From Pirellulales bacterium (GTDB taxonomy: Bacteria; Planctomycetota; Planctomycetia; Pirellulales; S012-138), in contig JALCBR010000021.1 of NCBI GenBank assembly GCA_028066245.1, positions 1-52,833 of the forward strand: DNA of 52,833 bases, given 5' to 3'. How positions within the stretch are numbered: position 1 is the stretch's first letter; every line of letters starts with the position of its first letter. Below, one piece after another: positions 1 to 52,833 of this stretch. The notes beneath the pieces are model-generated. The model worked only from the letters and a program-made list of their open reading frames with translations. It was not told the DNA's origin and made no database searches. The translations under genes were made by a program, and so were the position numbers.

Positions 1-1576
1 CGTTCGCTGGCAAGCTGGCATCCTCCCCATTAGTAGCCCAGGTGGCAAGTGGGGAGTCTCCGCTCATCGTCCCCATGGCCGTTTGATGAGACTTGGCCGC
101 TCCAATGGCGGAATCATTCGACGGGTCGGCAATCACCGCCGGCGCAAAACCAATCACCAACACTAATCCGCATGCCAGCACTGCGGCGGTGAACGCGCCG
201 GGTTCTCCATCAGCCCGTTCCATCGAATCGGCCGGGCGGAAATACATAGCAGCCACCACGCGCAGATAATATGCCGCGGCGATGACCGCGTTAAGCATGC
301 CAATCACGGCCAAGGCGATGAAGAGATTCTGAGCGTCTGTTCCCTGAGCGGTTCGTATCGCATCATAAAAGATTGAGAACTTGCCCCAAAATCCGGCCAT
401 GGCAGGCGGAATGCCGGCCAGCGTGAGGAAAAACAATGCAAACAACGCGGCAACGATGGGATGCCGACGAGCTAAACCCGCGGCGTCATGCGTGGTTTCT
501 AGGGGATGTTTGCCGTCAGACGCGGCACTCAAACAGGCGAACGATCCGATTGTCGCCAATGAATAGACGGTGAGGTAGAAAAGTACCGGGCCGAGGCCCT
601 GAGGGCTACCACTGGCACTTTCAAAAGCGACCGCCAAGCCCACCAGCATATAACCGGCGTGCGCGATCGACGAATACGCGAGCAGACGGCGAATATTGAT
701 CTGCCACAGCGCCAATACGTTGCCGACGGTCATTGTCAGCACGGCCAAGATCATCGCGATCCGCACTCCGTATTCACCCAACTGCGGCATCGCCAAGAGG
801 GTAATCCGCGTCAGAGCGATCACGCCCACAATCTTGGGCGCCACGGCCAGCAACGCCGCATTGGGGTGGGTTGTGCCTTGATAGACGTCCGGCGCGTAGA
901 AGTGGAAAGGAACAGCGGCAATCTTGAACGCCAGTCCAGCAAACACCAGTACCATCGCCAAGCCGCCCAATGGCAGCAACCCAGCGCTGTTAGGCATTGA
1001 CGTCAACGCCGCGTGAATGGAATGCAACGAGGTTGAACCCGAGATCCCAAAAACAAAACTGAACCCGTAAAGCAGTATCGCGGAAGAAACGATGCTGAGA
1101 TAAAAATACTTAACGGTTGCTTCCTGCGACTCCCGCTTGCGATGGCCGATGTACAGCAGGATGTATGTGGGAATGGAGACCAGCTCCAAACCGAGGAACA
1201 TCAACAGCAGATCACCAGCGCCCACAACAACCATCATTCCGGAAAGCAGTAGCAACAGCGATCCGACAAACTCAGATGCCAGTTCACTCGCAGTACGGCG
1301 GCTCGTCAGGAGCAAAAACAGAAATCCCAACACGAGCGTCAGCCAGCGAAACTGCGACGTCATTCCATCTCGCACAAGTGGTCCCGAGAAGCCTGTCGCG
1401 GCGTCAGGCTGTTGCCAGAGGGCAATCGCCGCAGTTGCTAAGCTAACTGTGGCGAGCACACTCCAAACTCTTCGCCCAGTGGCGAACGCGCCAAAGAGAT
1501 AAATCAGCACGGCCGCGCCCATGAGAATCATCTCAGGCAGCAGGTTTAAGACGGTTTGAAACGAGACGCCATTCAT
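1..1576 (-). CDS. nuoN: NADH-quinone oxidoreductase subunit N (C-terminus cut by window edge)
   Basis: Membrane-arm, antiporter-like subunit of complex I, one of the proton-pumping channels. The reading frame starts at the ATG at 1576 and stays open to base 1, giving about 525 residues without the stop, so the end lies outside the window. It is almost entirely hydrophobic helices. Typical proton_antipo_M signatures are visible, such as AFKIAAVPFHFYAPDVYQG (Lys and Pro of the discontinuous helix) and a downstream RRLLAYSSIAHAGYM segment, which is the family hallmark. It is the last gene of the operon seen here, 28 nt after the nuoM stop. The extreme C-terminus seen is polar and low in complexity. 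Identification is by family motifs and gene order. Confidence 0.95.
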   Translation of the reverse strand, partial: MNGVSFQTVLNLLPEMILMGAAVLIYLFGAFATGRRVWSVLATVSLATAAIALWQQPDAATGFSGPLVRDGMTSQFRWLTLVLGFLFLLLTSRRTASELASEFVGSLLLLLSGMMVVVGAGDLLLMFLGLELVSIPTYILLYIGHRKRESQEATVKYFYLSIVSSAILLYGFSFVFGISGSTSLHSIHAALTSMPNSAGLLPLGGLAMVLVFAGLAFKIAAVPFHFYAPDVYQGTTHPNAALLAVAPKIVGVIALTRITLLAMPQLGEYGVRIAMILAVLTMTVGNVLALWQINIRRLLAYSSIAHAGYMLVGLAVAFESASGSPQGLGPVLFYLTVYSLATIGSFACLSAASDGKHPLETTHDAAGLARRHPIVAALFALFFLTLAGIPPAMAGFWGKFSIFYDAIRTAQGTDAQNLFIALAVIGMLNAVIAAAYYLRVVAAMYFRPADSMERADGEPGAFTAAVLACGLVLVIGFAPAVIADPSNDSAIGAAKSHQTAMGTMSGDSPLATWATNGEDASLPAN

Positions 1577-1604
1577 GGCCGAGTGGAACTGGTCGTGCTA
1601 AAAG

Positions 1605-3428
1605 TTAGTGCTGCGGGGAAGTGGGTACTGACGCTGCCGATATCGGCGCGGGAGCATTGACTGGCAGAAGGAGAGAAGTTGCCATCGGCCGTTCAGTACT
1701 CTCCACCTGAACGGCTAAGCGGGAAGAACCGCGTGTTTCCACAAGAGATGTGCCACTTGCTACAGGCGTGGTGTTTGTCGCTTGAGAAAAGGCGATGGTG
1801 TTTCTGGTCTGTTGGGCCTCGAATTGTTCAACAGCCTTGGCGGAAAGTGGATCTAAGGTGCCGCGCATCTGGTCCAGGAAGAAACCAGGAAACAATCCAA
1901 TCCACAGGGCGCACAACGCCAACGGTGTGAGCGCCGCGATCTCTCGCAACGACAGATCCCGGACTGGCGGCTCGTCCGGCTCATGATATGGCTCTTTGAG
2001 TGGACCGAAAAACACTCGCCGTACCAGCGAAAGCATGTACCAGGCGCCGAGGATCACACCGCTCACTGCCAGGACGGAAATCGTTAAAAACTGAGCTGAA
2101 TGCGTGCCGCCGAACCAGCCTCGTTGAAACATGCCTGTTAGCAATAGGAACTCGCCGGCGAAACCGTTCAAGCCCGGCAAGCCGATGCTGGAAAGCGTCA
2201 TCACTAACATGAAAAATGCCAGGCACGGCGTGCGTTTGGCCAGTCCACCCAACTCGGAGATTTGCCGGGTGTGATACCTCTCATAGATCATCCCTACGAT
2301 AGCGAACAACCCACCGGTGGAAATGCCGTGGTTGATCATTTGCAGGACGCCACCCTCCAGGCCTAACCGATTGAGCGCGAAGATGCCTAGCATGCAAAAC
2401 CCCAAGTGACTTACGCTGGAGTACGCGATCAATCGCTTGATGTCACGTTGCGCAAGCGCGACCAGCGCTCCGTAGATGATGCCAATCACAGACAGCCACA
2501 ACACCCAGGGCATGCAGGAGACCGTCGCCGCAGGTAGCATCGGCAAACTGAACCGTACAAAGCCGTAGGTTCCCATCTTCAGCAAAACGCCAGCTAGCAA
2601 CACGCTGCCAGCGGTGGGAGCCTGCACGTGAGCCAGCGGCAGCCAGGTGTGGAAGGGGAACAGCGGCACCTTGACCGCAAACCCAGCAAATAGCGCCAGG
2701 AAAACCCAGAACTGCAACGTCTCGGAAAGCGGATTCTCCGCTAAGTTGGCCGTGATCTGCGAAATAGAGAATGTCAACTCGCCCGAGGTCTCGGCACTTG
2801 CTAACGCAATGGTCATCATGCCCAACAGCGTCAGTACGCTGCCAGTGAACGTAACCAAGAAGAACTTGATTGCTGCGTAGCGCCGCTCTTCACTCCCCCA
2901 GATGCCAATCAAGAAGAACAGTGGGAAAAGTGTGAACTCAAAAAACACATAAAACAGCATCAAATCGCGGGCGGCAAACACACCCAACATGCCCATCTCC
3001 AACAAGAGCAAGAGCGCATAGAAGCCGGCGGCCCGATCCCGAATGGCCTCCCAACTCACAAGCACACAAATCACGACGAGTAGCGCCGAGAGCGCGAACA
3101 TCCACAAGCCCAGGCCGTCAAGTCCCAGCGAAAAATGAATGTTGACGTTAGACTCTTCCGACTCAAACCACGTGTAGTCTACGGCAGCAAAATTCTCGCG
3201 AGATTCCCCGCCAAGATGGAGTCGACCGGCGTCTGCGGACGTGGTGGCCGTTTCGTCCACCGGCAACTGCGTGTATTGCCAAGTCAAATAGCTGGCGGTC
3301 AGCAAGGCTGCGCAGGAAAACCCCAAGGCGACGCCACGGACTGCCTTGTGTCCGGCCTCTGTCATCGCAGCCAAAATCGCCGCGCCAACGGCGGGAAGAA
3401 AGATCGCGATGAGCAGCAGAGTGGACAT
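1605..3428 (-). CDS. nuoM: NADH-quinone oxidoreductase subunit M
   Basis: Antiporter-like proton-pumping subunit of complex I, 607 residues from ATG at 3428 (a TTG one codon upstream is also possible). The discontinuous-helix signature LFPFHTWLPLAHVQAPTAG and the RLIAYSSVSHLGF segment identify NuoM. It is longer than the usual roughly 500 residues. There is an insertion after the second predicted helix (DETATTSADAGRLHLGGES region), probably a periplasmic loop. A polar low-complexity tail of about 75 residues follows the last helix, rich in Ser, Thr, Ala and Pro. It lies 19 nt after nuoL and 28 nt before nuoN. No clear ribosome binding site is visible, so translation is probably coupled to nuoL. 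Confidence 0.95.
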   Translation of the reverse strand: MSTLLLIAIFLPAVGAAILAAMTEAGHKAVRGVALGFSCAALLTASYLTWQYTQLPVDETATTSADAGRLHLGGESRENFAAVDYTWFESEESNVNIHFSLGLDGLGLWMFALSALLVVICVLVSWEAIRDRAAGFYALLLLLEMGMLGVFAARDLMLFYVFFEFTLFPLFFLIGIWGSEERRYAAIKFFLVTFTGSVLTLLGMMTIALASAETSGELTFSISQITANLAENPLSETLQFWVFLALFAGFAVKVPLFPFHTWLPLAHVQAPTAGSVLLAGVLLKMGTYGFVRFSLPMLPAATVSCMPWVLWLSVIGIIYGALVALAQRDIKRLIAYSSVSHLGFCMLGIFALNRLGLEGGVLQMINHGISTGGLFAIVGMIYERYHTRQISELGGLAKRTPCLAFFMLVMTLSSIGLPGLNGFAGEFLLLTGMFQRGWFGGTHSAQFLTISVLAVSGVILGAWYMLSLVRRVFFGPLKEPYHEPDEPPVRDLSLREIAALTPLALCALWIGLFPGFFLDQMRGTLDPLSAKAVEQFEAQQTRNTIAFSQATNTTPVASGTSLVETRGSSRLAVQVESTERPMATSLLLPVNAPAPISAASVPTSPQH

Positions 3429-3447
3429 CAATCACAAACGAAAGTTG

Positions 3448-5523
3448 TTATCGTAATAGAATTCCAATCAAGACCAGCAAACCGAGCACCATCGCCAAGG
3501 CATAAAACTGCACCAGGCCAATCTGCATTGGGCGGAGCACGGCGCCAAAAACTCTCGGTAGCCAGCCGCAAAGGTTTACCAACCCATCAATCAGCAGCAT
3601 GTCCAGCACATAGAAAATGTGAGCCAGGATCTTCAGCGGCCAGATAATGAACACGCTGTAGAGCTGATCGAAAAATAACTTGCCGTACGAAAGCTGATAC
3701 AACCAAGCGGCCTTCATTGTGTCCGTCAGCGCGGAAACGGTGCCTGGCGAGCGCAGGTACATGAACGCTGCCGCGCCAATCCCCACAACTGAAATCACTG
3801 TACCGATGATGGCCACATCCCAATGGAAGCCGGCATGCTCCGCGCCGCGGAGGCGTTCCATAGAAAGTGAAGGCGTGTGGGCCAGAAAGTTGCTGAACCA
3901 CGGCCCCAACGCTCCGGCAGCCAACGCCAGGAAACCCAAAAGCATTAACGGAATAGTCATCGTCGAGGGCGACTCATGGGCATGATGACCGGCTTCCTCG
4001 GGGATCTCCTCTTCGCCGTAAAATGTCTGGAAGAACGCCCGGAACGTGTAGAAGGCTGTGCACAGCGCTGCTGCCCAGGCAAGCCAATACAGTGTTGTGA
4101 ACAAGGCATTCGTGGACGGGTCTCCGTGAGCTGCATCATGTACGGCTGCTAAAACAGCGTCTTTGCTCCAAAATCCAGCAAACGGGATCACGCCGGCCAG
4201 CGCCAAGCACCCCAGTAAGAACGTCGCGTGCGTAACAGGCATCAGTTTCCGCAAGCCACCAAAGCGGCGGATGTCAATCACACCGCCCATGGCGTGCATC
4301 ACGCTACCGGCGCCCAGGAACAAGCAAGCTTTGAAGAAGGCGTGTGTGAACAGGTGGAACATTCCGGCGACCACGCCAGCTAGCGAGGCCGTACCCAGCG
4401 CCAGGAACATGAAACCCAATTGGCTGACGGTGGAATACGCGAGAATGCGTTTCAAGTCAGTCTGCGTGATGGCGATGAAGCCAGCCATGATCGCCGTCAG
4501 ACAGCCAATGCACGCAACCACGATCGGCGCAGCGCCCGAGGCCACAAACAGCGGCGTACACCGCGCCACCATGTACACACCGGCGGTTACCATTGTGGCT
4601 GCGTGAATGAGGGCGGAAACGGGCGTGGGCCCTTCCATCGCATCGGGGAGCCACACGTGAAGTGGCCACTGAGCGCTTTTGCCACAAGCACCCACAAACA
4701 GTAACAGACAGATTGCGGTTAATACGCCGGCTGTTGCTAGCGGGAAACTTGAATAATCGCCATCACTAAGGACTTGCTGACCGAAGACGCCCGGCTGAGT
4801 GATGACGCCGTCAACTTCTGTGTCATGAAAGTTGAGCGTTCCCAGCGTGGTCCAGATCAGAAACACTCCCAAAGCGAAGCCGAAATCACCAACGCGGTTG
4901 ACCAAAAACGCTTTCATGCCGGCGGCGGATGCTTCCGGCTTTTGGTACCAGAAGCCAATCAGTAAATAGCTGCAAACGCCCACCGCTTCCCAAAACACGT
5001 ACAGCAGCGCAAAGTTCGAGACTGAGACCAACATGGTCATGGAGAACACGAACAGCGACACGTACGTAAAAAACCGCCAGTAGCCGGGATCGTCGTTCAT
5101 GTAACCGATCGAGTACACCGCAACCAGCGTGGCCACAAACGTGACCATCACCAGCATGATGGCCGAGAGCGGATCCGTGCGGAGTGTGACATCGATGACG
5201 AAATCAAACGATGAATCTTCCGCCGTTGTCGCGTCTGTGGCGCTATCGCCAGAGTGCGTCATCGCCGCGGGGACTGCCGCCCAGGTCCATAGATCTAATC
5301 TTTTCTCAACACGAGACGAGCCGCCGGGGACGCCGTCATCGTCAGTCTGCTGGTAAACTTGCCACAGCAGGATTGAGGCACACACGAACGACGCGGCAAT
5401 GCAAAGCACCGCAGGCAGATGGCTCTTGTTCTTAAGCAGTCTTGGCCCCAGCGCAGCAGTCAATAAGGCCGCAGCAAGCGGTAGCGCGGGGATCAGCACC
5501 ATCCATGTGGTCAGCTCAAACAT
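3448..5523 (-). CDS. nuoL: NADH-quinone oxidoreductase subunit L
   Basis: Largest antiporter-like subunit of complex I, 691 residues, starting at ATG 5523, which lies inside the last codons of nuoK (8-nt overlap, so coupled translation). The signatures GACGKSAQWPLHVWLPDAM and GPTPVSALIHAATMVTAGVY around the key Lys and His are present, as is KRILAYSTVSQLGFM. The C-terminal part should include the lateral amphipathic helix typical of NuoL. A soluble loop of about 60 residues after the second helix carries Asp/Ser/Thr-rich sequence (SGDSATDATTAEDSS), probably extracytoplasmic. Length is slightly above the usual 610-650. It was assigned to NuoL and not NuoM by size, motif and position between nuoK and nuoM. 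Confidence 0.96.
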   Translation of the reverse strand: MFELTTWMVLIPALPLAAALLTAALGPRLLKNKSHLPAVLCIAASFVCASILLWQVYQQTDDDGVPGGSSRVEKRLDLWTWAAVPAAMTHSGDSATDATTAEDSSFDFVIDVTLRTDPLSAIMLVMVTFVATLVAVYSIGYMNDDPGYWRFFTYVSLFVFSMTMLVSVSNFALLYVFWEAVGVCSYLLIGFWYQKPEASAAGMKAFLVNRVGDFGFALGVFLIWTTLGTLNFHDTEVDGVITQPGVFGQQVLSDGDYSSFPLATAGVLTAICLLLFVGACGKSAQWPLHVWLPDAMEGPTPVSALIHAATMVTAGVYMVARCTPLFVASGAAPIVVACIGCLTAIMAGFIAITQTDLKRILAYSTVSQLGFMFLALGTASLAGVVAGMFHLFTHAFFKACLFLGAGSVMHAMGGVIDIRRFGGLRKLMPVTHATFLLGCLALAGVIPFAGFWSKDAVLAAVHDAAHGDPSTNALFTTLYWLAWAAALCTAFYTFRAFFQTFYGEEEIPEEAGHHAHESPSTMTIPLMLLGFLALAAGALGPWFSNFLAHTPSLSMERLRGAEHAGFHWDVAIIGTVISVVGIGAAAFMYLRSPGTVSALTDTMKAAWLYQLSYGKLFFDQLYSVFIIWPLKILAHIFYVLDMLLIDGLVNLCGWLPRVFGAVLRPMQIGLVQFYALAMVLGLLVLIGILLR

Positions 5524-5959
5524 GGCTGCGGTAAGCCGTCTCCTCAGGGTCGTGTTCCGGCTCCACGCCGGCGGGCGTCAAGTTGGGCCAAACTTGGGCT
5601 TTATCCTCCGGCGGCGGCAAATCGCGGTCGACATATTCTGGTTGATTGTCTTCGCGATATCGCTGATGAACGGCGATGTCGAGCTTGCCGCTGCGTTCAA
5701 AGACCATCAGGATCAAGGCCATCGCAATCGCGGCCTCGCAAGCGGCCACCGCCAGCATCACGATCACCATCACTTGGCCATCCCAGTTATTGTGATACCG
5801 TCCCCAGGCGACAAAGCTAACGGAGACACCTTGAATCATCATTTCCACAGCCAGGAACATGACGATCATATTGCGACGGCTGAGGAATCCAATCAGGCCG
5901 ATTCCAAACAGCAGCGCGCCAATCGTCAAGAAGCCGTGTAGAAGGGAAACTTCGTTCAA
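5516..5959 (-). CDS. nuoK: NADH-quinone oxidoreductase subunit K with C-terminal extension
   Basis: Small membrane subunit of complex I. Three predicted helices cover residues 1-95, with the two conserved membrane glutamates visible in AVEMMIQGVS and CEAAIAMALI. The usual NuoK is about 100 residues. This one is 147, with a hydrophilic C-terminal tail of roughly 50 residues rich in Pro, Glu and Asp. The start is a TTG whose last two bases plus the next base form the nuoJ stop (TTGA overlap), a tight coupling that also occurs between nuoI and nuoJ. The 3' end overlaps nuoL by 8 nt. Confidence 0.95.
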   Translation of the reverse strand: MNEVSLLHGFLTIGALLFGIGLIGFLSRRNMIVMFLAVEMMIQGVSVSFVAWGRYHNNWDGQVMVIVMLAVAACEAAIAMALILMVFERSGKLDIAVHQRYREDNQPEYVDRDLPPPEDKAQVWPNLTPAGVEPEHDPEETAYRSHV

Positions 5960-6780
5960 GCGCCGGCCCTCCCGTTTGTGGAGGGAGTTTGCATCGCCTG
6001 CTTGCCAGCGAGCGTTTGTTTATCGCTTCTTACCGAGCGTGAGTGCGCGATGATAGCGACAGCACCCACCAACGCTGCGAACAGCAGCACACCAGCGACT
6101 TCGATAGAGACTAAATGCGCGCTGAACATCCGCCCGCCGAGGCTGGCGGAATGATGCTCTGAGAGAATGTCCTGTCCTCCATTCCTTGCAGCGGCTTGTT
6201 CTGTGTCACTATTTCCAGAACCGACGGCCTGAGCAGTGAGCAGGGCAGACGGAAGATCATCAGCCAGGGTGGGGGATTTCAAGACGCTAGAGAGCGTCAT
6301 GGTCAACATGCCCACCAAGACAATCCCGGCAGTCGCAGACAACGGACCTTCCCAACTGAGCCGGTCATAGGGCGCGTTACCTCGGGGATTGGCCAACATC
6401 AGCACAAACAACAGAGTGACCAGGATCGCACCGGCATAAACCACGATAGTCGCGACACCAAGGAAATGCGCGCCCTGCAGCAGAAACAACCCGGCGGTCC
6501 CCAAGAGCATCATGGCGAACCAGATGGCGCAATAAACGGGATTTCGGAACGTGACCGCGGCGGCGGCGGCGATCACAGTCACTGACCCCAACACCACGAA
6601 CATGCTTTGAGAAAGCATGTCTCCTAACGGCGAAATCTGCGAGAGAATCAAACCCAGCGCGACAACGGACATTGCCGCGCCCCCCCAGCGCAATCGCTCT
6701 CCCGGACGCGGCAACAAGAGCCACATGCCGACAGCGCCCAAGACCGTGGCGGCTGCATAGAGCAAGCTTTCGCTGCTCAA
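5956..6780 (-). CDS. nuoJ: NADH-quinone oxidoreductase subunit J
   Basis: Membrane subunit of complex I next to the E-channel and quinone site. It has 274 residues against the usual 170-200. Five helices are predicted. The family segment NPVYCAIWFAMMLLGTAGLFLLQGA and the following VVYAGAILVTLLFVLMLANP are clear, the latter containing the pi-bulge helix. The start is TTG, sharing bases with the nuoI stop (TTGA); no nearby ATG exists in frame. A polar loop of about 60 residues (roughly 165-225) before the last helix and a polar tail account for the extra length. A run of four Ala codons (GCGGCGGCGGCG on the + strand complement) lies near residue 72. Confidence 0.94.
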   Translation of the reverse strand: MSSESLLYAAATVLGAVGMWLLLPRPGERLRWGGAAMSVVALGLILSQISPLGDMLSQSMFVVLGSVTVIAAAAAVTFRNPVYCAIWFAMMLLGTAGLFLLQGAHFLGVATIVVYAGAILVTLLFVLMLANPRGNAPYDRLSWEGPLSATAGIVLVGMLTMTLSSVLKSPTLADDLPSALLTAQAVGSGNSDTEQAAARNGGQDILSEHHSASLGGRMFSAHLVSIEVAGVLLFAALVGAVAIIAHSRSVRSDKQTLAGKQAMQTPSTNGRAGA

Positions 6781-7322
6781 GGGAAGCCTCCCTGCGACGT
6801 CGCGCCGCCTTGCGATCTCATCGGCTCTTTGTCGATCGTCTGGTCGTGCACGGAAAGCAGCTTCTCCTTGTCGAAGACCATCTCTTCCCGTGTTCGGCCA
6901 GTCAGGTTGTACAAGCTTGTCAATTCAATGGCATCCACCGGGCAAGCTTCTTCGCACATGCCGCAATAGATGCAGCGGAGCTCATCAATGGTGAAACTCT
7001 CAGGATATTTCTCCCGATCTGGCCAAGGACTCTCCGTGCCGATGATATCGATGCAATGGGCCGGGCAGGCTGTGGCACACAAGAAGCAAGCTACGCACTT
7101 GACCCGGCCTTGCTCATCCCGGTTGAGCCGGTGCACGCCACGGTAGATCAACGGATTGGCGATCTCCGGTTCCGTGTCCGGATAGCTAACGGTGATCTTC
7201 TTGCTGAACAGGTGACGCGTGGTGGTGGTTAGCCCCTGCGCGATCAGCGGCAAGTACAATTTGCCGGCTAAACCGAGCTTGGGTTCTTCCACCCACAAGA
7301 TGTCAGGATCGTTAGCTTGCAT
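6777..7322 (-). CDS. nuoI: NADH-quinone oxidoreductase subunit I, 2x[4Fe-4S] ferredoxin-type
   Basis: Peripheral-arm subunit carrying clusters N6a and N6b, which pass electrons towards NuoB and quinone. It has 181 residues from ATG at 7322. Two CxxCxxCxxxCP motifs are visible: CVACFLCATACP and CIYCGMCEEACP. The N-terminus has the short amphipathic stretch seen in NuoI proteins. Its stop overlaps the nuoJ TTG start. Upstream, 73 nt separate it from nuoH. All eight cluster cysteines are present, so it should be functional. Confidence 0.97.
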   Translation of the reverse strand: MQANDPDILWVEEPKLGLAGKLYLPLIAQGLTTTTRHLFSKKITVSYPDTEPEIANPLIYRGVHRLNRDEQGRVKCVACFLCATACPAHCIDIIGTESPWPDREKYPESFTIDELRCIYCGMCEEACPVDAIELTSLYNLTGRTREEMVFDKEKLLSVHDQTIDKEPMRSQGGATSQGGFP

Positions 7323-7395
7323 GGTTCGTGCTTATTTTCACAAAGTCGCGCGCTTTGTCACCCACCCGAGCCGAATTTTCTTGATATGCAAGCGT

Positions 7396-8571
7396 TTAGG
7401 TCATCTCGGCATCCAGCGTTGAAGGCTGTTGCTTGGAGCCCAGGGGCGCCAAAATCGCCATGGATACGAGCGAAACCAAGGTCAGCCCTGACATGCCGAG
7501 GAAGACGATGAGCGGACGATCTACAATCGCGCCCGGAAAATATTCGACCATTGCGGCCACCAAAACCAGATTGACCATTCCCAACGGGAGCATAACTTTC
7601 CAGGCCAGAGCCATGAGTTGGTCAAAGCGGAAACGCGGCAGGGTCCAGCGGACAAGCATAAAACCCAGAATGACGAGGAAAATCTTTCCGCACAGCACTC
7701 CCACACGGATAAGCGCCGTGACCCAGGTGATCTGATCGCCGGAACCGGTCAATCCCCAAAAGTGCCAGCCACCCAAAAACAGAATCACAATCAGGAACGA
7801 CGCCGTGATCATGTGCATGAACTCCGCAGCGGCGTACATCGTGAGCTTCATTCCAGAATATTCTGTATGAAAGCCGCCGATGAGTTCTTGTTCCGCTTCT
7901 GGCAGATCAAACGGCATTCGGCCCGCTTCCGCAGTGGCGGCCACAAGAAACACAATAAACCCTAGCGGCTGAACGAAGGCGTTCCACATCCCCGTTTCCG
8001 CCTGCTGGGTGATCACGGCATCCAGCTTCAAGCTGCCGGCGGTGAGAACGATCCCCAGAATGCCCAAGCTCAAGGGGATTTCGTAGGCGATGAGCTGAGC
8101 GCTGCTCCGCAATCCGCCAAGAAAGCTGTATTTGTTATTGCTGGCCCAGCCACCCAGGATAACGCCGTATACGGCAATTCCGCTTAAAGCGAAGACATAG
8201 ATCAATCCCGCATCAAAACCCGGCGCCACGACAAACTCAATCGGGCCACCATCCGTTGGCCAAACGCTGCCAAAGGGAATCACGGCAAATGTCGCCAAGG
8301 CCGCCGCCAGGATAGAAATCGGCGCCAGCACGTAGAGCGCTTTGTCAACATGCCCAGGAATATACTCCTCCTTGAGCATCATCTTTACGCCGTCCGCCAA
8401 TGGTTGCCCCAGGCCAAACAAGCGCACCTTGGTCAGCGGCAGTCCCACGCGGTTGGGCCCTTTGCGGTCTTGCACCCAAGCGGCAATCTTTCGCTCCAGC
8501 AAGACAAAGTAGGCCACCGCCGTCATGATGGCGCCGATCACAACAACGATCTTGATCAGTGCTTCCAGCAT
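7396..8571 (-). CDS. nuoH: NADH-quinone oxidoreductase subunit H
   Basis: Quinone-binding membrane subunit of complex I, 391 residues from ATG at 8571. Family hallmarks are visible: an N-terminal helix ending in LLERKIAAWVQDRKGPNRVG, then GQPLADGVKMMLKEEYIP, then the loop AEAGRMPFDLPEAEQELIGGFHTEYSG, which contains the acidic residues lining the quinone chamber, and a late RWTLPRFRFDQLM segment. Eight helices are expected. It lies 50 nt after nuoG and 73 nt before nuoI. mqnC in this window suggests that menaquinone is the acceptor. Confidence 0.97.
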   Translation of the reverse strand: MLEALIKIVVVIGAIMTAVAYFVLLERKIAAWVQDRKGPNRVGLPLTKVRLFGLGQPLADGVKMMLKEEYIPGHVDKALYVLAPISILAAALATFAVIPFGSVWPTDGGPIEFVVAPGFDAGLIYVFALSGIAVYGVILGGWASNNKYSFLGGLRSSAQLIAYEIPLSLGILGIVLTAGSLKLDAVITQQAETGMWNAFVQPLGFIVFLVAATAEAGRMPFDLPEAEQELIGGFHTEYSGMKLTMYAAAEFMHMITASFLIVILFLGGWHFWGLTGSGDQITWVTALIRVGVLCGKIFLVILGFMLVRWTLPRFRFDQLMALAWKVMLPLGMVNLVLVAAMVEYFPGAIVDRPLIVFLGMSGLTLVSLVSMAILAPLGSKQQPSTLDAEMT

Positions 8572-8621
8572 TGCGAGTGTCGGTTCCGTTGTGTCTTCAA
8601 AGAGGGAAAGACTCTTGATTG

Positions 8622-10274
8622 CTATGCACCTGCCAGCATGTCAATGGTCAAGTCGACTCCGTGTTCGCCAACGTCTTCTCCAGCAGCGCGGAAGAAGGCA
8701 ATCTCGCTGGCGACTTCTTTCAACACGATCTTGGATTGGTACAAGCCGGATCTGCCCAACAATTGCCAATACACGCTGCCTTCAGTGCGGGCGCCTGCAG
8801 GAGGACGAATGGCCCATGGCACTGATTGCAGCCGGTTGGAAAAATTCACATACGATCCCTCTTTTTCGGCGAATGTGGCTGATGGCATCTTGTGCGTGGC
8901 GACCTGCCACAGTGGCGAATCCGCAATATCTTGAACGACCAACATCTGAGCGGCGGCCAATTGATTGGCCGTCGCTTCGTCCATCCAGTCCGCCTGCGGA
9001 TAGCCACCAGTGACCCACACTGTCTGGATGCCGTCCCGAGTGATTTTCGGCAACAGTTCGTCCAACGTCAGCCGTTTACCGAATACCGCAGCAACTTCTT
9101 CCACGCCGCGGCGATTGGGACATTTTTCTGCACGGATGGTGAACCCTTGTGAAAAGGTCTCGTCTTCGCCAACTACAGGAGCAGGGCCCACGGCAATCAA
9201 CGCGTCAGGGTCAACATCGCGAGCATAGGTGCAAAGCAAATACGCTTCCTCAACAGTCAAATGGGGCGAAAGCACAACCGCCATCTTGCCGGCGGTACGG
9301 ACATCGTCATCCACTCTCGCAATTACGGTCGACCATTCCATCAAGCCGAGGCCAGATCCGTCGCCGTTGCTGGATGCGCCGTTCCCAGAGACGGCAGGGT
9401 CAGAAACAGACGGTCCGATCAGTCGTGCATCATCATGAATGTACCGCCAGTTGTAGCGGCCATCGTCGCACATCCACCATTGATTCACGTGTGGGTTTGT
9501 CCGCGGCCGGATGCGATACACCTTATCTTGGTTCTCATCGATTTGTATCGAACAACCGGTGGAACAGCCGGTGCAGACGCCGTTGTGGGTCTTCATGAAC
9601 CATACGCGCTGGCTGTAGAGGAAGTCGCTATCGCCCAACGCACCCACCGGACAAAGATCAACAACGTTGCCGGAAAGCTTGTTTTCTAGCGGGAAGCCAG
9701 GGAAGACGTCGATCTCCTCATGGGCTCCACGCTGCACAACCATCAACTCGTTGGTGCCAGTTACCTCACGGCAAAACCGCACGCAACGACTGCACATGAC
9801 GCAGCGGTCCACAAACAGCGTAACAGTCTCACCCATCGAGCGGCGGCGACTGGTGAACGGCTTAATGTCCGCCCGCCGCTCTTGCTGCCCGTGCTCAAAG
9901 TGATAGTCCTGTAAGTTGCACTCGCCGGCTTTGTCGCAAATCGGACAATCGATAGGATGATCAATCAACAGAGCTTCTTCAACAAAAGCTCGGGCATGCG
10001 CAACCTTTTCGCTATTGGTGACCATTACGGTTCCATCCTTGGCAGGCGTTTGGCAGGCTGGTACCAGTTTGGGCAGCATGCTGACTTCGCCAGTCTCTGA
10101 GTTTTTGGTTCCGCATTCCACCAGACACATCCGACAACTTGCCACCACGGAAAGTCCCGGATGCCAACAATAGTGGGGAACCTCGACGCCAACGCGGCGC
10201 GCGGCTTCGATGCCATTTAAGCGCTCGTTGTCGCCCAGCTCGATTTCCTGATCGTCTATCCAGACTTTCGCCAT
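8622..10274 (-). CDS. nuoG: NADH-quinone oxidoreductase subunit G
   Basis: Iron-sulfur subunit of the peripheral arm, 550 residues from ATG at 10274. The N-terminal 2Fe-2S domain shows the CWHPGLSVVASCRMCLVEC ligand pattern. Next comes the NuoG His/Cys cluster domain (HPIDCPICDKAGECNLQDYHF), then two 4Fe-4S motifs (CVMCSRCVRFC and a downstream DLCPVGAL), then the molybdopterin-oxidoreductase-like 4Fe-4S start (CTGCSTGCSI). The molybdopterin-like domain after it is short, so the protein is much shorter than the 900-residue enterobacterial NuoG. This shortened form is common outside Proteobacteria. Order in the operon is nuoF, nucleotidyltransferase-like gene, nuoG, with 40 nt before its start. 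Confidence 0.95.
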   Translation of the reverse strand: MAKVWIDDQEIELGDNERLNGIEAARRVGVEVPHYCWHPGLSVVASCRMCLVECGTKNSETGEVSMLPKLVPACQTPAKDGTVMVTNSEKVAHARAFVEEALLIDHPIDCPICDKAGECNLQDYHFEHGQQERRADIKPFTSRRRSMGETVTLFVDRCVMCSRCVRFCREVTGTNELMVVQRGAHEEIDVFPGFPLENKLSGNVVDLCPVGALGDSDFLYSQRVWFMKTHNGVCTGCSTGCSIQIDENQDKVYRIRPRTNPHVNQWWMCDDGRYNWRYIHDDARLIGPSVSDPAVSGNGASSNGDGSGLGLMEWSTVIARVDDDVRTAGKMAVVLSPHLTVEEAYLLCTYARDVDPDALIAVGPAPVVGEDETFSQGFTIRAEKCPNRRGVEEVAAVFGKRLTLDELLPKITRDGIQTVWVTGGYPQADWMDEATANQLAAAQMLVVQDIADSPLWQVATHKMPSATFAEKEGSYVNFSNRLQSVPWAIRPPAGARTEGSVYWQLLGRSGLYQSKIVLKEVASEIAFFRAAGEDVGEHGVDLTIDMLAGA

Positions 10275-10314
10275 AGTGAACTAGCCAAGTCGATGAAGTC
10301 TCTTGCGTTTCGTC

Positions 10315-10995
10315 CTAAGCTTCCGGCTTCTTGCGGTTGAGCCAATTGCGGTACTGTTCGGCTTCCGTTTCCAGCGGAGCCTGCCTGCGGATTTCGTTCA
10401 ACTTCAAGCGGCGAGCCTCATCTTCCGGGTCGAGCCGCTGAAGGACCTCGTCGAAGTCGATACTGCCCACGTGTAGCTTGCACAGCTCCATGATGTCCGA
10501 GTGATCACGGATACGCCCGGAAACCAACTTGAGGCAGATCAGGTCATTGAGTCCGACAACCGGAAACCCCTCCAGCGAGCCCGTCGTTGTGAGTTCGCTG
10601 GGTTGAGGGAAGTCATACGAGATCAATCCCATGGCCGTCAGTTCGCCGGCCACAACGAGCTCCACCGGGCAATTGGTCGGCAGGTGCAGGAAACAGAATT
10701 CCTTATCCTCCTGTCGTTGCCAGTCCACGGACTTCTCAAGCTCCGCAGCCAGTCTTTCTGCATCGCTGCGTGTGGCGAGCAAATCACGGTTGGCCGTGGT
10801 GCGTTCGTACCCATGTAAGGCGACGGCGATCCTGCCGATGACAACTAATCTAATCTCCAATCGTTCCGCAACGTGGCTCAGCGCGCTCAACGTTGAATCT
10901 TGCTGATTCACAACATCATCCAATTTTTCCAGCAGGAACTGCACTCGCTTAGGCGAGTTCATGGAGATCAGAGCTTGTGGCGTACCTGTGGTCAC
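10315..10995 (-). CDS. Degenerate nucleotidyltransferase-like protein inside the nuo operon
   Basis: A 226-residue soluble protein, not a complex I subunit. Residues about 45-75 (VVIGRIAVALHGYERTTANR followed by DLLATRS) resemble the GG-AVALHGY-R-T-DIDLL core of nucleotidyltransferase-fold proteins of the AbiEii/MNT type. However, the first glycine pair is GR and the first metal-binding aspartate is replaced (NRD in place of DID), so catalysis is doubtful. A later GLNDLICLKLVSGRIRDHSDI segment matches the helical region that follows in the same fold. The start is GTG at 10995, supported by AAGGA five bases upstream, and it sits only 8 nt after the nuoF stop, so it is cotranscribed. No signal peptide or membrane helix was seen. 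The role is unknown; fold assignment is moderate. Confidence 0.7.
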   Translation of the reverse strand: MTTGTPQALISMNSPKRVQFLLEKLDDVVNQQDSTLSALSHVAERLEIRLVVIGRIAVALHGYERTTANRDLLATRSDAERLAAELEKSVDWQRQEDKEFCFLHLPTNCPVELVVAGELTAMGLISYDFPQPSELTTTGSLEGFPVVGLNDLICLKLVSGRIRDHSDIMELCKLHVGSIDFDEVLQRLDPEDEARRLKLNEIRRQAPLETEAEQYRNWLNRKKPEA

Positions 10996-11003
10996 AATCT
11001 TCC

Positions 11004-12359
11004 TTAGTGAATGCCGGTCGCTTCCAAAGCCTCGACTGGTTCAGTCACCATCCAGCCTTCAGGATTGGTGCGTTTTATGTAGTCTTCAAACTCGTCGCGG
11101 AACTTGCGAATGGCGTTCTTGATCGGCCAGGCGGCCCCGTCGGCTAATCCGCAAATTGTGGTACCAGGCATGATTCCAATCGTGTCGCCAATCTCCAGCA
11201 GCAAGTCCAGATCCTTGATTCGCCCTCGCCCTGCGCGAATACGGTCCAGCATTCGCAACGACCAGGAAGTACCTTCCCGGCAGGGCGTGCACTGCCCGCA
11301 ACTCTCGTGCGCAAAGAACCGGCAACTGTTGTGGAGAAAATCGACCATGCTCACGGTTTCATCGATGACGACAACCGCGGCAGTCCCCAACCCCAGGCAA
11401 CCCGCCTTGCCAGGTCCGGCAAAATCCAGCGGCGTATCAAACTCCGCTTCCGTGAGCACGCCCATGCTGATACCTCCGGGGATGGCCGCTTTGCCAGCTC
11501 TCCCCTTCCAGACTCCACCGCCGAAATCCTCGATCAATTCCCGGCAAGTGATGCCCAGTGGCGCTTCATAGCAGCCTGGCCTGTTGATGTGTCCGGACAA
11601 ACAATACAGCTTGGGTCCAAACGAACCGGGGTCGCGCGGATTGTCCGGGGCTGGTGGGACGCCGATTGACTTGAACCAGTCAACGCCACGGGCGGCGATG
11701 TGCGTCACACAGGCCAAGGTCTCAATGTTATTGACGACCGTGGGCTTGCGAAACACACCTTCTACGGCGGGAAACGGCGGTTTGATCCGCGGCCAAGCCC
11801 GCTTCCCTTCCAGGCTTTCAATTAGTCCCGTTTCCTCTCCACAAATGTAAGCTGCTGCGCCGCGATGCAGGTACATGTCGAGCGAGAATTCACTTCCCAG
11901 GATATTCTTTCCCAGATAGCCTGCCTCGTAGCACTCATCAATCGCCTGCTGTAGCCGCTGATATGCCAGCGGGTATTCGTAGCGAAGATAGAGATAGGCG
12001 GTCGACGCACGCGTGGCATAGCAACTGATGATCGCTCCTTCAATCACCTGGTGCGGGTCGTCCTCCATCAAGATGCGGTTGTTGAACGTACCCGGCTCGC
12101 TCTCATCCGCATTGATGCACATATAGAATGGACCAGGGTGATCCTTGGGCAGGAACGTCCACTTGAGCCCGGTGGGAAAACCGGCTCCACCGCGACCGCG
12201 CAAGGCGCTGTCTTTGACCATGTTGGTCACGTCATCAGGCGCCTTGTCCTTGAGTGTGGCGCGCAGCGCCTGATATCCACCACCGCTTTCGTACACATGG
12301 CGACGGTGGCTATCAGTTTTGCCAATGTTGGCCAGTAGGACAGGTTCAAATTCCGGCAC
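11004..12359 (-). CDS. nuoF: NADH-quinone oxidoreductase subunit F (NADH/FMN site)
   Basis: Peripheral subunit that oxidises NADH through FMN and holds cluster N3. It has 451 residues from a GTG at 12359. Motifs include GRGGAGFPTGLKW (NADH/FMN-binding glycine loop), ADESEPGTFNNR, and the cluster site ESCGQCTPCREGTSW with the fourth ligand in GTTICGLADGA. Length is typical (about 430-450). It is 68 nt after nuoE and is followed after 8 nt by the nucleotidyltransferase-like gene. All cluster and flavin motifs are intact. Confidence 0.97.
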   Translation of the reverse strand: MPEFEPVLLANIGKTDSHRRHVYESGGGYQALRATLKDKAPDDVTNMVKDSALRGRGGAGFPTGLKWTFLPKDHPGPFYMCINADESEPGTFNNRILMEDDPHQVIEGAIISCYATRASTAYLYLRYEYPLAYQRLQQAIDECYEAGYLGKNILGSEFSLDMYLHRGAAAYICGEETGLIESLEGKRAWPRIKPPFPAVEGVFRKPTVVNNIETLACVTHIAARGVDWFKSIGVPPAPDNPRDPGSFGPKLYCLSGHINRPGCYEAPLGITCRELIEDFGGGVWKGRAGKAAIPGGISMGVLTEAEFDTPLDFAGPGKAGCLGLGTAAVVVIDETVSMVDFLHNSCRFFAHESCGQCTPCREGTSWSLRMLDRIRAGRGRIKDLDLLLEIGDTIGIMPGTTICGLADGAAWPIKNAIRKFRDEFEDYIKRTNPEGWMVTEPVEALEATGIH

Positions 12360-12427
12360 GGCGGGTTCTTTGCTTCTCAGGTCTTGAGTTCAGGAAGCCA
12401 CCGCTGGCTCGCCCAACGGTATCAATG

Positions 12428-12913
12428 TTATTCCAAGGTCGCGACGAACTCCTCGGCGGATTCGGTCGTCACGTCGCCCACCAAGTCATTTCCAGCCAAC
12501 ATGCAAGGCGCCTGCTCGCATGCTCCCAGGCACTCGGCGGCTTCCAAGGTCAGTCGACCGTCTGCAGTGGTTTCGCCGGGATGAATTCCGGCCTTCTCAC
12601 ACATGGCGGAGAGCACCTCCTCTCCACCACGTAAGGCGCAACTGATCGACCGGCAGACCCACACACGCTTTTTGCCGTGAGGGGCATCTTGCTTAAAAAA
12701 ACCGTAAAAGGTGAGCGTATCTTGTACTTGAGCTGGGTGCAGTTCCAGCAACTCGGCCACCTCCACAACAGCCTGGGGCGGCACGTAGCGCAAGTGCTCG
12801 TTGACGGTGTGCAACGCCGGCAGTGTCACCGCCTGACGACTGGGATAGCGGGGGAAGTAGGCCTTGATCTCGGCGACCATTTCTTCGGTCAAAATGCGGG
12901 ATGTTTCAGCCAT
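12428..12913 (-). CDS. nuoE: NADH-quinone oxidoreductase subunit E (2Fe-2S)
   Basis: Thioredoxin-fold 2Fe-2S subunit (cluster N1a) that partners NuoF. It has 161 residues from ATG at 12913. The cluster ligands are visible as CRSISC and the later CLGACEQAP. The N-terminal helical bundle (YPSRQAVTLPALHTVNEHL) is typical. Length matches the family. It lies 72 nt after nuoD and 68 nt before nuoF, all on the same strand. Confidence 0.96.
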   Translation of the reverse strand: MAETSRILTEEMVAEIKAYFPRYPSRQAVTLPALHTVNEHLRYVPPQAVVEVAELLELHPAQVQDTLTFYGFFKQDAPHGKKRVWVCRSISCALRGGEEVLSAMCEKAGIHPGETTADGRLTLEAAECLGACEQAPCMLAGNDLVGDVTTESAEEFVATLE

Positions 12914-12985
12914 CTTCGAGAGTTCTGATCGTGTCTGCTTGATCTGGGTTGGGCAGTTGTTTGTGGACCGACAGCGAAATCCGCC

Positions 12986-14209
12986 CTAGCGATCCAACTC
13001 CGCGGCAATGATGTTCAAGCTTCCCAACACGGCCACCACGTCCGAAAGCGTGTGTCCTTTGATCAAGTGCGGAAAGACAGCAAAGTGAATGTAGGAAGGT
13101 GGCCGGCAGCGGGCGCGGTAGGCTACATCGCTGCTATCTCCCGCAAGGTAGAAGCCCAGCTCTCCGTTGGGAGCTTCTGTTGCGTGATAGCACTCCTCTT
13201 CTGGAACTTCAAAGCCACGGTTGCTCATCGTCAACTCGAAGTGCGTGATGCAGCCTTCGATGGTTTGATAGACCTGCGACTTGTCCGGCAAATGGGCTCG
13301 ATCGCCAACTTCACAATTGACGGGCCCCTCAGGCAGGTTTTCAATCGCTTGTGCTACAATTTTCAAGCTTTCCTTGATCTCCGCGATGCGGATCAAATAG
13401 CGGGCAAAGCAATCTCCTTCCCGCATGCAGCAGACTTTGAAATCAAAGTCTGGATAGCACAGGTACGGCTCATCCCTGCGCAGATCTCGTGTGACGCCGC
13501 TGGCACGGGCAATAGGCCCGCTACAACTCCACCCGATGGCATCTACTTTCGAGAGCACACCCACGCCTTTGGTCCGATCAACAAAGATACGGTTGCGATT
13601 GAGTAATCGCTCCATGTCTTCGACCGTCCGCGGGAACGTGCGGACAAACTCGCGAACTTTCTCAACAAACAGCGGCGTAGCGTCATGCATGACGCCACCC
13701 ACGCGGGTATAGCTGTTAGTGAATCGGGCGCCACACAACGTCTCGAAGATGTCGTAGATCTTCTCCCGCTGATTGAACGCATAAAGAAAGAAGGTGAACG
13801 CCCCCGTGTCCAGCCCCATTGCCCCCGTGGACAGAAGGTGATCGCTGATGCGAGCGAGTTCGCAGATGATGGTACGGATGTATTGACAGCGAGGAGGAAC
13901 ATCCAGGTCCAGCAACTTCTCAACGGCACAATGCCAAGCGACATTGTTGGCCATTGGGGAGATGTAGTTCATCCGGTCCGTAACCGTGACGTACTGGTTA
14001 TAGTCCAGATGTTCGCCAATCTTCTCAAAGCCGGAATGTAGATAGCCGATGTCTGGCATGGCATCGATGACGCGTTCGCCCTCTAGCTTGAGCACCAACC
14101 GCAATGTGGTATGCGTGGCCGGGTGCTGTGGGCCAAAGTTGAGCGTCCAGACGAATTCCTGCTCTTCGTCGTGCGCTAGATCTCGTGTTTGCGTTTCAAC
14201 AAGCGGCAT
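12986..14209 (-). CDS. nuoD: NADH-quinone oxidoreductase subunit D (49 kDa)
   Basis: Peripheral subunit that forms the quinone cavity with NuoB and NuoH. It has 407 residues from ATG at 14209. Motifs include FGPQHPATHTTLRLVLKLEGE near the N-terminus (family signature with conserved histidines), an early YLHSGFEKIGEHLDYNQ, and a C-terminal region ending in LGSLNIIAAELDR, which is characteristic of NuoD. It is separate from nuoC, unlike the fused NuoCD of enterobacteria, with a 64-nt gap. Because NuoD binds NuoB directly, the absence of nuoB at this locus is notable. Confidence 0.97.
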   Translation of the reverse strand: MPLVETQTRDLAHDEEQEFVWTLNFGPQHPATHTTLRLVLKLEGERVIDAMPDIGYLHSGFEKIGEHLDYNQYVTVTDRMNYISPMANNVAWHCAVEKLLDLDVPPRCQYIRTIICELARISDHLLSTGAMGLDTGAFTFFLYAFNQREKIYDIFETLCGARFTNSYTRVGGVMHDATPLFVEKVREFVRTFPRTVEDMERLLNRNRIFVDRTKGVGVLSKVDAIGWSCSGPIARASGVTRDLRRDEPYLCYPDFDFKVCCMREGDCFARYLIRIAEIKESLKIVAQAIENLPEGPVNCEVGDRAHLPDKSQVYQTIEGCITHFELTMSNRGFEVPEEECYHATEAPNGELGFYLAGDSSDVAYRARCRPPSYIHFAVFPHLIKGHTLSDVVAVLGSLNIIAAELDR

Positions 14210-14273
14210 ATGGTATTGTCAATTGGCGTCCTGTTGGGATGGATCTTGTGTGACATCAAAACCAGGGGACATG

Positions 14274-14774
14274 TCAACTCGCACCGCGTTCCAAGACTGG
14301 GAAGTTGTGCCGCTCGCCCCGCCCCCGCAACGGATAGTCCTTCCGCAACGGATGAGCGGTAAACTCATCCGGCATCAGGATCCGGCGGTGGTCCGGGTGC
14401 CCCTCGAAATGAATCCCAAACATATCCCAGACCTCGCGTTCCATCCAGTTGGCTCCTTGCCACAGCGGCGTCGCGCTGCGAACGCTCAATTCGGGCTCAT
14501 TCACGAAGCAGCGGACGTTGATCCGCTCATTGATGGCGGTATTAGCCAACAAGTACACGAGTCCAAAGCGGTCCACGGCGTCTCGGTAGTTCAGGTAATC
14601 CACACAAGTCACATCCACCAACAGGTCAAACCCCTGTTCGCACTTCAGGAATTCCAGAACATCAAAGAGCATGCCCCGGTCTGTCACACACCGCGTCTCA
14701 TCACGGAACGTGCTCCAAACTAAGTCAGGGAACCTTGCCTGAATCGCCTGAGAATGCTCTTTGCTGTACGTCAT
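14274..14774 (-). CDS. nuoC: NADH-quinone oxidoreductase subunit C (30 kDa)
   Basis: Peripheral structural subunit of complex I, 166 residues from the ATG at 14774. That start is chosen because GGAGG lies six bases upstream (14781-14785, minus strand) and because the ATG overlaps the stop of the preceding open stub (ATGA). A longer frame to 14801 exists but lacks such support. Family motifs include ERINVRCFVNE and the highly conserved WMEREVWDMFGIHFEGHPD, followed by RRILMPDEFTAHPLRKDYP. It is the first recognisable complex I gene of this operon. Confidence 0.95.
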   Translation of the reverse strand: MTYSKEHSQAIQARFPDLVWSTFRDETRCVTDRGMLFDVLEFLKCEQGFDLLVDVTCVDYLNYRDAVDRFGLVYLLANTAINERINVRCFVNEPELSVRSATPLWQGANWMEREVWDMFGIHFEGHPDHRRILMPDEFTAHPLRKDYPLRGRGERHNFPVLERGAS

Positions 14775-14908
14775 GGGCTGCCTCCAGCCGTGTCCTGCCA
14801 ATAATCGTGGTTGAGGTTACCCGAATCGGCCGTTTTTCCATAGCCCCCTAAGTCGGTGTCGATGGGGTTGGGCTCTTGGCCCACAACGTGTTCCAGAGAT
14901 GCGCCTGG
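14771..14908 (-). other. 45-codon open stub overlapping nuoC; possible remnant of a nuoB 3' end
   Basis: This frame is open from just after a TAG at 14909-14911 to a TGA at 14771-14773, which shares ATGA with the nuoC start. That is the junction expected for the end of an upstream operon gene. It encodes a polar peptide (part reads PIDTDLGGYGKTADSG and NHDYWQDTAGGSP) with no obvious start codon or ribosome site of its own; an internal GTG would give 37 residues. It contains the GGAGG used by nuoC. nuoB normally precedes nuoC, so a truncated nuoB tail is one reading. I cannot confirm homology, because the cysteine-rich NuoB core is absent. Confidence 0.35.
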
Positions 14909-15189
14909 CTAGGTGCATAGCCGGCAGGTCCAGAATGAGGCACCAAAGGCTGAGAATGAATACCTCCAGTGTCCAGGTCCACAACAAGTAAAAAGGCCGT
15001 TGCCAAAGCACCACCCCGTGCGTGGAGCACGCAAACCCGTAGAATGTAGAACATGGACAAATAATCTCTCGACAGAACCACAACCAGCATTAGCTTCCGC
15101 TGGTGATGCTCAGGAGGTCCGTGAGCCGGCTGTCTTGAGGCCGTTGGGAGTTTCATAGTGCCCAAGGTCCGCTCGCGAGGCAAAGCAGC
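14909..15189. other. Divergent intergenic region where nuoA and nuoB are missing
   Basis: About 280 bases separate the stub before nuoC from the M50 protease gene on the other strand. Translating the minus strand in three frames gave none of the expected NuoB features (ECCxxE/CAIE-type cysteines, GACASSGG, VPGCPPRP) and no NuoA. One frame encodes a single hydrophobic stretch (FYLLWTWTLEVFILSLW) starting from TTG, which I do not recognise. Promoters for the nuo operon and for the protease gene would have to lie here. I could not pick out a convincing -35/-10 pair. Confidence 0.5.
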
Positions 15190-16320
15190 ATGTTTCGAGG
15201 ATCCTGGAAGATCGCCCGCATCGCCGGGATCGATGTTTTCATCCATTGGTCGTTTGGGCTGATTCTGGTCTATGTGGCCGTCATGCGCCTGATGGAAGGC
15301 GGGACAGCGGCCGAGGCTTTGCAGCATGTGTCACTCGTGTTGGCCACGTTTGTCTGCGTGGTCATGCACGAATACGGCCATGCTCTGACTGCACGGGTGT
15401 TTGGCATCCGCACCAGGGAAATCACGCTGCTTCCAATTGGCGGCGTCGCCCGACTGGAGAAAATGCCAGACGACCCCAAGCAAGAGCTCTTGGTGGCTTT
15501 GGCCGGTCCAGCAGTCAATGTGGTGATCGTCATCATTCTTGGCGGCACGCTGGTCGGCATCGCGGGAATGGCTTCGGTGAAGGACATCCAGCTTGTTAGC
15601 CAGAACATTTCCGGGTTTCTGGGCCAACTTATGGCCATCAACATCTTCCTTGTTGTCTTCAATTTGATTCCTGCCTTTCCGATGGATGGCGGGCGCGTAC
15701 TCCGGGCGTTTTTGGCAATGTGGATGGACTACGCCCAGGCGACAAACATCGCTTCGGTGATCGGCCGCATCGCGGCGGTGGGCTTTGCCGGTGCGGCGAT
15801 CGCTTTTGGCTCGCCGGTCCTGTTCTTAATTGCGATCTTTGTCTATCTGGGAGCCCAGCAGGAGACTCAAATCGTGCGAACGCGAGTCCTGTTGGAGAAA
15901 GCGACCGTGCAAGCGGCCATGGCGACTAGCTTTGCCACGCTTTCTCCGCTCACGCGATTATCCGATGTCGCGCGTCAATTTGTGCCAGGCGGCCAGCAGG
16001 ATTTTCCCGTCGTTGATGGCGAGCAACTAGTCGGAATGCTATTCGGGCCGCAACTCATCTCCGCCGTTCAGCAGGGCCTCCAAGACCAAAATGTTGGCAG
16101 CATCATGGCGACAGGATGTCCAGCGTTGGACGAGCATGCTCCTCTGCAGCAGACGCTCACGCAAATGCAGGAGTCAGGCTACCCAGCGTTGCCAGTCGTT
16201 CGTGACGATCAACTTGTCGGATTGGTCACGCTGCAGAACATCGGCCAATGGATGATGTTCGAGAGCGCCCGTCGCCAGGCAAGAGGCGGGCAGCAGCCGA
16301 TGGAAGATGGCAAAGGCTGA
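15190..16320 (+). CDS. Site-2 protease family (M50) membrane metalloprotease with CBS domains
   Basis: Integral membrane zinc protease of the S2P/M50 family, 376 residues. The N-terminal part (1-230) has several helices with the zinc motif HEYGH (in CVVMHEYGHALTARVFG) and the third-ligand motif NLIPAFPMDGGRVLRA. The C-terminal part (about 245-365) looks like a CBS pair, with two repeats ending in VVDGEQLVGML and VVRDDQLVGLV. This layout is known for SpoIVFB-like proteases that respond to adenine nucleotides. The start ATG has GCGAGG about ten bases upstream. The gene is divergent from the nuo operon and convergent with the next gene. Substrate unknown. Confidence 0.88.
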   Translation: MFRGSWKIARIAGIDVFIHWSFGLILVYVAVMRLMEGGTAAEALQHVSLVLATFVCVVMHEYGHALTARVFGIRTREITLLPIGGVARLEKMPDDPKQELLVALAGPAVNVVIVIILGGTLVGIAGMASVKDIQLVSQNISGFLGQLMAINIFLVVFNLIPAFPMDGGRVLRAFLAMWMDYAQATNIASVIGRIAAVGFAGAAIAFGSPVLFLIAIFVYLGAQQETQIVRTRVLLEKATVQAAMATSFATLSPLTRLSDVARQFVPGGQQDFPVVDGEQLVGMLFGPQLISAVQQGLQDQNVGSIMATGCPALDEHAPLQQTLTQMQESGYPALPVVRDDQLVGLVTLQNIGQWMMFESARRQARGGQQPMEDGKG

Positions 16321-16358
16321 GTTCTAATTAGTGATTATCGCGTCGAGACACACTCATT

Positions 16359-17678
16359 TCAGGTGCGTTGGTCCGAGGCGGCTTCATCACTACCGCTCTT
16401 CTGCTTCGCCAGGGTGACCGCTTTTCGGTACCCTCGTCGTGTCGGTACTAAAGCGTTTGCCATCAGTAGCCCGGCGACAATCGAAACAGCTACCAGTGCC
16501 ATCGAAAACGCCGTGCCGATTCCGTTTTGGATGTCGTGATCCAAGAGAGCAAACAAGCTGACAAAACCCACGCTTCCGGGGACCAAGAGAATCATCCCTG
16601 GTACCTGCATGACCGCGGCAGGACGATCAAGGTAACGAGCGAATAAATTGCTGGCAATTCCCAGCAAGAACGAGCCCGTCCAAGCAGCAGCTTCCGATCC
16701 AAACACCACTCCACCCAGCCGTGCGCCACCATAGGAAATCATGGCCGCCAACAAGATCCACACCAGATCTTTGGCCTGAGCTTGAAACAAAACCACGAAC
16801 GCAAACGAGCAAACGATTGTTGCACCTGCGATCCATTCCCACGGCAGCGGTGAGAGAGCCACTTCGGCAGGCTCTGTCAGCAACCACAGCATCAAGCCTC
16901 GCCCCATCACCACGCCGAAACCCATCGAGATGAAAGTCGTCATCGCGCCTGCCATACGTGCCGTACCGGAGGCCAGGTTTTGTGTGGCCAGCTCATTGAT
17001 GGCGACCGTGATCCCCAGGCCCGGCAGCAGGATGATCAAAGACGAGATCATTGTCACATCAAGAGATAGCGTCGGCGCGACCCAGCCAGCCAGATGAACC
17101 AGGACCGTGGTCAAGAACGCGGCCGCCAGATCAATCAGATGCTGTGTCTGTGATCGGGTTGAGCAGAATTGCACAACTAGCCCCACCATCAGGCTGATCA
17201 AGCCGGAGAATAAGATCTCCATTGCATGACCGCCAAAGAATACAGCAGCCCCACCCCCAATTAGACAAAAGCTGGCCAGTGTTGTGACGGCACCGTAACG
17301 GGGCGGCATCCGTTCGATTGCCTGCAACTGGCTCCACACTTTCGCAGGTGGCAATTCATCGTTTTCAATCTGCGATTGCAACTCGTGCAACTGGGAAAGT
17401 TTGGCCAGGTTGACGCTGCCGGGCGTTACCCGTATCAGAGCTGTATTCCGCTCGAAGCAATCAAAGGAAACGAACAATGATGTGGGTGTAGAGAAGAACT
17501 TGGCCGGAGCGCCCAGGATACGCGAGACATTCTGCATCCGCTCTTCCAGCTCGTGAGCTGGCGTCCCAGACGTGTGCAGCATCCGCGCCAGCTCAATCAC
17601 CAACCGTGAGGACCGTGCACCTTCGGCTTCCTCGGAGTAGTACTTGGGAATGGGCAAGCTGGCCAGCGAAGCATTCAT
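16359..17678 (-). CDS. ThrE-like threonine/serine exporter family protein
   Basis: Inner-membrane protein of 439 residues resembling the ThrE family. An N-terminal soluble and helical domain (DUF1212-like: RLVIELARMLHTSGTPAHELEERM and LFVSFDCFERNTALIRV) is followed by about ten predicted helices, including a second ThrE_2-like repeat. The segment IILLPGLGITVAINELA and the later MILLVPGSVGFVSLFALL are repeated pore-like glycine/proline motifs in the two halves. Corynebacterium ThrE exports threonine and serine by proton antiport; that substrate is only inferred here. The gene is convergent with the M50 protease (38-nt gap), with no clear terminator between. The upstream 190 bases to the divergent cupin gene hold nothing I recognise. 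Confidence 0.8.
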   Translation of the reverse strand: MNASLASLPIPKYYSEEAEGARSSRLVIELARMLHTSGTPAHELEERMQNVSRILGAPAKFFSTPTSLFVSFDCFERNTALIRVTPGSVNLAKLSQLHELQSQIENDELPPAKVWSQLQAIERMPPRYGAVTTLASFCLIGGGAAVFFGGHAMEILFSGLISLMVGLVVQFCSTRSQTQHLIDLAAAFLTTVLVHLAGWVAPTLSLDVTMISSLIILLPGLGITVAINELATQNLASGTARMAGAMTTFISMGFGVVMGRGLMLWLLTEPAEVALSPLPWEWIAGATIVCSFAFVVLFQAQAKDLVWILLAAMISYGGARLGGVVFGSEAAAWTGSFLLGIASNLFARYLDRPAAVMQVPGMILLVPGSVGFVSLFALLDHDIQNGIGTAFSMALVAVSIVAGLLMANALVPTRRGYRKAVTLAKQKSGSDEAASDQRT

Positions 17679-17869
17679 CGACGGAATCTAAATGAAGAGC
17701 TGTGATCAGTGATTGACTGCGCGCACGCTCGGCTGGGACGGCACATATTGAGCAGAGGGAAATATGTAGAAATCCAAGAGCGAACTCTCAGTTGAAGTAT
17801 AGGCTCTAGGCAAATTGACGGAAGGCGTGGATAACGGGACACAGATGGAGCCCTTCTTGACCATGGGGA

Positions 17870-18793
17870 ATGGCCACGTCTGCCAAGCTAGTCGCTACGC
17901 CCGTTCTCTCCTTGTTGGACAGTTTTTCTCGCATGACGATTTCCTGCATTCTGGCCGAGATCACGCCGGCAGAATTTACTCGCGACTACTACTATAAACA
18001 GCCGTTTTCCCAACGTGGAACTGCGACCGGGTTACGTGAGCTTGGCAGTTGGAAAGCTGTCGAAGAGATCCTGGCGGAGGACGATGCCGACTTCTTTCTT
18101 GCCCGACAAGGGGCTCGCTGGGAAGGAAAAAGACAGCCAGATTACAGCCAGGTTCGCAGGTTACACGACGAGGGCTATACGCTGGTCATTCGCCACGCGG
18201 AACACCAGCACGCAGGACTGCGAGAACTCGCCACCGGCTTTGAAGCAGACTTTCGCGCGCCCGTCAACGTTCACGTTTATTGCACGCCGGCGGAGAGTTT
18301 TGGCTTTGCCTGGCACTACGATGCTGAAGAAGTGTTCTTCATTCAGACGGAAGGGACCAAGGAGTATTCGCTGCGGAAAAACACTGTCAACCCTTGGCCG
18401 TTGGAAGAGACGTTGCCTGTGAACATGCGGTACGAGCGCGAGATCATGCCACTGATGCGTTGCCTGTTGGAGCCAGACGATTGGCTGTATCTTCCCGCCG
18501 GCTACTGGCACATGGGCCAGTCCGCCGCGCCGTCCATCACGTTGGCCGTGGGCGTGATGAGTCGCTCTGGGGTTGATGCCTTTGATGTACTGCGGACACA
18601 GCTGCTCGACTCGCTGCTTTGGCGGCAACGCCTGCCCGTCTCCGGCAATGCGGCAGAATGCTCCAGTGAAGAACTGGAAGCCAAGTACCGTGAGCTACTC
18701 CAACAGTTGGCCGATGACGTAAGCAAGCAGCTAACATCGGTCGAGTTTGCACGAACGTTGATGGAATTCGAAGTTCCTTCTCCCCGCAGCTGA
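17870..18793 (+). CDS. Cupin_4/JmjC-type Fe(II)/2-oxoglutarate oxygenase-like protein
   Basis: Soluble protein of about 307 residues. The central segment FAWHYDAEEVFFIQTEGTKE and the later LYLPAGYWHMGQS give the HxD...H iron-binding triad of cupin_4 proteins, the group that includes the ribosomal oxygenase RoxA/YcfD. Length is shorter than RoxA (about 370), and the C-terminal winged-helix region is reduced. Two starts are possible: ATG at 17870 with a GGGGA-like site just upstream (used here), or ATG at 17933. Likely an Fe(II)-dependent hydroxylase of a protein or small molecule; the substrate is not inferable. It is convergent with the DUF58 gene, 42 nt apart. Confidence 0.75.
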   Translation: MATSAKLVATPVLSLLDSFSRMTISCILAEITPAEFTRDYYYKQPFSQRGTATGLRELGSWKAVEEILAEDDADFFLARQGARWEGKRQPDYSQVRRLHDEGYTLVIRHAEHQHAGLRELATGFEADFRAPVNVHVYCTPAESFGFAWHYDAEEVFFIQTEGTKEYSLRKNTVNPWPLEETLPVNMRYEREIMPLMRCLLEPDDWLYLPAGYWHMGQSAAPSITLAVGVMSRSGVDAFDVLRTQLLDSLLWRQRLPVSGNAAECSSEELEAKYRELLQQLADDVSKQLTSVEFARTLMEFEVPSPRS

Positions 18794-18835
18794 GGAGTCC
18801 AGGCTCGGTATCTCCCCCGATCGACGCCGTCCCGT

Positions 18836-19732
18836 CTACAACCGATGCCGGCGGCTGATCAGATACTCCGTCAGCGCTTTATCGAACTGCATGCTTGTGT
18901 CCAGCGGCACGTAGTCGATCCGACTTTGTAGGCATTCCAGCCGGTACTTCTCGCGGAACTCCTCGATCCCCTTGATGTAATCCGCCTTGAAGCTACTGGC
19001 GTCGACTTGCAGTTTGTCGTGCGACTCCGGCTCCTCGAACTCAACCATGCCGGAAAAGGGGAACTTGACTTCGGCCTCATCGAGGATGTGGAACAGGATC
19101 ACGTCATGTCCGCGATGCCGGAGTTGCCGCATCGCGCGGATGATCGGTTCTGGATCGGCCAGCAAATCAGAAAAGACCATCAACAAGCTGCGTTGCCGCA
19201 GCATGGCCGCGGTTTGCGTCAAGCATTTTGCGATCTCGGTCTTGCCCGTCGGCGTCAGGTTCGCCAGCAAACTGAGCAGGATGCCTAGTTGTGTCCGCTT
19301 GGAGCGCGGCGGCAAGCTGTGCCGGATTTTCTCATCAAAGGCAATCAACCCGCAGGGATCTTGCTGGTTGATCATCAAATAGCACAGCGCCGCGCCAAGG
19401 CAGATGCTGTATTCAAACTTAGAGAGTTCCTGGCGGTACGTGTATGCCATGGACTCGCTTAAGTCCATCATCAGGTAACCGGTGATGTTGGTCTCGGATT
19501 CGTACTTCTTGATGTAGTACTTGTCTGTCTTGGCGTACACCAGCCAATCCAGATCTTTGAGGTCATCCCCCGGGGTATACTTGCGATGCTCCGAGAACTC
19601 CACGGAGAAGCCGTGAAAGGGGCTGGCGTGCAAACCATGCAGAAAGCCCCGGACAATGAACTGAGCCCGCAGATCAAGCCGCTTGATCTGGCGAATGACT
19701 TCCGGCTTGAGATATTGTTCGGCGGTTGGCAC
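18836..19732 (-). CDS. DUF58 domain-containing protein
   Basis: Soluble protein of 298 residues in the DUF58 family, which has a von Willebrand A-like fold. The signature FSEHRKYTPGDDLKDLDW is clear, and MDLSESMAY is the degenerate MIDAS-like DxSxS segment. Such proteins usually sit beside MoxR ATPases and membrane vWA proteins; none is adjacent here. It lies 137 nt downstream of the PqqD/M50/HlyD gene on the same strand and may be the distal gene of that cluster. Function within the family is poorly defined; a chaperone or assembly role with MoxR ATPases is the usual proposal. Confidence 0.85.
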   Translation of the reverse strand: MPTAEQYLKPEVIRQIKRLDLRAQFIVRGFLHGLHASPFHGFSVEFSEHRKYTPGDDLKDLDWLVYAKTDKYYIKKYESETNITGYLMMDLSESMAYTYRQELSKFEYSICLGAALCYLMINQQDPCGLIAFDEKIRHSLPPRSKRTQLGILLSLLANLTPTGKTEIAKCLTQTAAMLRQRSLLMVFSDLLADPEPIIRAMRQLRHRGHDVILFHILDEAEVKFPFSGMVEFEEPESHDKLQVDASSFKADYIKGIEEFREKYRLECLQSRIDYVPLDTSMQFDKALTEYLISRRHRL

Positions 19733-19869
19733 GAGTTGCTAGTTTCAGGTTGCGTGGCCGAGGGGGTTTGCTGTTTCGAGTGGTCACCTCATTGCAATTC
19801 TAGTCGATGCGAGCGTCCGACAGTGGGGGATTTCGGCCAGTGCGGGGATCATCTGTCATCGGATCGCCA

Positions 19870-22104
19870 CTACCTCAACCGGAACGTTTGGGCCAGATAT
19901 CGCCCAACGCGATCAGCAAAGGTTTGCTTCCCAACTTCAATCTTTGCCTGCCCGACGAGCCCTGGTCGCAGTTCGCCGTGCGGATCGTTAATCAGCACGG
20001 TCGCCTGATAGATGACACTCTGTGGTCTTTCCCGTCCATCGTCCTCGGTCATGGTCGGTAGCGGTCCGCCATTCTTGTTGGACAACGCCGGGGGCACGTG
20101 CGAAAGCTCCTTCAAGGCAACGCTTTCGATCACACCTGTTACTTTTCGACGAGTGTCCTGGTCCAATAGAATGGTGACCTCTTGCCCTGTGTTGATGAAT
20201 TCGATCTCGCCTTGATCGATGACGAGCATAGCCTTGGCTTGGCCGGATTCACCCGCAATCTGGCAGAACATCTCGCCCGCGTCCAGGCGGCAACCGAGAT
20301 TGCTCCTATCCAACAATGAGCCAGTCCAGGTTGTGAGTTCGATCTCGGACCGGCCGGGCTTGGGGCGGGCCGGCGGAGGCAACACAACGCCACCCCGCGG
20401 AGCGCGGATTGTCAGCAGCGTCCGTTCTTCGATCTTGAGTTCCAGTTGCTCATTGATGCCATCCAGTGCTTCCTGAATGGCCGGTATGGCAGCACCGGCT
20501 TGTTGGTCGCGCAACCGTGTGCGACGAAGCGTGACCAGTTGAGCTTCAAGTGAATCTCGCCGCTGGCGGAGCAATTCAATCTCGTAAGCCAGGTCGATAT
20601 TCTCCAATTGCGCGACGACTGTGCCCGCTTGAACGGTTTGCCCAGGGGTGACAGCAACCTCCGTCAATTGGCCGGCAAAGTCCGCATAGACCGATTCCGT
20701 CTGAACGGGGCGAATCTCCAAAGCGCAGATGACCTGATGCGGCAACGGAGCTTTGAAGGCAATCACCGCTAGTCCAGCAAACACCAGCCCAGTAATCGTC
20801 AATCGAAACATGTTCACTTGGTTGCTCCTTACGACCTGGAACGCAAAGCTCGCGCCACGCACCAGGGGAATGGCCAGCATGCCAGCGCCTGCGATCAGGG
20901 CCAGCGTTTGTCCGATGATCTTCAAGCCGAAGGGGTGAAACGCGCTTGTGAGGAACCACAAAATCGCAAACACGATCACAAAGCGGTACGCAAACGCGGC
21001 AACCGCATACGAGATAAACAGAGCAAGGCCACGCGTCGGCAAAAAGGGATCTCGCGGTAACAGAACGCCTAAGCTCAACCAGGCCAGCAGGCGTTTGAAC
21101 ACGGCCGTTGATTTCTGTCGCAGATTGGGGATCTCCACCAAGTCTGCCAGAATGTAATAGCCGTCATATCGCAGCAGTGGATTGGCGTTAAATAGGATCG
21201 TGCTGACGGAGCAAACAAACATCAATGACAACGCAAGGTGATTCAACAAACCTGGCTCACTGAACCACCACACAAATGTGCAGAGGGCCGCCAACGTGAC
21301 TTCCACGTACATGCCCGCGGCACCAATCGCGGCTCTCTTCCACTTGCTCGGCAGCATCCAAGAGTCTGTCACATCGCAGTATAAGCAGGGCGTCATCACT
21401 AGGAACATCACGCCCATCTCATGACACTCGCCGCCGTATCGCTTGCAACTCAGACCGTGCCCTAATTCATGGAGCGCTTTGGCGAATCCCAGCGCCACCG
21501 CCAGCCACAACGCGTTGCTGATGGCAAAGAACTCTTCGAAGGCAGGTAGCCGCGCCTGAAACGTCTCGAACTGAACCAGCACCAGCCCGGCAGCAGCAAG
21601 GCCCAACAGCAGGTTGAACATCACCGCCAACGGCGAGAAAAGCCAGCTCGTCCACGGCAAAAGGGCGTCGAGGATCCTCGTGGGATCAAACCCCGGAAGC
21701 TTGACGGCCAGCACATTGAACATGGATGCAGTCCGCTGACGGCGTTTCCGTTCTGCCTGCATGCGGAGCAGATGTTTGCCCAGACCAGGCCCATCAGAGA
21801 GCAGCAGTCCCATGCCAAACAGAGACGCGACGAATCGCCACAGTTCCGTGATCTGTAGATCAATTCCGGGAAAGCGGCGAGCCATCTCCACGTGAATTTC
21901 ATTTAAGCTACGGCGACCATCAATCAATTCCCAGATGGCGTATTCTTCCGCCTGCAAGCGAAAGTAACGTAACGAAAGCGGGTCTTTGAGAACCCAATGG
22001 TCTTGGCCTTGGAATGTATGCCGGCTGGCCACAAGATCCGCCCGAGACCGCAGCCGCAAGGGCTGTTCGGGCGGAATCGGAAGTTGCCTGGTGGCTAGCG
22101 ACAT
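19870..22104 (-). CDS. PqqD-like / M50 metalloprotease / HlyD-like adaptor fusion
   Basis: A 744-residue membrane protein from ATG at 22104 (a TTG at 22113 is less likely). Residues about 25-95 resemble PqqD (HWVLKDPLSLRYFRLQAEEY and a following WELIDG motif), a peptide-binding fold. About 120-430 is a multi-helix M50 peptidase with HELGH at 212-216 and NPLLRYDGYYILADL near 305-318 supplying the third zinc ligand. About 440-740 is an HlyD-like barrel-sandwich and hairpin (FAGQLTEVAVTPGQTVQAGT). The family includes proteins annotated as putative peptide zinc metalloproteases. It is the third gene of a same-strand cluster with GAF-HlyD and HlyD genes. All zinc ligands are present. Substrate unknown; peptide processing coupled to export is the natural guess. 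Confidence 0.85.
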   Translation of the reverse strand: MSLATRQLPIPPEQPLRLRSRADLVASRHTFQGQDHWVLKDPLSLRYFRLQAEEYAIWELIDGRRSLNEIHVEMARRFPGIDLQITELWRFVASLFGMGLLLSDGPGLGKHLLRMQAERKRRQRTASMFNVLAVKLPGFDPTRILDALLPWTSWLFSPLAVMFNLLLGLAAAGLVLVQFETFQARLPAFEEFFAISNALWLAVALGFAKALHELGHGLSCKRYGGECHEMGVMFLVMTPCLYCDVTDSWMLPSKWKRAAIGAAGMYVEVTLAALCTFVWWFSEPGLLNHLALSLMFVCSVSTILFNANPLLRYDGYYILADLVEIPNLRQKSTAVFKRLLAWLSLGVLLPRDPFLPTRGLALFISYAVAAFAYRFVIVFAILWFLTSAFHPFGLKIIGQTLALIAGAGMLAIPLVRGASFAFQVVRSNQVNMFRLTITGLVFAGLAVIAFKAPLPHQVICALEIRPVQTESVYADFAGQLTEVAVTPGQTVQAGTVVAQLENIDLAYEIELLRQRRDSLEAQLVTLRRTRLRDQQAGAAIPAIQEALDGINEQLELKIEERTLLTIRAPRGGVVLPPPARPKPGRSEIELTTWTGSLLDRSNLGCRLDAGEMFCQIAGESGQAKAMLVIDQGEIEFINTGQEVTILLDQDTRRKVTGVIESVALKELSHVPPALSNKNGGPLPTMTEDDGRERPQSVIYQATVLINDPHGELRPGLVGQAKIEVGKQTFADRVGRYLAQTFRLR

Positions 22105-22194
22105 CGTGAACAACCTGATAACGAGGCGAGAGCAGATTCAAGGATGCAATTGCAAAGCAGCAGAGGCAAAGGAACGGCATACCCTAGTTTTCAC

Positions 22195-23238
22195 TCACTG
22201 CCGGAAGGGATTTCGAATCTGCCCGGTTTGTACTTGAGCATCACGTGATTGAAGGTGTGGAACCTGATCAACGCGAGCTTGGTTCACACCCCCATCCAGG
22301 GAGCGTGTCGCACCAGCTTCTGGTGGCTCAGCAACTCGTGCGGACGTTGCCGTTGCTGAAACATCAATCTCCAGGTCGGCATCTGCTCCGGGTCGTAAGA
22401 GCCACTGCCCGTTTTCCATGCGATTATCGACCTCAGCCCACACGCGATACTCACCGGCATAAATCTGCGGATGGACATGCGTGATCTTTCCGTGAAACTC
22501 GGCCGTACGGCCACGCTCCAAGTGTGCAATCACGCGGACCGGCTTCCCGGCGACTTCGCTCGCGCCCAACTCCGCAGACCGGAGGAGTGTCTCAACGCGA
22601 AGGCGATCCATTGGCGCAATCCTCATCACGGGATCGCCAGGTTGCACCCATTCACCAGGATGGCGATAGACCTCCACAACCATGCCGTCAGACATTGCAC
22701 TGATCATGTGCCGTGCAGTCTCGGCTTCCGATGTGTTGACTTCTTGCTGTTTGGCTTCCAACGAGAATCCGAGGATCCGCTGGTCCGTCATAGCCTGCTC
22801 CACGGCCAAGTTGGCACGGCGGAGCGAAAGTTGTAGGCGGCGGATTTCCAGCTCGGGCACAACGCCTGCTCGCTGTTTGTTTGCAGAGACAGCCTGTTCA
22901 TATTCCGTTTCCGCGACGGCGGCTGCGGCTTTGGCGAAGCGAATATTGACGTCGTTCTCAGCTTTTTCTTTGGCTTCGTTGAAGATGGCTGTCGCTACGG
23001 CTTGCGACATCCTGGCCTTGGAGTCATCAACTTGCGCCAGGCGACCGCCGTTGGTGACCAGCGTCCCTTCAATGACATCAAGTTGGTTGATCACGCCGGC
23101 GGTTTGTGCTGGAACATCAGTTTCGCGCAGCCACGAGATCAAGCAGTCTTGGGTGCGATAGACATGAGGACTTTGGCTCTCTGGCCCAGGCCCTGAGATT
23201 CCCGTGAGCAACGTCAGCAGGATCAGCGATGTATTCAC
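22195..23238 (-). CDS. HlyD-family periplasmic adaptor protein
   Basis: Membrane-fusion/adaptor protein, 347 residues from GTG at 23238. This start is chosen because GGAG lies six bases upstream (23245-23248), and because it gives a clean signal-peptide-like N-terminus (NTSLILLTLLTGISGPG). The TTG at 23286 would add 16 residues with no such feature. A lipoyl-like half (AGVINQLDVIEGTLVTNGG) opens the protein, followed by a long alpha-helical hairpin (about 90-190, Ala/Glu/Gln-rich) and then the second half (MSDGMVVEVYRHPGEWVQPG) and a beta-barrel (YAGEYRVWAEVDNRMENGQWLL). It lies between the GAF-HlyD gene (48 nt) and the M50 fusion (90 nt). No ABC or RND partner is adjacent. Confidence 0.85.
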   Translation of the reverse strand: MNTSLILLTLLTGISGPGPESQSPHVYRTQDCLISWLRETDVPAQTAGVINQLDVIEGTLVTNGGRLAQVDDSKARMSQAVATAIFNEAKEKAENDVNIRFAKAAAAVAETEYEQAVSANKQRAGVVPELEIRRLQLSLRRANLAVEQAMTDQRILGFSLEAKQQEVNTSEAETARHMISAMSDGMVVEVYRHPGEWVQPGDPVMRIAPMDRLRVETLLRSAELGASEVAGKPVRVIAHLERGRTAEFHGKITHVHPQIYAGEYRVWAEVDNRMENGQWLLRPGADADLEIDVSATATSARVAEPPEAGATRSLDGGVNQARVDQVPHLQSRDAQVQTGQIRNPFRQ

Positions 23239-23244
23239 GGCACT

Positions 23245-23248
23245 CTCC
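23245..23248 (-). promoter_or_regulatory. Ribosome binding site that decides the HlyD start
   Basis: GGAG on the minus strand, six bases before the GTG at 23238. It is one of the few clear Shine-Dalgarno sequences in this cluster and points to the internal GTG and not the upstream TTG as the start. Confidence 0.55.
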
Positions 23249-23286
23249 AACACACGCGGAACTTGAAGGCTTGCGTGCCTGCTCAA

Positions 23287-25380
23287 TCAAAATCGGAACA
23301 GGATGCTGCGCTGAGCGAACTCAACCACATCGCGGAACAAGACGTACCCTAGCGATCGCTCACCGCAGTGAAACTTGGCGACAACGCTTGCGCCGGGGTG
23401 TAACTGTTCTAGCTCGTTATGGTCCGCGGCAACTTTGATCAACACAGAATTGCCCTCTGCGCCGGCGATCTCTGCCCGGCGGTGAATTTCCTTGATCGCA
23501 CCCCGGTAGGTCACTCTCGGCTCCGTCGCCAGGATGAACTCGACAACAACCTCACCGTCAGACTGCCGTTGCGCTTCCAGCAAATGCCCAAGTCGTGCCT
23601 CGGGTAACTGCAATTCCAGTTCCCAGGAACCCGATTGGTCGGCAACGGTCAGTAGCTTTTGTCCTTCGCGAACAGGTCGATGGACCAGCAGTTCTTCCAC
23701 ATCCCAGGTGACCACTTCACCAGTGATGGGACTGAGGACTTGGTTTTGAGCTAACTTTCGGTCCAGAATGTTCAGTTGCCTCTCCAAACTCTCCTTTGTG
23801 CGGCGAAGTTGTTCAGCCTCGCCGGTGAGCTGGTCGCGTTGCGAAGCGTGCAATCGTGCGGAATTCAACAAGGCATCCCGTACTGCGGATTGACGTTCAA
23901 CCGTTGCGGCCAACTCGCCTTGCTTAGCCGCCAACTCAACTTCCAAGTCAACATTGACCAGTTCTGCGAGCAATTCTCCGCCACTAACCTGCTGGCCGTG
24001 TTGGACAAAAATCTGCTGCACCACACCGTTTGCGCTTGCAAACACATTGCGACGAATGGTCGGTTCCAGCGTGCCTCGCGCTTCCAAGGTGAACTCAGCG
24101 GGGATCAAAGCCATCGCTGCGGAGATCCCGCCAACGACCAGCAGGAATGTGAGCCAGCGAGGAAGGATCCGTGTGCGTGCTCCCTCAACTGATCCCGCCT
24201 TGCCGCGACGCCAGGGCAAGAGAACAGCGTTCTCATGCCCAATGGCGTTCGACAAAGCTCGTCCGCCGTGCTCTCGCACCACGGACATCCTCGCGTCCAA
24301 TCGCTCCCAGTGCTTCAAAGATTTCCCATACTCGACAATGGCAACTCCAATCGGTTTTGTCGGCGGACTTGCTTGCTTGACTCGCTTCTTTCCGTTCTTG
24401 ACTGGAGATCGCGAACCGGAATCCTTTGCCTTGCCGTCCAGGGGAACAACAGCCAGTCCGGCCAGCGTCGCGTTCTCCGCGAATGACTGCAACTCGTTCC
24501 GCGCCCGTGACGAAGAGATTTGTTCATCTTGATCTTTGCTGTAGGCAATGACCTGCCCCGTCATCGGAACCCGCTCTGCCAGGCGCCGCAGCATGCCCAC
24601 GGCTTCGCTCCGCGGATTGAAGCTGTCCGCGCCGCTGATTGCTGCCACCGCGAAACGTTTTCCCTGGCGAACCAATACCGTGACACGGTCAGCGTCGGCG
24701 AACCGCCGCGCTTCATTGGCAACGCGTGCGGACGTCTCTTTGACGGAAAGGCTGCCGTAGACGGCCGCGATAAACTCAGCGCTTTGCCGTGTAGCTTGCT
24801 GGTCATTCTCGAGCGAGGCCAGGCGCCGGCATTGCTCGTAGTCGGCAGCAATCGCGGCGGCGCGTTCACAATAACGAAGATTACCCTGCCGCGTGGCTCG
24901 CGGAGCGCCACAACGCTGTTGAATTTCCAGGACGCCTAGGGGACCGTGCCGACCAGAAATAGGAGCCAGGATGACGAGCCAAGACTGCAGGTCCGACGTA
25001 CGAAAGTTGCCGGAGTGGTCATCGTCGCCAACTTCATCGTTCACATCGATGATGACTGCTTCGTTTCGGTCCAACACCTGCTCAACGCGCTGACGTCGTT
25101 GATCTTCACGGATGTTTGCACGTTGCTCCACCGCGAGTTTGTCCGACAAGAGTTCGTCACGTAGCCGGTGGGCAACCTTCGCGCCTTGCTGACGATCGGC
25201 CGTCCAGACGGCACCGTCCAGCGCTGCTAGCGAAGAAACGACGCACCGCAGCAAGTCAGCGTAGAAACGCGGAGAAGATGTCTCTCTCCGCGCGAGCTGA
25301 GCCAGCTGAGCAAGTCCACCTTCGATCCGCTTTCGCGTCTGATCCAGCAGATGTGAAGGTATCGCGGGAGCTTCGATCAT
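23287..25380 (-). CDS. GAF-domain protein fused to an HlyD-like adaptor
   Basis: A 697-residue protein from ATG at 25380. The N-terminal 390 residues look like two GAF-type sensor domains: about 30-190 with SWLVILAPISGRHGPLGVLE, and about 195-380 with VTVLVRQGKRFAVAAISGAD. A basic linker (SRSPVKNGKKRVKQASPP) interrupts the second GAF. One membrane helix (WLTFLLVVGGISAAMALIP) follows near 410. The remainder is an HlyD-like adaptor: lipoyl half (FASANGVVQQIFVQHGQQV), coiled-coil hairpin, second half (ITGEVVTWDVEELLVHRPV) and barrel. A cytoplasmic sensor on an export adaptor is an unusual architecture. It is the first gene of the HlyD/M50 cluster. Confidence 0.82.
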   Translation of the reverse strand: MIEAPAIPSHLLDQTRKRIEGGLAQLAQLARRETSSPRFYADLLRCVVSSLAALDGAVWTADRQQGAKVAHRLRDELLSDKLAVEQRANIREDQRRQRVEQVLDRNEAVIIDVNDEVGDDDHSGNFRTSDLQSWLVILAPISGRHGPLGVLEIQQRCGAPRATRQGNLRYCERAAAIAADYEQCRRLASLENDQQATRQSAEFIAAVYGSLSVKETSARVANEARRFADADRVTVLVRQGKRFAVAAISGADSFNPRSEAVGMLRRLAERVPMTGQVIAYSKDQDEQISSSRARNELQSFAENATLAGLAVVPLDGKAKDSGSRSPVKNGKKRVKQASPPTKPIGVAIVEYGKSLKHWERLDARMSVVREHGGRALSNAIGHENAVLLPWRRGKAGSVEGARTRILPRWLTFLLVVGGISAAMALIPAEFTLEARGTLEPTIRRNVFASANGVVQQIFVQHGQQVSGGELLAELVNVDLEVELAAKQGELAATVERQSAVRDALLNSARLHASQRDQLTGEAEQLRRTKESLERQLNILDRKLAQNQVLSPITGEVVTWDVEELLVHRPVREGQKLLTVADQSGSWELELQLPEARLGHLLEAQRQSDGEVVVEFILATEPRVTYRGAIKEIHRRAEIAGAEGNSVLIKVAADHNELEQLHPGASVVAKFHCGERSLGYVLFRDVVEFAQRSILFRF

Positions 25381-25701
25381 GAATTCGCCAGGTGCTGGCA
25401 AGTTCCCCCCCGGGAACGGTTGCGAACCTGACCCACAACCGTGGTGACTTTATCGGTCGCGGGGAGATTGCGATTGAGTCGAAGCGCCAGAAACCTCGGC
25501 TTGCAGCATGCGTGACAAGAATTGCCAACAGCGGGCTGTCGCTGCCACTGATGTCCTGGGTGGCATCGCTAGCGATCTTCTCTAAACTAGCTGCCTATTG
25601 ATTTATCAACGGGCAGCATAGGTCGCTTGCACCGTTTGCCGAGATTGGACCGCCCCTCACGGCGTTCGCTGCGCCGCCTTCCTCACTTCACCGCTGTTCC
25701 G
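25381..25701. other. Divergent intergenic region with a C7 tract in an inverted repeat
   Basis: About 320 bases between the divergent GAF-HlyD and MBL-fold genes. At 25402-25417 the arms GTTCCC and GGGAAC flank CCCC, forming an inverted repeat that contains seven consecutive C, placed 22 bases before the GAF-HlyD ATG. No gene is supported in the rest. Promoters for both genes should lie here, but I could not assign them. Confidence 0.45.
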
Positions 25702-26541
25702 ATGGTTGACAATGTTCCGGTCATGTCGACGACCTTCAAAGATCTGACGATCGAGGGCTACTCGCGCGCAGCCGTACAGAGCTATTGGCGAATCCCTGAG
25801 CTGAAAGTGGGCTTTGACCTGGGGGCGCAGCCCTGGTCCTTTATGGGGACTTCCAACTGGTTCATCTCGCACGGGCATTTGGATCACATCGCCGCCGCGC
25901 CGGTGTACATCGCTCGTCGGAGAATGATGAAGATGGACCCGCCGATCATCTATCTTCCGGAATCCACGGTCGACCCACTGCAAAAGATCTTGCGGTTGTT
26001 TTCGCACATGGATCGAGGCCGCATGCCGTGCGAACTCATCGCCGTCAAGCCGGGGGATGAGATTGCTTTATCGCGCGAGTTGGTGGTGACCGTGAGCGAA
26101 AGCCAACACACGGTGCCTGCTCTGGCGTTTATCGTCTGGGAGCGCCGCAAGAAACTCAAGCCAGAGTACCTGGAATTGCCTGGCGATAAGATACGCGATT
26201 TGCGGAAATCCGGCGTTGAGATCACGCACGAGATTCGCCGCCCACGTCTGGCATACACCGGCGACACGGCGCCAGCTGGCTTGGATCGTACCCCTGCCCT
26301 ATTTGAAGCGGAAGTGCTGATTACTGAGATGACGTTCGCCGCGCCTCGGCATCGTAAGGAAAAGATCCACAAATATGGGCACATGCACCTCGATGACTTC
26401 ATCGAGCGGCGGGATAAATTCAAGAATGAGTTGATTATCGTTTCGCACGTCTCCACACGCTACAACGATCGCCAGGCGCGAAGGTTTGTGGAAAAGCGGC
26501 TACCTGACATGCTTGATGGTCGACTCAAATTGTGGATCTAG
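25702..26541 (+). CDS. MBL-fold metallo-hydrolase, ribonuclease Z-like
   Basis: Soluble zinc-dependent hydrolase of about 279 residues. The metallo-beta-lactamase motif SHGHLDHIAA (HxHxDH) is near residue 55. Further ligands are in the AYTGDTAP segment and in IVSHVSTRY near the C-terminus, matching the RNase Z/ElaC-like branch (motifs II-V). It lacks the long exosite arm that would make a firm tRNase Z call, and parts of the core differ, so other MBL hydrolases are possible. The start is uncertain: ATG at 25702 or 25723 are both close to the conserved region. Two hairpins follow the stop. Confidence 0.75.
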   Translation: MVDNVPVMSTTFKDLTIEGYSRAAVQSYWRIPELKVGFDLGAQPWSFMGTSNWFISHGHLDHIAAAPVYIARRRMMKMDPPIIYLPESTVDPLQKILRLFSHMDRGRMPCELIAVKPGDEIALSRELVVTVSESQHTVPALAFIVWERRKKLKPEYLELPGDKIRDLRKSGVEITHEIRRPRLAYTGDTAPAGLDRTPALFEAEVLITEMTFAAPRHRKEKIHKYGHMHLDDFIERRDKFKNELIIVSHVSTRYNDRQARRFVEKRLPDMLDGRLKLWI

Positions 26542-26547
26542 CGAGCT

Positions 26548-26566
26548 GTCGGAGACCATATCCGAC
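26548..26566 (+). terminator. Hairpin just after the MBL-fold gene
   Basis: GTCGGA, seven-base loop, TCCGAC, beginning seven bases after the stop codon. The stem is perfect but short, and no T-run follows, so it may act as an RNA-end stabiliser and not as an intrinsic terminator. Confidence 0.3.
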
Positions 26567-26668
26567 GTACAACGTGAGGGCACCCACAAAGTGCGCGGCT
26601 TGCACTGCCACAGGCATACGTACAATAAGAGGAGCGCGATCAAAGGTCGCCCATCACATTCCAGTGCT

Positions 26669-26693
26669 CTCGCCCGTGGCGAGTCTCCTTTCT
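26669..26693 (+). terminator. GC-rich hairpin followed by pyrimidine tract before mutS
   Basis: CTCGCC, loop CGT, GGCGAG, then TCTCCTTTCT. A six-base GC stem followed by a T-rich stretch in the spacer between the MBL gene and mutS is compatible with a weak intrinsic terminator. The T-run is interrupted, so confidence is low. Confidence 0.35.
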
Positions 26694-26745
26694 GACATCA
26701 TTGGCAACTTCACGGACCTGATTTCTTTTCCGTCGGCTGAAGCGT

Positions 26746-29442
26746 ATGTCTTTGACGCCCATGATGCGCCAATATCACGAAGCCAAGCAGGCCGCACCTG
26801 ATGCGCTACTGTTGTTTCGGATGGGAGATTTCTACGAGTTGTTTCATGAAGATGCTCAGGAAGCTGCGGGGACGCTGCAACTTACCCTCACCAGCAGAGA
26901 CAAAGGGGATAACGCCACTCCTATGGCTGGCTTTCCCCATCACCAGTTGGAGAACTACCTGGGCAAGTTGATCGCAGCGGGATATCGCGTGGCGATCTGC
27001 GACCAGGTCGAGAGTCCGCGTGAAGCCAAAGGCATTGTTAAACGCGAGATCACACGCGTTGTCACGCCTGGCACAATCAATGATGACGCGCTGTTGGATC
27101 CACGGGCGAGTAACTTCCTCGTTGCGATCGCCGAAGACGGACCGTCCCGATCAACCAAAGCAAACGGTCGGGCAACTCCGAAGAGTACCGCCGTCTCTCC
27201 TGAAGAACGCCTGCTGGGGCTTTCCTGGGTGGATCTTTCCACCGGCCAGTTTCAAGCGGCCGTTGTCACCTCCGCGCAGTTTGCGGATGAACTGGCGCGC
27301 CTCGACGCAGCGGAATGTCTCCTGAGTGAGGATTCTCCCCTGGTTAAAATTGCCGGGGAAACACATGCCGCAACGCATACATGGGCAAGTGCGTTGCAAG
27401 GGCTTTTGCAGACACTGCGACCGCCAGGCAGCTTTTCCGTGCGGACGGCCAAGGGAAACCTGGGCAAATTCTTTGGCGTCGCAAACTTCGAAGGCTTGGG
27501 CTTCAACGAAGGTGATGACCTGGCTCTGGCTGCCGCCGGAGCGATCCTCGAGTATTTGCAGCAAACGCAAAAGTCGCAGTTGGCACATCTGGATCGACCA
27601 CAACAATATCGCATCACCGAACACTTGGAGATTGACGCGGCCACTCGCCGCAACCTGGAGATTCACGCCACCCTCCGCGATAGCCGCCGAGAAGGTTCGC
27701 TTTTAGGTGTGTTGGACACCACGGTCTCCGCAATGGGAGCGAGACGGCTGTCCACCTGGCTGCAACAACCGCTGCGAGATCGCGAACGGATTGAAGCCCG
27801 ACACGACGCGGTTGCGGAGTTTGTTTCCGAGAGTGATCTCCTCGACAAGTTACGCGAATTGCTCGATGGCGTGCACGATCTACCACGATTGCTGGCTCGG
27901 GTCACGTCTGGTCGGGCACGGCCTCGCGATTTGAGTCATATCGCCAGCACTTTGGCGCGGCTGCCCGCCATCAAGGCGCGACTCTCAAGCCGCCGATGCA
28001 TGCTGCTGCAAGGCTTGGAGAACGGGCTGGATTTGTGCGCTGATATCCGTGCCCGCCTGGAAACGGCTCTGCTGGAAGACTGCCCTCTGGTAAGCACCGA
28101 AGGCGGGATGATTCGCCCCGGCTTTGACGAGACATTGGATGGGCTGCGAGAACTGGCTTCTGGCGGCAAGCAATGGATCGCTGCGTATCAAAATCAGGAG
28201 ACAGAACGCACAGGGATTCCAAGCCTGAAGATCGGTTTCAACAAGGTCTTTGGTTATTACCTGGAAGTAACCAACGCGCACAAGGAAAAGGTGCCTTCGG
28301 AGTACATTCGCAAACAGACGCTCAAAAACGCGGAACGGTACATTACGCCAGAACTCAAAGAGTATGAGGAGCGCGTGCTGTCCGCGGATGAGAAGGCCAA
28401 AGATCTTGAGCTGCGGTTATTCCTTGAATTGCGTGACCTCGTCGTCGAGAACACGCGGCGGTTGCAGCAGTCAGCTAACGTGCTGGCGGATCTGGACGTA
28501 TTGGCAGCGTTCGCCAACGTCGCAAGACGACGACGGTATTGCCAACCACGAATGATCGAGACCCCCGGTTTGCAGATTGTCGACGGGCGACATCCGGTCT
28601 TGGACGCCACTCTCGCTTCTGGAGATTTTGTACCAAATGACTTGATGCTGGATGAAACGAGCGGGCGAATGCTGCTGATCACGGGTCCCAACATGGCCGG
28701 CAAAAGCACTTACATTCGTCAAGCGGCCTTACTGACATTGATGGCGCAGATTGGCAGTTTTGTTCCTGCCGCGTCCGCGGAAATTGGCATCGCGGATCGC
28801 GTTTTCGCGCGGGTCGGCGCCAGCGATGAACTTGCCCGCGGCCAGAGTACGTTCATGGTCGAAATGACCGAAACGGCCCGGATCCTCAACACGGCTACGG
28901 AACGCAGCCTGGTCATCCTCGATGAAATCGGCCGTGGGACGAGCACGTATGACGGACTATCGCTTGCTTGGGCTGTGGTGGAACATATTCAGGCACAGGT
29001 TGGCTGCCGTACTTTGTTCGCTACGCACTATCATGAGCTGACCGACCTGGCACGAGAACTCTCGGGCGTACGTAACGCCAACGTTGCGGTCAGAGAATGG
29101 AATGAAGAGGTCATCTTCCTGCACAAGATCGTCACAGGACCAGCGGACAAAAGCTACGGCATCCACGTTGCTCGCCTAGCAGGCATTCCGCGAGATGTCG
29201 TCGAGCGGGCCAAGGATGTTCTCTCCACACTGGAAGAACAACATCTCGCGGAAGTCGACGGAGATTTGTTTGCCACAGCTCGCGCGGCAAAACCAGATAC
29301 GGCGAAACAACTCTCACTCTTTGGCCAGGCAGAACACCCATTGCTGGAGGAAATCCGTCGCCTGGAGACGGAGAAACTCACGCCGCTGGACGCACTCAAC
29401 GCCATCGAGAACTGGCGGCGCACACTCCGTGCAGAAACTTGA
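26746..29442 (+). CDS. mutS: DNA mismatch repair protein MutS
   Basis: Mismatch-recognition ATPase of 898 residues. The N-terminal mismatch-binding domain has the FRMGDFYELFHEDA motif, with the Phe and Glu that insert at the mismatch. The ATPase has Walker A in TGPNMAGKSTYIRQ, Walker B in LVILDEIGRGTSTYDG, and the ATHYHELTDLA segment. The connector, clamp and lever domains fall between (GFNKVFGYYLEVTNAHKEKV is typical). A C-terminal region near 800-898 ends in LTPLDALNAIENW, a typical MutS tail motif. The start ATG at 26746 is used; two in-frame ATGs five and six codons later are alternatives. No mutL is adjacent. Intact and clearly MutS1, not MutS2. Confidence 0.97.
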   Translation: MSLTPMMRQYHEAKQAAPDALLLFRMGDFYELFHEDAQEAAGTLQLTLTSRDKGDNATPMAGFPHHQLENYLGKLIAAGYRVAICDQVESPREAKGIVKREITRVVTPGTINDDALLDPRASNFLVAIAEDGPSRSTKANGRATPKSTAVSPEERLLGLSWVDLSTGQFQAAVVTSAQFADELARLDAAECLLSEDSPLVKIAGETHAATHTWASALQGLLQTLRPPGSFSVRTAKGNLGKFFGVANFEGLGFNEGDDLALAAAGAILEYLQQTQKSQLAHLDRPQQYRITEHLEIDAATRRNLEIHATLRDSRREGSLLGVLDTTVSAMGARRLSTWLQQPLRDRERIEARHDAVAEFVSESDLLDKLRELLDGVHDLPRLLARVTSGRARPRDLSHIASTLARLPAIKARLSSRRCMLLQGLENGLDLCADIRARLETALLEDCPLVSTEGGMIRPGFDETLDGLRELASGGKQWIAAYQNQETERTGIPSLKIGFNKVFGYYLEVTNAHKEKVPSEYIRKQTLKNAERYITPELKEYEERVLSADEKAKDLELRLFLELRDLVVENTRRLQQSANVLADLDVLAAFANVARRRRYCQPRMIETPGLQIVDGRHPVLDATLASGDFVPNDLMLDETSGRMLLITGPNMAGKSTYIRQAALLTLMAQIGSFVPAASAEIGIADRVFARVGASDELARGQSTFMVEMTETARILNTATERSLVILDEIGRGTSTYDGLSLAWAVVEHIQAQVGCRTLFATHYHELTDLARELSGVRNANVAVREWNEEVIFLHKIVTGPADKSYGIHVARLAGIPRDVVERAKDVLSTLEEQHLAEVDGDLFATARAAKPDTAKQLSLFGQAEHPLLEEIRRLETEKLTPLDALNAIENWRRTLRAET

Positions 29443-29527
29443 GGGATACTGATCCCCTACGCATTTCTGAAATCGCGCGGACGTTGCTGCAAAGCCATCA
29501 GGAAACGTTGCGTTCTTTCACACGCCA

Positions 29528-30265
29528 TCATTTCTCTTCCGACTCTGCCGCCGGACTGGCTTCCGCCACAAAGCGATACCCGGTCCCCCTCACAGAAAGT
29601 AAATGCCGAGGTTGCGAGGGGTCCGTTTCCACCATCTTGCGCAAGCGCATGACAAAGTTATCAATGGAGCGCGTGGTGACGCCCACAGTGTGTCCCCACA
29701 CATCACGGAGGATCTGTTCACGAGGAAGGACCACGCCCTCGTGTTCAATGAAGTAGCGCAGGAGTTGCATCTCCATTGTCGTCAGAGCGTGGGTTTGCTC
29801 GCCGGCGAGCACTTGAAAGCGTGAGAACTCCACGCGAACGTTGTTGAATTCAAACGGGTCCGGCGCAGCCGGCGGCGTTGGTTCCGTTATCAGTTCGCGG
29901 CGGAATTGTTTCAACAACCCGCGCACGCGGCTGAGCATCTCTTGCAAATGGAATGGCTTGGTCACGTATTGATTGGCGCCACAATCAAAGGCATGCGCGC
30001 GATCTTCGCTGTGGGGGCGGGCGGACAGCACAAGAATCGGTAAATCCTCTCGTGTTTTGCGAATCTCTGTGCAAATTTCGTAGCCGCTCATCCCTGGCAG
30101 CATTAAGTCCAGCACCACAAGGTCAACGGGTTGCGATGTGCCCTGCAAGGACGCCAGTGCCGTCGGGCCGTCTCCTGCGACTAGCACATCGTAACCTTCC
30201 TGCTGAAAGTTGAACCGTAGACCTTCGGCAATGGGCCCTTCATCTTCAACAACCAGGATTCTCAT
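29528..30265 (-). CDS. OmpR/PhoB-family response regulator
   Basis: DNA-binding response regulator of 245 residues. The receiver domain (1-120) has the acidic pair in LVVEDEGPIAEGL, the phospho-acceptor Asp in DLVVLDLMLPGMSG, the switch Ser in LVLSARPHS and Lys in YVTKPFHLQEML. The C-terminal winged helix (about 135-235) ends in a typical TRSIDNFVMRLRKMVETDP and GTGYRFV motif. Its ATG overlaps the histidine kinase stop by ATGA, so the two are cotranslated. It is convergent with mutS, 85 nt apart. The regulated genes are not evident. Confidence 0.93.
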   Translation of the reverse strand: MRILVVEDEGPIAEGLRFNFQQEGYDVLVAGDGPTALASLQGTSQPVDLVVLDLMLPGMSGYEICTEIRKTREDLPILVLSARPHSEDRAHAFDCGANQYVTKPFHLQEMLSRVRGLLKQFRRELITEPTPPAAPDPFEFNNVRVEFSRFQVLAGEQTHALTTMEMQLLRYFIEHEGVVLPREQILRDVWGHTVGVTTRSIDNFVMRLRKMVETDPSQPRHLLSVRGTGYRFVAEASPAAESEEK

Positions 30266-31167
30266 CGCCGCCCTCCTTGCTTTAAGTCGACGGCAAAGAT
30301 GCTCCCATGCTGACCTTCCCGCTCGCGAACGCTGAGTTTGCCGCCCAACCGCCGGACCAGCGAGTAAGCGATGAACAAGCCCAAGCCGGTCCCCTTCGTA
30401 CGGCGTTGTAACTCGCTACCGCCGCGATAAAACAGGCCAAAGATTCGTTTGCGTTCTTCGATGGGAACACCCGGCCCGTTATCGATGATCTCGATGACGA
30501 CCCTGTTGGGATCATCTTGCTGGGCCCTCACTTGGACATGGGGAGGATCCCCACCGTACTTGATGGCATTATCCAACAGGTTGGTGAGAATAATGCCCAG
30601 TGTCACGCGGGGCGCCTGAACCGAGACTCCGGCGCAGTCCAGCGAGAACAGGTCTTGCTGCTGCTGAGCATGGCGGCGAAGGACTGTCTCGGCGCACTCT
30701 TCCAAAATGGGGCGCAGTTCGATCTCTTCCACGGGCGAATCAGCCCCGATTGCATCCAAACGAGCAACTTCCAAGAGCTCGTTGATCAGGTCGTCCAGCC
30801 GGGTCAGTTCCGCCTCCATCGTGGCGTAGAATTCACCTCGCTGCTCTTCACTGGGGTGGCGGAGTCGCAACGTTTCCAAATACAACCGTAGAGACGCGAT
30901 GGGCGATTTCAGCTCGTGCGTTACGCTGTCAACGAAGTTCGCCTGCCGCACGGCCAGTCGCCGCTCTTTAATGGTCAAGAAAAAATAGAACACCAGCCCG
31001 ACCAAGATCAGCGTGAAAGCGACCGTGCCGACCGTCAGCGCACCCCACCAGGAGTATTCCGCCAGGATCACAATCCATAACACCATCAGCGTGATGTTGA
31101 GCGCGGCCAAGGCGGCGCTCACCGTCAGCGAGAGGTACGGGATCGATCGTTTGCGAAAGTGAACCAC
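30262..31167 (-). CDS. Sensor histidine kinase with minimal extracytoplasmic sensing region
   Basis: Membrane histidine kinase of 301 residues, starting at GTG 31167. Two helices (about 12-35 and 40-65) are joined by only a few residues (AEYSWWG), so there is no periplasmic sensor domain. There follow a phospho-acceptor segment (VDSVTHELKSPIASLRL, H-E box) and the ATP-binding domain with N box (NLLDNAIKYGG), G1 (DNGPGVP), F box (FGLFYRG) and G2 (GTGLGLFIA). Signals would have to be sensed within the membrane or through a partner. It is directly upstream of and overlaps the response regulator gene. Confidence 0.92.
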   Translation of the reverse strand: MVHFRKRSIPYLSLTVSAALAALNITLMVLWIVILAEYSWWGALTVGTVAFTLILVGLVFYFFLTIKERRLAVRQANFVDSVTHELKSPIASLRLYLETLRLRHPSEEQRGEFYATMEAELTRLDDLINELLEVARLDAIGADSPVEEIELRPILEECAETVLRRHAQQQQDLFSLDCAGVSVQAPRVTLGIILTNLLDNAIKYGGDPPHVQVRAQQDDPNRVVIEIIDNGPGVPIEERKRIFGLFYRGGSELQRRTKGTGLGLFIAYSLVRRLGGKLSVREREGQHGSIFAVDLKQGGRR

Positions 31168-31399
31168 AGGCGGAAATTCGTGCTTTCGGAAAACTGCTTG
31201 CGTTTTTTCGGCTACGAAATCACGGTCACGTCAAAGCCGCGATCGCACCACAGCGAACACCGTCGCCATCCAGATTAACGCAATGGCCAGCGCGTGGTAA
31301 GCACCGCGTTATGGGCAATCAACGAGAGATCTGATCTCCACGCTTGCAAACGTGAGACTTGGAATGGGGGCCCTTGGCCGATGTGCTACAACAGAAAGC

Positions 31400-32557
31400 A
31401 TGCTAGAGCATTCATCACCTCCAAGCCCTGTCGTTGTAGACAAAGCCCCTCTCGCTGGAAATTGCGAGACCAGTGACCACTGTGACCTTGCTGGGCAAGC
31501 GGCGGAGACGCCCCATGTTCAGCCGGGGCCGCTACGGATTGGCGAGGTGGTCATTGATCCCCCTGTCCTTCAAGCACCGATGGCGGGTTTTACCAATTTC
31601 GCCTATCGGCAGGTCGTTCGCGAGTTGGGCGGTGCTGGTTTGCAGGCGACGGAAATGATTCACGCCCGCGGGTTCCTGGAGATTGACGCCCGCACAGGGG
31701 AGTATCCAGAACGATTGTGGGGAGTTGAAGATGAGCCTCGCCCCTTGGCTGTGCAGATATGGGACAATGACCCGGAAGCGTTAGCGGCGGTGGGACATCG
31801 CGTTGCCCATGAGTTGGGTGTGTCTGTTGTCGACATCAACTTTGGCTGCCCGGTCAAGAAGGTGACTGAGCGCGCCAAGAGCGGCTCCTACTTGCTGCGA
31901 TCTCCCGAGCGTGTGGGCGAGCTGGTGTCACGCGTGGTGGAAGCGTGTGCCCCAACGCCAGTGACTGCGAAGATTCGGCTGGGTTGCACACGTGATCGGA
32001 TTACATCCATAGAGGTCGCGCGCGCCGTAGAAGAAGCCGGGGCTGCGGCGCTAACGGTACATGGCCGGACCGCACAAGATATGTTCACGGGTCAAGCAAG
32101 CTGGGAGCAGATTAGCGACATCAAACCGCATTTGAAGCAGATCCCCTTGATTGGCAATGGCGATCTCGACTCGGCTGAGAAGGTGGTGCAGACTTTTGCC
32201 AACTGGGATGTTGACGCGGTGATGATTGCACGTGCGGCGCTTCCCAAGCCATGGATCTTTGCTCAGGCGAAAGCGGCGCTCCGTGGCGAACCTATTCCGC
32301 CCGATCCGCCACTGGACGAACAGCGGGAACTGATGCTCCGGCACTATGATCTGGTTGTGCGGAGGTTTGGCACAGAGCGGGGAACGTTGTTGATGCGGAA
32401 GTTTGCCTGTTGCTATGCCGCCGGACGACCAGGAGCGCGCGACTTCCGCAAGCACGTCGCGCACGTTAGCCAGCCGGAAGAGTATCTCGAAGTCGTCCGG
32501 AAATGGTTTCCGCGAGAAGTGAGCATCGAGCCCAGAACCCCAGGTAGCAGCGACTAA
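31400..32557 (+). CDS. tRNA-dihydrouridine synthase, DusB-like
   Basis: FMN enzyme that reduces uridine in the tRNA D-loop. About 385 residues from ATG at 31400; ATG 31364 or GTG 31352 are alternatives, and the conserved part begins later. The TIM-barrel core has APMAGFTNFAYRQVVRELGG near the N-terminus, INFGCPVKKVTERAKSGSYLL with the catalytic Cys, and VTAKIRLGC and ALTVHGRTAQDMFTG, which match the nifR3/DusB group. The C-terminal tRNA-binding helical domain (RHYDLVVRRFGTERG to HVAHVSQPEEY) is present. The gene stands alone. Specific tRNA position inferred only by subfamily. Confidence 0.88.
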   Translation: MLEHSSPPSPVVVDKAPLAGNCETSDHCDLAGQAAETPHVQPGPLRIGEVVIDPPVLQAPMAGFTNFAYRQVVRELGGAGLQATEMIHARGFLEIDARTGEYPERLWGVEDEPRPLAVQIWDNDPEALAAVGHRVAHELGVSVVDINFGCPVKKVTERAKSGSYLLRSPERVGELVSRVVEACAPTPVTAKIRLGCTRDRITSIEVARAVEEAGAAALTVHGRTAQDMFTGQASWEQISDIKPHLKQIPLIGNGDLDSAEKVVQTFANWDVDAVMIARAALPKPWIFAQAKAALRGEPIPPDPPLDEQRELMLRHYDLVVRRFGTERGTLLMRKFACCYAAGRPGARDFRKHVAHVSQPEEYLEVVRKWFPREVSIEPRTPGSSD

Positions 32558-32826
32558 TTCTGCTGGACGAGCAACCCGCTTAGCAAAGCGAAAAATCGCC
32601 TGAATGTCACCTCTCAACCGCTGTCAGGGTGACCTTCAAGTCCCCCTGCGGGTAGTTTGGCGAAAGTTCCAATAGGCGCGCCTACAGTCGATCCAGGAGG
32701 TGTGATCCGCGAGGGGTGCCGATCGCTCCTGAGATCGTAGCACCGACTGGCCTGCCGGCAAGTGGTGAAAACTTTCAGGTGCGGAGCGTGACACCATGTT
32801 TCTCAGATTGACCAATGGCAACCTTG
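32558..32826. other. Convergent intergenic region
   Basis: The 269-base stretch between convergent genes holds one imperfect inverted repeat (GTCACC at about 32604 with GGTGAC about 22 bases later; long loop, no T-run). No gene is supported. Confidence 0.4.
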
Positions 32827-34029
32827 CTACGGTGCTTGAGTTGGTGGCAGGGGAGCTCGGTCACCCAGCAAGGCCAGCACGGAAAATGCCGTGCCGAATG
32901 CGCGCGAACGCGCAAACACACGATCATTCCACGTATCGTCTGGCTCCTTCGTTTTCAAGAGTGTTTGAGCCAAGCGATCATATGCCTGCATACGCTCCGA
33001 TTCCGGCAAGAAAGAAATCGCCTGACCGGCATAGCGATGTCCGTAGTAGAAGTAGTAAGGCGCGATTGAGTAGGGTCCTTCATGGGTTCCGCTTTTCTGC
33101 CGACGCTTCTCCAATTCATCCCAGTGCTCATAAAATGCGGAGAGCGAAAAAGCAATCTGTTCGCCGCGCGTGTTGTCCCCCAATAGCGTTAGCGTTGCTT
33201 CGCAGCCGGCACTCCGTGCGACTGAGCCGGGCAGCGCGGTTGGACGCCGCTGGCTTTCAGCTCCGCTATAGCGATACGCGCCTTCGTCGTTACGGCTGGC
33301 AAGCATGGCTTTGCGTCCGCGGACAAAGACTTCCTCAGGTACTTGCCGACCAGCGGACTTCGCCCATAAAAGCGCTTGGAGTGCGGGCGCGCTGACAAAC
33401 GCGGCATGCGCACGGCGATTGGCATAGTTCCAGCCGCCACCCGGTATCTCTTCTTCCAGCAGTGTGGCCAACAGCCAGTCAATCTTCGGTTCGATCACTT
33501 CCATTTTTTCCGTCAAGCGCCCCAAAGCTTTCAATCGACAGAAGAAATCCAACGCAAAGATATGCCCCCACACGCGCACATCATACCGATTCTCGGTACT
33601 CGGCTTCATCAACGGATGTTCTAGGTCTTTCAAGATGATCTCAATGCCGCGACTGATGGCTGTGTTGGCGGCTTCATGGTTGGTCGGCGTGGCATACAAC
33701 AGCGCTTCGCAGACAATCGCCGTTCCGCCAACGCGATAGCCGACAGGAATTTGTCGCCGCACTCGATACACGCCCTCATACGGCCACGCGCCATCCTCTT
33801 CCTGGATCTCGATCAGCCGAGCAACAGCACGCTCGATCAATTTTTCGTAACCTTCGCCATATTCGTTGACCGTGGCCGATTTCTGTTTCACTTCTTGCGA
33901 AGAGGTTCCCGTGTCCTGCGACGCCGCAGCTCTGTCATTTGTGATCAAGGTGTTGGCCAGCAAAAGGCAACATGCAGTAGCGCTGGCGAGAGCGAGACGC
34001 GAAACGGCACGCAGGCGAAAACAGTTCAT
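32827..34029 (-). CDS. Secreted prenyltransferase/squalene-oxidase-repeat-like protein
   Basis: A 400-residue exported protein from ATG at 34029, chosen because TGAGG lies seven bases upstream and the result is a good signal peptide (basic start, then SRLALASATACCLLLANTLI). The mature part has repeated helix pairs of the alpha/alpha toroid type: ARLIEIQEEDGAWPYEGV, AISRGIEIILKDLEH, and WLLATLLEEEIPGGGWNY. These resemble prenyltransferase and squalene-oxidase repeats that planctomycetes encode in many copies as secreted proteins. No DxDD squalene-cyclase acid motif was noticed, so enzymatic activity is not claimed. It is the terminal gene facing the bshB1-like gene on the same strand, 161 nt downstream of it. 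Confidence 0.7.
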   Translation of the reverse strand: MNCFRLRAVSRLALASATACCLLLANTLITNDRAAASQDTGTSSQEVKQKSATVNEYGEGYEKLIERAVARLIEIQEEDGAWPYEGVYRVRRQIPVGYRVGGTAIVCEALLYATPTNHEAANTAISRGIEIILKDLEHPLMKPSTENRYDVRVWGHIFALDFFCRLKALGRLTEKMEVIEPKIDWLLATLLEEEIPGGGWNYANRRAHAAFVSAPALQALLWAKSAGRQVPEEVFVRGRKAMLASRNDEGAYRYSGAESQRRPTALPGSVARSAGCEATLTLLGDNTRGEQIAFSLSAFYEHWDELEKRRQKSGTHEGPYSIAPYYFYYGHRYAGQAISFLPESERMQAYDRLAQTLLKTKEPDDTWNDRVFARSRAFGTAFSVLALLGDRAPLPPTQAP

Positions 34030-34190
34030 CGATGCCTCAGGTGGGAATGGGTGCAAAATGCGAAGAATTGCAGCTTCTCACACTCCGATTGGAATCGATC
34101 GTGTCGCTGGTCGCAAGCGAAATCTGGTGCGTGAGGCGCTGTCGTTTGGAGCTACCGAGGAAACTGTGCAGCTTCAAGTGGATTGGCTAA

Positions 34191-34880
34191 TCAAATAAAC
34201 TCCGTCATGCCAGTCAGGCCTATCGGTTCGCGGCTGGCGAAAGGCTCCGCGTGGGCTGTGCCGATCCGTGATCCCCAGAATGCATCTGCATGCTTGAGCT
34301 GGTCCAGAAAGGTCGGCGGCTGCTGAGAACGCCCTGCGACGAACTGGCTTTGATAACAGGCAATCGCCTGGTGTTTGGCGGCAAAGTGTGGCGAGATATC
34401 CAACACGAAGGACGGTTCCGGCACAATCCGCAAATGCACACAGAAGTAGTAGAATACACGTTCCGGATGAAATGGCTCGCCTGGCATGTCGGTCTTGGAG
34501 AGTTTGGACCAAAATCGCGCGGCTTCAATTAACTCCGTGGCTGCCACATGATCCGGATGCGCATCAACCCAATACGGCGCGAACAACCACCGCGGACGCA
34601 CACGACGAAAGATGCTTGCGAGTTCTTTGCGCGCAGCCAGCGTGGGCTGTAGTTCACGATTCGGCAAGCCGAGGTTTTCGCGCCAACTCAAGCCAAGGAC
34701 TTTCGTCGCCGCGGCGGTTTCCTGGGCGCGGATCTCCAAGTTGCCGTGTGGCGTTGGTTCACCAGAGGTTAAGTCCAACACGCCCACTTTCAATCCCTGG
34801 GCTAAGAAACTCATGATAGCGCCTCCCATGCCCAATTCGGCATCATCCGGGTGCGGCGCACAAACAAGAATATCAAGCAT
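34191..34880 (-). CDS. bshB1: PIG-L family deacetylase, BshB1-like
   Basis: Zinc-dependent N-deacetylase of 229 residues from ATG at 34880; a longer frame to 34985 adds an unconserved N-terminus. The zinc motif AxHPDDxE appears as CAPHPDDAELGMGG (residues about 8-21) and the later ligand as DAHPDHVAA. The BshB1-type segments DLTSGEPTPHG, NLGLPNREL and FAPYWVDAHPDH follow the pattern of the bacillithiol enzyme, which removes acetyl from GlcNAc-malate. Length fits BshB1 (about 235). Bacillithiol production in this organism is an inference; bshA and bshC are not in the window, and other PIG-L amidases remain possible. Confidence 0.72.
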   Translation of the reverse strand: MLDILVCAPHPDDAELGMGGAIMSFLAQGLKVGVLDLTSGEPTPHGNLEIRAQETAAATKVLGLSWRENLGLPNRELQPTLAARKELASIFRRVRPRWLFAPYWVDAHPDHVAATELIEAARFWSKLSKTDMPGEPFHPERVFYYFCVHLRIVPEPSFVLDISPHFAAKHQAIACYQSQFVAGRSQQPPTFLDQLKHADAFWGSRIGTAHAEPFASREPIGLTGMTEFI

Positions 34881-35401
34881 GCTATCGATTCGCTCTTGAA
34901 ACAGCGGAAGGAGCGCTGGCGCAACCGGATCTCCAACTTCGCCTGCTGCTTGTTGAGTTGTCAACCGGCTACGCAACCCTCCCAAGGAAATTCAAATCAC
35001 GGTATGGATGACGGCGCCAATTGTGCCGTTAACGGCAATCACTACTCACGACCTCTCTGAGTCAAACGTGACGACAGCATCTCCGAAACATGCTCACAGC
35101 AGTGCCACCAGCACCGCCGTGATGCGAGACAGTGAAGCATCCCAGAGCTGCACTTGATCCGAACGATGCCGAATGGTCGCGTCGCGACAAACCACACCTT
35201 CATGGCGACCACTGGTCGCGTTCTGAGCGGCAGTATTCAAGTTCCGAGGCTCGACAAAATCGGCTATATTCGCCGGAAATTCGCGAAGAAGTCGATGTGC
35301 GCGGCACCCTGGCGGGACGCACAAAGGTCCACCTATCTTGGTGAGAAATCACGGTAAGTCATTTACTGGCAAGAGTTTGTCACACAGCTGCGGAATCAAA
35401 C
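34881..35401. other. 521-base divergent intergenic region with inverted repeats
   Basis: Lies between the divergent bshB1-like and lepB genes. It contains a 14-base perfect palindrome, TGCCGTTAACGGCA, at 35024-35037. A pair of inverted repeats lies at 35176-35188 (GTCGCG T CGCGAC) and 35205-35219 (GCGACC ACT GGTCGC), so TGGTCGCG recurs as a direct repeat 39 bases apart. Short frames here do not look coding. The repeats are candidate operators; no factor is known. Confidence 0.45.
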
Positions 35402-37162
35402 GTGTCAAAGAAAACAAAGGCATCTAAAACCGGGCCGGACGAACGCCGGGTGGGCGCGCCACGTGAATTAGTTGAATCAGTCGTCATCGCGTTCGTGCTT
35501 GCTTTCCTGTTTCGCACGTTTGAAGCGGAAGCGTTTGTGATCCCTACCGGGTCAATGGCTAGCAGTTTAATGGGGGTTCACAAAGATGTGGAGTGCGAAG
35601 CCTGCGGGTTTCAATATCAGATTGGCGCCAGCCAAGAGGAAGACGCCAAAGACGGTTTGGCGGCTCGCCATCACATCATGAGTGGCCAAGAGCAGCGAAA
35701 AGTCTGGAGTGACGTCGCCGTGAACACGGGCGTGTGTCCCAATTGTCGCTTTCCCATGAAACTGCAGTTGCCCGATGGGAATCCAACGTTCCAGGGCGAT
35801 CGAATTCTGGTGTCTAAGTTTGCCTATCAGTTTGGCGAGCCCCGCCGTTGGGATGTGATCGTCTTTCGCTATCCCAACCAATCTTGGACGAACTACATCA
35901 AACGCCTGGTTGGATTGCCCGGCGAAACAATTGACATTCGCAATGGTGATATCTTTGTTAAACCGCCTGACGGCGATCAGTACACGATTGCGCGCAAGCC
36001 GACAGACAAACTCATGGCCATGGCACGGATTGTCCATGACACCAATTTTGTCCCCATGGTTAATCCCGGCAAGTCAATCTACGACCTCGGCTGGCCCGCT
36101 CGTTGGCAAGCGGCGCCGGACTGGCTGGAGTTATCGAAGAAATACCCGGAGAATCCGCTTGCGGGTTGGGGAGAGCCCAGCTTGGAGAGCGGGCAGTTCC
36201 AGCCTGCGACGGATTTCAAATCTTATGCGACTGACGGCACCTCAAAAGAAATGGCTTGGCTGCGGTATCGGCATATCACGCCGTCTGAAGGTGATTGGAA
36301 TGCCATGCTCAAAGATCAGCCACAGACGCAGAGTGCCAATGCGCTAACCGACCGCATCGATGATTTCTTGCCATACAATGCGGGCAAACCCAATGTCTAC
36401 GTTGACGGTCTCGGCCTAAAGTTGGTCGTCAGACCAGCGCCAAAAGTGGAGGAGCATTGGGTTGGCGATCTTATCCTTGAAGCATCGCTGGATATCCAAG
36501 ATAGCTCTGGTGAGATCATGCTAGAGCTTGTGGAGGCAGGCTACTTCTTTCGCTGCGTCATCGATGTCCAGTCGGGCAATGCGGAACTCTCAATTGAGAG
36601 CTCGTCCTCGACGGAACGTTCCGGTGAAGTCCTGTTCGATGCTTCCAGCGACGGTGACCCATTAGCATTTGCCAAAGCACAAACACCAGTCAAAGGCGCT
36701 GGGAAATATCAGGTTCGTTTCGCTAATGTTGATGACGAGTTGCGGCTTTGGATCAGTCAAACGGATGCTTGGACCGAGCCCGACCCGGTTGTCTTTGACA
36801 GTCCCACGACCTACTCACCCTTGCCGATGAAAGCGGTTGCGGACCCGAGCACTGCCGCCGATGATTCACCGGTAGGCGTGGGCGCCAGGGAAGTCGCTCT
36901 CTCTGCATCACGTCTTCGGATCTTGCGTGACATCTATTACACGCAGCCTAAGAGCTCTGAAGCAAAATATGTGGCCAATGTCGCCATTCCACCTGGCAAG
37001 CTGTTTGCGATGGGCGATAATTCTGATCGGAGCAAAGACAGTCGCTTTTTTGGCTTCGTTGATATCGAGCGAGAATTGATCGGCAAAGCCCTTTACGTCT
37101 ATTGGCCACACGCTTGGAAGACTGTCTGGCCGAATTTTGAACGGATGAGCTTCGTCCGCTGA
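35402..37162 (+). CDS. lepB: Signal peptidase I with zinc-ribbon and large insertion
   Basis: Membrane serine protease that removes signal peptides. It has 586 residues, far above the usual 200-330, from GTG at 35402. One N-terminal helix (ESVVIAFVLAFLFRTF) is followed by the catalytic Ser51 in IPTGSMASSL. Immediately after comes a zinc-ribbon-like insert with C65/C68 (CEAC) and C112/C115 (CPNC). The catalytic Lys167 is in NYIKRLVGLPGE, after GDRILVSKFAY. A 370-residue insert follows; its middle is beta-rich (ILEASLDIQDSSGEIMLELV, YQVRFANVDDELRLWIS). The last conserved box, MGDNSDRSKDSRFFG, is near 538-551. Activity should be retained because both catalytic residues are present. The next gene, lptB, is 48 nt away on the same strand. 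Confidence 0.93.
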   Translation: MSKKTKASKTGPDERRVGAPRELVESVVIAFVLAFLFRTFEAEAFVIPTGSMASSLMGVHKDVECEACGFQYQIGASQEEDAKDGLAARHHIMSGQEQRKVWSDVAVNTGVCPNCRFPMKLQLPDGNPTFQGDRILVSKFAYQFGEPRRWDVIVFRYPNQSWTNYIKRLVGLPGETIDIRNGDIFVKPPDGDQYTIARKPTDKLMAMARIVHDTNFVPMVNPGKSIYDLGWPARWQAAPDWLELSKKYPENPLAGWGEPSLESGQFQPATDFKSYATDGTSKEMAWLRYRHITPSEGDWNAMLKDQPQTQSANALTDRIDDFLPYNAGKPNVYVDGLGLKLVVRPAPKVEEHWVGDLILEASLDIQDSSGEIMLELVEAGYFFRCVIDVQSGNAELSIESSSSTERSGEVLFDASSDGDPLAFAKAQTPVKGAGKYQVRFANVDDELRLWISQTDAWTEPDPVVFDSPTTYSPLPMKAVADPSTAADDSPVGVGAREVALSASRLRILRDIYYTQPKSSEAKYVANVAIPPGKLFAMGDNSDRSKDSRFFGFVDIERELIGKALYVYWPHAWKTVWPNFERMSFVR

Positions 37163-37196
37163 AAACCGCTTTCACGCTGGCTCACGTCGTTTGGTC

Positions 37197-37203
37197 AAGG
37201 AGG
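37197..37203 (+). promoter_or_regulatory. Strong Shine-Dalgarno of lptB
   Basis: AAGGAGG seven bases before the lptB ATG. It is near-consensus, in contrast to most genes here, and suggests high translation. Confidence 0.6.
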
Positions 37204-37210
37204 ACCCAAC

Positions 37211-38152
37211 ATGTCAATGCTCAAGACTCAAGGGTTGGTGAAAATCTACGGCAGCCGGCGCGTTGTTGACGGTGTCAGTTTCGAGGTCGATCAGGGCGAA
37301 ATTGTTGGACTGCTTGGCCCCAACGGCGCCGGAAAAACAACCAGCTTTCGCATCGCCTGCGGCATGATCGAACCGAATGCGGGTCAGGTCTTCCTCGATG
37401 ACAAGGAAGTCACTGATTGGCCGATGTATCGTCGCAGCCGTGATGGGGGAATGGGGTACCTTGCGCAGGAGTCTAGCGTCTTCCGCAAGCTGACCGTGGA
37501 GCAAAACCTGCTAGGTGTCATGGAGATGCTTGGCTTTGAAAGGGACTTTCGTCAACATCGGTGTGACGAACTACTTGACCAGTTTGACATCGCACGCCTG
37601 CGAAAATCGCGAGCACAGTCTCTCTCTGGTGGTGAGCGGCGACGTCTCGAGATCGCACGCTGTTTGGTTTCGGACCCTAAACTGATCTTGCTCGACGAAC
37701 CATTCACAGGCATTGACCCTGTCACAATCGCCAGCATCCAAGAAATCGTTCGTGAACTCCGGAAAACAGGGATTGGCATTCTGATCACTGACCACCAAGT
37801 CAGGGAGACGTTACAGATTACCGATCGCAGCTATGTGATGCGGGCCGGTCGTGTTCTGTGCCATGGGACGCCCGAAGAAGTCACATCCAATCCCGAAGCC
37901 CGCGAGTACTATTTCGGCGATATCGATTTTGGCCTGCGTGGGCCCCATGCAGGCGAGGGGCGACGGCGCGTTTCCGCAGCGCGGCCAGCAAGGCCAGCAC
38001 GCCGTCGCTCAGAGCGGGATGAAAGCGATGAGAGATCTCGCCCCGCACGCGGCGTCGCCGGAACTGCGCGCAAGGTATTGCCATTCTTGGCAAAATTGCG
38101 GCGGCGCAGGCAAGTTGCGCAACGTAACGATCACGATGATTGGGACGAGTGA
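37211..38152 (+). CDS. lptB: LPS export ABC transporter ATPase LptB with basic C-terminal extension
   Basis: Cytoplasmic ATPase that powers lipopolysaccharide transport with LptFG. It has 313 residues. The domain at 1-240 is a typical LptB: Walker [11 protein letters not shown]-loop YLAQESSVFRKLTVEQN (the ssVFRkLtv string is distinctive), signature SLSGGERRRLEIARCL, Walker B LILLDEPFTGIDPVTI, and H-loop ITDHQVRETL. EYYFGDIDF at the end of the domain fits too. About 70 residues beyond the usual end are Arg/Ala/Pro-rich and basic (RRRVSAARPARPARRRSER), ending acidic. Predicted disordered. No lptFG or lptC is adjacent. Confidence 0.9.
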   Translation: MSMLKTQGLVKIYGSRRVVDGVSFEVDQGEIVGLLGPNGAGKTTSFRIACGMIEPNAGQVFLDDKEVTDWPMYRRSRDGGMGYLAQESSVFRKLTVEQNLLGVMEMLGFERDFRQHRCDELLDQFDIARLRKSRAQSLSGGERRRLEIARCLVSDPKLILLDEPFTGIDPVTIASIQEIVRELRKTGIGILITDHQVRETLQITDRSYVMRAGRVLCHGTPEEVTSNPEAREYYFGDIDFGLRGPHAGEGRRRVSAARPARPARRRSERDESDERSRPARGVAGTARKVLPFLAKLRRRRQVAQRNDHDDWDE

Positions 38153-38496
38153 TTCTTATTTTCTTGCTGACGCCTAGATTGTGTTGGGATCACTCATAGC
38201 GGCAGCCACGAGCTACCCGCAGTGTGTGCGGTCGATTACAGCCGTCAATAGCCTGTTTTGCTAACTAGCACGGCTTGCCGGCATCTCGAAATCGCACTCT
38301 GTTTGAGCTGCGCCCAAATTGACGGCAACTTGAACATCAAGAGTTGCTCTAGGGGGATTCCTCGCTTTTTTCCACTTGCGCAGAAAGGGAATCTGGAGCA
38401 CACAAGAGCGCGGAAACTGACCTATGTTTCACTGTCGGGCATATCGCCCCAGCACTTCTTGAATGTCCAGACACCCACAGCTTGCGTCGTCGCGCC
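38153..38496. other. Upstream region of the four-gene signalling operon
   Basis: 344 bases between lptB and the GGDEF gene. The GGDEF frame remains open back to a TAG at 38350-38352 but has no ATG or GTG there; a TTG at 38482 is the only earlier start. The promoter for the operon is expected here. No confident -35/-10 pair, hairpin or repeat was found. Confidence 0.4.
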
Positions 38497-39534
38497 ATGC
38501 CCCACCAACATGCTGCAAGGAGCCAAGTCGGGCGACTGATTCCGTCCGAGGATGTCCGCTTTGAATCACCTCCAGTGATCCACCAAGGTACAACGCTTGG
38601 TGAAATACGCGTTGCGATCGAGAACCATCACTACATCCTTGCCGCCAATGATCTTGGGCAAATCGTGGGGATCGTTTCCTGTCAACGGATGTTGGAGCAC
38701 CTGGAATCCAAGCATGACCGAGAGCGGGGGCGCTGGGAGTCAATGTATCTTGGCGCCTTTGTTAGCGCTGAGGTGGGCGCCGGTGATCGTCCGGTTGGTC
38801 AAGCCTTTCGGGAGGGAATCGAGTGCATCACGGTCATGGAAAATGACTCGATTGTTGCGATCGCCGCAGAGAACGATGTTTTCTTGAGCTTGCAGTGGAT
38901 GGAGCCAACGTTGGCGGCGGCGAGATGCGATCCTTTGACGGGATTAATGAACCGGCTGGGTTATGAGCGCCGCTTAGCGGAGGAGTGGGCTCGCGCTGCG
39001 CGCACTGGCGTGTCCATTGGCGTCATCGTCCTTGATCTTGACGATTTCAAGACCATCAATGATCGCCACGGCCATTTGGCAGGCGACCAAGTGCTTCGTA
39101 AGGTGGGACACATCTTGGAGAAAACACTGCGCTCTTATGACGTCGTGGCACGGTACGGTGGCGACGAATTCGTCGCTCTCTGCTTGGACTGCCAGCCACG
39201 CGACATCGAAATCCCAATCACGCGCTTCCAAGAGACGCTCTCTGCCTCGACCATCAAATACGGCGAGCAGGAACTGCACGTCACCGCTTCAATTGGCGCT
39301 GCGGTACGGCACGATGAGTTCTATACATCGACGCCCTCTGAACTATTCGCCGCCGCAGATGAGTGCGTTTATCAATCCAAACGAGCGGGCACTGGTGCGC
39401 GCGTGATCGAATTCTCAACAGATGGCGATGAGATGATCACCGCCGTTGGTGTTCAAGGCGAAGAATCCGCCAGGCGCATGCCATCGACAGTCTCTGTTGC
39501 AGGCGATGCACGAGATGTGGGAGGACAGTCATGA
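38497..39534 (+). CDS. Diguanylate cyclase with N-terminal CBS-like pair
   Basis: Soluble protein of about 345 residues; ATG at 38497 is used (TTG 38482 is an alternative). The N-terminal 125 residues look like a CBS pair (TTLGEIRVAIENHHYILAAN then QIVGIVSCQRML, and a second REGIECITVMENDSIVAIA). Residues about 140-310 form a GGDEF domain beginning DPLTGLMNRLGYER. The active loop is YGGDEF (G221-F225) and the RxxD inhibitory site is R212-D215, five residues upstream, so both synthesis of cyclic di-GMP and feedback inhibition look intact. A polar tail follows. No membrane helix. CBS domains suggest control by adenine nucleotides. First gene of the four-gene operon; its stop overlaps the next ATG. 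Confidence 0.88.
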   Translation: MPHQHAARSQVGRLIPSEDVRFESPPVIHQGTTLGEIRVAIENHHYILAANDLGQIVGIVSCQRMLEHLESKHDRERGRWESMYLGAFVSAEVGAGDRPVGQAFREGIECITVMENDSIVAIAAENDVFLSLQWMEPTLAAARCDPLTGLMNRLGYERRLAEEWARAARTGVSIGVIVLDLDDFKTINDRHGHLAGDQVLRKVGHILEKTLRSYDVVARYGGDEFVALCLDCQPRDIEIPITRFQETLSASTIKYGEQELHVTASIGAAVRHDEFYTSTPSELFAAADECVYQSKRAGTGARVIEFSTDGDEMITAVGVQGEESARRMPSTVSVAGDARDVGGQS

Positions 39535-40784
39535 AGGCTCGACATGCCCAGTCGGAAGTTGACTGCCGTACTGATCTTGACCAAGATCATGTTCAGGATC
39601 AAACGGCGTCTGTCGAGGTTGGCCGAGCGAGCCGTCCTCAAGGCGATGCATCACCCCCACTCAGGGAAGTGGCTGGCACGACCGCGTCAGCATCATGGCT
39701 TCTGACCGGTCAATCACACGAAAACGCGTCCACGCAAAGTGTCACCATTAAGCACGATCGGTTTTCCGTCGGCCGGCACCAAGAGAATGATCTGTGCATC
39801 AACAACCAGAGCGTTTCCGGCAAGCATGCAGAGTTTGTGTTCTCGGGAGGGGAGATCTATGTCCGTGACCTGGGCAGTACAAATGGCACGCTGCTTAACG
39901 GCCATATGCTGCGCACGCTGACAAAACTCCGCGACGGCGACATCTTGCACTTTGGCGGCGCGATGTTCACGCTGCAGTGCCGTATGGGCAGGGTACCGTC
40001 GCAAACGGTTGCCACTTCGACAACGGAAGAGGCCATCGCGCAAGTTCAGTTTTCCAAACTGATCACGAAGCCGGCAATTGAGCCGTTCTATCAACCGATT
40101 GTGCGGATGAGCGATGATGTTCGCGTTGGCTATGAAGTTCTCTCGCGCAGCCGGCTTGTTGGGCTTGAAACTCCCGCCAAGATGTTCCGCATTGCTGCGC
40201 AGCGTACGTCCGAGGCGGAACTCAGCACAGTCTGTCGATCAGAAGCGTTGCGATCCCTGCCAAAGCTGGGAAGCGCCATGGAATACTACTTGAATACTCA
40301 CCCAAAAGAGATTGGGAAGCCGGAACTGCTCGCTTCGTTGACACAACTGCGCGAGCAATTTCCTGGGTACTCATGCGTGTTGGAGGTTCATGAATCAGCG
40401 ATTGCTTCCATAGACGATCTGCGCGAACTGCGGCGAGGCTTGACGGACTTGCAAATGGGACTCGCGTACGACGACTTTGGCTCTGGACAGGCGAGGCTGG
40501 CCGAACTCGCGGAAGTTCCGCCGGATGTCGTGAAGTTTGATATCAAGCTCATTCGCAGTTTAGATACCGCTTCGTCAAATCGGCTCGCAACGCTGGAAGC
40601 CTTGGTGCGAATGGTCACTGACCTTGGCGTCATCCCGTTAGCCGAAGGTGTGGAAACACAGTCAGTCGCTGAGATCTGCCAACAAGTTGGATTCCTCTAC
40701 GCGCAAGGCTTTCTGTTTGGAAAACCCGCTCCTGCAGCACACTGGATTAGCTCTTCCGACTCGGCATCCACGACATCGCGTTGA
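39531..40784 (+). CDS. FHA domain fused to EAL phosphodiesterase domain
   Basis: Soluble protein of 417 residues. FHA domain at about 55-155 has the phosphothreonine-binding pattern SVGRHQENDLCI, SVSGKHAEF and LGSTNGTLLNG. EAL domain at about 178-410 has metal and catalytic residues in place: E202 (EVLSR in place of EALxR), Asn in LNTHP, Glu in LEVHES, D314/D315 (DDFGSG), K335 (VKFD), E372 (AEGVE) and Gln in YAQGFLFGKP. It should therefore be able to cut cyclic di-GMP. The FHA may dock on targets of the downstream kinase; that link is inferred. ATG overlaps the GGDEF stop by ATGA; the stop is 12 nt before the ATPase gene. Confidence 0.9.
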   Translation: MKARHAQSEVDCRTDLDQDHVQDQTASVEVGRASRPQGDASPPLREVAGTTASASWLLTGQSHENASTQSVTIKHDRFSVGRHQENDLCINNQSVSGKHAEFVFSGGEIYVRDLGSTNGTLLNGHMLRTLTKLRDGDILHFGGAMFTLQCRMGRVPSQTVATSTTEEAIAQVQFSKLITKPAIEPFYQPIVRMSDDVRVGYEVLSRSRLVGLETPAKMFRIAAQRTSEAELSTVCRSEALRSLPKLGSAMEYYLNTHPKEIGKPELLASLTQLREQFPGYSCVLEVHESAIASIDDLRELRRGLTDLQMGLAYDDFGSGQARLAELAEVPPDVVKFDIKLIRSLDTASSNRLATLEALVRMVTDLGVIPLAEGVETQSVAEICQQVGFLYAQGFLFGKPAPAAHWISSSDSASTTSR

Positions 40785-40788
40785 GGAG
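40783..40788 (+). promoter_or_regulatory. Shine-Dalgarno overlapping the FHA-EAL stop codon
   Basis: GAGGAG begins inside the TGA of the FHA-EAL gene and sits eight bases before the ATPase ATG at 40797, supporting coupled translation. Confidence 0.55.
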
Positions 40789-40796
40789 CCCCACAC

Positions 40797-42182
40797 ATGA
40801 TTTCGACTCCCGATGCCAGTAGTTCAGAAGCGTCGCTGCTCTCGGCGTTGCTTTCCGGCGAGCGATATTGGCCGACTGAGCCACAGTCAATCGCGGAATT
40901 GGGGCTCTCCGAGCCGTTTCTTGATAGCTTGATCTGTAAGCTGCTTTTGACCAATGGTGACACTAGCGGGCGCAGCATGACTGCGAACGCCTGCATCCCC
41001 TTCTCGATTGTCGAAGAGACGTTAAGCCGGCTGCGGTCCCGACGCTTGGTGACACATACCGGCGCAGGTCAGTTGAATGACTACGTGTACACGCTCACGG
41101 ATGAGGGGCGGTCTCGTGCTCGCATATTTTATCAGGAGTGTGCGTACGTTGGCCCGGCGCCAGTCCCCTTGTTGGATTATGTGATTTCCGTCGAAGCGCA
41201 GGCAATCGGCGAAGAAGCTATCCGCCGCGCGGATCTTACCGATGCGTTTCACGATATCTTCGTTACTCAGGAGATGTTGGACTTGCTGGGTCCAGCGGTT
41301 AACTCCGCCAGCGGAATGTTTCTCTACGGTGCTCCGGGAAATGGAAAGTCAACGCTTGCCCATCGCATCACGGCATGTTTCGGACAATCGATTTGGTTGC
41401 CACACGCTGTGATTGACGGCCGCGAAATCATCACCGTCTTCGATCCCGCATACCACCACCAGTCCGCCAGCACGGCTGGGGCGACGGCGGGTGGTGAGTT
41501 CGACAAGCGTTGGATTCGCGTCCGTCGACCGACGGTCGTGGTCGGTGGTGAAATGACCATGGACAACCTGGAGATCCGGCGCGATCCGGTTTCGCAGATT
41601 AGCGAAGCTCCGCTGCAAATGAAAAGCAACTGCGGCTGTTTGCTGATCGATGACTTTGGCCGCCAACGTGTGGAACCTGCGGAACTTTTGAACCGTTGGA
41701 TTATTCCGTTGGAGAACCGTCATGACTTCCTGACATTGTCCACGGGAAAGAAGATCAAAGTTCCGTTTGAGCAATTGATCATCTTCTCCACCAACCTCGA
41801 TCCAGCAGAACTCGTTGACGAAGCCTTCTTGCGGCGGATTCCTTATCGCATTGAAGTCATGGACCCCGGTGAAGATGAGTTTCACAGTCTCTTTCAGATT
41901 GCCGCTTCTCAGACAGGCTGCGAGTACGATCCGGATGTCGTCAACTACATCCTGGAGCAACACTATCAACCGCAAGGTCGCCCCGTCAGGAGATGCCACG
42001 CCCGTGATCTGTTGCTTCAATTGCGAAACTACTGCACCTACAACGACTTGGCTTTTGAAATGCGGCAAGACTACTTCGACCGCGTAGCTGACGGCTTTTT
42101 TACTCGAGATTTCCAGCACGAAGATGCCCCGATGGATCGACTGCAACAGCCTGGCATGATCGGAGGTGCTTGTGGGGACTGA
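40797..42182 (+). CDS. AAA-type ATPase with winged-helix-like N-terminus
   Basis: Soluble ATPase of 461 residues. The N-terminal 110 residues resemble a winged helix (VEETLSRLRSRRLVTHTGAG then YVYTLTDEGRSRARIF). The AAA core has Walker A GAPGNGKST (178-186), Walker B CLLIDDFG with D285/D286, sensor-1-like LIIFSTNLDP and a following arginine-containing FLRRIPYRIEV. The remaining C-terminal 120 residues are mainly helical. I do not recognise a named family beyond AAA. It is translated from a GAGGAG site over the previous stop and overlaps the next gene by 11 nt, so stoichiometric production with the kinase-tubulin protein is likely. It may remodel that polymer-type GTPase; this is a guess from context. 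Confidence 0.82.
   Translation: MISTPDASSSEASLLSALLSGERYWPTEPQSIAELGLSEPFLDSLICKLLLTNGDTSGRSMTANACIPFSIVEETLSRLRSRRLVTHTGAGQLNDYVYTLTDEGRSRARIFYQECAYVGPAPVPLLDYVISVEAQAIGEEAIRRADLTDAFHDIFVTQEMLDLLGPAVNSASGMFLYGAPGNGKSTLAHRITACFGQSIWLPHAVIDGREIITVFDPAYHHQSASTAGATAGGEFDKRWIRVRRPTVVVGGEMTMDNLEIRRDPVSQISEAPLQMKSNCGCLLIDDFGRQRVEPAELLNRWIIPLENRHDFLTLSTGKKIKVPFEQLIIFSTNLDPAELVDEAFLRRIPYRIEVMDPGEDEFHSLFQIAASQTGCEYDPDVVNYILEQHYQPQGRPVRRCHARDLLLQLRNYCTYNDLAFEMRQDYFDRVADGFFTRDFQHEDAPMDRLQQPGMIGGACGD
42162..42166 (+). promoter_or_regulatory. Shine-Dalgarno that decides the kinase-tubulin start
   Basis: GGAGG five bases before the GTG at 42172. It lies inside the ATPase gene and favours this GTG over the GTG at 42166, which overlaps the site. 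Confidence 0.6.
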
Positions 42183-45100
42183 GGAAAAAATCGGTCAAAC
42201 ATCCGTCCTGTCTGATGCACCAGCTCAAGTCTATGGCGATGTGCCATCGCATGTTGCGGGATACGACTTGGTTGAACGCATTGGGGCTGGCGGCTATGGG
42301 GAAGTGTGGAGAGCCGTGGGGCCTGGCGGGCTATCCAAGGCCGTCAAGATTTTGTATGGCCGTCAAGATGGGCAACAAGCGGAACTCGAATTGAAGTCTT
42401 TGGAGAGGGTGCGCGAACTACGCCATCCTTTTCTGCTGAACATCGAACGTATTGAAGTCAATGATGGCCGTTTGATCGTCGTTTCTGAACTTGCTGACCT
42501 GTGCATGGAGAAACGTTTTGAGCAAGCGGCACGCGATGGACTCCGTGGAATTCCACGCGACGAGTTGCTGGGATACTTACGGGACGCGGCGGACGCGCTC
42601 GACTTCATGGTCGACCAAGGCGGGTTACAGCATTTAGACATCAAGCCTGGCAACTTGATGCTGCTGGGCGACCACGCAAAAGTGGGGGATTTCGGACTGA
42701 CGAAAGACATCTCCACACGGGGCGTCTCGCTCATGGCGGGTTTTACGCCGCTGTATTCCTCGCCGGAGATTTTCGAGGGGCAACCGAGCAATCGAAGCGA
42801 TCAATACAGCTTGGCGATCGTCTACCAGACGATGTTGACGGGACAGCCGCCATTTGCCGGTCGCACTGCCGCGCAACTCACAGCACAGCACTTGAGTAGC
42901 AAGCCGGATCTGACTCCCTTGCAGCCGGCGGATCGCCCCGTGATCGCCCGCGCGCTATCCAAAAACCCACAAGCCCGATTCGAGAATTGTCGACAGTTTG
43001 TTCAAGCACTGAGCCAACGGAAAGGCTCCAACTCAAGCGCTGCAACACGTCAAACGGTCTCTGAATACACGATACTGTCATCCAACATCAAATGCACGCC
43101 TGTTGTCAATCAAGAGGCAATCGTCGCGAGTGCGGATTCACCTCGGCCGGTTGTGACACCGATCTCACCCACGCCGGAGAGTCGGTTGGAATTGAGCTAC
43201 AGGCCGACGATTTTCATTGCCGTTGGGGGAATGGCGGGCCGCATCCTCCATCTCCTCAAGCAGCGCTTGCAAAAAGCCTTCGGGCCAGCCTCCTTGCCAT
43301 CATTCGCCATGGCGTATTTGGATACAGACAAGAATGCGCTGGCGGATGTGTGTGCTGAGAATGTCGAGCACGGGCTGGTCGAGAATGAGCTTTTCCATTT
43401 CCCGCTACGCAGTTTGCAGGACTTTCGGTCAGCCGGATTCCGTGCGTTGGACTGGTTGAGCCGGCGTTGGCTGTACAACATTCCCAAGACCGGCCAGGTG
43501 GAGGGGATACGCCCACTGGGTCGACTGGCGTTGGTTGATCAACAAGACCGTGTGCGCCCGTTCTTGACCGATCTTGTCCGTCAAGCAACTTCTGAACCCG
43601 CGGTTGCGGCCACGAGCAAAGCCACCAGCCTGGAAATCACAACGGAGCCTCCTGACATATTTGTCATCGGATCGACCACTGGCGGCACCGGCAGTGGCGC
43701 TGTCCTTGATATTGGATACCTTGCCAAGGAGATCTGCACGGAGCTGAGGTTTGAGCAATCGCGCATCAATGGAATCCTCTTGCACGCGTCCGGTGCTGTT
43801 CGTGGTAGTGCAGATGTTCAAGAAGCAGGAACAATTTCCCTGCTGCGTGAGCTCCAGCACTACTGCACGCCTGGAGCTGGCGGTGCGAGAGGACTTACTG
43901 CCAATCAGGCGGTGGATCAAGCTGGACCGTTTGATCACACCTATACCGTTCATCTCGGCGACGGGCTCAATGAACGAGAGCAGCCGACTCGTTTAGCGGA
44001 TATTGTCGACTACATGTTTATCAACGTCGCAACTCCCAACCGTGCTTACTTTGACAGTTGGCGCAACCAAAGCAGCGGAGAGGCGGCGGGGTCTGCGACG
44101 GCGATCCGTAGTTTTGGCAGCGCTTCTATTGCCGAAGAAGAACTTCACCATGCGCAAAAGCAGGCGGTCTCGCTTTGCCAGGCATTAACGAACGCGTGGG
44201 CGAATTCAGCATGCACAGCGAACGATGAGGAATTCGAGCAAGGTGCCTTGCGTAACAATGCCCAATCCTTGTTGGCTGAGTTGACGCTTTCTGGCGATCA
44301 ATTGAGAAAAACGGTGACGGAAATTCTCGCCGGCGATGCAGGAGAAGTGCTCACAAGCTGTGCCCGCAGCCAATGTGAATTGATCCTTGCCCAACTGGAA
44401 CCCCAGGGATCTTTCACGAACTCCACTCTCTCAAAAATCACCAACGAATTGCTGCAACAGTCTGGAAAGGCCAACAGTGAAGAAGACAAGTCCCTCCTAG
44501 CGATGGCACAATGTGTCGTTGAAGAGTCCGCAACACCAATTGATGTTACCTTGGGCGATTTGCGCAAGCACGTTCTCGGTTTGGTCGATGGTTCACTTCG
44601 TTTTCGCGGTGCGGACGAAGCCATCAATGCGATGCTGGCCGACGTCAGTTCGACAGGAAAGCGCATGGCGCAATCGCTCACCACCATCGTTAACGATATC
44701 AAACAGACGTGCAGTTCGGTGACGAAAGATCGCGCGGAGCATCCCGCGTCGAGCGAAGAATGGAGGGATGGCGCAGTCCGTCAAGTCATTGGTCAACTCT
44801 GTCAGCAATGCTGCACTTACGCAATCTTTCATGCTGTGACGGATCGGATCGCAAAGACCCGCGAGCTACTGATGGAATTGCGGACGCAGACGGGCGTGTT
44901 CAAGGAAGGAGTTGCCCGAATCTCAAAAGCTTTCGTGTTGCCTGGCGAAAGCTCCGTCACCGTAACGCCCGCAGACATCCAAGAGTTTGACCGTGATTTG
45001 GCCTTGCGAGGGGAGTTTCGGCTTAGTGATCTGCGGGACAAGTCAGCGGAAAAGAACGCATGTGTGTTGCTCTTTGAGAGCGCGCTGACATTCTGCCGTT

Positions 45101-45438
45101 CAAAGATTGGTGCCTCAGGTGCACCAGATGGACAGCCGCCGAAGCAAGACCGATCTTTTCCCAAGTCAGCAACCCCGTTGTTAGCCAATGCTGGGGGCGG
45201 GCGGCGCATTCTTGCTCTTATCCCGAAATCGGCATCGATTGACCTTTGGAAAAAGAATCTAACCGAAACATTTGGCGACTGCGTGTCAGTTCGCCAGGTT
45301 CAGACGAATCGAGTGAACGTGTATTGTGAAATTGAGGGGATCGAGATCAGCAAGATCATCGATCAGCTTTTGCAGTTCCATCCACACATCGGCGAAATTG
45401 CGGATCGCATTCACACGCGAAATGATGTTCAGTGGTAG
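42172..45438 (+). CDS. Ser/Thr protein kinase fused to a tubulin-like GTPase domain
   Basis: Soluble protein of 1088 residues from GTG 42172, overlapping the ATPase gene by 11 nt. Residues about 30-285 are a protein kinase with glycine loop IGAGGYGEVW (about 36-45), Lys59 in KAVKIL, HLDIKPGNL with H154, D156, K158, N161 (HLD in place of HRD), DFG from D173 and a YSSPE segment. After a Ser/Thr-rich linker, a tubulin/FtsZ-like domain begins near 343 (RPTIFIAVGGMAGRIL) with the nucleotide-binding signature STTGGTGSGAV (GGTGSG at 504-509) and a FINVATPNR-type segment. The rest, to 1088, is mainly helical. This matches the bacterial tubulin_2-like family known in outline. No membrane segment. Last gene of the operon. 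Confidence 0.85.
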   Translation: MGTEEKIGQTSVLSDAPAQVYGDVPSHVAGYDLVERIGAGGYGEVWRAVGPGGLSKAVKILYGRQDGQQAELELKSLERVRELRHPFLLNIERIEVNDGRLIVVSELADLCMEKRFEQAARDGLRGIPRDELLGYLRDAADALDFMVDQGGLQHLDIKPGNLMLLGDHAKVGDFGLTKDISTRGVSLMAGFTPLYSSPEIFEGQPSNRSDQYSLAIVYQTMLTGQPPFAGRTAAQLTAQHLSSKPDLTPLQPADRPVIARALSKNPQARFENCRQFVQALSQRKGSNSSAATRQTVSEYTILSSNIKCTPVVNQEAIVASADSPRPVVTPISPTPESRLELSYRPTIFIAVGGMAGRILHLLKQRLQKAFGPASLPSFAMAYLDTDKNALADVCAENVEHGLVENELFHFPLRSLQDFRSAGFRALDWLSRRWLYNIPKTGQVEGIRPLGRLALVDQQDRVRPFLTDLVRQATSEPAVAATSKATSLEITTEPPDIFVIGSTTGGTGSGAVLDIGYLAKEICTELRFEQSRINGILLHASGAVRGSADVQEAGTISLLRELQHYCTPGAGGARGLTANQAVDQAGPFDHTYTVHLGDGLNEREQPTRLADIVDYMFINVATPNRAYFDSWRNQSSGEAAGSATAIRSFGSASIAEEELHHAQKQAVSLCQALTNAWANSACTANDEEFEQGALRNNAQSLLAELTLSGDQLRKTVTEILAGDAGEVLTSCARSQCELILAQLEPQGSFTNSTLSKITNELLQQSGKANSEEDKSLLAMAQCVVEESATPIDVTLGDLRKHVLGLVDGSLRFRGADEAINAMLADVSSTGKRMAQSLTTIVNDIKQTCSSVTKDRAEHPASSEEWRDGAVRQVIGQLCQQCCTYAIFHAVTDRIAKTRELLMELRTQTGVFKEGVARISKAFVLPGESSVTVTPADIQEFDRDLALRGEFRLSDLRDKSAEKNACVLLFESALTFCRSKIGASGAPDGQPPKQDRSFPKSATPLLANAGGGRRILALIPKSASIDLWKKNLTETFGDCVSVRQVQTNRVNVYCEIEGIEISKIIDQLLQFHPHIGEIADRIHTRNDVQW

Positions 45439-45499
45439 TTTGACCGTTCATGTTCTTGTTCTGCATGGGAGCACCCGCGCGAACGGAAGCAGTTCCGGG

Positions 45500-45523
45500 C
45501 GCTCGCGAGAGCGATTTTCTTGT
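45500..45523 (+). terminator. Intrinsic terminator after the signalling operon
   Basis: CGCTC, loop GCGA, GAGCG, then ATTTTCTTGTT. It is about 60 bases after the kinase-tubulin stop, on the plus strand, and before the convergent anti-sigma gene. The stem is five base pairs with a T-rich tail. Confidence 0.5.
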
Positions 45524-45604
45524 TGACGTTCCGTCGCTAACTTTGACAAGACCAGGCATCGTGGAGTTACTGGTCAGCGACTGTTCTGTGATCGGATAGG
45601 CGCT

Positions 45605-47629
45605 CTAGCGTCCGGACGGATCGGGCGCGCGAATCGGCGGCTCATCGACCTTGCGAAGCACAAACAAGATCTTTTGCCGTGCGATAGCTTCACCGGAGCT
45701 ATCTTGCCAGAGGTGCTGGTTGGTACGAAAGTTGGCGTCCTGCAATTCATCGAAAGCCACTGTTCCGGCAGCCCCATGAATCCGTGCTGAGTTTTTCTGG
45801 AATTCGAACAGCCATTGCTGAATCTGCACAGCGCTCAGCCGGTAGAAAAATGTTGGGTTGCCAGGTTGCGTGAAATCGGAAGGAGTTTCACCTCCGCGTC
45901 CGCCGCCGTCTACTGCCTCGTTCCTCTCTTGCGCCTGCGCCGTTCCTGCACCTGCCCGGTCATTGCTTGATTGATCTTTGCTCGCCTGGTGCGTTTCTTT
46001 ATCACCGCGATCACTCCTGACGGCTTTGTTGTTGTCGGCGTGATTTTTCACAGCATCCTGCTGGCGAGCCTGTCGTTCTCCAGTGTTTTGCTGGTTCGTC
46101 ACAGGCGGGTTCATGCCGCCGCCACCTATTCCCGCTGTTACTTGATCTTGAAATTCCACTGGCGGCTGAGTCGCGGTTTGCTGTTCATCAGATTGTGGAC
46201 GGGTGAAGTAGTAGGATTGAATCTGTTGGCCGAGTTGCGAGTACATCGCCGCCTCTGGCGGAGAGACGATGCCGTTACTGAGGACGCCTTCCAGCTCAGA
46301 GAATCGAACCCTGAACCTGTCGGCCGGATTTTGTGCCAAAGCTGTTCCACGGTGATCTCGATTCGATGGGTGCGACTGAAGTGCGCTCAGCAAATCATTG
46401 ATCTTTGCCGCTTCGGCCTCGACATAGACAAACTGAACCTCCGCTTCGGAGAGCCCGTCAAGGTTCTTGCGGGCGAGCTCTTCCGCGTTCTCAGTTCCCA
46501 GTCGGCCAAAACCTTCTGCGAGGTAGTCTTGCCGGCTGGTTCCGAGCATGGCTTCCGTTGGGATCTCGTGCTGCTTGTTCTGATCTCGATCGTCTTGCCT
46601 GCGATCTTCTCTGTGCTTGACTTCCCCCCGGCTCTGCATTTCCGCTTCAGATTCCTTTAGCTCCCCACCAATCCTGACATCACGACCGCGGCGTCTTAAT
46701 CCAGTACCCGCGATCACAGGTTCGTTTTCGAGCCCCTCAGCCCAGATGATTTGCTGCTGCTGGAGGAGCTGCCGAAAAGCCTCGCTTCGCCAGGCGGATT
46801 CAGCAACGTCCACATGCACAATCATCAAGCTTGGATTAACAGAGAGGTTTTCAAAGCCCATCGCGGGAAGATCGCCAGCAGCCTCCACGTGATCGCTTTC
46901 TTCATGAACTTTCGCTAAAGAGTCAGCCCCCATTTGCTCCCGGGATGAATCTTTGTCAGGTTGCATGGTTCGTGCGTTCCGGCCTCCTCTGTCGGAACGC
47001 TCAGGAAACTCAGACTGCGAAGCTCCCATGAGCCCCCGACTTCGACCAGCTACTGCATCGCCAAGGACCTCTGCTTCTACCGGCAAGTTCTTGATCCGCT
47101 GGTGAGCGTCTTCAAGGCCATCGTCGCCTTTGCGGTTGACAATCTCTCCCAGCTTGCCGGACTTTGTGTTGATTTCCAATTCCGAAACGCCTGAGAACCC
47201 TCCGGCCAAGTGCTGTCGAGCGAGATCTCGGTTCAACGGCTCATCAAGCTGAACAAACTCACGAGAGCGGCCGCCAAAGGGGCCAGCGACCATATACGTT
47301 ACTGCCGCCAGGAGCACGGCGACAGCTGCAGCAATATTCAACCACGATGCAGATCGCCAAATACGGCTTGGGCCGGCGTTGTAAGTGGCGATGGTTTCCG
47401 TCGACGAACTCGCAGGAGGCTGAATTTCTTGTAAGACTTGATGGGCAAGGTTCGCATTCATTTTTGCCGCCGGCAAAGCGCGCAGTGCCGAACCAAACTC
47501 GCGCAATTCTGCGCAAAGCTCTCGAGCCTGAGGATTTGAATCCAGCAAGGCTTCAACTTCGGCACGCTCTTCTGGCGACAGGTCGTCGTCGATGTACCGG
47601 CTGATCAATTCAGTGGAAAATTCTCGCAT
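45605..47629 (-). CDS. Large anti-sigma-factor-like membrane protein
   Basis: A 674-residue protein encoded after the ECF sigma gene. The N-terminal 70 residues (ISRYIDDDLSPEERAEVEAL and RELCAELREFGSALRALP) resemble anti-sigma domains, but the zinc-binding His/Cys set of ZAS domains is missing: only one Cys is visible. One helix follows near 93-112 (SWLNIAAAVAVLLAAVTYMV). The rest, about 550 residues, would lie outside the membrane. It includes a stretch rich in Gln, Asn, Arg, Asp and Lys (about 510-590) and a C-terminal ordered-looking segment (NPTFFYRLSAVQIQQWLFEF). ATG at 47629 starts the conserved domain. Regulation of the adjacent sigma is inferred from order. Confidence 0.7.
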   Translation of the reverse strand: MREFSTELISRYIDDDLSPEERAEVEALLDSNPQARELCAELREFGSALRALPAAKMNANLAHQVLQEIQPPASSSTETIATYNAGPSRIWRSASWLNIAAAVAVLLAAVTYMVAGPFGGRSREFVQLDEPLNRDLARQHLAGGFSGVSELEINTKSGKLGEIVNRKGDDGLEDAHQRIKNLPVEAEVLGDAVAGRSRGLMGASQSEFPERSDRGGRNARTMQPDKDSSREQMGADSLAKVHEESDHVEAAGDLPAMGFENLSVNPSLMIVHVDVAESAWRSEAFRQLLQQQQIIWAEGLENEPVIAGTGLRRRGRDVRIGGELKESEAEMQSRGEVKHREDRRQDDRDQNKQHEIPTEAMLGTSRQDYLAEGFGRLGTENAEELARKNLDGLSEAEVQFVYVEAEAAKINDLLSALQSHPSNRDHRGTALAQNPADRFRVRFSELEGVLSNGIVSPPEAAMYSQLGQQIQSYYFTRPQSDEQQTATQPPVEFQDQVTAGIGGGGMNPPVTNQQNTGERQARQQDAVKNHADNNKAVRSDRGDKETHQASKDQSSNDRAGAGTAQAQERNEAVDGGGRGGETPSDFTQPGNPTFFYRLSAVQIQQWLFEFQKNSARIHGAAGTVAFDELQDANFRTNQHLWQDSSGEAIARQKILFVLRKVDEPPIRAPDPSGR

Positions 47630-47715
47630 TGGCTTTCTGGCGCTCGCACCGGAGCACAATCACGCAAACTATTGATAATCAAAAGCCTGCTCAACAATAT
47701 CGGCATTCTCGCGTT

Positions 47716-47746
47716 CGCGATGACAGTCGTAGTGCGCGCGATGACA
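47716..47746. repeat. Two direct repeats 21 bp apart between sigma and anti-sigma genes
   Basis: CGCGATGACA occurs at 47716-47725 and again at 47737-47746, start to start 21 bp, which is two helical turns. It lies in the 128-base gap between the sigma and anti-sigma genes. This spacing is typical of a dimeric or tandem protein-binding site. No function is known. Confidence 0.4.
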
Positions 47747-47757
47747 ATTGCACACTC

Positions 47758-48306
47758 CTAATCTTCCTGCATGACCTCCTTGAGATGTTCGCGAAGGTCC
47801 ATCCGCGCGCGGTGAAGGCGACTGCGGACCGTGCCGATAGGCAGGTCCAACATCTCCGCAATCTCCTCGTACGAGCAATCCTCCATCTCCCGGAGGATCA
47901 ACACAGTGCGATGTTCTTCCGTTAGCGCTTCCAACGCCGTATTAAGCTGGGCAGCTCGCTCGGTGAGTTCCATGCGGTCGGGCACAAGAGCCGCGGCTGG
48001 CTCTGCGCCCATTTCATCTTTTCCGTGTTCTAACGATACCGAGGGGCGGCGTTTGCGACGCCTGCTGATCGAAACGTTGAACGCAATCCGATACAGCCAT
48101 GTGTAAAACGCCGAAGTGCCCTTGAACGTGCTGAGCTTGGTAAACGCTTGGACGAAGGCGTCCTGGACTACGTCTTGAGCTTCCTCAGGGCAGCGAACAA
48201 CATGCACGAGCGAATTAAACAGCCGGTCTTGGTACGCACGCACCAAGTCTCCAAAGGCGGCCGTATCGCCTGCCAAAGTGGCCTGAATCAGCTCAGCATC
48301 GTTCAC
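47758..48306 (-). CDS. ECF-type RNA polymerase sigma factor
   Basis: Sigma-70 family, extracytoplasmic function type, 182 residues from GTG at 48306. Region 2 is at about 10-90 (DVVQDAFVQAFTKLSTFKG and AFYTWLYRIAFNVSISR, with the region 2.4 helix) and region 4 at about 120-178 (LREMEDCSYEEIAEMLDLP then GTVRSRLHRARMDLREHL). The linker contains a short charged stretch. The downstream gene encodes a membrane protein with an anti-sigma-like N-terminus. A candidate ECF promoter (GGAACT, 16 nt, CGTC) lies just upstream, which suggests autoregulation. Confidence 0.93.
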   Translation of the reverse strand: MNDAELIQATLAGDTAAFGDLVRAYQDRLFNSLVHVVRCPEEAQDVVQDAFVQAFTKLSTFKGTSAFYTWLYRIAFNVSISRRRKRRPSVSLEHGKDEMGAEPAAALVPDRMELTERAAQLNTALEALTEEHRTVLILREMEDCSYEEIAEMLDLPIGTVRSRLHRARMDLREHLKEVMQED

Positions 48307-48321
48307 TTTTTCTGGGAGTTG

Positions 48322-48347
48322 GACGAAAGAAGATCACAAATAGTTCC
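48322..48347 (-). promoter_or_regulatory. Candidate autoregulated ECF promoter
   Basis: On the minus strand GGAACT (48347-48342) is followed by 16 bases and then CGTC (48325-48322). This is the general layout of RpoE-type promoters (GGAAC, spacer of about 16, TCTGA or CGTC-like). The -10 element ends only 15 bases before the sigma gene GTG, so the leader would be very short. Recognised by eye. Confidence 0.45.
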
Positions 48348-48498
48348 TGGCGAGTGTTGCGGCAATCGCAAGTTCATCTGCGAGAGCTCGCGTTTTTGAC
48401 GCAAGGTCTTGCAGGGAAACATGTTATGCGAACGGGCGAGCAGCAGGCCATTTCACGCGATGCTCGCCGTGCCGGATGATTCCGCTGCTGATTTGATT

Positions 48499-50661
48499 CT
48501 ATCGCCAAGCCGGCGAAATTCCTTGCCGTTCGATGGATTCTTGGATCGTTTCTTCAGCGCTTTTTTCATATGGCAAGCGACGGAAATAGGTCAACAGGCC
48601 TAATGTGATAGCAGCAGCGAATGCAACGGCCGGCCATTGAAAACGCAGGCCTTCTTCAGCAGAACTAACAATGAACCACTCCCAGCCATCGAGCCGAGGC
48701 GTACCGTTCTTCAACAGCCAACTCAACGTGACCAGCAAACCATTGTGAATGAAGTGGAACACCATTGCCGGCAGGATGCTTCCGGTTTGAACGACCAAAT
48801 AGCCAAGGACAAGCCCCAGAGCGCAGGCGACGATGGACTGTTGCAGAACGAAATGGGCCAAGCCAAAGAGGATGCTGGTAAACAGGATCGCCAACCGTTT
48901 GTGCCCTAAGCGACGAAATCCACTCAGAATAAATCCGCGAAACGCCAGTTCTTCACAAATGGCAGGCGCAACCGCAAACGCCAGCAGCATCAACGGAAAG
49001 CTCATCTCTGTGTCAAAAAGCTGAGCGTACGCTTCCTGCGTTTCTTGGGGCAATGGATAAAGCTGCTGGACGAGGCCGTTGACCTCCAGTGCGAGGGGAT
49101 GAATGGCCAATGCCAGGAGTCCGGCTGCCACAACACTCCACGCCTGGGGTAGCTTCAGCGAGAGCGTCTTGCGCGCGCGCTTGGACATGACGAATGTCAA
49201 CAGCAACGCTGGCCCCAGCACGGCCACCAATTGCGGCAAGATCGTCATCAAGGCGAGATTCCGAACACGCCCTGCCAGCAGGAAATTGAAGCCGAACTGG
49301 ATCAACAAAATCAGCAACCCGCACACCACGGCGGCGGCCACAGGCGGAGTTTCTTGTCGGTGACGTAGGTAATACTTGATCCGCAAGAGCAGATCCAGGC
49401 GCTCGCTCTCTCGGAACAGAACGCTCTCTTTGTTGAACTGATCAACAGCCCACCGGAATGCCAACATGCAGCAGAGCCCAGTGACGGCTGCGACAGGCAC
49501 GAGATGCCGCAAAGCAAGCACATAGTCACCTTCAATCGTGGCACGCAGGACCAGCACGATGCCTGTCAACGGAATCAAGCTGTTGCCCAGGTTCAACTCA
49601 AAGCTGGGCGACATCGGCAAGACCACCAGCGGGAGCGTGATCAGGAACAGCGGCATCAGGTAATACTGCCCTTCCTTGGTGCTGCGAGCGAACACGGCCA
49701 GCGCCAGACAAAGCGCGCTGAACAGAGAAGAGACCGGAATGACTGTCAGGAATAGCCATAGGTACGCAATTGCAGGTGGAGAGCCCAGGTTGGGCATGGA
49801 AGATTGAAAGCTCTTCAAGACAAAGGAGCCCGTCAACCCCACGCTCATCAGGTTCAACGAGACTGTGACGACAGAGAACAGCATGACCGTCAGCAGCTTG
49901 CCCCAGACGATTTCGCTCCGCACGGCCGGGCTGGCCAGCAAGGTCTCCAGGGTGCCCCGTTCCTTCTCCCCCGCACAGAGGTCAATCGCTGGATAGAAAG
50001 CACCGGTCAAAGCCCAAATCAAGAGCAGAAAAGGGAAGACGATCGACCAGAAAGCCGCCGAGCGAAGCGATTCATCCGCTACGTCGGTTTCGGCCAGGGC
50101 AAAGGGTTCAATCTCGGCAGGTTCAATTCCGCGGCGTGATAACTCTCCGAACATGATGGCCTGCCGCCAGCCCAGCAGCACGCGTTTCAGCCGAGCTGCT
50201 GTGACCTGAGACTTTCGCTTCGCCGAGTTGAAGGAGATCTCGGGGATTGGCGTTTTCATGCCGCCCGCCACGGCCAAAGCATCAAAGCCATCTGGGAAAT
50301 GCAACACCGCCTGCACGGTACCGTCCTGAACAAGTTTCCTGGCCTCGTCCAGAGGGACATCAAACCGGAGATTCAGTAACTTATTTGCGTCTTCGCCTGC
50401 TTCGTTGGCGGTTGCCGCCCAAGTTGCATGGAATCGATCTTCTTCGTCAAACAAGGCTGGCGCCGTAGGCAACCGATCTCGCCCGACAATCACCACCTCT
50501 GTTGGATGCTCACGCATGAACTGCGAAAGCTGGAAGAAGCTGATGCCCACGAATGGGTACAACAGCATGGGGAGGACCAAAATCATGAACAGCGTGCGAC
50601 GGTCGCGCAATTGATCGCGAACCTCACGCAGAAAGATCAACTTGACGTTGGACCAGTTCAT
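48499..50661 (-). CDS. ABC-2 type permease fused to CPBP intramembrane protease domain
   Basis: Membrane protein of 720 residues. Residues about 1-400 resemble NatB-type ABC-2 permeases (IFLREVRDQLRDRRTLFMIL at the N-terminus, then a long extracytoplasmic domain and helices including CAGEKERGTLETLLASP, the ABC-2 hallmark). The C-terminal about 250 residues are a CPBP (Abi) domain with EELAFRG near 570, FGLAHF near 600 and HFIHN near 635, giving the Glu-Glu-Arg and His residues of the intramembrane metalloprotease. CPBP proteins can process peptides or prenylated CAAX-like ends; whether this one cleaves is unknown. The partner ATPase gene lies 48 nt upstream. Confidence 0.87.
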   Translation of the reverse strand: MNWSNVKLIFLREVRDQLRDRRTLFMILVLPMLLYPFVGISFFQLSQFMREHPTEVVIVGRDRLPTAPALFDEEDRFHATWAATANEAGEDANKLLNLRFDVPLDEARKLVQDGTVQAVLHFPDGFDALAVAGGMKTPIPEISFNSAKRKSQVTAARLKRVLLGWRQAIMFGELSRRGIEPAEIEPFALAETDVADESLRSAAFWSIVFPFLLLIWALTGAFYPAIDLCAGEKERGTLETLLASPAVRSEIVWGKLLTVMLFSVVTVSLNLMSVGLTGSFVLKSFQSSMPNLGSPPAIAYLWLFLTVIPVSSLFSALCLALAVFARSTKEGQYYLMPLFLITLPLVVLPMSPSFELNLGNSLIPLTGIVLVLRATIEGDYVLALRHLVPVAAVTGLCCMLAFRWAVDQFNKESVLFRESERLDLLLRIKYYLRHRQETPPVAAAVVCGLLILLIQFGFNFLLAGRVRNLALMTILPQLVAVLGPALLLTFVMSKRARKTLSLKLPQAWSVVAAGLLALAIHPLALEVNGLVQQLYPLPQETQEAYAQLFDTEMSFPLMLLAFAVAPAICEELAFRGFILSGFRRLGHKRLAILFTSILFGLAHFVLQQSIVACALGLVLGYLVVQTGSILPAMVFHFIHNGLLVTLSWLLKNGTPRLDGWEWFIVSSAEEGLRFQWPAVAFAAAITLGLLTYFRRLPYEKSAEETIQESIERQGISPAWR

Positions 50662-50709
50662 TCGGAACCTTGGCTCGCAATGCTGTCAAACGATGATGTC
50701 GACACTTAC

Positions 50710-51480
50710 TCAGGTGGTGATCGCGTGGCGGTCGTCTTCTGTTGACGTGTCTTTGGCAATTAGCTGGTGGAACAACTCTTCCAGGTCACTTTCACCATGC
50801 TCTTCTTGAAGCTGTTTCAGCGGCCCCTCTTCCAGAATTCTGCCCCGATGGATTACGGCGATGCGGTCGCAGAGCTTTTCGGCCTCGCGCATGATGTGCG
50901 TGGAGTACAGAACGCACTTCCCCATGGACCGCAATTCAGCGATGGTCTCCAGCAGAGACCGTGCGGAGAGCACGTCCAACCCTGACGTCGCTTCGTCAAA
51001 GATCAGCAGCGGTGGATCGTGCACCAGCGCCCTGGCGATGGAAACCTTCTGCTTTTGTCCGGTGGACATCTTGGCACCAAGCCGATCACGTATCTCGCCC
51101 ATCTGTAGACGTTCAAAGATCTCCTCCACACGCGGCTGCAAGACGTCGTCAGGAATGCCGTAGAGTTTGCCGAAGAATTCGACCATCTCCCAAGCGGTCA
51201 TTCGGTCATAGACCCCAGTATTTGCCGATACAAAGCCTAGCTGGTGGCGAACGAGGTCCGGCTGTCGTAGGACATCAAACCCGTTCACCCGAGCAGAGCC
51301 CGAAGATGGCTGTAGCATGGTGCTGAGAATTCTCAGTGCGGTCGTCTTGCCGGCGCCGTTTGGTCCCAGCAAACCAAAGATTTGTCCCGCATAGGCATCA
51401 AAACTAATTCCGCGCAATGCGAAAAACTCGCCGCGACGAGGATCGGCGTAGCTCTTGGTCAAGTTGCGGACGGTGATCAT
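50710..51480 (-). CDS. ABC transporter ATP-binding protein, NatA-like
   Basis: ATPase subunit, 256 residues from ATG at 51480; a longer frame to 51621 adds an unconserved N-terminus. Walker [16 protein letters not shown]-loop [13 protein letters not shown], signature [15 protein letters not shown], Walker [13 protein letters not shown] and H-loop [12 protein letters not shown] are all present. The [15 protein letters not shown] string is typical of Na+-export or drug-export NatA-like ATPases. It is 48 nt upstream of the ABC-2/CPBP permease, so they form one transporter operon. Substrate not inferable beyond the family. Confidence 0.9.
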
Positions 51481-51693
51481 CGGGCTTGGTTCGAAGCCGC
51501 CGGAGTTACAAACAAATGCCCGCGTCGTAAACAAAGTTCCCTGTGACTGGGCGAGTGTCTTACGCATTGCCAGCGTGTTCCACACCGCAGTCTGGCGTTC
51601 AGCCCAACTGGGCCAATGCAATCAAGTGACTGCGCAGCTGTCGCTTGAACAGACGTCACTTCAAAGGCTGGCAACGCAACCGCTTAAGAGAAG

Positions 51694-52809
51694 TTAGCTT
51701 ACGGCAACCGCCGTTGTGCCCGCAGCTTCGGGCGGAGAATCGATATATTCGTAAAACACGTTCCGCTGGCGCGGGAGATAACCTGCCTCGCGAATCGAAT
51801 CGCGAATTTGTTCCAGCGTCAAATAATGAACCGTGCCGGCGGATGCCACCACGTTTTCCTCGATCATCAAGCTCCCCATGTCGTTTGCACCGCACAACAG
51901 GGCGATTTGACCGACCTTTAGCCCTTGGGTGACCCAGCTCGACTGCATATTGGGGATGTTGTCCAGATACAATCGGGCCACGGCAAGCGTCCGCAGATAC
52001 TCGAAGGCCCCCGCAGGCGGAATATCCGCCATGTCCGTATTTTCCGGCTGGAAAGTCCAGCAAATGAACGCGGTGAAGCCACCAGTTTCATCTTGCAATT
52101 GTCGTAACCGCTCCAAGTGCTCAACGCGCTCGGCCAGAGTTTCTACATGACCAAACATCATTGTGGCCGAACCGACGCCACCTAATTCATGCCAAACGCG
52201 GCAAACCTCCAGCCATTCATCCGTCATGCACTTACCGCGAGTGATCTCCTGACGAACACGATCAACCAGAATCTCTGCCCCCCCGCCAGGCAGGCTCCCT
52301 AACCCAGCGTCACGTAGTCGCTCGAGGATCTCCCGTAACGGCATTTTGAATACTTTGCGGAAAGCATGGATTTCCGCGGGGCTGAAGCCGTGCACATTCA
52401 CTTGTGGAAAACTGCCTTTGATGTCGCGGAGGAAGTCCTCATACCACTCAATGCCCAACGTGGGATGGAACCCGCCTTGCAGCAAGATCTGGTCGCCGCC
52501 GAGTTCGACGGTTTCAGCAATCTTTTGATGAACTTCCTCGCGCGAGATCACATACGCGTCCGGGCTCTTGATGTTGCGATAGAACGCGCAGAAATCGCAG
52601 ACGGCGCTACAGATATTTGTGTAGTTAATGTTGCGGTCGATGTTGTATGTGCGATAGGGCTCAGGGTGTAGTCGGCGCGAGACCGCATCTGCTGCGGCCC
52701 CGAGCGCGGTCATGTCGCGAGATTCCATCAACTGCAGGCCTTCTTCGGGCGTCAATCTCTCGCCCGAGACGGCCTTATCCAGCAAGTTGGCAAGGGAAGT
52801 AGTCAACAC
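51694..52809 (-). CDS. mqnC: Cyclic dehypoxanthinyl futalosine synthase
   Basis: Radical SAM enzyme of the futalosine menaquinone pathway, 371 residues from GTG at 52809. The cluster motif CSAVCDFC (CxxxCxxC) follows NINYTNICSA near residue 67. QILLQGGFHPTLGIEWYEDF and LPGGGAEILVDRVR are MqnC-like signatures. The C-terminal part has WVTQGLKVGQIALLCGANDM. Length fits (360-375). MqnE is related but longer and is not a better match. With the nuo genes it points to menaquinone as the respiratory quinone. The gene is last in the window; no other mqn gene is visible. Confidence 0.88.
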   Translation of the reverse strand: MLTTSLANLLDKAVSGERLTPEEGLQLMESRDMTALGAAADAVSRRLHPEPYRTYNIDRNINYTNICSAVCDFCAFYRNIKSPDAYVISREEVHQKIAETVELGGDQILLQGGFHPTLGIEWYEDFLRDIKGSFPQVNVHGFSPAEIHAFRKVFKMPLREILERLRDAGLGSLPGGGAEILVDRVRQEITRGKCMTDEWLEVCRVWHELGGVGSATMMFGHVETLAERVEHLERLRQLQDETGGFTAFICWTFQPENTDMADIPPAGAFEYLRTLAVARLYLDNIPNMQSSWVTQGLKVGQIALLCGANDMGSLMIEENVVASAGTVHYLTLEQIRDSIREAGYLPRQRNVFYEYIDSPPEAAGTTAVAVS

Positions 52810-52833
52810 GCCCTCTGAGAAATGAACACGTCT

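Follow-up and report, generated by a model that had tools for sequence, protein, structure and literature searches.

What brings together, in one cluster of a Pirellulales bacterium, two cyclic di-GMP proteins, an AAA ATPase and a Ser/Thr kinase fused to a tubulin relative? In the window, i.e. the whole analysed stretch of 52,833 nucleotides, a sequence-only reading had described four such genes transcribed in a single direction, with two short overlaps and one short gap, and with motifs for each activity. The four open reading frames, their spacing and common plus strand, and the motifs in all four genes were confirmed (Table 1), and Pfam recognizes the GGDEF (9.5e-41), EAL (1.1e-35), FHA (6.3e-20), Pkinase (1.1e-24) and Tubulin_2 (8.9e-25) domains in the window proteins. 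The plausible terminator placed after the operon did not stand up: there are 9 terminator-like sites vs 9.9 in shuffled sequence, and the 3' region of the cluster is not more stably folded than its shuffled versions (z -0.24). We propose that the cluster encodes a Pirellulales-specific signalling module around a kinase fused to an FtsZl1 GTPase, and assign this reading, with the mechanism described below taken as a whole, a probability of about one half.

Table 1. Features of the cluster, in positions of the window
Feature	Position	Strand	Remarks
CBS-GGDEF gene	38497..39534	+	diguanylate cyclase; start ATG
CBS-like pair	about 38539-38910	+	profile search
GGDEF domain	38923-39393	+	intact GGDEF; I-site RSYD
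FHA-EAL gene	39531..40784	+	4-nt overlap with CBS-GGDEF gene
FHA domain	about 39765-39956	+	binding residues G, R, S, H, N, G
Thr159 of FHA-EAL	40005..40007	+	just after FHA; candidate phosphothreonine (predicted)
EAL domain	40050-40727	+	8/8 catalytic residues
Winged-helix AAA ATPase gene	40797..42182	+	12-nt gap after FHA-EAL gene
Winged helix of AAA protein	about 40908-41138	+	AF2 segment
Ser/Thr kinase-FtsZl1/Tubulin_2 gene	42172..45438	+	11-nt overlap with AAA gene
Hanks-type kinase domain	42262..43008	+	VK lysine, HLD and DFG intact
Tubulin-like GTPase domain	43204..44205	+	T1 VGGMAG, T4 GGTGSG; through modelled H7-T7-H8-S7-H9
Helical insertion in tubulin C-terminal domain	44206..45168	+	about 320 residues; from model
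Rest of tubulin C-terminal domain	45169..45435	+	S8-H10-S9-S10-H11; ends in conserved R-x-x-TRxDVxW

The main condition under which the sequence-only reading was to fall, lack of conservation in relatives, was not observed. Among 58 related genomes, the cluster-type AAA gene is present in 25/25 genomes with the kinase-tubulin gene and in 0/33 genomes without it, and FHA-EAL is present in 24 of these 25. At 80 compared kinase-tubulin loci, nearly all labelled Planctomycetota, the recurring families are kinase-tubulin (80), FHA-EAL (65), AAA (44) and GGDEF (27), with the next family at 5. The trees of the three main partners correlate (r 0.82-0.89, the FHA-EAL tree being a quick one). The exact order of diguanylate cyclase, FHA-EAL, AAA and kinase-tubulin is found again in two other genomes (L062 and L100), near relatives of the window in all three trees, and the same families are grouped across 20 genera of the order, repeatedly rearranged without being separated. 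Outside the order, a phylum-wide sample yielded only distant Tubulin_2 matches. We show that the module is passed on as one unit, and that its recurring partners number three: FHA-EAL, the winged-helix AAA ATPase and, in some lineages, the GGDEF-CBS protein, a frequent but not constant member of the cluster. The kinase-tubulin gene is missing from G001-G004, relatives from the window genome's own family, and so the module is dispensable.

The kinase-tubulin protein of the window matches PF13809 (FtsZl1/Tubulin_2) with 88-91 bits against a curated cut-off of 27, and shares with this family a tubulin-superfamily GTPase domain, a helical region and a C-terminal domain. The tubulin fold proposed earlier is supported by an AF2 model of this part (pLDDT 77), which matches CetZ with Z 26.7 over 305 residues (rmsd 3.9). 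According to this model, a helical insertion, missing from the short relatives L044, L047 and L048, would split the tubulin C-terminal domain, an arrangement placed here by modelling and not identified in the FtsZl1 papers. The T1 and T4 loops occur as variants across the family, including the pair found in the window. At the T7 place of the model, 34/43 proteins of class A and 33/47 of class B have an acidic residue (D/E); as it is not invariant, GTPase-driven polymerisation is unsure. The kinase catalytic pattern GGKEHDKNDFG is kept in 41/43 rows of class A and 44/47 of class B. A TQ-type motif in the linker between kinase and tubulin is enriched only about 2.5-fold and in a minority of proteins; in view of this weak enrichment, TQ motifs common to the kinase linker and the FHA tails were rejected as proof of wiring.

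The phosphothreonine-binding residues of the FHA domain are kept in 76/78 rows. In class A, to which the window belongs, nearly all proteins carry a threonine directly after FHA; in class B, TQ[VIL][ML] motifs flank FHA on both sides, and a TQ-type motif occurs in the N-terminal tail of 19/33 proteins, none being conserved there in class A or in the window. In the upstream protein, the residues of a diguanylate cyclase are found, namely the RYGGDEF active site and the RxxD-type I-site, both likewise intact in L062 and L100. Its N-terminal part has no CBS match by Pfam; a three-sequence profile matched mostly CBS-domain chains in PDB (best E 1.8e-4), and the L100 relative has one weak Pfam CBS match. 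A direct profile comparison of this region with the CBS pairs of class B showed no significant similarity (probability 5%), so that the CBS assignment relies on the PDB profile matches and the weak L100 match.

The two classes differ sharply in their cyclic di-GMP domains. In class A, all eight EAL catalytic residues are present in 41/42 distinct genes, whereas the EAL domains of class B (33 genes) keep 0-5 of the eight, and the divergent GGDEF partner of that class lacks GG(D/E)EF in 30/30 loci. At the same time, class B retains intact FHA and kinase domains, and its genes remain together. It follows that the phospho-reading core is universal and cyclic di-GMP turnover is optional. The joint control by cyclic di-GMP suggested by the sequence-only reading cannot be general, since both class B domains have lost their catalytic residues. 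The near-perfect retention in class A shows strong selection for phosphodiesterase chemistry. Within class A, a GGDEF gene adjoins the cluster in the clade of the window alone. The genome of the window encodes ten GGDEF, seven HD_5 (HD-GYP-like) and two PilZ proteins, and a single EAL, that of FHA-EAL; given the seven HD_5 proteins, it is not the sole possible cyclic di-GMP hydrolase. The two classes amount to a natural experiment, with cyclic di-GMP chemistry under strict selection in class A and both halves lost together in class B.

The AAA protein has Walker A (GAPGNGKST) and Walker B (LLIDDFG) motifs as well as STN and AFLRR; Pfam gives only weak AAA matches, to its P-loop. The AF2 model of the ATPase core is poor (mean pLDDT 52), probably due to a shallow alignment of too similar sequences, and its usable part is the winged-helix segment (pLDDT about 80-89), which structurally best matches MarR/ArsR-like wHTH proteins. 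Proteobacterial relatives of this protein belong to the same family and share 35-38% identity with it across about 84-90% of the length; the full-length homology test gave 36-38% across 90%. Those examined sit, in Rhizobium and Paraburkholderia, within loci for Tad/Flp pili; the window cluster, unlike these loci, has no pilus genes.

In the proposed mechanism, the kinase would phosphorylate a threonine, most likely the conserved Thr159 that follows FHA in FHA-EAL, or else sites in the kinase's own linker. On reading the phosphothreonine, FHA would switch the EAL phosphodiesterase and/or dock FHA-EAL on the assembly of kinase-tubulin proteins. The scaffold provided by the tubulin part would depend on GTP and may be a filament, and cyclic di-GMP would be removed locally, at the site of scaffold formation; with the CBS-controlled diguanylate cyclase added in the window's clade, local synthesis and breakdown would be paired. 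The AAA protein may remodel the assembly, or couple it to a surface structure or a transcription target. The phospho-FHA-tubulin core would be the same in class B, but operate without cyclic di-GMP turnover. The phylum has been reported to be without FtsZ (PMC11032199), and no PF00091 FtsZ/tubulin match is found in the window's genome. A more specific version, held only tentatively, is that in these FtsZ-less bacteria a phosphorylation-controlled, kinase-bearing tubulin-like filament docks FHA-EAL and clears cyclic di-GMP locally, with a duplicated sister system that retains the scaffold but does without the messenger. If true, a tubulin-family scaffold would be a platform of cyclic di-GMP signalling.

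The degeneration of EAL and GGDEF in class B, next to intact FHA and kinase domains, is what one would also expect if the conserved function were a phosphorylation-controlled FHA/tubulin scaffold independent of cyclic di-GMP, with EAL and GGDEF acting mainly as protein-protein modules and class A catalysis as a side input. We consider this rather unlikely, as the EAL catalytic residues are kept not only in class A but also, near-perfectly, in 12 unlinked FHA-EAL copies. It is improbable, to a greater degree, that a Tad/Flp-type pilus, or some other structure for surface adhesion, is under the control of the module through the AAA protein. Cyclic di-GMP commonly governs pili and adhesion, and, besides the proteobacterial relatives, two distant planctomycete AAA copies are in tad context (L172 of G049, with the full tad set, and L168 of G009, beside CpaF); however, most planctomycete paralogues are away from tad genes, the window has no tad homologue, and tad genes are absent beside the 80 relative loci, except for one weak CpaF-like match in L073.

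Far less credible is a role in phage defence or conflict, as a system of kinase or GTPase-tubulin type. The PADLOC matches to PD-T4-6-type kinases do not extend beyond the generic kinase domain, and the weak IetA match is confined to the P-loop region; the trees are congruent, no variable effectors recur beside the cluster, and its neighbours in the window are of housekeeping type. Conflict systems centred on GTPases and containing tubulin were described by Kaur et al. 2020 (PMC7159879), and have in common with the cluster a tubulin-family protein within a signalling operon, but no GAP1-type GTPase, HSP70, vWA or FNIII recurs near the 80 loci. Finally, kinases, FHA and GGDEF proteins are numerous in planctomycetes and might adjoin by chance; this explanation, whose probability is negligible, is refuted by the conservation of the cluster, namely the strict co-occurrence of its genes and their persistence together through rearrangements in 20 genera.

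The module proposed here is partly related to described systems. Four planctomycete FtsZl1 members with an N-terminal kinase were noted by Makarova and Koonin in 2010 (PMC2875224), a statement repeated in PMC9871819, and the tubulin-like domain is the commonest partner among domains confined to cytoplasmic planctomycete kinases (PMC11032199). A reviewer in PMC2875224 pointed out one EAL neighbour, Psta_0487 of Pirellula staleyi; the authors regarded such cases as not conserved. The kinase-tubulin fusion itself is thus not new, having been reported in 2010, 2023 and 2024, whereas the conserved module, its split into classes and the AAA partner appear to be new to the literature. In most published FtsZl1 operons there is a vWA gene, and a GTPase is frequent (PMC2875224); in contrast, the window cluster has neither, its partners being FHA-EAL, winged-helix AAA and GGDEF proteins, with no vWA match in the four genes and no fifth recurrent family near the 80 loci. 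Another parallel is DgcB of Bdellovibrio, an FHA-GGDEF enzyme whose own tail carries the phosphothreonine that switches it, and the kinase-tail-FHA-GGDEF fusion of Sorangium (PMC6733907). The FHA-bearing cyclic di-GMP enzyme and the kinase input are shared, and gating by phosphothreonine in the flanking tail may be suggested by analogy; unlike DgcB, the window enzyme is an EAL protein that would destroy cyclic di-GMP, the kinase resides on a separate protein, where it is joined to a tubulin domain, and class A has its conserved threonine after FHA rather than before it. Overall, the gene content of the cluster points to a link, undescribed so far, of phosphorylation, cyclic di-GMP and a tubulin relative in a budding, FtsZ-less order. 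The kinase-tubulin proteins now have conserved partners and a testable split tubulin fold, and the role of FtsZl1 becomes directly testable in cultivated, harmless species; cultivated members of class A include Lacipirellula limnantheis, Botrimarina hoheduenensis and Adhaeretor mobilis.

As to the gene calls, the kinase-tubulin gene starts with GTG 42172, GGAGG being 5 nt upstream, and an upstream GTG at 42166 is a possible alternative; the open reading frame of CBS-GGDEF itself opens at TTG 38482. The neighbours of the cluster include genes for a signal peptidase, an ABC ATPase and a sigma factor.

The kinase-tubulin (KT) fusion, a Ser/Thr kinase joined to the tubulin-like FtsZl1 domain (Tubulin_2, PF13809), has already been reported (PMC2875224, PMC9871819, PMC11032199), and its EAL neighbour in Pirellula staleyi was pointed out by a reviewer of PMC2875224, whose authors set it aside with other few-genome contexts. 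The conserved module, its FHA-EAL proteins and their split into two classes were not found described in a literature search that was thin on subscription journals. Through this module the role of FtsZl1 becomes testable.

The four co-directional ORFs of the window lie where the sequence-only reading had placed them, and domain searches bear out its GGDEF, FHA and EAL, protein kinase, and Tubulin_2 assignments. The KT start is best set at GTG 42172, with GGAGG ahead, and the proposed 11-nt overlap with the AAA gene follows from it; the terminator suggested after the cluster does not rise above chance. Pfam sees the AAA protein at the P-loop only. Aligned relatives have Walker A (GAPGNGK[ST]), Walker B (LLIDDFG), STN sensor and AFLRR arginine motifs, and the anticipated winged helix is modelled at N-terminal residues 38-114, matching MarR/ArsR-type folds. 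The CBS pair of the window cyclase is divergent; PDB matches of a profile of this region from three sequences (the window and loci L062 and L100) are mostly CBS-domain chains. Elsewhere in the window, Peptidase_S26 matches three separate stretches of a 586-aa signal peptidase I-like protein, which therefore probably contains large insertions.

Of the two checks in planctomycetes proposed earlier, co-occurrence of the genes was observed, and their exact order recurs in two other loci. Among 30 KT loci from genomes of the window's order, FHA-EAL genes surround nearly all and AAA genes most, in several orders and orientations. Near 80 named loci found by pattern search of GTDB contigs, in genomes partly shared with the first sample, only four families recur, namely KT (80), FHA-EAL (65), AAA (44), and GGDEF (27), the next family reaching 5; loci without FHA-EAL are mostly on truncated contigs. 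The window order, cyclase, FHA-EAL, AAA, KT, is found again in L062 and L100, which cluster with the window in the KT, AAA, and FHA-EAL trees. Distances in these trees correlate (r 0.82-0.89), as is partly expected from shared species history. All but a few of the 80 loci are labelled Planctomycetota; a contig assigned to Candidatus Nealsonbacteria (L081) but bearing a planctomycete-type KT gene is most likely mis-binned. Outside the window's order, nothing nearer than distant Tubulin_2 matches was found.

The tubulin profile is positive in 25 of 58 related genomes, and AAA copies scoring at least 726 bits occur in exactly these 25, the 33 negative genomes having AAA paralogues of at most 652 bits or nothing. 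About ten AAA copies in the positive genomes are unlinked to KT, and the association is therefore one of co-occurrence, beyond mere adjacency. Strong FHA-EAL matches occur in 24 of the 25, with a partial match in one negative genome. The module is patchy through repeated loss or horizontal transfer, since the nearest sampled relatives (G001-G004, of the window genome's family) have no KT gene. One class A cluster (L075) is intact except for its AAA gene, which a frame break or stop divides in two, through either assembly error or decay.

In class A, to which the window belongs, all eight EAL catalytic residues are kept in 41 of 42 distinct genes of the FHA-EAL alignment (L073 has seven, and L103 is broken), and the AAA gene lies directly upstream of KT in nearly all loci. 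In contrast, the 33 class B genes retain 0-5 of these residues, and AAA is never adjacent. By Pfam, class B loci have instead a divergent REC-GGDEF-CBS-CBS gene lacking GG(D/E)EF in 30 of 30 loci, whereas this motif is intact in the window, L062, and L100. Both classes retain the FHA binding residues (76 of 78 rows) and, in nearly all proteins, the kinase residues. In a quick, unrooted FHA-EAL tree, a branch supported at 99 separates class B from all other sequences; several genomes contain both classes. Twelve further FHA-EAL genes away from KT are all intact (8/8). As the simplest reading, we infer that the ancestral FHA-EAL was active and that the two c-di-GMP domains decayed together along the lineage leading to class B. 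Two stand-alone active FHA-EAL genes directly adjoin a different Ser/Thr kinase, with DUF5939; FHA-EAL is paired here with a kinase in a second way, this time involving a class III cyclase.

Directly after FHA, class A proteins have a near-invariant Thr (window Thr159), the surrounding linker being otherwise variable; class B has TQ[VIL][ML]-type motifs at this position and, in 19 of 33, also in the N-terminal tail. These flanking threonine sites resemble the tail phosphothreonine of Bdellovibrio DgcB, which is bound by FHA and thereby switches the GGDEF domain (PMC6733907), and may likewise be phosphorylated. TQ motifs are weakly enriched in the KT linker. The window genome (97.5% complete) has ten GGDEF, seven HD_5, two PilZ, and one Tubulin_2 matches, FHA-EAL as the only EAL protein found, and no match to FtsZ/tubulin PF00091.

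Structure prediction agrees with the claimed tubulin fold. The AF2 model of KT residues 347-1090 (pLDDT 77, pTM 0.61) best matches CetZ proteins (Z 25-27 over 302-307 residues), the alignments running from its first to its last residues. By our own assignment, modelled elements follow the tubulin order up to H9, then come about 320 mostly helical residues, and then strands and helices that fit S8-H10-S9-S10-H11. In shorter relatives, with about 780-870 residues (L044, L047, L048), the C-terminal segment is retained but the helical stretch is missing, which is what an insertion would predict. The model suggests that the T6-H7 and C-terminal elements, reported as not recognisable in FtsZl1 proteins (PMC2875224, PMC9871819), are present but split. 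The T7 acidic residue is common, not invariant, in KT proteins.

AAA relatives on Rhizobium and Paraburkholderia plasmids sit within Tad/Flp pilus operons, so the family may serve pili elsewhere, possibly as an unrecognised Tad-associated ATPase; no pilus genes were found near AAA in KT clusters. The tabulated copies in such operons are from rhizobia, Paraburkholderia, and two planctomycetes, the latter two being distant.

Positions of features in the window and in compared loci
Locus	Positions	Strand	Feature
Window	35402-37162		Signal peptidase I-like protein
Window	45605-48306	-	ECF-type sigma factor gene, then large zf-HC2 anti-sigma-like protein; convergent with KT
L075	4645-5978		AAA gene in two ORFs
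L149	3882-8078		FHA-EAL next to DUF5939 kinase that also bears an adenylate/guanylate cyclase domain
L156	6088-10185		FHA-EAL next to DUF5939 kinase
L172	7235-14915		wHTH-AAA in Tad/Flp operon
L168	6807-9475		wHTH-AAA in Tad/Flp operon
L158, L159, L160			wHTH-AAA in Tad/Flp operons

Follow-up and report, generated by a model that had tools for sequence, protein, structure and literature searches.

A protein kinase fused to a tubulin-like GTPase domain (PK-FtsZl1) is inherited in the planctomycete order Pirellulales together with a AAA+ ATPase and a protein that combines an FHA with an EAL domain, and the three genes very probably form one functional unit. They were found in the window, by which we mean the whole 52,833-nucleotide stretch of DNA analysed: contig 19, about 56% G+C, of a 4.94-Mb genome that is 97.5% complete and whose closest named relatives are planctomycete MAGs. 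Together with a gene for a GGDEF diguanylate cyclase they make up a same-strand operon of four genes—GGDEF, FHA-EAL, AAA and fusion—that overlap or lie 12 bases apart (Table 1). A scan for promoters and terminators returned fewer sites than it did in shuffled sequences. The architecture of the fusion is already known. Makarova and Koonin (2010; PMC2875224) defined FtsZl1 and, in the passages available, reported an N-terminal PK on four planctomycete members; the available part of PMC9871819 likewise gives a kinase–FtsZl1 fusion for Planctomycetes, and that of PMC11032199 names a tubulin-like domain as the commonest partner of planctomycete kinases confined to the cytosol. Domain order and phylum of these kinase-bearing members are the same as those of the window fusion. 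The operon setting is more informative than the fusion itself.

Table 1. Features of the operon and of the fusion protein
Feature	Coordinates	Strand	Basis
GGDEF diguanylate cyclase, intact GGDEF at 39157-39171	38482..39534	+	GGDEF 9.5e-41
FHA-EAL protein: phosphothreonine reader and predicted c-di-GMP phosphodiesterase	39531..40784	+	FHA 6.3e-20, EAL 1.1e-35
Thr159 of FHA-EAL, conserved linker threonine 3' of FHA, candidate phosphosite	40005..40007	+	alignment
AAA+ ATPase, 461 aa, dedicated partner	40797..42182	+	Walker A/B, weak Pfam AAA, co-occurrence, tree
PK-FtsZl1 fusion protein, 1088 aa	42172..45438	+	ORF and Pfam; SD GGAGG 42162-42166
Ser/Thr protein kinase domain, residues 31-279, non-RD (HLD)	42262..43008	+	Pfam Pkinase; catalytic residues in 83/83 homologues
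Tubulin_2 (FtsZ-like 1) GTPase domain	43210..44130	+	PF13809 88.1 bits; 91.4 bits in genome search
GGTGSG nucleotide loop (T4), residues 504-509	43681..43698	+	motif match
Predicted long helical/coiled-coil insertion, about 325-330 residues, inside second tubulin subdomain	44206..45180	+	AlphaFold2 secondary structure
Predicted C-terminal strands and helices completing second tubulin subdomain	45199..45408	+	AlphaFold2, VIA-align

The fusion protein

The reading frame can begin at either of two GTG codons, 42166 or 42172. The second is the better start because GGAGG lies, by eye, five bases upstream of it. A preliminary description of this DNA had proposed that kinase and GTPase share one chain, and both domains do score above their Pfam cut-offs: Pkinase well above, at E 1.1e-24, and Tubulin_2 (PF13809; residues 347-653, E 8.9e-25) with 88.1 bits where the cut-off is 27, the family that had been anticipated for the second part. 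In the numbering of that description the kinase motifs are a glycine loop at 38, K59, HLDIKPGN at 154 (with N161) and DFG at 173, and HLD marks the enzyme as non-RD. Judged by sequence, the residue set of an active Ser/Thr kinase (K, E, HxD, N and DFG) appears complete. The lysine, the alpha-C glutamate, HLD, the asparagine and DFG recur in all 83 homologous chains, with a single DYG (Y for F), and so the kinase part is not a chance match. A separate kinase HMM gave implausibly high scores and matched proteins lacking a Pfam kinase, and was dropped. The absence of a membrane segment also holds, the most hydrophobic 19-residue stretch averaging only 1.17 on the Kyte-Doolittle scale.

The GTPase signature STTGGTGSG is sited at residues 501-509. 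Its T4 loop reads GGTGSG or GGTGGG in 43 of the 83 homologues; the rest have other variants or do not match the search pattern. The T7 motif of FtsZ, NxDxxD, is not conserved among the 83 (D628 in 38 rows, R631 in 58), which makes GTP hydrolysis by the FtsZ route doubtful. PF00091, the canonical FtsZ/tubulin family, is not among the Pfam families of the fusion at E<=1. Searching PDB chains with the GTPase and C-terminal part was uninformative. The sequence search yielded a single chance row (E 0.75), and the profile search chiefly picked up helical bundles and coiled coils.

A predicted split tubulin fold

The tubulin-like identity of the second part is supported by an AlphaFold2 model of residues 334-1088 (19 sequences; mean pLDDT 79.9, pTM 0.60), all 25 Foldseek matches of which at E <= 0.001 are to tubulin, FtsZ, CetZ or TubZ. 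A model lacking a GTPase fold around the GGTGSG loop, which would have spoken against that identity, was not what the prediction gave. VIA-align places the model at Z 22-27 over 281-337 residues, consistent with a two-subdomain tubulin fold; the best row, CetZ 3zid, has Z 27.1 and rmsd 3.7 over 305 residues and spans model residues 10..743. FtsZl1 proteins have a long coiled-coil after the GTPase domain, and long helices are predicted here at model residues 322-650. The strands beyond them seem to complete the second subdomain, because the VIA-align match extends to the C-terminus. The motif RIHTRNDVQW, whose R, D and W are invariant (alignment A5), ends past this element.

A second model, of residues 636-1088 alone, was built from 17 sequences; two of the 19 were omitted for their broken or truncated C-termini. 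It reproduces the elements of the larger model (mean pLDDT 72.3). Of the 50 VIA-align rows shown for it, 38 are FtsZ, and almost all of these align around residues 216-316 (M. jannaschii 247-351), with rmsd 2.1-3.5 and Z 7.0-8.1, a Z at the level of chance arrangements. Foldseek gave no match to this model at E <= 0.001; its top rows, mostly helical proteins, were set aside as helix matches. On these models, the second tubulin subdomain is likely interrupted by the helical insertion and completed by the C-terminal strands.

Makarova and Koonin, in the text available of PMC2875224, describe a C-terminal domain without detectable similarity to FtsZ or tubulin, whereas our models suggest an interrupted second subdomain. 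The split fold, if real, would place FtsZl1 fully within the tubulin superfamily. With FtsZ, tubulin, CetZ and TubZ the window fusion has in common the predicted fold and the T1, T2 and T4 loops; unlike them, it lacks a PF00091 match and a conserved T7, and carries an insertion of ~325 residues and a fused kinase.

Distribution and co-inheritance

Among the 146 genomes of the order, PF13809 matches 64. Of these, 58 have the fusion, one has a kinase-less domain beside a AAA gene (G008, counted as lacking the fusion, hence 58 and not 59) and five have other Tubulin_2 proteins. We fetched the regions around all 68 listed matches outside the window, and set aside five Tubulin_2 loci that the window tubulin query did not match (L072, L074, L095, L098 and L099). 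FHA-EAL lies near 79 of 84 fusion loci and AAA near 67, in varying gene order; these counts are not independent, since the loci are partly redundant (L050/L132 and L055/L106 are the same genome fetched twice, with identical AAA). Four of the five fusion loci without FHA-EAL stop at or near a contig edge; the fifth, L118 from Rhodopirellula europaea, does not, and FHA-EAL was not found near it.

Across the 146 genomes, the dedicated AAA is found in 53 of the 58 that have the fusion and in 1 of the 88 that lack it (Fisher p about 1e-32, ignoring relatedness), and FHA-EAL in 55 of 58 versus 5 of 88 (p about 2e-30, likewise ignoring relatedness). Both definitions were post hoc: FHA-EAL presence means a score of at least 147 bits across 200 or more positions, chosen by eye, and a dedicated AAA is one above 650 bits, a threshold that falls in a gap between 656 and 632 bits and with which the tree agrees. 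The co-occurrence holds also where the AAA gene sits on another contig. The five genomes with FHA-EAL and no PK-FtsZl1 are G052, G112, G116, G121 and G128. In G008 (99% complete) an FtsZl1 ORF (L040 4649-7348, minus strand) adjoins the AAA gene, the kinase is missing, and FHA-EAL has no match at 1e-20, which makes it one of 9 such genomes among the 146. This loss, a single case, points the way one would expect of two units, kinase with FHA and AAA with FtsZl1.

In a sample of the phylum, PF13809 matched 14 of 294 genomes, 11 of them over the cut-off. Among five proteins scanned from outside the order, one (L186, from G432, another order) is a kinase fusion; it is the closest to the window's PK-FtsZl1 among the relatives fetched, a likeness in sequence that horizontal transfer may possibly explain.

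The AAA+ partner

Walker A (GAPGNGKST) and Walker B (LLIDDFGRQR) can be read by eye in the AAA protein, and its Pfam AAA matches are weak. It matches only general AAA+ ATPases, such as VCP/Cdc48, spastin and Msp1. The AAA tree gathers the fusion-linked proteins in one branch (SH-aLRT 99) of 70 rows, 66 linked and four unlinked, the DNA fetched for those four holding no fusion; every one of the remaining 55 rows is unlinked. Unlinked paralogues occur in most genomes of the order, and no neighbour is conserved at the 59 loci compared: the two largest neighbour clusters (53/59 and 21/59 loci) were overlapping frames inside the AAA gene and were discarded. The window genome has a second AAA of the family, on contig 147 at ~3942-5216, which scores like the unlinked paralogues.

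Two states of the c-di-GMP enzymes

The FHA residues that bind phosphothreonine (R, S, H and N) are conserved in every row that reaches them. The EAL active site, which we take to consist of eight positions, occurs in two states: of 78 gap-free FHA-EAL rows, 41, the window among them, keep all eight residues and 37 keep five or fewer (L117, with gaps at these sites, was excluded). Mapped on 63 rows of the AAA tree, the two states require at least two changes. Among the 37 fusion loci with a degenerate EAL, 35 adjoin a GGDEF-family gene, mostly on the opposite strand, and the other two end at contig edges. None of the 35 genes keeps GG[DE]EF; those scanned with Pfam have CBS and often REC domains, and one locus (L059) has an additional second gene with an intact GGEEF. 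An intact GGDEF is adjacent at only 2 of 40 intact-EAL loci, the window and L100, so that a c-di-GMP step may belong to the window lineage only. The N-terminal CBS match of the window's GGDEF protein is weak (15.2 bits, below the cut-off of 24). The linker threonine is present in 39 of 40 intact-EAL rows, and in all 38 other rows a threonine stands two positions further on. EAL and GGDEF decay in step and FHA and kinase are retained, a pattern that shows which functions selection keeps.

In FHA switches of the GarA/OdhI type, a small FHA protein stands beside a Ser/Thr kinase, and a threonine close to its FHA domain is conserved. The window operon resembles them in both respects; it differs in that its threonine is C-terminal of the FHA domain and its output domain is EAL. 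The match to the OdhI model, 38.2 bits, is far below the cut-off of 200.

Proposed mechanism and alternatives

We propose, at a probability of roughly 0.4 and from what the sequences suggest, that FtsZl1 assembly sets the activity of the kinase, that the FHA protein reads its output and that the AAA+ ATPase remodels the polymer. Going by its fold, the GTPase domain would bind GTP and self-associate, with filaments the probable result, and the helical insertion would serve as an arm for lateral contacts or as an adaptor. Assembly would gather the kinase domains; because they are non-RD, proximity or binding, and not phosphorylation of the activation loop, would switch them. The kinase would then phosphorylate threonines, the first candidate being the conserved one in the FHA-EAL linker, and FHA would bind the phosphothreonine, so that FHA-EAL is recruited to the polymer or switched by it; we infer this step from the unfailing FHA site and the co-occurrence. 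At loci of the window type, local c-di-GMP turnover would be set by the intact EAL and the opposing cyclase encoded in that operon. At the other loci EAL and GGDEF both look inactive, and their role would be that of scaffolds or sensors. The dedicated AAA+ would remodel or disassemble the polymer.

Several observations weaken this mechanism: the unconserved T7, the altered T4 loops of some homologues, the absence of a nearby FHA-EAL at L118, the four fusion-less AAA rows in the linked branch and the five fusion-less genomes with FHA-EAL. The state of T7 speaks for a domain that would form no filament and, as a GTP switch or scaffold, would only sense nucleotide and so control the kinase, a serious possibility; in the passages available, PMC2875224 reports that T6-H7 could not be recognised and entertains, as the less likely case, FtsZl1 proteins that do not make filaments. 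Co-inheritance of a AAA+ partner argues against such a switch, as does the predicted structure, in which both tubulin subdomains are kept. That arrangement is otherwise seen in polymer-forming families.

It is quite unlikely that the operon is instead a conflict or defence system, with AAA+ and tubulin as sensor and kinase and second messenger as outputs, an analogy drawn from the ternary and GTPase-centred systems of Kaur et al. (2020), which, in the part available, include tubulins, kinases and FHA. The AAA protein does match bpMoxR weakly, yet its 15.4 bits fall below the cut-off of 27. The 18 window proteins scanned, which take in all four operon members and genes on both flanks, include no vWA domain (frequent but not universal in FtsZl1 operons), effector or TRAFAC GTPase. 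With bpMoxR below its cut-off and vWA absent, the locus does not qualify as a MoxR–vWA ternary system, and its inheritance tracks order-wide clades. That kinase, FtsZl1 and FHA-EAL share only an operon and a lineage, with no mutual action, we regard as very unlikely: the five FHA-EAL genomes without a fusion would fit, but the same partners recur in several gene orders and co-occur with an AAA gene on another contig.

A tubulin relative in planctomycetes without FtsZ

PF00091 was found in 0 of 146 genomes of the order and in 13 of 14 control genomes, and a repeat check of the window genome again gave no match. The fusion, its one PF13809 match, is the sole tubulin-superfamily protein that these models find there. 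The locus bears on how planctomycetes organise and divide their cells without FtsZ. It is a defined three- to four-gene system around one tubulin relative, with a specific candidate phosphosite, a candidate reader and a candidate remodelling ATPase, all of a size expressible in E. coli. A bolder reading, which we hold to be doubtful, is that in FtsZ-less planctomycetes the sole tubulin-superfamily protein combines a kinase with a split tubulin fold, and that its assembly state drives both the phosphorylation read by FHA and the turnover of c-di-GMP. The cytoskeletal polymer would then be a signalling organelle, and in some lineages the c-di-GMP enzymes would have turned into pseudo-enzyme scaffolds. 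No such protein is named in the available passages of PMC5147048 and PMC12283558 on planctomycete division. The AAA and FHA-EAL/GGDEF partners were not found described in the literature searched, most subscription journals being beyond its reach; the supplements of PMC2875224, which cover operon genes, may already list AAA or FHA-EAL neighbours.

Other genes in the window

Downstream of the operon and convergent with it, on the minus strand at 45605-48306, are a sigma-70 family factor and then a 684-aa, zf-HC2 anti-sigma-like protein. The protein at 35402-37162 (plus strand, 586 aa) is a Signal peptidase I; its Peptidase_S26 match falls in two stretches, probably with a long insertion between them. 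An ABC-2 membrane protein at 48499-50661 (minus strand) carries a C-terminal CAAX prenyl endopeptidase domain (Rce1-like) in the same chain.
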